Assembly: GCA_013360875.1 (NCBI GenBank)
Contig: JABWAU010000031.1
Location: 1-32,544, forward strand
Reading direction: 5' to 3'
Origin: Anaerolineales bacterium
GTDB taxonomy: Bacteria > Chloroflexota > Anaerolineae > Anaerolineales > Villigracilaceae
DNA length: 32,544 nt
Shown here: positions 1 through 32,544 of the stretch, piece after piece
Layout of the letters: every line of letters begins with the position of its first letter
How positions within the stretch are numbered: position 1 is the stretch's first letter
Notes under the pieces: generated by a model
What the model was told of the DNA's origin: nothing
The model's input: the letters and a program-made list of their open reading frames with translations, nothing else
Database searches by the model: none
Made by a program: the position numbers and the translations under genes

Positions 1-32
1 GCTTGTCCGGGACAGGAGGATGCCTCACTCTC

Positions 33-256
33 GAAATAGGACTAGCCACCTGACAGTTTGCTTCAACGGAGCTCTGTTGGTCGAGTAGGCGGCAGAAAAG
101 TATTGATTTTCAAGAAATGCTACTGTTTGCCGCCGTATCGAGACCAAATGTAGGCAGGAATTGCTGGAATTGTAGTCTCGATATGCCCCTCAAAGAACAC
201 TCGGGGCTACTCGACCACCATTTGCATCAAAAGTGTCAGGTGGCTAGGAAATAGGA
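33..256. mobile_element. MITE-like foldback element with 9-bp direct repeats
   Basis: A 206-bp element (42-247) begins with CTAGCCACCTGACA (42-55) and ends with its exact reverse complement (234-247). Immediately outside the ends, the 9-mer GAAATAGGA occurs on both sides (33-41 and 248-256), as expected of a target-site duplication. Two further nested inverted repeats lie inside: 78-88 with 207-217 (11 bp) and 136-144 with 175-183 (9 bp), so the whole element can fold back. It has no coding capacity. This is the structure of a non-autonomous miniature element moved by a DDE transposase that makes 9-bp duplications. The parent family cannot be named from the sequence. Bases 1-32 hold nothing I recognise. 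Confidence 0.8.
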
Positions 257-279
257 TAATCTTTCCCGCTGGAATCTTG

Positions 280-285
280 TATAAT
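280..285 (+). promoter_or_regulatory. -10 box upstream of the TPR gene
   Basis: TATAAT at 280-285 is a perfect -10 hexamer with TG directly upstream (278-279). No convincing -35 lies 16-18 bp upstream. That position falls at the right-hand junction of the foldback element, so the insertion may have replaced the original -35 region. The predicted transcript has a leader of about 120 nt before the start at 411. The rest of 286-410 shows nothing beyond the ribosome binding site AGGAGG near 400-405. Confidence 0.5.
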
Positions 286-410
286 GACTTTGCGTTGGAA
301 CGCTTTGAGATTCGATTTAGCGGTTCGGGGCAACAAGCAAAAATGGATGGGCGACGCGTTTATTCCGTTTCCCGGTATTTGCTCTGCGGAAAAGCCAAAA
401 GGAGGCAGAG

Positions 411-3400
411 ATGAAAAACCTGCGATATCATCGCGTGCTCAGCACGATGCGAAGTGTATTGTACCTGGCTTTGCTGGTTGCCTTGGCGTGGTTCCTGGTC
501 GGTAACTCCGAGGCAAGGGAGTCAATTGGCGCTTTTGGGGTCAGCCTGTTGTGGATTTTCATCCTGTTTTTTGCTGGGATCGTGGTCACACGCTGGTTGC
601 AGCAGCAAAAAGCCCCCATGATCTACCCCTTCCTCAATGCCACCGGCGACAAGGAAAACAAGGAAAAATACGACGCCCTGGCGTTGAATTTCTCCGAACT
701 CCTTCAACTCGAAATCCAGCGCATCACGCACCTGCTCTACATCCCCGAATCGATCGCGGTGCATAACCCAGCCTTCAAAAAGGAGCAGGTCCCCCGCCCG
801 ATCATCACCCCCACCGGTCCCGCCGCGCTTGGCAGCGCGAGGGCGGAGGACGAACTGGGGGAAATGCTGAAGGGGATCGGAGCGCTGTCGTTTGGTCCCG
901 TCAGCCTGCCGTTGGGAGGCTTGCTTTACCTTCTCGTACTCACGCTTCAGGGAGGCGGGATCACGGGGAAGATCCAAAAGTTTGGGGAAAAATTATCGGT
1001 GGTGGCATCCTACGCAAACCGCAAATACGAAGCCGTCAGCGATGCGCTTCCGTCCGCGGAACAGGGCGGCGAGGAAGCCGCGAAAGGGCTGGTTCGCCAA
1101 CTTGCCTATATGATCAGTTCGGACTTTGCCGATTTCCCGCCCTCACGCTGGCAGAGTTTCCGGGAGGTGATCGAAGGTCTCGAACATTATCAACGCTACC
1201 TGTTGAGCGGGAAACGCAACCAGTCCGCCCTCGAAGCCGCCCACAGGCATTTCGAACAAGCCACCGTCGAGGACAATCAATACGCATGGGCGTATTACAA
1301 CCTGGGCTTGTTATACGAGGAACAGGGAAACCTGGATTCGGCATTCGAGATGTACAAGCAGGCGGTTCAGTCGGAACCGAACCTGCGTGAGGCGCAATTT
1401 CAATTGGGAAAAGCGTATTCTCAAAGGGGACAGTTGTTGAACGCCGTCAATGCCGGAAGGCGAGCGGTGAAACTCGCCCAAAAAGCGAGGAAACCCTTTC
1501 CCGTCGCCAACACGTTTCTGGGGAAATGGTTGTATTCTCTGGCTTACGGGAGCCGGGACGACCACGCCGAGGCGCTCAAATATTGCAACGAAGCATTGGA
1601 ACATTTGAAGATCGCCAAAAAGGAATACATCCGTTTGATCCGGCAGGAACGCAGGCGGGCGGATTTCTCGGAACAACGGCTGGTCGGCTTCAGGGCGGGC
1701 GCGATCTATTCGCTCAAGGAACTCAGCCAGGCGTACAAGGTGCTGGCGAATTTGCTGGAAACCGCTGATCAGGATAAACCCTTCCGGGGGAAACTATTGG
1801 CATACACCCGGAACATCCTGTTGGGGTTGAGCCTCCAGCCGGAACGCGACGCCTACAGAAAAGCGGAAGACGCCCTGCGACAATGCCTGAAGTTGTACCC
1901 GGAAAGCAGTGAAGCCCACACCGAACTTGGCGGGTTCTACATGGATCGAAAAGACTATTTATCAGCGAAGGAACACCTGGAGCGCGCAGGCGGCATCAGT
2001 CCTGAAGATAAATCCGTGGTCCTTGAATTGGGAGCGACGTATCTGAGCCCAGCCATCGAGGATCTGATAGGTCTGTTCAGGGAGTTCCGAGACAATCCGC
2101 GCGGATGGAGCGTCAACTGGCCCGAACAGCGCGTCAACGCGACCCAGACCCAGTTGATGCTGGCGGCATTCCATTATCAAACCGTGATTGATCTGATCCG
2201 TTACCAGGGAGAGGCTGGAGTCGAGGACCAGGACCGCATGATCCGGGCGCTCAATGGGCTTGCGGCCGTTTACGGCTCGCAGGCGCTGATCCATTGCGTT
2301 CGCAACCAGGATTGCATGTTGCTTATCATGGACGCCAGACGGTATCTGGGCAAAGCCCTGGTGTTGAATCCGTTCGACGCCGAGGTATACGATAACCTTG
2401 CCGGGCTATACGCCATCGAATCGGAAGTGAAAAATTTCCCGCCGAAAGCCATTTCTTTCGATGGAGGCGCTGCCGATGTTGCATACCCGCCGGAGGATGC
2501 TGTTCCATTCCAAAGCGAGTCTTCTCCCTCGGGCGGCGAGACCCTCCAACAGGCTTATGAAACACTCAGGGATTATGTAAGGGAATATGGATCAACCGAC
2601 CCATATTCCACCACCGGAGTTGCGCTGGCGCTTGCATGCAGCACTCCTGAACAACGCGCCAGCAAGGAACTGGTGTCGCGGTTCCTGGAAGATCGCAACC
2701 TGTCCCTGCCCTCACCGGACGAGATGGAGGCTTCGCCGGTGTCGCAGGTCTACCTTTGGACGGCCGGCTGGATGTTCAACTCCATCGGCATGCCGGAACT
2801 GGGAATTCAGTACCTGGAAAGGGCGGCAAAAATGGGAGCCTTCCCCGAAGCGGACCTGGTGGATTACGACCTGGGCAATGTTTATTTGAGATTGAAGAAA
2901 TGGAATGACGCCATCGAGCGTTTCCAGAGGATGTCGCCGGCCGATCCCTATTTTTGGCAGAGCAGGATGACGCTGGCGGATGCCTTGCGGGAGACCGAAG
3001 CCGTGGACGGCGACGCTTCCGGTTTCTTCGCTTCCCTCGCCAATCTGCTGCCTGAGACGGCAGAAGGACAAAGCCCCATCGTTCCCTCGTCCATGGATAA
3101 TGACGAAATGTCGAATCAAGATAGATATTCCCTGCCCGGCGAAAGATTGAGCGCGGAAAGGGTCTATGGAGAGGCAATCGCGGCGGCCGGCAACGACCCG
3201 TATCGCAGGGCGACCGCCCTGGCAGCGCGGGCTGATCTGTTTTGGAGCCGGAAGAGATACGTCGAGGCAATAAACGACTGCCAGGAATCCCTCAAACTGG
3301 CGCCTGCCTATGCCTTTCCTCACAGGATTCTGGCGTTGATCCACATTGATCTGTTCGATTTCGACCGCGCCATCGAGGAATGGGAACGCGTCGGAAAACT

Positions 3401-4271
3401 GGTGCAGGACATGGATGAACCTCATTATCACCTCGGCTTGGGAGATGCGTATGCCAGCAAGGCGGATAGTTCAAGCAATGCCGGCGACGCGGAAACATGG
3501 CGCCGGCGGGCGGTGGAGGAATATCAACACGCCATCAGACTATTCAGAGCAAACGAGACAATGGACAAGGCGCGCACACAAACCGCGCTGGGCGATAACC
3601 TGATGATTTTGAAGCAATTCAAGGAGGCGGAGATCGCCTATCTTTCCGCCCTGGAATCGTCGAAAGGCATGCCCGACGAATACAGATTGCATACCAAACT
3701 CGCCTTCGTTTACGTCAAACGCGGCCTCTATGGCAGCGCGTATGCCGAATATAAAAAAGCGATTGAATTGTGTGAAGAACAACTCCAAAGAGCGTTGGAA
3801 AGCCGCGACACGCCGACTGTCGGCGGGTTGGCGGGCGGACTGGCGTATGCCTGCAACATGCTGGCTTATTATCTTCATGCCGAGCGCGGCGTAAATCTGG
3901 AGGAAGGTTTGGCATGGGTGAACCGCGCCCTAAATGAACTCGAACGCAGCAGCCTGGATGAAGCAATGAAACGGGATCATCGGGGCGCATACCTGGATAC
4001 GCGCGGCTGGCTATACTACCGCCAGGGCAAATACATCGAAGCAAAACAGGATCTGGAGAGGGCAATTTCGCTGACGATGGGAACCGTCTACGAGCACGGG
4101 CATCTGGCATTGACCTACGAGCGCCTGGCTGAAGTGAGCGGAAACGACGACGAACGGAAACGCCTGCAAACGATGAGCAGGGAACAATGGAATCTGGCGT
4201 TCGACCTGGATGAGGAGGGGATTTGGTCGGCGCACAAACGCGAGCGTTCCGGCAAAACCGTCGAAGCGTGA
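411..4271 (+). CDS. Large membrane-anchored TPR-repeat protein
   Basis: A 1286-residue protein with two hydrophobic segments near the N-terminus (about residues 14-34 and 44-62), which should anchor it in the membrane with a very long soluble remainder. Tetratricopeptide repeats recur through the rest. Clear examples lie near residues 290-355, 500-560, 819-845, 937-970, 1050-1080, 1093-1120 and 1192-1220, with the W/Y-x2-LG-x2-Y and A-x3-F/Y-x2-A-x4-P spacing of the family. No catalytic domain is recognisable, so it is probably a scaffold for protein-protein contacts. The ATG at 411 is chosen because a strong AGGAGG sits just upstream. It stands alone behind its own promoter; the next gene has a separate promoter. 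The function is unknown. Confidence 0.9.
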   Translation: MKNLRYHRVLSTMRSVLYLALLVALAWFLVGNSEARESIGAFGVSLLWIFILFFAGIVVTRWLQQQKAPMIYPFLNATGDKENKEKYDALALNFSELLQLEIQRITHLLYIPESIAVHNPAFKKEQVPRPIITPTGPAALGSARAEDELGEMLKGIGALSFGPVSLPLGGLLYLLVLTLQGGGITGKIQKFGEKLSVVASYANRKYEAVSDALPSAEQGGEEAAKGLVRQLAYMISSDFADFPPSRWQSFREVIEGLEHYQRYLLSGKRNQSALEAAHRHFEQATVEDNQYAWAYYNLGLLYEEQGNLDSAFEMYKQAVQSEPNLREAQFQLGKAYSQRGQLLNAVNAGRRAVKLAQKARKPFPVANTFLGKWLYSLAYGSRDDHAEALKYCNEALEHLKIAKKEYIRLIRQERRRADFSEQRLVGFRAGAIYSLKELSQAYKVLANLLETADQDKPFRGKLLAYTRNILLGLSLQPERDAYRKAEDALRQCLKLYPESSEAHTELGGFYMDRKDYLSAKEHLERAGGISPEDKSVVLELGATYLSPAIEDLIGLFREFRDNPRGWSVNWPEQRVNATQTQLMLAAFHYQTVIDLIRYQGEAGVEDQDRMIRALNGLAAVYGSQALIHCVRNQDCMLLIMDARRYLGKALVLNPFDAEVYDNLAGLYAIESEVKNFPPKAISFDGGAADVAYPPEDAVPFQSESSPSGGETLQQAYETLRDYVREYGSTDPYSTTGVALALACSTPEQRASKELVSRFLEDRNLSLPSPDEMEASPVSQVYLWTAGWMFNSIGMPELGIQYLERAAKMGAFPEADLVDYDLGNVYLRLKKWNDAIERFQRMSPADPYFWQSRMTLADALRETEAVDGDASGFFASLANLLPETAEGQSPIVPSSMDNDEMSNQDRYSLPGERLSAERVYGEAIAAAGNDPYRRATALAARADLFWSRKRYVEAINDCQESLKLAPAYAFPHRILALIHIDLFDFDRAIEEWERVGKLVQDMDEPHYHLGLGDAYASKADSSSNAGDAETWRRRAVEEYQHAIRLFRANETMDKARTQTALGDNLMILKQFKEAEIAYLSALESSKGMPDEYRLHTKLAFVYVKRGLYGSAYAEYKKAIELCEEQLQRALESRDTPTVGGLAGGLAYACNMLAYYLHAERGVNLEEGLAWVNRALNELERSSLDEAMKRDHRGAYLDTRGWLYYRQGKYIEAKQDLERAISLTMGTVYEHGHLALTYERLAEVSGNDDERKRLQTMSREQWNLAFDLDEEGIWSAHKRERSGKTVEA

Positions 4272-4317
4272 GCGTTCAACGTATGACAAAATCCACAAAA
4301 CGGGAGATTTTTGTCAA

Positions 4318-4346
4318 TTGACGCGCAGGTTGCCATCCGTTAATTT
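4318..4346 (+). promoter_or_regulatory. Promoter of the ferredoxin gene
   Basis: TTGACG (4318-4323) and TAATTT (4341-4346) are separated by 17 bp and lie about 35 bp ahead of the ferredoxin start. The -35 is near consensus; the -10 is weaker. Confidence 0.5.
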
Positions 4347-4381
4347 ATATCCGCAACAAAACCTATCACGGAGAATCAACC

Positions 4382-4573
4382 ATGTCCATGAGGATCACCG
4401 AAGAGTGCATCGCTTGCGGCGCGTGCGTGCCGGAATGCCCCACCGAATCCATCAGTGAGGGCGATGGCATCACCTACGTCATCAATCAGGAGACCTGCGT
4501 CGAATGCAAGGGGCATCACGATTCGCCGCAGTGTGTCAGCGTGTGCCCGGTCGAGTGCATCGTCCCGGCATAA
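4382..4573 (+). CDS. 2[4Fe-4S] ferredoxin, YfhL/Alvin type
   Basis: A 63-residue cytoplasmic electron carrier. The first cluster motif is CIACGACVPECP. The second has the spacing CxxC-x8-CxxxCP (CVEC, then C and C after GHHDSPQ), with the extra residues between the second and third cysteines that mark Allochromatium/YfhL-type ferredoxins, which have low and widely split redox potentials. The C-terminal helical tail usual in that group is missing: the protein ends four residues after the last motif. The start at 4382 follows an ACGGAGAA ribosome site; an in-frame ATG two codons later is possible. Its partner enzyme is not evident from the neighbours. Confidence 0.93.
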   Translation: MSMRITEECIACGACVPECPTESISEGDGITYVINQETCVECKGHHDSPQCVSVCPVECIVPA

Positions 4574-4579
4574 TTGCGT

Positions 4580-4585
4580 TATAAT
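4580..4585 (+). promoter_or_regulatory. -10 box of the FMN-riboswitch transcript
   Basis: A perfect TATAAT lies 7 bp after the ferredoxin stop codon and about 20 bp before the riboswitch aptamer, so transcription would start near 4592. The -35 would lie inside the end of the ferredoxin gene and is not well matched. Confidence 0.55.
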
Positions 4586-4603
4586 TTCGACAACCAAATA
4601 TTC

Positions 4604-4739
4604 GACCTTCGGGGCAGGGTGCAATTCCCGATCGGTGGTACAGCCCACGAGCCCTGTATGACCGACTTAAGTCGGTCATACGGAGCATGATCCGGTGCAA
4701 CTCCGGAGCCGACAGTAACAGTCTGGATGAAAGAAGGAT
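4604..4739 (+). promoter_or_regulatory. FMN riboswitch (RFN element)
   Basis: The conserved RFN blocks appear in order: CTTCGGGGCAGGGTG, then AATTCCCGATCGGTGGT, AGCCCACGAGC, GATCCGGTGCAACTCCGGAGCC, GACAGT and CTGGATGAAAGAAGG. The closing P1 stem is CCTTC (4606-4610) with GAAGG (about 4733-4737). The variable stem is an exact 26-bp palindrome (4656-4681, centred on TTAA). FMN binding is expected to reduce expression of the downstream transporter. The terminator at 4772-4806 is the likely expression platform. Confidence 0.95.
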
Positions 4740-4771
4740 ACAGGCTCATTGCGAGTCTGATTCGACATAGC

Positions 4772-4806
4772 CCCGGAAACGCGCCTTGTTTTCGGGATTT
4801 TGTTTT
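4772..4806 (+). terminator. Riboswitch-controlled intrinsic terminator
   Basis: A 9-bp stem, CCCGGAAAC (4772-4780) with GTTTTCGGG (4788-4796) including one G-U pair, has a 7-nt loop and is followed by ATTTTGTTTT. It sits 33 bp after the aptamer and ahead of the permease, where an FMN-dependent attenuator would be. Downstream, a GGACT/AGTCC hairpin (4826-4841) and an ACGCC...GGCGT hairpin with a T-rich tail (4850-4890) may add termination. Confidence 0.7.
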
Positions 4807-4902
4807 CACAACACGATGTCGCTTCGGACTCAGCCGAGTCCTGATTCTACGCCCCGGAGCATTGTCTCACGAGGCGTTTTTTGTTTTGCCCTCGCCCACA
4901 AG

Positions 4903-4922
4903 CCCTCTCCCAAAGGAGAGGG
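4903..4922 (+). repeat. CCCTCTCC palindrome overlapping a ribosome binding site
   Basis: CCCTCTCC (4903-4910), CAAA, then GGAGAGGG (4915-4922) forms an 8-bp hairpin. It is the same motif family as the large element at 11193-11273. Its right arm plus the following GGAGAAG is also the purine-rich ribosome binding region of the permease start at 4933. Confidence 0.65.
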
Positions 4923-4932
4923 GAGAAGAACG

Positions 4933-5679
4933 ATGATCAGGAGACTGACCCCCATCCTCCTTTCCGCTTTCGCCTTCCTCCTCGGATGGCACCTCCTCAC
5001 GCGCTACAGCGGGATCCCAAACTTTATATTGCCCTCCCCCCTCAGCGTATGGATGCGCTTCCTCAGAGCCGTGAGCGACGGCAGTTTGTTGCGACACACC
5101 CGCGTCACATTGATCGAGATCCTGCTTGGGTTGTTTGCGGGCGTCCTGTTTGCCGTCGTCGTGGGATACCTCCTTGCCAAATCGCGTTCGCTTGAAAAGG
5201 CGTTATCCCCGTATCTTATTGCGAGCCAGGCGATCCCGATCATTGCCATTGCGCCCCTGCTCGCCATCTGGCTCGGACCTGGAATCCTCTCGAAGGTGGT
5301 CATCTGCGCGTTGATCGTGTTCTTCCCTGTGCTGGTGAACACGATCGTGGGCGTGCGCGCCGTGCCGACCGCGTTATACGACCTGATGAACTCGCTCCAC
5401 GCCACGCGCGCGCATATCCTGTGGAAGGTGGAAGTGCCAGCCTCCCTGCCCGTCGTTCTCGGAGGCTTGCGCATCGGCGCGACGCTTTCGGTGATCGGCG
5501 CGATCGTGGGCGAGCTCGTGGATGCGCGGGAGGGTCTCGGTTATTTGCTGCGGGTGGGCGATTTTCAGTACGATACGCCGATGGTCTTCGTGGCGGTGTT
5601 CATCCTGATCGGCCTGGCGTTGACGTTGTATGGTTTCGTCCTGTTGTTGGAAAAGAGATTTTTGAAATGGCAGAAGTAG
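4933..5679 (+). CDS. ribX: ABC transporter permease, riboflavin-type (ThiX/SsuC-like)
   Basis: A 248-residue integral membrane subunit of an NMT1/THI5-class importer, with about six hydrophobic helices. The cytoplasmic coupling loop near residues 155-190 has the family form (LHATRAHILWKVEVPASLP...GLRIGATLSVIGAIVGE). The frame is open back to 4786, but that stretch is riboswitch leader and repeat DNA. ATG 4933, with GGGGAGAAG just upstream, gives the usual length and the normal N-terminal helix. The FMN riboswitch and the following binding protein and ATPase point to riboflavin or a flavin precursor as substrate. I recall such systems in Chloroflexi as RibXY; the assignment is by context and no binding residue was tested. 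A thiamine-precursor or sulfonate transporter is the alternative. Confidence 0.85.
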   Translation: MIRRLTPILLSAFAFLLGWHLLTRYSGIPNFILPSPLSVWMRFLRAVSDGSLLRHTRVTLIEILLGLFAGVLFAVVVGYLLAKSRSLEKALSPYLIASQAIPIIAIAPLLAIWLGPGILSKVVICALIVFFPVLVNTIVGVRAVPTALYDLMNSLHATRAHILWKVEVPASLPVVLGGLRIGATLSVIGAIVGELVDAREGLGYLLRVGDFQYDTPMVFVAVFILIGLALTLYGFVLLLEKRFLKWQK

Positions 5680-5706
5680 CCCATTACGTAATGAAAAGGA
5701 GACTCT

Positions 5707-6687
5707 ATGTTTCGCAAATTGATCTTGATCCTGCTCGGGCTGGGAATCGTTCTCTCGGGATGCGGCAGTCCCGGGTCCACGAATGAAGCGGGCAAATTGA
5801 CCCACATCCGCCTGCCGATCGGGTACATCCCGAACATCCAGTTCGCGCCGTTGTACGTCGCCATCGAAAAGGGATATTTCCGCGAGGCGGGCATCGAAAT
5901 CGAGTTCGATTATTCGTTCGAGACCAACGGGGTCAAACTGGTGGGCGCGGGCGAACTTCCCTTTGCGGTGGTTTCGGGCGAACAGGTTTTGATCGCGCGC
6001 AATGAGGGATTGCCGGTGGTGTACGTTGCCGCGTGGTACCAGCAGTATCCGATTTCGGTGGTTGCCAAAAGCGAACTTGGAATCTTGATCCCACAGGATC
6101 TGAAGGGGAAAAAGATCGGACTGCCCGGCTTGTTCGGCGCGAACTACGTGGGCTTGCGCGCCTTGTTGTTCGAGGCGGGAATGAGCGAAAATGACGTGAT
6201 CCTTGATTCGATCGGTTTCAACCAGGTGGAACTCATGGCGGCTGGGCAACAGGATATCATCGTCGGATACGCGGCGAACGAACCGGTTCAATTGCGCGCC
6301 CAGGGTATTCCGGTGACCGAGCTGCGCGTGGCGGATTACGTGGAATTGGCGTCGAACGGAATCCTGGCAAGCGAAAAGGTGATCGCGGAAGACCCTGACC
6401 TGGTGCGCGCGTTCGTGGGTGCGTTCCTGAAGGGACTCGCCGATGCGATAGAAGATCCCGACGGGGCGATTGTGTCGAGCGAACCGCACATCCCGAACTT
6501 TTCCGATCTCGATCCTGACGTGCAGAGGAAGGTGCTGGAAATTTCCATCGAACAATGGAAGGCGGAACGACTCGGTTATTCCGACCCGCAGGCGTGGGAG
6601 AACATGCAGGACGTTCTGCTCGACATGGGCTTGATCTCGGAGAAAATGGACCTGAGCAAGGCGTACACGAACGAGTTTATTCCGTGA
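5707..6687 (+). CDS. ribY: Lipoprotein binding protein, NMT1/THI5-like (riboflavin-type)
   Basis: A 326-residue substrate-binding lipoprotein. The signal peptide ends in the lipobox LSGC (Cys about residue 19), so the mature protein is tethered outside the membrane. The mature part starts with the NMT1/THI5 pattern (LPIGYIPNIQFAPLYVAIEKG, then YFREAGIEIEF and GAGELPFAVVSGEQ). This family binds flat heterocycles such as thiamine pyrimidine precursors; the FMN riboswitch upstream suggests riboflavin here. It lies 27 bp after the permease with AAAGGAG as ribosome site, in one operon. The length is normal for the family. Confidence 0.85.
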   Translation: MFRKLILILLGLGIVLSGCGSPGSTNEAGKLTHIRLPIGYIPNIQFAPLYVAIEKGYFREAGIEIEFDYSFETNGVKLVGAGELPFAVVSGEQVLIARNEGLPVVYVAAWYQQYPISVVAKSELGILIPQDLKGKKIGLPGLFGANYVGLRALLFEAGMSENDVILDSIGFNQVELMAAGQQDIIVGYAANEPVQLRAQGIPVTELRVADYVELASNGILASEKVIAEDPDLVRAFVGAFLKGLADAIEDPDGAIVSSEPHIPNFSDLDPDVQRKVLEISIEQWKAERLGYSDPQAWENMQDVLLDMGLISEKMDLSKAYTNEFIP

Positions 6688-6709
6688 GGCAGCGGGCAGG
6701 CGCGTGGGC

Positions 6710-6741
6710 AGACAAGTAGACAGATACACAAGGAAACAAGT
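6710..6741. repeat. Octamer tandem repeat, consensus AGACAAGT
   Basis: Four exact-period octamers follow each other: AGACAAGT, AGACAGAT, ACACAAGG, AAACAAGT. The same octamer family appears, in both orientations, at 9973-10026. The repeat sits in the gap between the binding-protein and ATPase genes. Confidence 0.6.
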
Positions 6742-6781
6742 ACAAACTCAATTCTCTAATTCACCAGTTCTCCGCTCCTCA

Positions 6782-6823
6782 ATCGCTTATCGCCAATTGC
6801 AAATCGCAAATCGTAAATCGAAA
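6782..6823. repeat. Heptamer tandem repeat, consensus ATCGCAA
   Basis: Six period-7 units run without a gap: ATCGCTT, ATCGCCA, ATTGCAA, ATCGCAA, ATCGTAA, ATCGAAA. The last base of the sixth is the A of the ATPase start codon, so the repeat replaces the usual ribosome binding region. Related units occur at 8731-8751 and 21989-22016. Confidence 0.7.
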
Positions 6824-7569
6824 TGTCCCACACTCCCATCCTCTCCATTCGCAGCCTTGGCGCCATGTTTACCAACGAAAACGGTGGTCTGCGCGTATTG
6901 GAAGATGTGACGTTCGACGTGCATCCCCGCGAATTCGTATGCGTGCTGGGTCCATCGGGTTCGGGGAAGACCACCCTCCTGCGCCTGGTGGCGGGTCTGC
7001 TGACTCCAACTACGGGTCAAATCACCTTTGCGCGCAAACAGCAGCCGCGCATCGGCATGGTCTTCCAACAGGCGAACCTCATGGCGTGGCGCACGGTCGA
7101 ACAAAACATCATGCTCCCGCTTGAAGTGGACGGCGTCGGCGAACGAACGGCTCTCGAAAAAACACGTGAAATGATCGAACTGATGGGATTGCAGGGATTC
7201 GAAGACTCGTATCCACGCGACCTTTCCGGCGGGATGGCGCAACGCGTGGCGATCGCGCGGGCGCTCATCCATGACCCGGACCTGCTCCTGCTCGACGAGC
7301 CTTTCGCCTCCCTCGACGCGATGACCCGCGAACACATGTGGAACGAATTGTCGCGCATCTGGCAGGCGAAACAAAAGACCGTCATCATGGTGACGCATTC
7401 GATCAACGAGTCGTTGTTCTTAGCCGATAGAGTCCTGGTGCTGACCCAGCGTCCCGGCAAAATCAAAATGGACGTGGAGGTTGACCTGCCGCGTCCGCGC
7501 AAGGACGACATCCGTTACACCCCGCATTTCGGAAAACTGGCGCGCAAACTGAGACAGGCGATTGAATGA
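6823..7569 (+). CDS. ABC transporter ATPase (SsuB/TauB type) of the riboflavin-type importer
   Basis: A 248-residue cytoplasmic nucleotide-binding subunit with intact motifs: Walker A GPSGSGKT (about residue 43), Q-loop VFQQ, signature LSGGMAQR, Walker B LLLLDEP, D-loop SLD and the H-loop histidine in VTHS. It resembles the NitT/TauT ATPase group that pairs with NMT1/THI5-type binding proteins. It closes the riboswitch-controlled operon, 135 bp after the binding-protein gene. That gap is filled by octamer and heptamer repeats. No Shine-Dalgarno is visible before ATG 6823, because heptamer repeat runs right up to it. Translation efficiency may therefore differ from the first two genes. Confidence 0.88.
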   Translation: MSHTPILSIRSLGAMFTNENGGLRVLEDVTFDVHPREFVCVLGPSGSGKTTLLRLVAGLLTPTTGQITFARKQQPRIGMVFQQANLMAWRTVEQNIMLPLEVDGVGERTALEKTREMIELMGLQGFEDSYPRDLSGGMAQRVAIARALIHDPDLLLLDEPFASLDAMTREHMWNELSRIWQAKQKTVIMVTHSINESLFLADRVLVLTQRPGKIKMDVEVDLPRPRKDDIRYTPHFGKLARKLRQAIE

Positions 7570-7654
7570 TCCGCAATTGGGACTTGCATAATTGTTTTGC
7601 GGCGGCAAACCTCCTGTAAAGCACGGATTCGAGTCTCCATGTTATCCTACGGGC

Positions 7655-7774
7655 ATGGTTAATCTCCTCCTTCTGGTCATGATTTTGGGTTTGCTTGTGG
7701 TCGTAACCGTGGATGCGAGACAAAAGCGGCTTGCCTTCCTGTGCCAGCAGGAGGAAGCGCGAAAACGCCGATGA
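7655..7774 (+). CDS. Possible 39-residue single-TM small protein
   Basis: ATG 7655 opens a 39-residue frame with one strongly hydrophobic stretch (residues 3-19) followed by a basic and acidic tail ending RKRR. The topology suits a small inner-membrane protein. There is no clear ribosome binding site and no recognised family. The frame is open further upstream only through a TTG (7592). It could be a chance frame in the 450-bp gap between the transporter and the two-component genes. Confidence 0.35.
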   Translation: MVNLLLLVMILGLLVVVTVDARQKRLAFLCQQEEARKRR

Positions 7775-7810
7775 CTTGCTCCTAAAAAACCACATTCTCT
7801 CCTCCTCACA

Positions 7811-7838
7811 AGAGCCCGGTTCTCCTCCCGGGCTCTTG
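7811..7838. terminator. Strong hairpin, possible terminator
   Basis: A perfect 10-bp stem, AAGAGCCCGG (7811-7820) with CCGGGCTCTT (7829-7838), has an 8-nt loop. The tail TGTGTCATT is not a proper U-tract. It may end transcription from the transporter or small gene, possibly with a helper factor. Confidence 0.45.
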
Positions 7839-7897
7839 TGTCATTAGAGGACGATCGCGCTTGGCGTTGCGCAGCCTGCGGAAGGAACGCATTCGTC

Positions 7898-7941
7898 GTT
7901 AACGGGACATTAACTTCCTCGAAAATGTCCTATGGTATAGT
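7898..7941 (+). promoter_or_regulatory. Putative Pho box and promoter of the regulator gene
   Basis: GTTAAC (7898-7903) and ATTAAC (7909-7914) are direct repeats with an 11-bp period, followed 21 bp later by a -10 box TATAGT (7936-7941). There is no consensus -35, as expected of an activator-dependent promoter. The same 11-bp spaced pair occurs before pstS (10030-10046). Hexamers repeated every 11 bp are the known form of PhoB/PhoP binding sites. Confidence 0.65.
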
Positions 7942-8020
7942 GTTGCCAGCAAGTCAACTTCGATGTCGTTTTGCCTCGCCGCCTTGCAACGACACGAGGT
8001 TCCACGTGAAAGAAGAAGCC

Positions 8021-8728
8021 ATGCCCGAAACGATTCTCGTCGTCGAAGACGAACCCGCGCTCAGAGACACGCTTTCCTACAACCTCAAAAAGGACGGCTT
8101 TGCCGTCGAATCGGTCGGCGACGGGCGCGCCGCGCTCGAATCGGCGCGCAAACTCAAGCCCGATCTCATCATCCTCGACATCATGCTCCCCGAACTGGAC
8201 GGCTTCGAAGTGGCGCGTATCCTCCGCAGGGAAACGACCACGCCCATCCTCATGCTCACCGCGCGCGACGACGAGATTGACCGCGTCGTCGGTCTCGAAG
8301 TGGGCGCGGACGATTACCTGACCAAGCCCTTCTCGATGCGCGAATTGATGGCGCGCGTCAAGGCGCAGTTGCGGAGGACACGACTCTTGCAGGAGGAACT
8401 TGCCAGGCAACACAAAACCACGCAACACGCAACGCTCGTCTTCGATAATCTCGTCATCAATCTCACGCGCCGCGAAGTGACGCTCGACGGAAAACCCGTT
8501 CAACTCAAACCGAAGGAATACGAACTGCTCGAATTCTTCGCCCAACACAAAGGGCAGATGCTCTCGCGGGAATTCATCCTCGAACGTGTCTGGGGCTGGG
8601 ACTTCATCGGCGACAGCCGCACGGTGGACGTGCACGTGAGATGGCTCAGGCAGAAGATCGAAGCCGACGCCGCGCATCCAACTCGCATTGTCACTGTGCG
8701 CGGGGGAGGGTATCGGTTCGAGGGGTGA
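8021..8728 (+). CDS. phoB: PhoB/PhoP-type response regulator
   Basis: A 235-residue OmpR-family regulator. The N-terminal receiver has the acidic pair in VVEDE, the phosphoacceptor Asp53 (LIILDIMLP), the conserved Thr in MLTARD and Lys in TKPF. The C-terminal winged helix (about residues 140-233) carries [35 protein letters not shown] and VRGGGYRFE. With the sensor kinase next door and pst genes downstream it is almost certainly the phosphate-starvation regulator. Start: ATG 8021 gives the standard N-terminus, but in-frame GTG 8006 has the better ribosome site (GAGGT, 5 bp upstream) and would add five residues. It probably activates its own promoter through the repeat at 7898-7914. Confidence 0.9.
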
Positions 8729-8730
8729 GC

Positions 8731-8751
8731 AGTAATTGGTAATTGGCGATG
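8731..8751. repeat. Heptamer repeat at the kinase start
   Basis: Three period-7 units, AGTAATT, GGTAATT, GGCGATG, are the reverse complement of the ATCGCCA/ATTACCA type seen at 6782-6823. They span the gap between regulator and kinase, and the third includes the kinase start codon. Confidence 0.55.
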
Positions 8752-9966
8752 AGTCTTTATTTCGTTCTCGCTCTTTCGATTGCGGCCGCGTTGTGGCTGG
8801 GGTGGCGGTATTTTGCTTTACGCCGCGATATTCTCGCGTTGACCCACCAGATCAGGAGCGATGAAGAACTCGTTGAATCTTCCCCCGACCTCGGCGAACT
8901 CGCCAGCGCGGTCAACGCGCGGCTTTCGACTTTCGACGTGCGGTTTTCAACTTCCGAAAAAGAACGCGCAAAACTTTCCGCCATCCTCGACCAACTGACC
9001 GACGCCGTCCTCATCGCCGACGCGGACGGACGCGTTCAATTCGCCAACCCCGCCGCGGAGAAACTCTTCGGCTCGCCTCTCGCGGGACGGTCGGTGGTGG
9101 AGACCGTGAGACACCATCAACTCGCTGACGCTTGGCGCCGCTGCCGCGAGACGGGCGAAACACAAACCGAATCGGTCGAAGTTCCTGCCAGCCGCCATTT
9201 CCTGCAACTCATCGTCGTCCCCGACCGCGACACGCGCGGCGGGACACTGCTCCTCGTACAAGACCTGACCCGCGTCCGCCGGCTCGAAACCGTGCGCCGC
9301 GACTTCATCAGCAATCTCTCGCACGAACTGCGGACTCCGCTCGCCTCGCTCAAAGCCCTGACCGAGACCCTGCAAGACGGCGCGTTGACCGACCCCGAAG
9401 CCGCGCCGCGCTTCCTGAATCGAATCCACACCGAGGTGGACGCGCTGACCCAGATGGCGCAGGAACTGCTCGACCTCTCGAAGATCGAATCAGAACAGGT
9501 GGAACTTGTGCTGCGGGAGGTGAATCCGCTTGCGGTGTTGCAATCTGCCGCGGAGCGATTGCGCGTCCAGGCGGAGAGGGCGGGGGTGAGTCTGACGCTC
9601 GAGGAAACCGCGGTCCCGCCTAACGTCAGGGGAGATGCGGCGCGGCTCGAGCAGGCACTGGTCAATCTCATCCACAACGCGGTCAAGTTCACGCCGCGCG
9701 GCGGGTCGGTCACGTTGTCCGCAAAAGTGGAGGGAGAGTCGGTTGTGTTCGCGGTGCGCGATACGGGGATTGGAATCCCGTCGGATGACCTGCCGCGCAT
9801 ATTCGAGCGCTTCTATCGTGTGGACAAGTCGCGCGCGGGAAGCGGCACGGGGCTGGGGCTTTCGATTGCGCGTCACATTGTCGAGGCGCACGGCGGGAAA
9901 ATTTGGGCGGAAAGCCGCGAGGGGGAGGGGAGTGTGTTTTGTTTTTCGATTCCGCGGGGCAGGTAA
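8749..9966 (+). CDS. phoR: PhoR-type sensor histidine kinase
   Basis: A 405-residue kinase with one N-terminal membrane helix (about residues 2-20), a linker, a PAS domain (about 77-165; LDQLTDAVLIADADGRVQFANPAAEKLF), a HisKA domain with phosphorylated His192 (FISNLSHELRTPLASLKAL), and a HATPase domain with N-box HNAVKF, G1 DTGIGIP, F-box FERFYR and G2 GTGLGLS. One membrane helix and a PAS domain without a large periplasmic sensor is the PhoR layout: the signal comes from the Pst transporter and PhoU. Start ATG 8749 lies 20 bp after the regulator stop, inside heptamer repeat DNA and without a clear ribosome site. TTG 8743 is in frame but less likely. Confidence 0.9.
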   Translation: MSLYFVLALSIAAALWLGWRYFALRRDILALTHQIRSDEELVESSPDLGELASAVNARLSTFDVRFSTSEKERAKLSAILDQLTDAVLIADADGRVQFANPAAEKLFGSPLAGRSVVETVRHHQLADAWRRCRETGETQTESVEVPASRHFLQLIVVPDRDTRGGTLLLVQDLTRVRRLETVRRDFISNLSHELRTPLASLKALTETLQDGALTDPEAAPRFLNRIHTEVDALTQMAQELLDLSKIESEQVELVLREVNPLAVLQSAAERLRVQAERAGVSLTLEETAVPPNVRGDAARLEQALVNLIHNAVKFTPRGGSVTLSAKVEGESVVFAVRDTGIGIPSDDLPRIFERFYRVDKSRAGSGTGLGLSIARHIVEAHGGKIWAESREGEGSVFCFSIPRGR

Positions 9967-9970
9967 AGAC

Positions 9971-10026
9971 GTAGACACGTAGACAGGTAAACAGGTCACT
10001 TGTGTACGTGTCTACTTGTGTACCTG
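9971..10026. repeat. Inverted cluster of AGACANGT octamers
   Basis: Period-8 units AGACACGT, AGACAGGT, AAACAGGT are followed by reverse-orientation units. GTAGACACGTA (9971-9981) matches TACGTGTCTAC (10005-10015) exactly, and CAGGTA (9984-9989) matches TACCTG (10021-10026), so the block folds back. It ends just ahead of the Pho box of pstS and may also terminate kinase transcription. Confidence 0.6.
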
Positions 10027-10029
10027 AAC

Positions 10030-10046
10030 GTTTACAAGACGTTAAC
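10030..10046 (+). promoter_or_regulatory. Putative Pho box of the first pst operon
   Basis: GTTTAC (10030-10035) and GTTAAC (10041-10046) form a direct repeat with an 11-bp period, the same as at 7898-7914. A clear -10 is not visible; ATTAAA (10063-10068) or GATACC (10077-10082) are weak candidates. The start of pstS is at 10115. Confidence 0.6.
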
Positions 10047-10114
10047 CTCTCCTTCCCTTGCCATTAAAAGCGGGTTGATACCATGGGGGCATGAAAACAA
10101 AGGAGAAATCACAC

Positions 10115-11182
10115 ATGACCAAAACCTTTCGTTCGTTCCTGTTTGTGTTTGTTGCGTCGAGCTTGATTCTCGCCGCGTGTGGAACTTCTACAACGCCCAC
10201 ACCCGAGACTCTGACCGTGGTCCAGACGCAGATCGTCGAGGTCGAAAAGAGCGCTCCCGTCGAAGGCACCATCCTCGTGGACGGTTCCAGCACGGTTGCG
10301 CCCATCACCGCCGCCGTTGCCGAGGAGTTTCAGGCGGAGTTCCCCGATGTGCGCGTGCCCGTCGGCATCTCCGGTACGGGTGGCGGATTCAAAAAGTTCT
10401 GCAACGGCGAGACCGATATTTCCGATGCCTCCCGCCCCATCAAAGAATCTGAAACCGAACTGTGCAAGCAGAACGGCATTGAATATGTGGAACTGCCCGT
10501 CGCCTTCGACGGCCTGGCTGTGCTGGTCAACCCCGCCAATGACTTCGTCTCCTGTCTGACCGTGGAAGAACTCAAGAAAATCTGGTCGCCCGAAGCCGAA
10601 GGCGTCATCACCAACTGGAGCCAGGTGCGTGAAGGCTTCCCCGACCAGCCGCTTGCCCTCTACGGCGCTGGCACGGACTCGGGAACGTATGACTACTTCA
10701 CCGAAGCCATCGTCGGCAAAGAAGGCTCCAGCCGCGGCGATTTCCTCCCCAGCGAAGACGATAACGTCCTCGTGCAGGGCATCGCGGGCGACGTGAACGC
10801 CCTTGGCTTCTTTGGCCTTGCCTACTACGAAGAGAACGCCGATAAACTCAAACTGGTGGCAATTGACAACGGCGACGGCAACTGCGTCCTGCCGAATACC
10901 GAAACCGTTGCAGGCGGAACCTACCAGCCGCTCTCCCGCCCGCTGTTCATCTACGTCAACCGCGCCCGCATTGACCAGAAGGACGAAATTAGCGCCTTCA
11001 TCCAGTTCTACCTGAAGAACGCGGGCGCGCTCTCCGCCGAAGTGGGCTACGTCCCACTGACCGATGAAATCTACGCCCTGGCGCAGAAACGCTACGACAA
11101 CCGCGTGACTGGCTCCATTTTCGAGGGACTCGGCTCCACCGTCGGCGTCTCGCTCGCAGATTTGCTGGCAAAGGAAAAATAA
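10115..11182 (+). CDS. pstS: Phosphate ABC transporter binding lipoprotein PstS (first system)
   Basis: A 355-residue phosphate-binding lipoprotein. The signal peptide ends at lipobox LAAC and a Thr/Pro-rich linker follows. The phosphate-binding patterns of PstS are visible: [36 protein letters not shown], and [16 protein letters not shown] 10115 is chosen because AGGAGA lies 8 bp upstream; ATG 10091 is in frame but would put charged residues ahead of the signal peptide and the ribosome site inside the gene. It opens the pstSCAB-phoU series behind a putative Pho box, and is followed by a large hairpin element that may hold down expression of the permease genes relative to it. Confidence 0.93.
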
Positions 11183-11192
11183 CCTTTCGTTC

Positions 11193-11273
11193 CCTCATCC
11201 CCTGCCCTTCCCCCAAAGGGGGAAGGGAGTTCCCCTCTCCCAAAGGGAGAGGGGTTAGGGGTGAGGGATGAGG
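11193..11273. repeat. Three-armed palindromic element between pstS and pstC
   Basis: An outer stem CCTCATCCC (11193-11201) with GGGATGAGG (11265-11273) encloses two perfect 10-bp hairpins with AAA loops: CCCTTCCCCC/GGGGGAAGGG (11205-11227) and CCCCTCTCCC/GGGAGAGGGG (11232-11254). It is non-coding and fills the pstS-pstC gap. Such structures after binding-protein genes often stabilise the upstream mRNA and reduce read-through. A shorter relative is at 4903-4922. Confidence 0.75.
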
Positions 11274-11286
11274 AAAAAAGATTCTC

Positions 11287-12213
11287 ATGAACGAATCCCA
11301 ACGCGTCCTCTCCACCGTCCTCCGCCCCCGCGCCGACCACGACCGTCGCGAAAAAATCATCCGCGCGGTCTTATTGCTGTTTTCCGCCGTCTCCATCTTC
11401 ACCACGCTGGGCATCATCGCCGTCCTGCTGCAAGAGACCATCCTGTTCTTTCGGGAAGTCTCCATCGTGGAGTTCTTCACCGAAACGCGCTGGACCCCGC
11501 TTTTCGCCTCCAAAAAATTCGGCGTCCTGCCGCTGGTGAACGGCACGGTCCTCGTCGCGGCAGGAGCGATGTTTATTGCCTTGCCGCTCGGTCTGCTCGC
11601 CGCCATCTACCTGAGCGAATACGCCAGCGACCGCGCCCGCAAACTCCTCAAGCCCGCGCTCGAAGTGTTGGCAGGCGTGCCGACCGTTGTCTATGGTTAT
11701 TTTGCGCTCACCTTCGTCACGCCCCTGCTTCAGAAAATCTGGCCCCAAACACAAGCCTTCAACGCCCTCAGCGCCAGCATCGTGATGGGCTTCATGATTC
11801 TGCCTCTCGTTGCCTCGCTCTCCGAAGACGCCATGTCCGCCGTGCCGCAATCGCTCAGGCAGGCGGCGTATGCACTTGGCGCAACCAGGCTCGAGGTCAC
11901 GCTGCGAACCGTCGTTCCCGCGGCGCTTTCGGGCATCTCCGCGGCGTTCATCCTCGCCATCTCCCGCGCCATCGGCGAGACGATGATCGTCGCCATCGCC
12001 GCAGGACAGCAGCCCAAACTCACTCTCAACCCGCTCCAATCCATCGAAACCATGACCGCCTACATCGTGCAGGTCAGCCTCGGCGACACGCCCCAGCAAA
12101 GCATCGCCTACAAGACCATCTTCGCCGTCGGGATGCTGCTCTTCGTGATGACGCTGGTGATGAACCTGATCAGCAACTGGATGACGCGCCGCTATCGGGA
12201 GGTGTACGAATGA
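11287..12213 (+). CDS. pstC: Phosphate transporter permease PstC (first system)
   Basis: A 308-residue membrane subunit with about six helices. It has the PstC pattern [22 protein letters not shown], the EAA-type coupling loop ([21 protein letters not shown]) and the [17 protein letters not shown] helix. It pairs with PstA to form the phosphate channel and is powered by PstB. The start ATG 11287 follows a purine-rich GAGGAAAAAAG. Its stop overlaps the pstA start by four bases (ATGA). A second frame is open across the whole gene but has no family signature and is a shadow. Confidence 0.92.
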
Positions 12214-13097
12214 ACGGACTCTTTGCCAACGAAAACGGGCGCTTCTCTCCCCGCCTCAGCCTGCGTCTGCGCTACGGACGCCTTTTCCAACTCCTCAGCC
12301 TCGCCGCCGTGACCCTCGGCCTGATCGTGCTCTCCGTCCTGATTCTCGACATCATCCTGGACGGCTACAAGTGGCTGCGCCCCGAATTTTTCAGCCAGTT
12401 CCCCTCGCGCTTCCCTGAAAAATCGGGCTTGCGCTCCGCCCTGCAAGGCTCGCTGTGGATGATCAGCCTGACCGCGCTGATGGCGTTTCCCATCGGCGTG
12501 GGCGCGGCAATCTACCTCGAAGAATACGCCAGCGATAACTGGCTGACGCGCTTCATCGAAATCAACATCGCCAACCTGGCGGGCGTGCCGTCCATCATTT
12601 ACGGTTTGCTCGGCTTGGGCTTGTTCGTGCGCGGACTGGAACTCGGGCGCAGTGTGCTGGCTGGCTCGATGACGATGGCTTTACTGGTGCTGCCCATTCT
12701 CATCGTTTCGGGGCGCGAGGCGATTCGCGCCGTGCCGCAGTCGCTTCGGCACGCCTCGCTCGCCCTGGGCGCCACGAAATGGCAGACCATCCAGAACCAC
12801 GTCCTGCCCTACGCCATGCCTGGCATCCTCACGGGGACCATCCTCGCCATGTCCCGCGCCATCGGCGAGACCGCCCCGCTCATCACCATTGGCGCGCTGA
12901 CCTACATCCGCTTCGACCTGAAGGGTCCGCTGGATTTGTTCACCGTGCTGCCCATTCAGATTTTCAACTGGGTCTCGCTGCCCAAAGCGGAATTTCAGCA
13001 GTTAGCGGCGGCGGGCATCATCGTCCTGCTGGCAGTGCTGCTCAGCCTGAACGCGCTGGCGATTGTATTGAGGAATAAACTGCAAATCAGGTGGTAA
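12210..13097 (+). CDS. pstA: Phosphate transporter permease PstA (first system)
   Basis: A 295-residue membrane subunit with six predicted helices and PstA hallmarks: [53 protein letters not shown], the coupling loop [22 protein letters not shown] and [18 protein letters not shown]. The start ATG 12210 overlaps the pstC stop, so the two are probably translationally coupled. The same frame runs open upstream to 11268 across pstC, but the homologous part begins at 12210. A double palindromic element follows before pstB. Confidence 0.93.
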
Positions 13098-13100
13098 TGT

Positions 13101-13152
13101 GTACCGCAAAGTTCACTTTGCACTATGTTTTGCAAGATAAATCTTGCGCTAC
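13101..13152. repeat. Paired palindromes between pstA and pstB
   Basis: Two 16-bp palindromes, GCAAAGTTCACTTTGC (13106-13121) and GCAAGATAAATCTTGC (13132-13147), stand 26 bp apart. The outer flanks GTACCGCAA and TTGCGCTAC also pair, 8 of 9, so the unit is two related palindromes in inverted orientation, like a REP/BIME unit. It is non-coding and ends 11 bp before the pstB start. Confidence 0.7.
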
Positions 13153-13163
13153 AAAGGTAACTC

Positions 13164-13946
13164 ATGCTCCAAAATCACGAAATCGCTCTCTCCGTCAACA
13201 ATCTCAACGTTTATTACGGCGGGTTTCACGCCCTGGAAGACATCTCGTTGGAAATCCCCGCGCGGCAGATTACCGCCATCATCGGTCCGTCGGGATGCGG
13301 CAAGTCCACGTTTCTGCGCTGCTTCAACCGCATGAACGACCTCGTCCCCTCCGCCCGCGTGCAGGGACAGGTCTTGTTCTACGGGCAGAACATCTACGAC
13401 CCGAAAATCAACCCCGTGGAAGTGCGCCGTCACATCGGCATGGTCTTCCAAAAGCCGAACCCGTTCCCCAAGTCTATTTACGAGAACGTCGCCTACGGCG
13501 CGCGCATCAACGGCTACAAAGGCGACATGGACGAACTGGTCGAACGCTCCCTGCGCGCCGCCGCGCTGTGGGACGAAGTGAAGGATAACCTGAAGAAGTC
13601 CGCGCTGGCGCTTTCGGGCGGGCAGCAGCAACGGCTGTGCATCGCCCGCGCCATCGCCGTCGAGCCGCAGGTGATTCTCATGGACGAACCCGCCTCCGCC
13701 CTCGACCCGATAGCCACGCTCAAAATCGAAGAGTTAATGCAGGAACTGAAAAAGGACTACACCATCGTTATCGTCACCCACAACATGCAGCAAGCCGCCC
13801 GCGCCTCCGACTACACCGCCATGATGATGCTTTCCAAAGAAGGCTCGCGCGCTGGCACGGTCATCGAATATGACCGTACCGACGCCATCTTCACCCGCCC
13901 CAAAGATAAAAGAACGGAAGACTATGTGACCGGAAGGTTTGGCTGA
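13164..13946 (+). CDS. pstB: Phosphate transporter ATPase PstB (first system)
   Basis: A 260-residue ATPase with canonical PstB motifs: Walker [10 protein letters not shown] (residues 41-49), Q-loop VFQKPNPFP (Gln96), signature LSGGQ (150-154), Walker B LMDEP (Asp174-Glu175) and H-loop [10 protein letters not shown]. The C-terminal [14 protein letters not shown] is the standard PstB end. AAAGG 7 bp upstream supports ATG 13164. It is the reference copy in this window: two other PstB paralogues (14896-15663 and 19205-19960) each deviate in a key motif. It feeds on to phoU after a 143-bp gap that has its own promoter. Confidence 0.94.
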
Positions 13947-13987
13947 TATTCAGCAGATCACGAAAACTCTGCGGAATTTGCTTTCTA

Positions 13988-14015
13988 CCCTGGCACTTGC
14001 ACGCCAGGGCAAGTG
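13988..14015 (+). promoter_or_regulatory. Two overlapping alternative hairpins
   Basis: CCCTGGC (13988-13994) pairs with GCCAGGG (14003-14009), while CACTTGC (13994-14000) pairs with GCAAGTG (14009-14015). The two 7-bp stems share bases and exclude each other. There is no U-tract. They lie 42 bp after pstB and 43 bp before the phoU -10 box, and could be a weak terminator or processing site. Confidence 0.4.
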
Positions 14016-14057
14016 TTGCGCAAATACGCGCTTTCGTAAAGTGCTGATATTTGGCGA

Positions 14058-14063
14058 TATAAT
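14058..14063 (+). promoter_or_regulatory. -10 box of phoU
   Basis: A perfect TATAAT lies 26 bp before the phoU start. The -35 region has no good match and no 11-bp-spaced Pho repeat is seen, so phoU may have partly constitutive expression in addition to read-through from pstB. Confidence 0.55.
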
Positions 14064-14089
14064 ACCCCCAACCATAAAGCCGAGGATGT

Positions 14090-14779
14090 ATGCTGAGAAA
14101 AACATTTGAAACCGAAATTCAACAGGTCAAGGATGATGTGCTGGTGCTTGGCAGCATGGTCGAAAAGGCATTGCTCGACTCGGTGGACGCGCTGAAGAAG
14201 CGCGACATCAAAGCGTCCGAGAAAATCTTTGCAGAAGACCAGGCAATCAACGGCAAGCGTTTCGAAATCGAGAACAAGTTAATGGTGCTGATTGCCACCC
14301 AGCAGCCCATGGCGCGCGACCTGCGCCTGCTGGCATCTGCGCTGGAGATTATTTCTGAACTGGAGCGCATGGGCGATTACGCCAAGGGCATCGCCAACAT
14401 CAATATCCGCATGGGCGATGAACCCCTGCTCAAGCCGCTGATTGACGTGCCGCGCATGGCGCAAAAGGGCGTGGACATGCTCCACCGCGCCCTGACCGCC
14501 TTCGTCAATGAAGATGCGGAAACGGCGAAGAAAATCCCCATGGAAGACGACGAGGTGGACGCGCTCTACAACCAGGTCTACCGCGAACTGATGACCTTCA
14601 TCATTCAGGACCCCAAGACCATTGAACGCGCCAACTGGCTGCTGTGGGTTGCGCACAACCTCGAACGCTTCGCCGACCGCGTAACCAACATCTGTGAACG
14701 AACGGTCTTCATCGTCACCGGCGAGATGAAGGAAATCAAAGCCACCGACGACGAGTTTTGGAAACAGCAGAAGCAGTGA
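14090..14779 (+). CDS. phoU: Phosphate signalling protein PhoU
   Basis: A 229-residue all-helical cytoplasmic protein made of two PhoU domains. The metal-binding E/DxxxD motifs are present in both halves (ELERMGDYAKGI near residue 90 and NLERFADRVTNI near 195). PhoU links the Pst transporter to the PhoR kinase and keeps the regulon off when phosphate is plentiful. The start ATG 14090 follows GAGGA at short spacing (3 bp). It ends the first phosphate locus and is followed by a long hairpin shared with the convergent gene. The length is typical. Confidence 0.93.
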   Translation: MLRKTFETEIQQVKDDVLVLGSMVEKALLDSVDALKKRDIKASEKIFAEDQAINGKRFEIENKLMVLIATQQPMARDLRLLASALEIISELERMGDYAKGIANINIRMGDEPLLKPLIDVPRMAQKGVDMLHRALTAFVNEDAETAKKIPMEDDEVDALYNQVYRELMTFIIQDPKTIERANWLLWVAHNLERFADRVTNICERTVFIVTGEMKEIKATDDEFWKQQKQ

Positions 14780-14805
14780 ACAGTTGGGTAAGCAAGTGTG
14801 ATAAA

Positions 14806-14839
14806 AACGAGTGGATGAGAACAACCTCATCCACTCGTT
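14806..14839 (-). terminator. 14-bp stem terminator between convergent genes
   Basis: AACGAGTGGATGAG (14806-14819) and CTCATCCACTCGTT (14826-14839) form a perfect 14-bp stem with a 6-nt loop. On the minus strand it continues into TTTATC, giving five consecutive Ts, so it best serves the minus-strand pstB. On the plus strand it may still stop phoU transcripts. Confidence 0.75.
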
Positions 14840-14895
14840 CGTTAACCTGCCATGGTATCCATCCAGCCGTCCGCCCATGTGACTACCAGACTACT

Positions 14896-15663
14896 CTATC
14901 CCATTCTCCCCGTAATATACGCCTCCGTCAACTCCTGCTTGGGGCGGGTGAAGATTTCGGTGGTCGGCGCAAACTCCACCAGTTCGCCCAGCCAAAAGAG
15001 ACCGGTGAAATCCGATACGCGCGCCGCCTGCTGCATATTGTGCGTGACAATGACAATCGTATAGTCCTTCTTCAATTCGGCAATCAGTTCCTCCACGCGC
15101 AGGGTGGCAATTGGATCGAGCGCTGAAGTGGACTCGTCCATCAGGATGACTTCCGGTTGAACCGCAATCACGCGGGCAATGCACAAGCGCTGCTGCTGAC
15201 CGAGCGACAAGCCCAGCGCGTTTTCGTGCAGGCTGTTTTTCACCTCGTCCCACAGTGCGGCGCGCTTCAAACTTTCCTCCACCACCCCCTCCAACTGACT
15301 TTTGCTCTCCACCCTGCCCAGCACCCGTGGACCGAACGCCACGTTGTCAAAAATAGATTGCGGGAACGGATTCGGTTTTTGGAACACCATGCCCACACGC
15401 TGACGCAAATCCACGACATCCATTTCCCTGCCGTAGATATCGCTTCCGTTGAGCAGGATTTTTCCCTCCACGCGCGTACCGGGAATGGTGTCGTTCATGC
15501 GGTTCAGGCAGCGCAAAAACGTGGACTTGCCGCACCCCGAGGGACCGATGAGCGCCGTCACTTTGTGCGGCTCGATGTCGAGACTGATGTTCGAGAGCGC
15601 CTTTTTGGGTCCGTAGTAGAAGTCAAGGCTTTGGATGGAGAAAACAGGTTGAAGGTCGGGCAT
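14896..15663 (-). CDS. pstB: PstB paralogue with altered signature motif (second system)
   Basis: A 255-residue ATPase clearly of the PstB family, divergent from the pstS of the second system. Walker [10 protein letters not shown] (40-48), Q-loop VFQKPNPFP (Gln95), Asp176-Glu177 and the H-loop His208 are intact. Two departures stand out: the signature is LSLGQ (152-156) instead of LSGGQ, and Walker B continues DESTSALDP rather than DEPTSALDP. Both were read directly from the codons. Because it faces away from the operon that holds a third pstB, it may be a partner subunit rather than a spare copy. A -10-like TAAAAT lies only 6 bp before the start, with no ribosome site, suggesting a leaderless mRNA. 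Confidence 0.9.
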
Positions 15664-15669
15664 GAAGCG

Positions 15670-15707
15670 ATTTTATCATGCCGGCGTTCCCTACTTTCGA
15701 CTATAAT
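15670..15707. promoter_or_regulatory. Compact divergent promoters, probably leaderless
   Basis: In the 52-bp gap, TATAAT (15702-15707, plus) ends 8 bp before the pstS start. On the minus strand TAAAAT (complement of 15670-15675) ends 6 bp before the pstB start. Neither gene has a ribosome binding site, so both transcripts would begin at or next to their start codons. No Pho-box repeat is visible. Confidence 0.5.
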
Positions 15708-15715
15708 TCTTTGTA

Positions 15716-16627
15716 ATGAATCGCGTCGCTATTTTCATCCTTTTTACCTCCTTCCTTCTCTCTTCGTGCAATTCGGCTTCATCGGTGCAAGCCGATCCCC
15801 AAACGCCTGCGGCATACATCGAAAACAAAGGCTCCGATACGATGGTCAACCTGGCGCTGGCGTGGGCGGAAAAATACCAGAGTGACCATCCCAACGTCCG
15901 CATTTCGGTGACGGGCGGCGGGTCGGGGACGGGCATTGCTGCGCTCATCAACGGCACTGTGGACGTCGCCAACGCCTCCCGTCAGATCAAGCAGGAGGAA
16001 ATCGAGGAGGCAAAAGCCAACGGCGGCAACCCCGTCGAATTCGTCGTGGCGCGCGATGCGATTGCCGTTATCGTCAATCCGAACAACCCCGTTAGCCAAC
16101 TGACCTTGCAGCAGATTTCTGATATTTACAGCGGCAAAATCAACAACTGGAAGGAAGTCGGCGGGGAAGACCGCCCGATTGTGCGGCTCTCGCGTGAGAC
16201 CAACTCCGGCACACACGTGTATTTTCTCGAAACCGTTTTGCGGTTGGGAGAGAAAGAAAACAAAACGCTCTTTTCGATGGATACGCTTCTGCTTCCCTCT
16301 TCCGAAGGCATCATCATCGAAGTGCGCCAGAACCCCAACGCCATTGGCTACGACGGTTTGGGGTATGTGCCTGCGGATTTGAAAGTGATTGCGATTGCAA
16401 AAGAAGCGGGCGGCGTGTACGTCCTGCCGTCCATTGCCACCGTGAACGACAAGAGTTACGCCGTCGCCCGCGACCTGTACATGTACACAAACGGTGAACC
16501 GACAGGCATTCTCAAGGAATATCTCGATTGGATCTTTTCCCCCGAAGCGCAGCAAATCGTTGCTGAACTGGGGTTTGTGCCTGTCCTCACCCCCAGCCCT
16601 GTATCATCTTTGACAGGGATACCCTAA
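15716..16627 (+). CDS. pstS: PstS-like binding lipoprotein (second system)
   Basis: A 303-residue lipoprotein with a short signal peptide and lipobox LLSSC. The PstS family patterns are present: NKGSDTMVNLALAWAEKY, VTGGGSGTGIAALINGTVDVANASRQIK, VSQLTLQQISDIYSGKINNW and RETNSGTHVYFLETVL. It belongs to the shorter PstS subgroup that carries SDT at the first phosphate-binding segment, unlike the SST of the first system. It is the first gene of the plus-strand half of the second transporter. The start follows TATAAT by 8 bp without a ribosome site. Phosphate is the expected ligand; another oxyanion is possible. Confidence 0.9.
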   Translation: MNRVAIFILFTSFLLSSCNSASSVQADPQTPAAYIENKGSDTMVNLALAWAEKYQSDHPNVRISVTGGGSGTGIAALINGTVDVANASRQIKQEEIEEAKANGGNPVEFVVARDAIAVIVNPNNPVSQLTLQQISDIYSGKINNWKEVGGEDRPIVRLSRETNSGTHVYFLETVLRLGEKENKTLFSMDTLLLPSSEGIIIEVRQNPNAIGYDGLGYVPADLKVIAIAKEAGGVYVLPSIATVNDKSYAVARDLYMYTNGEPTGILKEYLDWIFSPEAQQIVAELGFVPVLTPSPVSSLTGIP

Positions 16628-16647
16628 CGGAGAGCAGCGAGAACCAC

Positions 16648-17544
16648 ATGGAAAAATCCCTCAACTGGCGTGAGTTCGTCATCACCCGCCTCATCAAAGC
16701 CTCGGGCTATTCAGCCATCCTCTTCGTTGCCCTCATCTTCATCTTCCTTCTGCGCGAAGGCTTGCCCGCCCTGAGCGATGTCAAAATCGCCGAACTGTTC
16801 AGCGTGCGCTGGTATCCCATCGAGGAATATTTCGGCATCCTTCCGCTTCTCACCGGCTCCCTCATCGTGACCCTCGGCGCGGCGCTCATTGCCGTCCCGT
16901 TTGGCATCGGCACTGCCGTGTACATTTCCGAAATCGCCCCGCGCTGGGTGCGCGAAATCCTCAAACCGCTCGTCGAACTGCTCGGCGGACTGCCCTCCGT
17001 GGTGCTCGGATTCCTCGGGATTCTCGTCCTCTCGCCGTTTCTGCGCGTCTTTCTGGACCTGCCAACGGGTCTGACAGCCTTTACCGGTTCTCTCCTCCTC
17101 GGCGGAATCGCCGTCCCCACCATCGTCTCTGTAGCGGAGGATGCGCTCGATTCCGTGCCTCGCGCCTACCGCGAAGGCGCCTGGGCATTAGGCGCGACGC
17201 GCTGGCAGACCATCTGGCGCGTGACCTTGCCCGCCGCAAAATCCGGCGTCCTCACCGCCGTCATGCTCGGCATCGGGCGCGCCATCGGCGAAACGATGAC
17301 CGTGATGATGGTGACCGGCAACGCCCCCGTGCTTGCGTTGAAACTTGGCAGCCTCTTCTCCCCCGTCCGCACCATGACCGCCACCATTGCCGCCGAAATG
17401 GGCGAGGTCGCCAACGGCAGCACCCATTATCACGTGCTGTTCTTCATCGGCATGGTTCTGTTCCTGATCTCGCTGGGAGTCAACATCGCAGCCTCGTCGG
17501 TCGTCTTCCGCGCCAAGAAGCGGGCGGAGAGGATCCTCTCGTAA
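16648..17544 (+). CDS. pstC: PstC-like permease (second system)
   Basis: A 298-residue membrane subunit with about six helices. FGILPLLTGSLIVTLGAALIA, GTAVYISEIA, LVELLGGLPSVVLGFLGIL, the coupling loop ALGATRWQTIWRVTLPAAKSG and GIGRAIGETMTVMMVTGNA are the PstC signatures. It follows pstS by 20 bp. Its natural partner pstA is displaced 690 bp downstream by a toxin-antitoxin pair. The last codons are followed at once by a fresh promoter for that pair. Confidence 0.92.
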   Translation: MEKSLNWREFVITRLIKASGYSAILFVALIFIFLLREGLPALSDVKIAELFSVRWYPIEEYFGILPLLTGSLIVTLGAALIAVPFGIGTAVYISEIAPRWVREILKPLVELLGGLPSVVLGFLGILVLSPFLRVFLDLPTGLTAFTGSLLLGGIAVPTIVSVAEDALDSVPRAYREGAWALGATRWQTIWRVTLPAAKSGVLTAVMLGIGRAIGETMTVMMVTGNAPVLALKLGSLFSPVRTMTATIAAEMGEVANGSTHYHVLFFIGMVLFLISLGVNIAASSVVFRAKKRAERILS

Positions 17545-17564
17545 AAGTCAAAAAAGTTTTCGCA

Positions 17565-17580
17565 TATAATGATTATGGAG
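17565..17580 (+). promoter_or_regulatory. Internal promoter of the toxin-antitoxin pair
   Basis: TATAAT (17565-17570) and a ribosome site GGAG (17577-17580, 8 bp before ATG 17589) give the module its own expression signals inside the pst operon. The -35 region is weak. Confidence 0.5.
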
Positions 17581-17588
17581 CGTGAGCC

Positions 17589-17834
17589 ATGGATACTTAT
17601 CGTGTTAGAACCAGGGTTTCAAAAGATGGACAACTCTCAATTACAGGGCTGCCCTTTCGCGCAGGAGCAGAAGTGGAAGTGATCGTGCGGGCAGAGCGGC
17701 AGGATCGTCAAACGCTTGTGAATGAATTGAAAGCGCTGCTCAGTGAAATTCAATCCCTGCCGCAGGCGCAGACAATTACCGAAGAGGAAATTGCCGCTGA
17801 AATTGCCGCTTATCGGGCTTCCAAAGAAAAATGA
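17589..17834 (+). CDS. Probable antitoxin of a PIN-toxin module
   Basis: An 81-residue acidic protein. The N-terminal half (YRVRTRVSKDGQLSITGLPFRAG...) looks like a swapped-hairpin AbrB/MazE-like or related strand-rich DNA-binding fold. The C-terminal half (LVNELKALLSEIQSLPQAQ, then EEEIAAEIAAYRASKEK) is a charged helix, as antitoxins use to wrap their toxin. Its stop overlaps the start of the PIN toxin (ATGA), typical of antitoxin-toxin pairs. The assignment rests mainly on this arrangement; the fold is inferred. Antitoxins of this type usually repress their own promoter, here the TATAAT at 17565. Confidence 0.75.
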   Translation: MDTYRVRTRVSKDGQLSITGLPFRAGAEVEVIVRAERQDRQTLVNELKALLSEIQSLPQAQTITEEEIAAEIAAYRASKEK

Positions 17835-18238
17835 AGGTTATCATAGACACAAACGTATTGCTTTCCGCTGCGTGGAAGGATAAAACACCGGAAGAGGTTG
17901 TCCTTTGGATTTTGTCTCAGGACGATTGGGAATGGGTGGTTTCAGAAGATATTCTCACAGAATACCGCGAAGTAATACACCGCGAAAAATTTGGTTTGGA
18001 TTCAGAGATATTGGACCGTTGGGAAACCATCATCAGAGAACTCACCACCCTTATTGATATCAACATTGATATCGAATTTCCGCGCGACAAAAGAGACGCG
18101 AAATTTCTCGCCTGCGCGCTGATTTCTCAAGCCGATTATTTCATTACAGGTGACAAGGATTTCAGCGAAGCCAAGAAGATCATAAACACCACCGTTATTT
18201 CTGTTTCCGCTTTCAAGAATTTGGTCATCCAAAAATGA
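17831..18238 (+). CDS. PIN-domain toxin (COG1569-like), inside the pst operon
   Basis: A 135-residue PIN-fold ribonuclease. The four acidic positions that bind Mg are visible: Asp6 in IDTNVLLSA, Glu44 in LTEYREV, Asp89 in KRDAKFLACA, and Asp108/Asp110 in ITGDKDF. Toxins of this group cut RNA and are held inactive by the antitoxin encoded just upstream. The gene overlaps the antitoxin by four bases and, at its other end, overlaps pstA by four bases (ATGA at 18235-18238). PstA translation may therefore depend on ribosomes finishing the toxin. AT content is somewhat higher than in the pst genes, which fits later acquisition. Confidence 0.88.
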   Translation: MKVIIDTNVLLSAAWKDKTPEEVVLWILSQDDWEWVVSEDILTEYREVIHREKFGLDSEILDRWETIIRELTTLIDINIDIEFPRDKRDAKFLACALISQADYFITGDKDFSEAKKIINTTVISVSAFKNLVIQK

Positions 18239-19098
18239 GCCGATTTTTTTCTCTCAACCGTCACCTTGCCCAGCGGCTCGGCTTTGCCGGGCTCACGTTG
18301 ATGTCGGTTCTCACCGTCCTGCCGATTGTTGCAGTAGTCCTCTATATCATCGTGCAGGGCGCGCCTGCGATCTCGTGGGAATTTCTCGGCGGCTTCCCGC
18401 GCAGCGGCATGCGGGCGGGCGGCATCCTGCCAGCCATCATCGGCACGCTGTACCTCACGCTTGGCACAGCCGTGTTCTCGGTCCCGCTGGGAATCGCCGC
18501 CGCGATTTACCTCTCCGAATACGCGGCAGATACGCCCCTCACCCGCACCATCCGCATCGCTATCATCAACCTGGCGGGCATCCCTTCGGTGGTGTATGGA
18601 CTGTTCGGGCTGGGGTTATTCGTCCTGTTCCTCAAATTCGGCACCTCCATCCTTGCCGCCTCGCTGACTCTTTCCATCATGACCCTGCCGGTCATCATCA
18701 GCACGGCGGAGGAGGCGCTGCGCGCCGTCCCACAGGCGTTTCGCACCGTGAGCATCTCCCTCGGCGCCACCCGCTGGCAGACCATCCGCCGCATCGTCCT
18801 GAAGGAAGCGCTGCCGGGCATCATCACCGGCGTCATCCTCGGTCTCGAACGCGCCGCCGGCGAGACCGCGCCCATCCTGTTTACCGGGGCGGCGTTCTTC
18901 CTGCCGCGCCTGCCCAATTCCCCGTTCGACGCCACCATGGCGCTGCCTTATCACCTCTTCGTCATTTCCACGCAGGTTCCTGAAATGCCCATCCAGATTC
19001 AATATGGCACGGCGCTGGTTTTGCTCGTTTTTGTGTTGACCATGAACGTCATTGCAACGGTGATCCGCTCACGGGCAAGGGCGAAGAGGCAGTGGTAA
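18235..19098 (+). CDS. pstA: PstA-like permease (second system)
   Basis: A 287-residue membrane subunit with six helices and PstA patterns: [53 protein letters not shown], coupling loop SLGATRWQTIRRIVLKEALPGI, and LERAAGETAPILFTGAAFF. There is no independent ribosome binding site, because the start codon overlaps the toxin stop. Translation is therefore probably coupled to the toxin gene. A 106-bp gap with short GC-rich inverted repeats follows before the next pstB. Confidence 0.92.
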   Translation: MSRFFSLNRHLAQRLGFAGLTLMSVLTVLPIVAVVLYIIVQGAPAISWEFLGGFPRSGMRAGGILPAIIGTLYLTLGTAVFSVPLGIAAAIYLSEYAADTPLTRTIRIAIINLAGIPSVVYGLFGLGLFVLFLKFGTSILAASLTLSIMTLPVIISTAEEALRAVPQAFRTVSISLGATRWQTIRRIVLKEALPGIITGVILGLERAAGETAPILFTGAAFFLPRLPNSPFDATMALPYHLFVISTQVPEMPIQIQYGTALVLLVFVLTMNVIATVIRSRARAKRQW

Positions 19099-19204
19099 TC
19101 AGCGTCGTGTAACAAGTTGTTGTGGCGCGTAAAAGGCGCTCACTAACGCCGAATTCGCGCCTGCCAGGTTTGCGCTAGAGAGATCAAACTACGCCGAAGA
19201 ATCA

Positions 19205-19960
19205 ATGAACAAAATCATCATCGAAAACCTCTCCCTGCAATACTCGGATGGCACCGAATCCCTGCGAAACGTCAGCATGGAGATTCCCGCCAACGCCATC
19301 ACGGTTCTGTTTGGACCCGCCGGCGGCGGCAAGTCCACGCTTTTGCGCTGTCTCAACCGTCTCAACGACCTGGCAGATGTGCAGGTTGTGGAGGGAAAAG
19401 TCATGATTGACGGCGAAAACATCCTAGACCCGAAAACGGATGTCATTGCCCTGCGCCGCAAAGTGGGCATGGTCTTTGCCCGCCCGGTCGTCCTGCCGAT
19501 GAGCATCCGCGACAACCTGACCTACGGGCTGGAACTGGCAGGTGAGACGCGCCGCTCGAAACTCGACGAGGCGGTGGAACGGAGTTTGCAACTTGCCGCC
19601 ATCTGGGACGAGGTCAAAGACCGCCTCGACGACCCCGCCATTGCGCTTTCGGGCGGTCAGCAGCAGCGCATCTGCCTTGCCCGCGTGCTGGCTCTGCAGC
19701 CAGAGGTCATCCTGCTCGACGAACCGACCTCCGGTCTCGACCCCATCTCCACCGGCAAAGTGGAAGCGGCATTGCAGGAACTCAAAAAGGACTACACCAT
19801 CGTCCTGGTGCCGCATTCAATTCAACAGGCTGGGCGCACCGCCGACTACGCCGCCTTTTTTCTGCAGGGCGAACTTGTTGAATACGGGGAGGGAAGCGCC
19901 ATTTTCACCGCCCCCAAAGAAAAACGGACGGAAGATTACATCACCGGAAGATTCGGATAA
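19205..19960 (+). CDS. pstB: Divergent PstB-like ATPase lacking the Q-loop glutamine
   Basis: A 251-residue ATPase of the PstB family with unusual motifs. Walker A is GPAGGGKST (37-45). The Q-loop reads VFARPVVLP, so the glutamine that senses the gamma-phosphate and couples to the permease is Ala92. The signature LSGGQ (148-152), Walker B LLDEPTSGLDP and the H-loop His204 (in VPHS, usually VTHN) are present. The C-terminus RTEDYITGRFG is PstB-like. The defects complement those of the pstB at 14896-15663. It may be a known subgroup of PstB-like ATPases rather than a decaying copy: its frame and all other motifs are intact. The stop is followed directly by arsC. Confidence 0.9.
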   Translation: MNKIIIENLSLQYSDGTESLRNVSMEIPANAITVLFGPAGGGKSTLLRCLNRLNDLADVQVVEGKVMIDGENILDPKTDVIALRRKVGMVFARPVVLPMSIRDNLTYGLELAGETRRSKLDEAVERSLQLAAIWDEVKDRLDDPAIALSGGQQQRICLARVLALQPEVILLDEPTSGLDPISTGKVEAALQELKKDYTIVLVPHSIQQAGRTADYAAFFLQGELVEYGEGSAIFTAPKEKRTEDYITGRFG

Positions 19961-20368
19961 ATGAAAACCGTATTGTTCCTTTGCACCGGCAACTCTTGCC
20001 GTTCGCAAATGGCGGAAGCCATTGTCAACGCACACTATGGCAGCCAGTGGAAGGCATACTCCGCCGGCACAAAGCCTGCCGGTTACGTGCATCTCAAGGC
20101 GATTCAGGCGCTCAACGAAATCGGCATTGCCCACGTGGGTAAATCGAAGCACATTGACGACCTGCCCGTGAAGGACTTCGACCTCGTTGTCACGGTTTGC
20201 GATTCGGCGGCGGAGGAATGTCCCGTGTGGCCCGGCAGAGCGGGCAGACGCATCCATCACAGTTTGGTGGATCCTGCCAAAGCGGAGGGAACGCACGAAG
20301 AGCAGATGCAGGTTTTCCGTCGGGTGCGAAGCGAAATGTTGAAAGTCATTCCCGACTTGCTGAAATAA
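19961..20368 (+). CDS. arsC: Arsenate reductase, thioredoxin-coupled ArsC / LMW phosphatase family
   Basis: A 135-residue cytoplasmic enzyme that reduces arsenate to arsenite. The P-loop CTGNSCRS carries the nucleophile Cys8, and the redox pair Cys80 and Cys87 lies in VTVCDSAAEECPVWPG. The 8/80/87 spacing equals the 10/82/89 triad I recall for the staphylococcal pI258 enzyme, so a thioredoxin-dependent reductase is favoured over a plain tyrosine phosphatase. The start codon directly follows the pstB stop with no gap, so it is cotranscribed with the second phosphate transporter. No arsR, arsB or acr3 is present in the window, so arsenite export must be encoded elsewhere. Because phosphate transporters also take up arsenate, detoxification by the last gene of the operon makes sense. 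Confidence 0.92.
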   Translation: MKTVLFLCTGNSCRSQMAEAIVNAHYGSQWKAYSAGTKPAGYVHLKAIQALNEIGIAHVGKSKHIDDLPVKDFDLVVTVCDSAAEECPVWPGRAGRRIHHSLVDPAKAEGTHEEQMQVFRRVRSEMLKVIPDLLK

Positions 20369-20386
20369 AGCGCGGACGAAAATCAT

Positions 20387-20416
20387 TTGACGGGCTGAGT
20401 CATCGGATGGTATTCT
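20387..20416 (+). promoter_or_regulatory. Promoter of the flavoprotein gene
   Basis: TTGACG (20387-20392) and TATTCT (20411-20416) are separated by 18 bp, 21 bp ahead of the start at 20438. AAGGA (20426-20430) is the ribosome site. Confidence 0.6.
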
Positions 20417-20437
20417 TTGACCAAAAAGGATGCCAAC

Positions 20438-22504
20438 ATGACCAGCCCGTTTGATATTCTCTTCGAACCGCTTCGTATCGGACCCGTCACTGCGCCCAAC
20501 CGTTTTTATCAGGTGCCGCACTGCAACGGATTCGGCTACCGCATGCCGCACGGCATGGCGGCGATGCGCGGCATGAAGGCGGAGGGAGGCTGGGGGGTGG
20601 TCTGCACCGAAGAAACCGAGATTCACCACACGAGCGACCTCTCGCCGTATTTCGAGGGCAGGCTGTGGAGCGATGAGGACATCCCCGCATTGCAATTGAT
20701 GGTTGAGTCTGTGCACCGTCACGGCGCGCTGGCGGGCATCGAACTCTCGTACAACGGCATTGACGCTGTGAACCTGTATTCGCGCGTGCCGCCGCTCGCG
20801 CCGCGTTCAATGGGAACGCTGGGCGGCTCAGGCTATGAACCCGTCCAAACCCGCCGCATGGACAAGGAAGACATTCGCAATGTGCGCAGGTGGCATCGGC
20901 AGGCGGCGCTCAGGGCGAAGCGGGCGGGCTTCGATATTGTGTATTGTTATGCGGGTCACGGCATGACGGCGGCGATGCAGTTCATCGTCCGGCGCTATAA
21001 CGACCGCACGGACGAATACGGCGGTTCGCTGGAAAACCGCGTGCGCTTCCTGCGGGAGTTGATCGAGGATACAAAAGAAGCGGTGGGCGACAGGTGTGCG
21101 GTGGCGGTGCGCTTTGCGGTGGATGAATTGCTTGGCGAGGATGGCATCACCCATCAGGGCGAAGGGCATGATGTGATTGCCATGCTCGCCGAACTGCCCG
21201 ACCTGTGGGACGTGAACGTCAGCGGCTGGAGCAACGACTCGGCAACTTCGCGCTTCGAGAAAGAGGGGTATCAGGAGAAGTACATTTCCTTTGTGAAGCA
21301 ACTGACGAGGAAACCCGTCGTCGGCGTGGGGCGGTACACTTCGCCCGAGGCGATGGTCTCGGCAATCAAACGCGGCGTGATGGACTTCATCGGCGCGGCG
21401 CGTCCCTCCATCGCCGACCCGTTCCTGCCAACAAAAATCAAAGAAGGGAGGATAGAAGATATTCGAGAATGCATCGGCTGTAACATCTGCGTGACGGGCG
21501 ATACCCGTTATGTCCCCATCCGCTGTACGCAGAACCCGACGATGGGCGAGGAATGGCGGCGCGGCTGGCATCCCGAAATCATCGCGCCGAAGAAGAGCGA
21601 GGGGGAGATCATGGTCATCGGCGCGGGACCCGCCGGGCTGGAGTGTGCGCGGGCGCTGGGTCAGCGCGGCTATCGGGTGTCCCTGCTGGAGGCGCGGAGG
21701 GAAGCGGGCGGGCGCGTCCTGCGCGAGTCGGCGCTACCGGGTCTGAACGAATGGCGGCGCGTCATAGACTGGCGGTTGACTCAGATCCAAAAAATGAAGA
21801 ACGTCTCGCTCTATCTTTCCAGCCCGATGACAGCGGAGGAGATAGTCGAAGCGGGCGCGCAACATGTCATCGTCGCCACCGGCGCAGCCTGGCGGCGCGA
21901 CGGCGTGGGACGGACGCTGTGGAAGCCGATTCCGGGATTTAACCTGGAGAATGTGTTTAGCCCTGATGATTTGATGCAGGCAGGTGCAATTGGTAAATTG
22001 GCGATTGGCGATTATGTGATTTACGACGACGACCACTACTACATTGGCGGCGTGTTGGCAGAGTTACTCGCGACAAACGGCTGCAAAGTCTCGCTGGTTA
22101 CGCCGGCGCCGATGGTCTCGTATTGGTCGCAGTTCACGCTGGAGCAGGAACGCATCCAGGTGCGCCTGATGAAACTCGGCGTGGCGTTCTATACACAGCA
22201 CGTGGTGAGCGAAATCGGAAAGGACTTTGTCAAACTCTCGAACATCATATCGGGCGGGGAAATCGAACTGCCGCGCAAAGGAGTGACGCTGGTGAGCGAC
22301 AGACTCCCCAACGACGCCATCCATTCCGCCCTCAAACCCGCGCTTGAGACAGGTAAACTCCAATCGCTCCGCCTCATCGGCGACGCCGAAGCGCCGAACA
22401 TCATCGCACAGGCCGTCTTTGCCGGTCACCTGGCGGCGCGGGAGTTCGACGAGCAGCAACCCGAAGGGACGCCGTTCAAGGTGGAAAGGCTAAAGATATT
22501 GTAG
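20438..22504 (+). CDS. Trimethylamine-dehydrogenase-family iron-sulfur flavoprotein
   Basis: A 688-residue enzyme: an N-terminal FMN-binding TIM barrel of the old-yellow-enzyme type (1-345), a 4Fe-4S site with Cys345, Cys348, Cys351 and Cys363 (CIGCNIC...RCTQN), and a C-terminal dinucleotide-binding region (VIGAGPAGLECARAL; GDAEAPNIIAQAVFAGHLAARE). Against trimethylamine dehydrogenase, recalled from memory, it keeps the flavin-linking Cys (29, in FYQVPHC), the Tyr171-His174 and Asp267 catalytic set, and Trp264. The other two cage aromatics are changed: Glu59 for Tyr60 and Asp355 for Trp355. It is therefore probably an amine or N-methyl dehydrogenase with another substrate. The family passes electrons to ETF. 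It has its own promoter. An in-frame TTG-type extension exists, but ATG 20438 has the ribosome site. Confidence 0.85.
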   Translation: MTSPFDILFEPLRIGPVTAPNRFYQVPHCNGFGYRMPHGMAAMRGMKAEGGWGVVCTEETEIHHTSDLSPYFEGRLWSDEDIPALQLMVESVHRHGALAGIELSYNGIDAVNLYSRVPPLAPRSMGTLGGSGYEPVQTRRMDKEDIRNVRRWHRQAALRAKRAGFDIVYCYAGHGMTAAMQFIVRRYNDRTDEYGGSLENRVRFLRELIEDTKEAVGDRCAVAVRFAVDELLGEDGITHQGEGHDVIAMLAELPDLWDVNVSGWSNDSATSRFEKEGYQEKYISFVKQLTRKPVVGVGRYTSPEAMVSAIKRGVMDFIGAARPSIADPFLPTKIKEGRIEDIRECIGCNICVTGDTRYVPIRCTQNPTMGEEWRRGWHPEIIAPKKSEGEIMVIGAGPAGLECARALGQRGYRVSLLEARREAGGRVLRESALPGLNEWRRVIDWRLTQIQKMKNVSLYLSSPMTAEEIVEAGAQHVIVATGAAWRRDGVGRTLWKPIPGFNLENVFSPDDLMQAGAIGKLAIGDYVIYDDDHYYIGGVLAELLATNGCKVSLVTPAPMVSYWSQFTLEQERIQVRLMKLGVAFYTQHVVSEIGKDFVKLSNIISGGEIELPRKGVTLVSDRLPNDAIHSALKPALETGKLQSLRLIGDAEAPNIIAQAVFAGHLAAREFDEQQPEGTPFKVERLKIL
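21989..22016. repeat. Heptamer repeat inside a coding region
   Basis: Four period-7 units, ATTGGTA, AATTGGC, GATTGGC, GATTATG, belong to the same family as those at 6782-6823 and 8731-8751 but lie inside the flavoprotein gene. There they encode IGKLAIGDYV, just before the conserved IYDDDHYYIGG strand. Confidence 0.5.
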
Positions 22505-22551
22505 AGGCGAGGTTCTCTCACTGTTATTAGGCGGGGAAACCCCGCCCCTAC
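22501..22551. repeat. Palindromic repeat between convergent genes
   Basis: GTAGAGGCG (22501-22509) pairs with CGCCCCTAC (22543-22551) in 8 of 9 positions, and an inner GGCGGGG-AAA-CCCCGCC hairpin (22530-22546) is perfect. The left arm contains the TAG stop of the flavoprotein, and the right end lies 5 bp from the end of the minus-strand gene, so the element makes up the whole intergenic region. It may terminate both transcripts. Confidence 0.6.
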
Positions 22552-22555
22552 AAAC

Positions 22556-23899
22556 TCACCACACCCTCTCCAAATTGGGGTTATCGAGCGGTTTGCGTCC
22601 CACCTTTGCCATGTCAATCCATTCACCGTGCACCTTCACACGCACCACATCGGCGGTGAAGTCGGTCACCGTGCTGCCGTTATTGTTGAACAGCCACGAA
22701 CCGACTGCATAAATATCCGCCGGCACGCCCAACTTCTCGAACTTGCGAATCTTTTCGGGATTGAAGCCGCCGGAGACGACAATCTTGACGTTGCGGCAAT
22801 ATGACCGTGCCGCTTCTTTCCAGACCTCGGGCAGGCTCCACGATTCCCAAGCCGAATCCAACGCCTGACGGACGTTGAACACCAGCCGCGGGTTGACGCC
22901 GAGATCGAGCGCCGGGTCGCCCAGCGGCGCAACCGACACGTCGCGCACGCTTCCGCTGGTATCCAACCGCACGCCATAAAGAATATACTTGGTGGCTTCG
23001 GCTTCCTCCCCAGCGTCCTTCAACTCCTTGTATTTCATGAACATCGCTTCCAGCACCCGCAGGGAATCGCGCACCGAATCGTTATTGAAATCCACCAACG
23101 CAATGCGCGGAATGCGCGCCGGCAGAATGCGCGAAAACTGCATCATTGCTTCCGCCGTGTCGCCGAGGAAGGAAGCGATGGCGGCGTGAGCAACCGTCCC
23201 GCCGCCTGCGCCGCCCCACCAATCGCCCTGCGCATCGGTGGAAACGAAGGGACCCAGTTCATGCACATAGTCGCGGTTGAAGCGTTGTACTGCGATGTTG
23301 TAGGCGTAGCCGTCGGCGGCTTGCACTTCGTGCAGGTCGAAGCGCGCCGGGAAGAAGAGCACCGGCTTACCGTGCGCCGCCACGAGCGTTTCATACACGT
23401 TCGTCGCCACGCGGCTGGCGCGGGTGAGGATGCCGAGCGTGGGGGTTTCGAGCAGGGCAAAGTCACGGTAACGTCCGCGCACCCTGATAACCGGCTCCAC
23501 GTGCAGAGGGTTGCCATCCGATTCGACGATGGTCCCGTCATGCACCGCCCAAACTTCCAACCGACCGGAGGTATCCACAAAGTTCTCGCCATCCCAATAG
23601 CCCGTGCAGTGACGAAGCATGGCGAGCGCCTTGTCCACGCCGACGACGATGGTCTTGCCGACGCGGCGGGTGAACCACTGCATCTCTACTTCGATATTCC
23701 CCACGGCAATCTCCTGCGGCGAAATGCCCGGCGGCAGGTTGTGATACTTGCCAGAATAGGTGAATCCCTCTGCGGCGAGGGCGGTGAGCATGCGCCCGAT
23801 GTTTTCGAAGTATTTGTCGGAATACCAGCCGCGGCGCATGCGCTCGATGTCGAGTTTGAAGGTTTCGTTGGTCAGACGTTTATGGTCGAAGATGGACAT
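22556..23899 (-). CDS. pncB: Nicotinate phosphoribosyltransferase
   Basis: A 447-residue enzyme of the NAPRTase family that makes nicotinate mononucleotide from nicotinate and PRPP for NAD salvage. Family features include an N-terminal LTNETFKLDIERMRRGWYSDKYF, the FPARFDLHEVQAADGYAYNIAVQRF segment, a barrel strand IALVDFNNDSVRDSLRV, the YGVRLDTSGSVRDV loop, and the phosphate-binding SGGFNPEKIRKFEKLG near the C-terminus. The length fits the bacterial type. A -10-like TAATAG lies about 25 bp before the start; no ribosome site is clear. It is separated from the upstream hydrolase by a terminator, so the pair is probably transcribed as two units despite the linked function. Confidence 0.88.
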   Translation of the reverse strand: MSIFDHKRLTNETFKLDIERMRRGWYSDKYFENIGRMLTALAAEGFTYSGKYHNLPPGISPQEIAVGNIEVEMQWFTRRVGKTIVVGVDKALAMLRHCTGYWDGENFVDTSGRLEVWAVHDGTIVESDGNPLHVEPVIRVRGRYRDFALLETPTLGILTRASRVATNVYETLVAAHGKPVLFFPARFDLHEVQAADGYAYNIAVQRFNRDYVHELGPFVSTDAQGDWWGGAGGGTVAHAAIASFLGDTAEAMMQFSRILPARIPRIALVDFNNDSVRDSLRVLEAMFMKYKELKDAGEEAEATKYILYGVRLDTSGSVRDVSVAPLGDPALDLGVNPRLVFNVRQALDSAWESWSLPEVWKEAARSYCRNVKIVVSGGFNPEKIRKFEKLGVPADIYAVGSWLFNNNGSTVTDFTADVVRVKVHGEWIDMAKVGRKPLDNPNLERVW

Positions 23900-23937
23900 G
23901 GCTGTTCGATTCGTTTTGGGTGGTACTATTAAGAAAC

Positions 23938-23979
23938 AAACAGGCGAACCAACATGCGAGATGTGTTCGCCTGTTTTTT
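23938..23979 (-). terminator. Bidirectional hairpin terminator
   Basis: AAACAGGCGAAC (23938-23949) and GTTCGCCTGTTT (23965-23976) make a 12-bp stem. On the minus strand, the direction of the hydrolase gene ending at 23985, it is followed by GTTTCTT. On the plus strand it is followed by TTT. It separates the hydrolase from pncB. Confidence 0.7.
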
Positions 23980-23984
23980 ATTCG

Positions 23985-24989
23985 CTAAAAGTCATCGGTG
24001 GAGCGCACGATGTGCATACCAGCCTGGGCAAAGCGTTGATATGCCGCATCTGCCGCGTCAGTGTGATCCACAACACCCGGCACCACCACCGGCGAGGCGC
24101 AGTCATCGAGAAGATAGACCTTTTTCGCCAGCGCAGGATCGGTCGCCTGAATGTCATCGAGCAGGTCTGAGACGGTCCATGCCACGCAATGCGATTTTGC
24201 CTGCCCGGCGATGATGAGACGGTCGAACTGCTGCAACTGCGCGATAAATTTGGTGTTGCGCACGCCGAGCGTTTCGCCCATCGGTCCGCTCAGCACTTCG
24301 GGACCAATCGCGGAGTAGTTCTCGGTGAAGGGCTTGTCGCCTTTGATTTCGATGTCATATTGCGCGGCGCGGGCAATGGAATGGAAGAAGAGCGCCTCCT
24401 CCACCGCAGAAACCAGCGCGTGACCAATGCCGCCAAGCATGGCATGATAGGGCCAGATGGTGAGGGCGTATTTGCCTTTTCGCTCCAGTTCCTCGGCGTA
24501 GTGAATCATCATCTGCTGACCGTATTCCGGCGCAATGCCGAACTGGGCGGCGAGAGCAGGGTTGAATTTCCACCTGCCGCTTTGCAGGTCAGCGAGGTGA
24601 ATGTCGCTGTAAGGGGTGGGATGGTCGCCGTCGGCGTTGACGAAGAAGATGGCATGGAAGACCTGCAGGGTCTTGTGGGTGTCCATGGTGGCGGTGATGT
24701 GGGTAATGTCGCCGAGATGGCGGTAGATGAACTGACACAGGCGGGTGTTATCGTCCACCGCGCCGCGCCCGCTTCGCCCACCGACGAACAGCTCGAACTC
24801 CGGCATGCAGAAGGTGTTTTGCACATCAATCAGCAAAAGCCAGGTACGGGTCTGGTCGGCGGAGGCAGGCTGAACGGCGTATCGAAGCGCCCATTCCCGC
24901 GCCTGCTTTGCGCGTTCCTCGTAGGGAATCCGCCAGACCGCGCCGACCTTCCCGGCGTCGAAAAACTCAGGGATGGGTAATTTGTCCAT
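23985..24989 (-). CDS. Cysteine hydrolase, nicotinamidase/isochorismatase family
   Basis: A 334-residue member of the isochorismatase-like hydrolases. Visible features are the catalytic Asp55 in LLLIDVQNTF, the metal-site pair Asp103/His105 in TATMDTHK, and the nucleophile Cys268 in AGQAKSHCVAWTV. It is longer than ordinary nicotinamidases (about 180-220 residues), with an N-terminal extension of about 50 residues and an insertion around 120-200. Next to nicotinate phosphoribosyltransferase, nicotinamide deamidation is the natural guess, but the context is the main evidence. The start ATG 24989 has GGAG 6 bp upstream. An upstream in-frame ATG at 25028 would put the promoter inside the gene. 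Confidence 0.8.
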   Translation of the reverse strand: MDKLPIPEFFDAGKVGAVWRIPYEERAKQAREWALRYAVQPASADQTRTWLLLIDVQNTFCMPEFELFVGGRSGRGAVDDNTRLCQFIYRHLGDITHITATMDTHKTLQVFHAIFFVNADGDHPTPYSDIHLADLQSGRWKFNPALAAQFGIAPEYGQQMMIHYAEELERKGKYALTIWPYHAMLGGIGHALVSAVEEALFFHSIARAAQYDIEIKGDKPFTENYSAIGPEVLSGPMGETLGVRNTKFIAQLQQFDRLIIAGQAKSHCVAWTVSDLLDDIQATDPALAKKVYLLDDCASPVVVPGVVDHTDAADAAYQRFAQAGMHIVRSTDDF

Positions 24990-25005
24990 TTGTATCTCCG
25001 TTCCA

Positions 25006-25033
25006 ATTCTATACCCGTACAATTGCATGTCAA
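25006..25033 (-). promoter_or_regulatory. Promoter of the hydrolase gene
   Basis: On the minus strand, TTGACA (complement of 25028-25033) and TAGAAT (complement of 25006-25011) are 16 bp apart. The -35 is perfect. Transcription would start very near the ribosome site, giving a very short leader. Confidence 0.6.
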
Positions 25034-25049
25034 GTGCAATATCCGAGAG

Positions 25050-25078
25050 TTGACTTTTTTGCCTGATACCTTTAGACT
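25050..25078 (+). promoter_or_regulatory. Promoter of the FHA gene
   Basis: TTGACT (25050-25055) and TAGACT (25073-25078) are 17 bp apart, 29 bp before the start at 25108. The -35 box lies 17 bp from that of the divergent hydrolase promoter, so the two may compete or share control. Confidence 0.6.
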
Positions 25079-25107
25079 CGCATCATCACGACCGTCAAGG
25101 AGAAATC

Positions 25108-25689
25108 ATGGCGTCTCAATACCAATTGATCATGCGGACCGGTCCGACCCCCGGGGCGATATTTACACTGGAGGGGGACCAACTGAACGTCGGGCGCGAC
25201 TCATCGAACGACATTACGATCAACGACGCGGAAGTCTCACGCCGGCACGCCCGCCTGACCTTCCAGGGCGGGAAGTACGTGTTGGAGGATCTCGGCTCGA
25301 CCAACGGGACGTTTGTGAACGGCCAACGACTGGCTGGACCGCGCGTTCTGAAGGCGGGCGAGGTGGTCTCGTTCGGGGAACAGATCGTGCTGGTGTTCGA
25401 GGTGACGACGACCGATCCCGGCGCGACTGTGGTTTCGCCGCGCGCCGCAGTCGTGCCGTCCATTTCGCGCCCGCTGACCCCGCCGCCTCCGCCTGCGGAT
25501 TACGTCGGGAACGTGCCCGCCAGCCCCGCGCCTTCGGCAGCGCCCGCGCCCGCCAAAGGGATGAACATCCTGCCGATCATCATCGGCGTGGCTGTGTTGT
25601 TCTTTTTGTGCGTGTGCGTTGGAATCCTTTGGTATATTGACGCCAACTACCTGTGGTGCACGTTCTTCCCCTTTCTGGGCGGATGCTGA
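25108..25689 (+). CDS. FHA-domain membrane protein
   Basis: A 193-residue protein with an N-terminal forkhead-associated domain (about residues 5-98), which binds phosphothreonine peptides. Its conserved residues are seen in VGRDSSNDITI, SRRHARL, DLGSTNGTFVNG and LKAGEVVSFG. A Pro/Ala-rich linker (about 110-150) leads to one membrane helix (about 152-173) and a short Cys-containing tail. The FHA part would face the cytoplasm if the tail is outside. It suggests Ser/Thr kinase signalling, but no kinase is encoded here. It follows its own promoter and AAGGAG, and ends at a strong terminator, so it is a single-gene unit. Confidence 0.9.
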   Translation: MASQYQLIMRTGPTPGAIFTLEGDQLNVGRDSSNDITINDAEVSRRHARLTFQGGKYVLEDLGSTNGTFVNGQRLAGPRVLKAGEVVSFGEQIVLVFEVTTTDPGATVVSPRAAVVPSISRPLTPPPPPADYVGNVPASPAPSAAPAPAKGMNILPIIIGVAVLFFLCVCVGILWYIDANYLWCTFFPFLGGC

Positions 25690-25705
25690 CCAAGAGAGAG
25701 ATTGT

Positions 25706-25742
25706 CCCCGCAAGGCAATGAGCCTTGCGGGGTTTTTTGTTT
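25706..25742 (+). terminator. Intrinsic terminator of the FHA gene
   Basis: CCCCGCAAGGC (25706-25716) and GCCTTGCGGGG (25722-25732) form a perfect 11-bp stem with a 5-nt loop, followed by TTTTTTGTTT. Confidence 0.92.
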
Positions 25743-25747
25743 AACGG

Positions 25748-25776
25748 TTGCCAAACGCATCCCTCTTGGCTAGAAT
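25748..25776 (+). promoter_or_regulatory. Promoter of the AI-2E transporter gene
   Basis: TTGCCA (25748-25753) and TAGAAT (25771-25776) are 17 bp apart, 24 bp before the start at 25801. TTGGAG near 25787-25792 is the ribosome site. Confidence 0.6.
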
Positions 25777-25800
25777 AGGAACGAGTTTGGAGATCATTCG

Positions 25801-27081
25801 ATGGAACAGAAGACGACCGCATCGCCGCGTTGGAGCGCCACCACAAAACTGCTTGTCGGGCTGGTTATGCTCGGCATTGCAACCTTTCTCCTTTACCGCT
25901 TTTCAAACCTGATCCCGCCGTTGATGATCATCTTCATCATCACATATCTGCTCCATCCAATCACCGCCGCCTTCTCGCGCGCGCTGCGCATCCCATGGAA
26001 ACTTTCGGTCAACATCATTTACCTGTTGATCGTCATTGTCCTGATCGGTCTGCTCACCTGGGGCGGCGTCGGGCTGGTGGGACAGGCGCAAAGTCTCGCC
26101 AGTTCCATTCAGGGCATCGTCCGCGACCTGCCAAGATACCTCACGCAACTCTCCACGCAGGTCTTTACAATCGGTCCGTATACGCTGGACATGCGGACGT
26201 TCGATCTCCCCACCCTCAGCGATCAATTGCTTTCGTTCATCCAGCCCCTGCTCAGCCGCACCGGCAACATCGTCGGCGCGGTGGCGGGCGGCGCAGCGAC
26301 CACCCTCGGCTGGACGCTCTTCATCCTGACCGTCTCCTACTTCGTCATGGCGGAGAGCAGCGGCTTGCGCGAAGACCTCCTGAAGATCGAGATTCCCGGC
26401 TACACGGAGGACCTGCGGAGATTGGGCAGTGAACTCAGCCGCATCTGGAATGCCTTCCTGCGCGGGCAGATCATCGTCTTCATGCTCGCGCTGGCTATTT
26501 ATTCGATCGTCCTGCCCGCGCTGGGGGTGCGCTACGCCATCGGCATCGCCTTCCTGGCGGGGCTGGCGAAATTCCTGCCGTATATCGGTCCAGCCATCAC
26601 GTGGATCATCATGGCGCTGGTCACGTTCTTCCAGCCGGTCAAGCCCTTCGGCCTCCAGCCGCTGAGTTACATGTTGATCGTGGTGATCACCACCTCCCTC
26701 ATTGACTGGTTCATGGATAACTTCATCACGCCGCGCATCATGGCGCGCACGTTGAGGGTGCATCCCGCCGCGGTGCTGGTTGCCGCCCTCATCGCCGCCA
26801 ACCTGCTGGGACTGCTGGGCGTCATCATCGCCGCGCCCTTCCTTGCCACGTTCCTGTTGCTGGGCAGGTACATCATGCGCAAGATGTTCGACCTCGATCC
26901 CTGGCCCGGAAAGGAGGAGACTCCCTCCCCGCCCGGCGTCGGTGAGATCGTGAAAAATCTTGCCCGGTTTTGGAGGTCCCGTTTCGCCAAAAACGAGGAT
27001 GAAGCAAAACCCAAAAAGGAGAAGAAGAATGAGCAACAACCACAACGAACCAAAAACAGAAACGATCGCGGAAACCGATAA
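25801..27081 (+). CDS. AI-2E family transporter
   Basis: A 426-residue polytopic membrane protein of the AI-2E/YdgG-PerM family. There are two pairs of helices at the N-terminus, a soluble segment (about 95-160), and the C-terminal helical group with the family's RGQIIVFMLALAIY, AFLAGLAKFLPYIGPAI, DNFITPRIMARTLRVHPA and LLGLLGVIIAAPFLATF. Members export signals, ions or other small solutes; the substrate here cannot be told. The tail after residue 390 is highly charged (KPKKEKKNEQQPQ...), and its last 53 bases overlap the next small gene in another frame. Confidence 0.9.
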   Translation: MEQKTTASPRWSATTKLLVGLVMLGIATFLLYRFSNLIPPLMIIFIITYLLHPITAAFSRALRIPWKLSVNIIYLLIVIVLIGLLTWGGVGLVGQAQSLASSIQGIVRDLPRYLTQLSTQVFTIGPYTLDMRTFDLPTLSDQLLSFIQPLLSRTGNIVGAVAGGAATTLGWTLFILTVSYFVMAESSGLREDLLKIEIPGYTEDLRRLGSELSRIWNAFLRGQIIVFMLALAIYSIVLPALGVRYAIGIAFLAGLAKFLPYIGPAITWIIMALVTFFQPVKPFGLQPLSYMLIVVITTSLIDWFMDNFITPRIMARTLRVHPAAVLVAALIAANLLGLLGVIIAAPFLATFLLLGRYIMRKMFDLDPWPGKEETPSPPGVGEIVKNLARFWRSRFAKNEDEAKPKKEKKNEQQPQRTKNRNDRGNR

Positions 27082-27211
27082 CTTTTTCGCGTGGAAAGCC
27101 GAAGAGCCGGACGGAGAGACCACCTATCACATCGAGTTGAACAACGTCACCGTGCATTTCTTCGAGGAGGAGTGGAGGGAGTTTCTTCAACTGGTCCGCA
27201 ATCTGGGATGA
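27029..27211 (+). CDS. Small conserved-looking acidic protein overlapping the transporter
   Basis: ATG 27029 has a strong ribosome site (AAAGGAG, 7 bp upstream) inside the end of the transporter gene, in a different frame. The 60-residue product has a polar N-terminus and a compact second half (FFAWKAEEPDGETTYHIELN, then VTVHFFEEEWREFLQLVRNL) that looks like two strands and a helix. The overlap of 53 bases suggests translational coupling with the transporter. The family is unknown. Confidence 0.7.
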   Translation: MSNNHNEPKTETIAETDNFFAWKAEEPDGETTYHIELNNVTVHFFEEEWREFLQLVRNLG

Positions 27212-27253
27212 TTTCCGGGAGAAAGGCGGCAGCCGCCTGATGAACCAATTCAA

Positions 27254-28243
27254 ATGAAACTCAACAACACCATCACAGACGTGCGCGGGGTCGAAGTGGG
27301 ACACGCGCAGGACAATGAAGCATTAACCGGTTGTACCGTCGTCCTTTGCCGCAAGGGAGCCGTTGCCGGCGTGGACGTGCGCGGCGGCGCGCCCGGCACG
27401 CGCGAGACCGACCTGCTCGACCCGGTCAACCTTGTCGAAAAAGTTCACGCCGTCGTTCTATCCGGCGGTTCCGCGTTCGGGTTGGACGCGGCGAGCGGCG
27501 TGATGAAATATCTCGAAGAGAACAGGATCGGATTCAACACCGGCGCCGCGAAAGTCCCCATTGTCCCTTCGGCTATTCTCTACGACCTGAACATCGGTCG
27601 CGCGGACGTTCGGCCTGATTCCGCGATGGGATATCGCGCGGCATCCTCAGCTTCCTCCTCCGCGCCTGCGGAGGGGAACGTCGGCGTGGGGACGGGGGCT
27701 TCGGTGGGGAAAATGTTCGGGTCGAGTCTCGCAACCAAATCGGGAGTCGGAACCGCATCCATGAACGTCGGCGGGGGAGTCATCGTGGGCGCGCTGGTGG
27801 CGGTCAACGCGTGGGGCGATGTCGTTGATCCAACGACAAATGAAATCGTCGCGGGACTTCGTTCAGGGAGAGTCGGTCCGCTGCGCGTGGGCGGGAAAGG
27901 TTATTTTGCCGATACGCTGGCGATGTTGAAAAAACCGGTTGGGCGCGCGCTGCTCGGGTTTGCGACGCGCGCCAACACGGTCATCGGCGTGGTGGCAACA
28001 AATGCCCGGTTGACCAAGGCGGGAGCGACGAAGGTGGCACAGATGGCGCACGACGGCATTGCCCGCGCGATCCGCCCCGCCCACACCCTGCTCGACGGCG
28101 ACACGCTCTTCGCCCTTTCCACCGGCGCCCGCAAAGCGGACGTCACGACCGTCGGCGCGTTCGCGGCGGAGGCGGTTGTGCAGGCGATCCTGCGCGCGGT
28201 GAGAAGCGCAGAGGCGGCTGGCGGCTTGCCGGGCGCGAAATAA
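27254..28243 (+). CDS. P1 family (S58/DmpA-like) peptidase
   Basis: A 329-residue member of the DmpA/ornithine-acetyltransferase fold, which cleaves itself and then acts as an aminopeptidase or amidase. Family features: ITDVRGVEVGHAQ, GVDVRGGAPGTRETDLLDP, VVLSGGSAFGLDAASGV, VPIVPSAILYDL, GVGTGASVGK and GVGTASM, and the self-cleavage/nucleophile segment NTVIGVVATNARLTKA (about residues 237-252). The start ATG 27254 has no clear ribosome site and follows a short AGGCGGC-A-GCCGCCT palindrome (27224-27238). The natural substrate is not predictable. Confidence 0.88.
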   Translation: MKLNNTITDVRGVEVGHAQDNEALTGCTVVLCRKGAVAGVDVRGGAPGTRETDLLDPVNLVEKVHAVVLSGGSAFGLDAASGVMKYLEENRIGFNTGAAKVPIVPSAILYDLNIGRADVRPDSAMGYRAASSASSSAPAEGNVGVGTGASVGKMFGSSLATKSGVGTASMNVGGGVIVGALVAVNAWGDVVDPTTNEIVAGLRSGRVGPLRVGGKGYFADTLAMLKKPVGRALLGFATRANTVIGVVATNARLTKAGATKVAQMAHDGIARAIRPAHTLLDGDTLFALSTGARKADVTTVGAFAAEAVVQAILRAVRSAEAAGGLPGAK

Positions 28244-28252
28244 TCCCCTTTT

Positions 28253-29917
28253 ATGGAACGACGCAAATACCTTCCTGCCATCCTGCCCGGCGCGCTAGCA
28301 TCCTATTTCGCGCTGGGCTTCCTCCAGAACTTTTACCCGTCGTTGTGGGGGGGCATCCTGTTCACCGTTCTCCTGAACGTCGCCTTCACGCTCGCGTTCG
28401 AGATCATCCTTGAGCGTTTCGCGGGCGCATTGCGGAGCGCTCCCCAGGAAAAACTGCTCTCCCTCGGCGTCCTGACGCTCGGCATAACGTTCATGGTCCT
28501 CACCCTCCGCCTGCTCGCCCAATACCTCAAACTCTTTTCTTTCGACTTTTTTCTACCCGATCCGCAGTTTGTCCTGCCATTCCTCGGCTTGACCGCGGCA
28601 ACCCAAGTCGGACTGATCTTCCTTCTCCCAAAACTGGATGCGACCGGCTGGCGCACATCCCCGTTTATACTCTGGATCAAGCGCGTCCTGCCGGGACTTT
28701 TGCTTGCCTCCACCATCTCGGCCTCTGCCTACGCCTTTGCCACCGTCCTCGTCGAGGTCGAGCCTCCTTTCGCCGATAACTACTTCGACACCGATTCCCC
28801 CTTCTGGCTGAACTTCATGACCGCCCCGCCCGACCAGTTAATGATCATGCGGGCCGTCCACCCGATGGCGCTCCTGATCTTCCGCCCGGCGGCATGGCTG
28901 TTCTCCCTGTTCCTGAACGGTGACAAGTTCCACGGCGCGATCCTGCTCAACTCGCTGTTCGGCGGCGTCTGCGTCTTTCTGGCGTGGTCCTTCTTCAAGT
29001 CACGGACCAGGAACACGACCTATGCCCTGCTGATGGCGTCCCTGCTGGGGATCTCGGTCTCGCATTTCCTGTTGAGCGTTTTCCTCGAGTCCTACATCTT
29101 CTCGGCGGCGGCGCTCCTCGCCTTCGTCCTGCTCATGGGAAACGGGGAAAAGCGGCTCACGCGCCTCGTCCCGGTCGGCTTGTTGACCTTCGGCATCACC
29201 ATCACGAACTTCGTCCAGACCTGCATCGCCTTCCTCCTTGTGCGGCGGGACATCAAAGGACTCGTCAAGTACGTCCTGATCGTACTGGCGCTGGCGGCGG
29301 TACTGGCGTTCGTCCAGCATGCCCTGTACCCGTCCAGCGAGCCTTTCTACTTCGTCAGCAACCTGACCGGCGAAAGCGTCTACCGCTATGACCTGTTCGA
29401 GGTCCCAGCCTCGGCGGTGGTCAGCCGCGCGAACGTCATCTTCAGGAACATCGCCCTCTTCAGCGTAGTCGCGCCGCGTCCGCTCGTTTTTCTCGAGGAA
29501 CTCGGCTGTACCTTCCCCTGTTTCAACACCATCCGCTACTACCGGGGAGCGTACCAGTATGCCTCCTACATCGGCTTCAGCAGCCTGCTTGCACGGATAT
29601 GGTTCCTCCTACTGCTCGCCGCAGGCGGACTCTTCGCGTGGAAACTGCTCAAGTCGCCGAGGGAGGCGTCTCTGCAGGCGGCGCTCGCCCTGAACCTGCT
29701 CTTCAACTTCATCCTGCACATGAACTACGGTGACGATCCCCTGCTCTACTCCCCCAACTGGACGTATGCACTCGTGTTGTTCTTCGGCATCTCGTTCGAG
29801 AAACCGGCGGAGAAAAAGTGGCTTCAGTTTGCCCTGCTCCTCTTTTTGGCTGCGCTCGTGGTCAACAACCTGGAATTCCTCCACAAGGTGCTGGAGGCGG
29901 TCCTGCCTTTCAAGTAG
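28253..29917 (+). CDS. Polytopic membrane protein of unknown function
   Basis: A 554-residue protein with about a dozen hydrophobic segments. A mid-protein loop with acidic residues follows the fourth or fifth helix (VEVEPPFADNYFDTDSPFWLNF, then MIMRAVHPMALLIFRPAAW). The overall layout, with a first extracytoplasmic acidic loop and a late segment HMNYGDDPLLYSPNWTYALVLFF, resembles membrane glycosyltransferases of the GT-C type, but no diagnostic motif is certain. The start is 9 bp after the peptidase stop with no ribosome site. It ends at a bidirectional terminator. Confidence 0.8.
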   Translation: MERRKYLPAILPGALASYFALGFLQNFYPSLWGGILFTVLLNVAFTLAFEIILERFAGALRSAPQEKLLSLGVLTLGITFMVLTLRLLAQYLKLFSFDFFLPDPQFVLPFLGLTAATQVGLIFLLPKLDATGWRTSPFILWIKRVLPGLLLASTISASAYAFATVLVEVEPPFADNYFDTDSPFWLNFMTAPPDQLMIMRAVHPMALLIFRPAAWLFSLFLNGDKFHGAILLNSLFGGVCVFLAWSFFKSRTRNTTYALLMASLLGISVSHFLLSVFLESYIFSAAALLAFVLLMGNGEKRLTRLVPVGLLTFGITITNFVQTCIAFLLVRRDIKGLVKYVLIVLALAAVLAFVQHALYPSSEPFYFVSNLTGESVYRYDLFEVPASAVVSRANVIFRNIALFSVVAPRPLVFLEELGCTFPCFNTIRYYRGAYQYASYIGFSSLLARIWFLLLLAAGGLFAWKLLKSPREASLQAALALNLLFNFILHMNYGDDPLLYSPNWTYALVLFFGISFEKPAEKKWLQFALLLFLAALVVNNLEFLHKVLEAVLPFK

Positions 29918-29929
29918 GGGGAAACAAAC

Positions 29930-29969
29930 AAAAACGGGATGGTCTGTGCAAACCGTCCCGTTTTTGTTT
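29930..29969. terminator. Bidirectional terminator
   Basis: A 14-nt arm, AAAAACGGGATGGT (29930-29943), pairs with ACCGTCCCGTTTTT (29952-29965), with one G-T pair and an 8-nt loop. It gives a U-tract on both strands, between the converging membrane-protein and holin-like genes. Confidence 0.9.
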
Positions 29970-29983
29970 TGCCGTTGCTGGCT

Positions 29984-30364
29984 CTAACGCCTGCCCTTCA
30001 ACTCATCCTTCAGGATCATGGTCATCACGACGCTTACGACGCTGACGATCAGACCGCCGAGGAAGGCGTTCCACCAGACGGGATCGCTGATGAGAAGGGC
30101 GATGCCGAACCACTGACCGACCACGCTCGTCAGCCAGAACAGGAAGGTGTTGATGACCAGCGTGAACAAGCCCAGGGTGAGGATGATCAACGGGCAGGTG
30201 AGGAACTTGAGCAGGGGGCGGAACAACGCATTGATAACCCCGAAGATCAGCGCCAGCCAGATCAGCGAAACCATGCCGCTTCGCAGGTCAATGCCCGGTA
30301 CGATCAGCACCGCCAGATACAGCGCGATGGCGTTGATAAGCAGACGCAGGATGAATTTGGTCAT
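29984..30364 (-). CDS. Holin-like 4-TM membrane protein (YvlD/PF04020 type)
   Basis: A 126-residue protein with four hydrophobic helices. The sequence FILRLLINAIALYLAVLIVPGI, then LIWLALIFGVINALFRPLLKFLTCPL and LGLFTLVINTFLFWLT, is characteristic of the family annotated as phage holin 4_2 / YvlD. Despite the name these are chromosomal proteins, often linked to membrane stress, and nothing phage-like is nearby. AGGAG lies 8 bp before the start. The upstream gap 30365-30486 shows no certain promoter. Confidence 0.88.
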   Translation of the reverse strand: MTKFILRLLINAIALYLAVLIVPGIDLRSGMVSLIWLALIFGVINALFRPLLKFLTCPLIILTLGLFTLVINTFLFWLTSVVGQWFGIALLISDPVWWNAFLGGLIVSVVSVVMTMILKDELKGRR

Positions 30365-30486
30365 TTTCTTCTCCTCTCGGTTCGGCGCGTCAACCCGGGG
30401 AAGTTATCGAAACCGCACAGACTCGTTTTATGTGACGGAGTTTCTTCCTTCCACTCGGGATGGCTGACCGTTCTGAAACTGTCACC

Positions 30487-31503
30487 TCATTTACGCAAAG
30501 GATCGTTCCGGGTTGCAGGCTGGGCGCGCATCCAGATCAATGTGCGGCGTTCGGTGAAGCCCGCCGCGAGGAACGCCTCCGTCATTTCACCTGCGGGATA
30601 TTCCAGGGAAAGCGTGGAACGATTGGGTAGCGTCCGCCGGGCATGGATAAGCAGAAGGGCAAGCGCCTCGGCGGAGGTTTCGCCTCCCTCGTCCGTACCA
30701 ATGCCCGTCGCCGCGAAAAGGGAATCGGACCTGCCCCCGCGCGGCGCCCACGATAATGTGGCGAGCAACCTATCGCCGCATATCGCCGCCCATTGTTTGA
30801 TGTTCACGTCAACGAACAAAAGGTAGAGCCAGTTCATGAGTCCGGGCCGAAGGGAGTTAAGGTTGAAGGAACGGTACCAGCCCAAAACGTCGGGGTGGAG
30901 GCGGCGAAGCCAGTCCTGTTGTTGGAGCCAAAAGCGCGGGTGACGCGGAACGATCTGTATATCGGAATCGGGCAGGGAGGGAGGGTCGGTCTTCGCTACC
31001 CACGTGGCGCGCCGGGTGATCTCCTTAAATCCCAACTGCTGATAGAGTTCGATGGCGCCGGGGTTGTCGTCGCGAACGTGGAGCCAGAGCGCGGATGCTT
31101 TTTTATCCCAGCCATATTTCATGGCGCGCTGGGTAAGGATGCGGGCAATACCCCGGCGGCGATATTCGGGATGCACCGCGATGTTCGCAATGAGATAGAT
31201 GCGCCTACCCTGATCGCGAAAGGGAATGAGGCTGGCATTGCCAACGATGCGTCCGTCCTCCTCCCACACATACCCTGTCATCGGCATGGAGGCGTTCTCC
31301 GTCATGTTCGACGCCCAGCGCAGGAAACCGTCGTCGCGGCTGGCGCGGCGCATGTCATTCACGTACCGCTGACCGTCGTTGTCCATCGTGCTGGCAAAGC
31401 ACAGTTCGATCAGGTCGGCAACCGCGGACAGGTCGCGGAACATGTTCATCGCGCGCATGTGCGGATGATCCTTGTTCTGCACGGAAATGCTGACTGTGCT
31501 CAT
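30487..31503 (-). CDS. GNAT-family N-acetyltransferase
   Basis: A 338-residue protein. The N-terminal half is a GNAT domain with the acetyl-CoA-binding signature IANIAVHPEYRRRGIARILTQRA (about residues 108-130) followed by NPGAIELYQQLGFKEI (about 147-162). The C-terminal half (190-338) looks like a second, degenerate GNAT-like fold (AEALALLLIHARRTLPNRSTLSLEYPAG...AFLAAGFTERRTLIWM). The acceptor is unknown. A perfect minus-strand TATAAT ends 8 bp before the start codon with no ribosome site, so the mRNA is probably leaderless. Confidence 0.88.
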   Translation of the reverse strand: MSTVSISVQNKDHPHMRAMNMFRDLSAVADLIELCFASTMDNDGQRYVNDMRRASRDDGFLRWASNMTENASMPMTGYVWEEDGRIVGNASLIPFRDQGRRIYLIANIAVHPEYRRRGIARILTQRAMKYGWDKKASALWLHVRDDNPGAIELYQQLGFKEITRRATWVAKTDPPSLPDSDIQIVPRHPRFWLQQQDWLRRLHPDVLGWYRSFNLNSLRPGLMNWLYLLFVDVNIKQWAAICGDRLLATLSWAPRGGRSDSLFAATGIGTDEGGETSAEALALLLIHARRTLPNRSTLSLEYPAGEMTEAFLAAGFTERRTLIWMRAQPATRNDPLRK

Positions 31504-31511
31504 TAGGGGGA

Positions 31512-31517
31512 ATTATA
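31512..31517 (-). promoter_or_regulatory. -10 box for a leaderless GNAT transcript
   Basis: ATTATA on the plus strand reads TATAAT on the minus strand, 8 bp before the ATG at 31503. Transcription should start at or next to the start codon. No consensus -35 is seen. Confidence 0.55.
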
Positions 31518-31593
31518 GCCGCGTTTGTTCGTGAAGTGACGCTTCGGGAGCGTTCCCTGTCATGAAAATGCCATCCGATTCGATTGCATCGGG

Positions 31594-31599
31594 TAGAAT
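31594..31599 (+). promoter_or_regulatory. -10 box for a leaderless DUF389 transcript
   Basis: TAGAAT lies 6 bp before ATG 31606 and there is no ribosome binding site between them. This makes a leaderless mRNA likely. Confidence 0.45.
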
Positions 31600-31605
31600 A
31601 AAAAT

Positions 31606-32544
31606 ATGAGTCTCCCCGAACCCGCTCCGCCTTCGCGCCGCGCCCTGTTGCTGTATTTGTTCCGACGCATCGTCAAACCGGTCTCGCGTGAACGCCGCGC
31701 GGAGGTGCAGGTGCAGCTGCGTGATTCGTCCAGCCCCGATTTCGATTTCTTCCTGCTCGTCACCCTTTCCTGCATCATCGCCACGCTCGGGCTGCTGACC
31801 GACTCGCCCGCCGTCATCATCGGCGCCATGCTGGTCGCGCCGCTCATGTCGCCCATCATCGGGCTGGGGCTCGCCTCGCTGACCGGCGACCCGACCCTGT
31901 TCCGCAATGCAGGCATCGCGCTCGCCCGCGGCGCAGTGATCGCCATTGTGATCTCGGCTTTCCTCACCTTGGGAAACCGCTACCTGCCCTTCCTCCCACT
32001 ACAGGAACTGCCCGGCGAGGTGCTGGCGCGCACGCGTCCTTCGCCCATTGACCTGACCATCGCCCTCGCCGGCGGCATGGCAGCCGCTTTTGCGCTCGCC
32101 ATGCCTTCCATTTCAGCGGCGCTGCCGGGCGTTGCCATCGCCACTGCCCTTATGCCCCCGCTGTGCGTGGTCGGCATCGGCATCGCCATGGGACGCTGGG
32201 ATGTGGCAGGCGGCGCGTTGCTGCTCTTTATCACCAACGCTGTCACCATCGCGTTTGCCGCCATGCTGGTCTTCGCCGCGATCGGGTTCACGGTCAAACG
32301 CGAAGACGGACAGATCGTCCCGCGCGCGCTGGTGGTCACCGCTGTGTTCACCCTCATCCTGCTCATCCCGCTCACCTGGCTGAGCGTGCGCTTCTTCCAG
32401 CAAGCCACCCAGAACCGCCTGATCAACGAGGTGGTCGCCGAGGAGGTGGAGCGCTTCGACGCCGAACTTGCCGACCTCAAGGTCACAAAAGCGGACGATA
32501 CATTCCAGCTTGCTCTCACCCTGCGCACAACCCGCCCCCTGCTC
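31606..32544 (+). CDS. DUF389 / TIGR00341 family membrane protein (3' end cut off)
   Basis: The frame stays open from ATG 31606 to the window edge (313 codons), so the gene is incomplete. After a basic N-terminus come several membrane helices with the DUF389 signature PAVIIGAMLVAPLMSPIIGLGLAS (about residues 67-90), and the paired segment ALPGVAIATALMPPLCVVGIGIA (about 172-194). After the helices a soluble C-terminal part begins (EVVAEEVERFDAELADLKV). The function of the family is not established; transport has been suggested. The start has only a -10 box in front of it. Confidence 0.88.
   Translation, partial: MSLPEPAPPSRRALLLYLFRRIVKPVSRERRAEVQVQLRDSSSPDFDFFLLVTLSCIIATLGLLTDSPAVIIGAMLVAPLMSPIIGLGLASLTGDPTLFRNAGIALARGAVIAIVISAFLTLGNRYLPFLPLQELPGEVLARTRPSPIDLTIALAGGMAAAFALAMPSISAALPGVAIATALMPPLCVVGIGIAMGRWDVAGGALLLFITNAVTIAFAAMLVFAAIGFTVKREDGQIVPRALVVTAVFTLILLIPLTWLSVRFFQQATQNRLINEVVAEEVERFDAELADLKVTKADDTFQLALTLRTTRPLL

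Follow-up and report, generated by a model that had tools for sequence, protein, structure and literature searches.

The 206-bp element at positions 42–247 of the window (the whole 32,544-nt stretch of DNA from an Anaerolineales bacterium that was analysed here) is best explained as an IS4-family MITE, which has the same ends as an insertion sequence (IS) of related genomes and would be mobilised by its transposase, a reading to which we give a probability of about 93%. The mechanism of the element is ordinary; what is unusual is its interior, a head-to-head dimer of a palindromic unit of the form GGTCGAGTAG-hairpin-TATCGAGACC.

The element is flanked by a perfect 9-bp target duplication, GAAATAGGA, at 33–41 and 248–256. 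Its terminal inverted repeat is exact over 14 bp (42–55/234–247) and reaches 18 bp with one mismatch (42–59 on the forward strand, 230–247 on the reverse); none of 20,000 base shuffles gave a 14-bp inverted repeat at these fixed end positions. Further inverted repeats are nested inside, at 75–88/207–220 (93%), 81–94/128–141 (79%) and 136–144/175–183 (100%), and the fold of the element (z −9.0 and −8.8 under DNA and RNA energies respectively) is equalled by none of 200 dinucleotide shuffles. The original prediction of a foldback element with exact 14-bp ends, nested repeats and a 9-bp duplication is therefore borne out. It was right that nested repeats are present, but missed that they represent a distinct family of palindromic repeats, of which two units are present: a first unit at 79–145 on the forward strand, consisting of GGTCGAGTAG, a hairpin with a 47-nt centre and TATCGAGACC; a 28-nt spacer at 146–173; and a second, inverted unit at 174–216 on the reverse strand, which is matched by many short hits elsewhere in the genome. 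There is no ORF of at least 80 aa inside the element and tblastn finds no transposase remnant in it; the interior seems to code for nothing.

Copies, empty sites and the neighbouring promoter

The source genome is a draft of 3.99 Mb in 208 contigs, the window being contig C12. A search of it with the element returned 22 matches, eight of them end-reaching or near full length, and the remaining 14 covering part of the interior only, mostly the second repeat unit alone. As the end of C32 and the start of C92 look like the halves of one copy across a contig break, and GAGTTTTA is found on either side of it, the insertions probably number seven rather than eight. They occupy unrelated sites. Perfect 9-bp duplications flank the copies in C12 and C182; inspection of the flanks showed no duplication at the copies in C29 and at C92:10496, the C123 copy is cut by the contig end, and the C119 copy is without its left end. 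Both perfect duplications end in ATAGGA followed by TAA (window 251–260 and L003:1710–1720), a coincidence of only two cases that is a possible target preference.

The region of the downstream TPR gene can be aligned in one of the 17 other genomes of the genus (G006, 92%). There the TPR site has GAAATCGGATAAT once and the element is absent, a single GAAATCGGA standing in place of the duplication. The insertion site of the C182 copy is empty in G006 too, with a single ATTATAGGA, and the only match to the element in that genome (E ≤ 0.001) is to the second unit alone. Both insertions (C12 and C182) thus postdate the split from G006, or have been precisely lost there, and the window insertion is a young event. 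The original prediction had proposed a recently moved non-autonomous element and had suggested looking for other copies of 42–247 in the source genome and for an empty site in relatives. Both were found, the latter with one target copy, and together with the same-ended IS of relatives described below they uphold it; the element is neither devoid of copies and IS ends in every genome nor fixed at this site in all relatives.

The suggestion that the insertion lies where the −35 of the TPR gene should be is not supported in that form. This gene (411–4271, forward strand) encodes a TPR-repeat protein of 1286 aa, and its putative −10, TATAAT at 280–285 on the same strand, is kept in the sister species. 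At a spacing of 17 nt from TATAAT, the −35 slot falls at 257–262, outside the element and its duplication, with the element ending ten bases before it. The slot reads TAATCT in the window and TAATTT in G006. Since the empty site in G006 shares the TATAAT and its −35 slot is of comparably poor quality, the core promoter was left untouched by the insertion. The accompanying idea that the promoter may have been changed survives in part: the insertion replaced the sequence upstream of about −40, and perhaps made a weak, putative hybrid promoter at 233–260 on the forward strand, in which GTGTCA at 233–238 in the right end is followed after 16 nt by GATAAT in the flank (nine of 12 bases, against a shuffle mean of 0.2). 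A consensus promoter scan reported this match and not the TATAAT promoter at 280–285.

The IS4-type partner

Of 152 genomes from the same bacterial family, 37 contain the exact 14-bp end of the element (two hits overall for the reversed control), and two pairs of ends about 1.19 kb apart enclose a transposase frame. Relatives of this transposase are present in 33 of the 152 genomes (protein search, E ≤ 1e-20), and those that are near full length (54–100% identity) lie between such ends in 12 out of 12 cases, forming ISs of 1173–1195 bp. Eight of these have perfect duplications of 8–9 bp, one has a duplication with one mismatch, and three have none (one at a contig end). Five more distant relatives (L153, L155, L156, L157 and L162) have, at up to three mismatches, neither these ends nor those of the second kind described below.

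One transposase protein scores 165.6 bits against NCBIfam NF033591 (IS4; cut-off 152), two are above the cut-off of Pfam DDE_Tnp_1, and the D, D, E and YREK residues are in place in all 12, one of which has K for R. The transposase has matches in 139 records of a plasmid collection, none at 60% identity or more and the best at about 30%; several of these records are annotated as IS4 family. A search of solved structures gave five matches, all Rab-33B at E 0.49 or worse, which we take as chance. YREK and duplications of about 10 bp are marks of the IS4 family in the available part of its survey (De Palmenaer et al. 2008, PMC2266710), and the partner IS is like the members described there in its DDE transposase without frameshift, its YREK and its AT-rich duplications of roughly 8–9 bp. 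Its ends begin with CT, as in the IS10, IS50 and ISPepr1 subgroups, yet the combination of 1173–1195 bp with 8–9-bp duplications does not fully fit any subgroup in Table 1 of that source, where IS50 has 1350–1550 bp, IS10 has 1200–1350 bp with 9 bp, and IS4Sa begins with CA. The 206-bp element itself differs from IS4 family members in being without a transposase gene.

The suggested search for a transposase with the same ends was thus successful in other genomes of the family, but not in the source genome, where the 208-contig draft has no such transposase at E ≤ 1e-20. Every end in this genome with up to one mismatch belongs to a MITE copy. The five ends with two mismatches that lie outside MITE copies were rejected as extra IS ends: none has an inverted partner at up to three mismatches in stretches of about 3 kb, and the two-mismatch pattern is no commoner than its reversed control (8+8 versus 14+11).

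A same-ended IS with an IS4-type transposase in relatives, and none found in the own genome, identifies the element as a non-autonomous MITE. It has 18-bp terminal inverted repeats in common with an autonomous IS of related genomes, and its duplication is as long as those which this IS usually makes (9 bp at the window and at C182; 8–9 bp in eight of the 12 ISs); it is short, without transposase coding, and repeated, with empty sites in relatives. For both the ISs and the miniature elements, the target duplications are AT-rich and 8–9 bp long. Judging from these shared sequence features, mobilisation would occur in trans: the IS transposase would bind both ends of the miniature element, excise it and paste it into a staggered 8–9-bp cut, the repair of which would leave the target duplication. 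This would explain the insertion in the window, beside a core promoter that is intact.

Short elements with the same ends and their interiors

Pairing of ends at 60–700 bp in all loci examined gave 58 candidate miniature elements, the loci having been fetched largely by the exact end, so that the sample is not random. One mis-paired candidate (L254:6880) was dropped to leave 57; it still counts among the 58 of the transposase-remnant search and the 56 that were folded, and is left out of the clustering and the duplication counts. Both flanks are available for 56 short elements. A perfect duplication is present in 29 of these (8 bp in 19 and 9 bp in 10, with 80% A+T) and one with no more than one mismatch in 39, whereas re-dealt flanks give means of 0.5 (maximum 4) and 1.0 (maximum 5) respectively. 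Folding with RNA energies placed 50 of 56 cores at z ≤ −2, the mis-paired one being among the 50 and related copies not being independent.

Machine clustering divided the interiors into groups of 24, 19, 4, 2, 2 and 2 and four singles. The group of 24 comprises classes A, B and F and nested elements, and the group of 19 is the GTAG type of the window element (the division into classes A to H was made by eye). The shell CTAGCCACCTGACA therefore holds several unrelated foldback interiors in related genomes. Counting as free-standing those places with no such end within 90 bp and away from a locus edge, the GTAG-type interior is free-standing at 37 of 72 places, many of the loci having been fetched because they match it. 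The corresponding figures for the other interiors are 1/15 for A, 1/18 for B, 0/5 for C, 0/2 for D, 2/3 for F, 0/2 for G, 4/7 for H, 3/5 for H2 and 1/2 for unclassified ones. Free-standing copies are thus well shown only for the GTAG-type interior; that the others are common intergenic repeats is in part our assumption. At L199:4006–4296 and L264:5017–5393 a foldback element is nested inside a miniature element, with what appear by eye to be direct repeats of about 16–20 bp at the junctions.

The 18-bp end is found in at least 117 stretches of a genome-contig collection. Among the 80 listed, 79 are titled Chloroflexi/Chloroflexota or member groups such as Anaerolineae, and one is titled Alphaproteobacteria. 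The latter contig, presented as a MAG, has a copy with the GTAG-type interior at L208:3343–3506, through transfer or mis-binning. A copy in G017, of the same genus as the source genome, is identical to one in the record of Anaerolineales bacterium SJ198 (L064 and L184).

The family could have begun as internal-deletion derivatives of the IS into which palindromic repeats inserted later, instead of through ends coming to flank a pre-existing repeat. Transposase remnants lie between the ends of L215 (tblastn E as low as 1e-11), L286 has by eye the look of two IS ends joined together, and the foldback elements nested in L199 and L264 would, again by eye, fit later insertion. However, L215 is the only one of the 58 candidates with a transposase remnant, and the others resemble the IS by eye in little but about 18 bp per end. 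We regard such an origin as possible, if on the whole rather doubtful.

Far less probable is that a regulatory or RNA function upstream of the TPR gene has preserved the element. Its strong fold and the weak hybrid promoter-like match spanning its right end would suit such a role, but its copies occupy sites unrelated to one another, the element is missing from this site in the sister species, Rfam finds nothing at the element, and 17 aligned copies show weak covariation (both sides changed in 7 of 39 pairs, term −0.41). A known structured RNA was likewise rejected, as the sole Rfam match in the window is an FMN riboswitch at 4601–4742. It lies upstream of genes at 4786–7569 for an inner-membrane transport component, an NMT1/THI5-like binding protein and an ABC ATPase, presumably an ordinary flavin-related transporter.

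The GTAG-type interior

In the own genome there are 47 instances of the exact palindromic-unit pattern, and 34 of 61 genomes have it, the reversed control being zero in every row; the count excludes the first unit of the element, the 47-nt centre of which is too long. Only one of 43 listed places in the own genome (C32:97655–97697) is inside an element copy. The units, in the own genome as in 33 of 60 others, have constant arms and very variable stems and often form head-to-head dimers; the stems, which vary between copies, look self-complementary by eye. In the loci examined there are 47 distinct dimers, the spacers of which measure 19–30 nt in the 14 with both ends, 25–39 nt in the nine with one end and 31–50 nt in the 24 without ends, the 28 nt of the window element being typical of dimers inside the shell. 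That the short spacer is common to the pairs in the shell and missing from free-standing pairs points to one acquisition of the dimer: a head-to-head pair would have been taken up once by an ancestral copy and then, probably, have spread with the shell.

GTAG beside a hairpin, high copy number and dimers are features that the interior has in common with GTAG REPs and REPINs. In the available part of the account of GTAG-type REP repeats, which covers 24 families (Di Nocera et al. 2013, PMC3733652), GTAG likewise stands beside the hairpin and the units form head-to-head dimers. The present case differs from those in that the outer palindrome consists of IS4-type ends with 8–9-bp duplications and that no associated RAYT was found at 20 Y1 loci. 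The nearest precedent we found is in the same source, the GTAG-15 dimers of Anabaena variabilis, which lie within long palindromes. Bacterial MITEs as presented there resemble the element in being short and non-coding, with inverted ends shared with an IS and a target duplication, next to genes; unlike them, the element has as its interior a dimer of another abundant repeat family, and its ends carry several unrelated foldback interiors. As far as the available part of PMC3119063 goes, the PATEs of Haloquadratum are also transposase-free mobile elements with palindromes, and are commonly nested within one another; unlike the element, they have neither target duplications nor terminal inverted repeats, and in some cases they derive from IS605-type transposons.

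One alternative is that the element is a REPIN/BIME mobilised by a single-strand Y1 transposase (RAYT) and that its CTAG ends are incidental. This would account for an interior of paired GTAG-type palindromes that also abound by themselves, and all 21 genomes searched have Y1 transposase genes (three in the own genome). We consider it the least credible explanation of all, since none of the 20 Y1 loci examined, of 68 found, is flanked by a complete unit of the interior's family, and ends of 18 bp with 8–9-bp duplications are in keeping with a DDE transposase, Y1 enzymes not being known to make target duplications. At two of these loci there are three half-motifs that stand alone, each with one mismatch and without a partner half: one at L290 and two at L292. 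The latter stand one on either side of the gene, and the second opens a GTAG hairpin of another kind (GTAG beside GTCACG...CGTGAC), which follows the Y1 transposase gene at L292:1690–1760 in G003 and is possibly the true partner repeat of that enzyme.

A proposed organisation into shells and cargo

In one genome, G139, two kinds of end are found around the same interior class. This class has 44 matches there, of which 19 reach at least 96% identity across 81–95 of the 95 bases. Four copies taken in full have the CTAGCC shell. Among ten more diverged copies (77–90% where listed at E below 1e-11), three have the CTAGCC shell, four are in a second shell, bounded by CTGATTACCTTACA, a further one shows just the left end of that shell, and two have neither kind of end. 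The four second-shell elements (L329, L331, L332 and L333) are 132–143 bp long, three with perfect 9-bp duplications and one with eight of nine bases matching. In other genomes, CTGATTACCTTACA ends bound IS4-type ISs of 1233–1235 bp at seven loci (L158–L161 and L163–L165), three of which have perfect 9-bp duplications; their transposase group is 30–32% identical to the first. G139 has neither transposase group at E ≤ 1e-20. Exchange of the interior or stepwise change of the ends could both give two shells.

Several interiors in one shell, and one interior in two shells, lead us to read these as modular 'shell and cargo' MITEs. We propose tentatively, and at somewhat less than even odds, that in these Chloroflexota the ends of IS4-type transposons serve as exchangeable shells, which pick up common intergenic foldback repeats as their cargo and disperse these. 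Each of the two shells of G139 matches a different IS4-type transposase group. Our literature search found no report of a MITE from Anaerolineae and one paper joining MITE, REPIN and the IS4 family, the latter two only among its references; as ISfinder and most subscription papers were outside its scope, we claim no priority.

Palindromic repeats are spread widely between the genes of bacteria, and many of them have no known transposase. If the proposal is true, carriage by IS transposases would explain how palindromic repeats spread without a transposase of their own, and a self-folding interior may be favoured in that it brings the two ends together. With an IS family of defined ends that carries several palindromic repeats, the question of what moves such repeats becomes directly testable.
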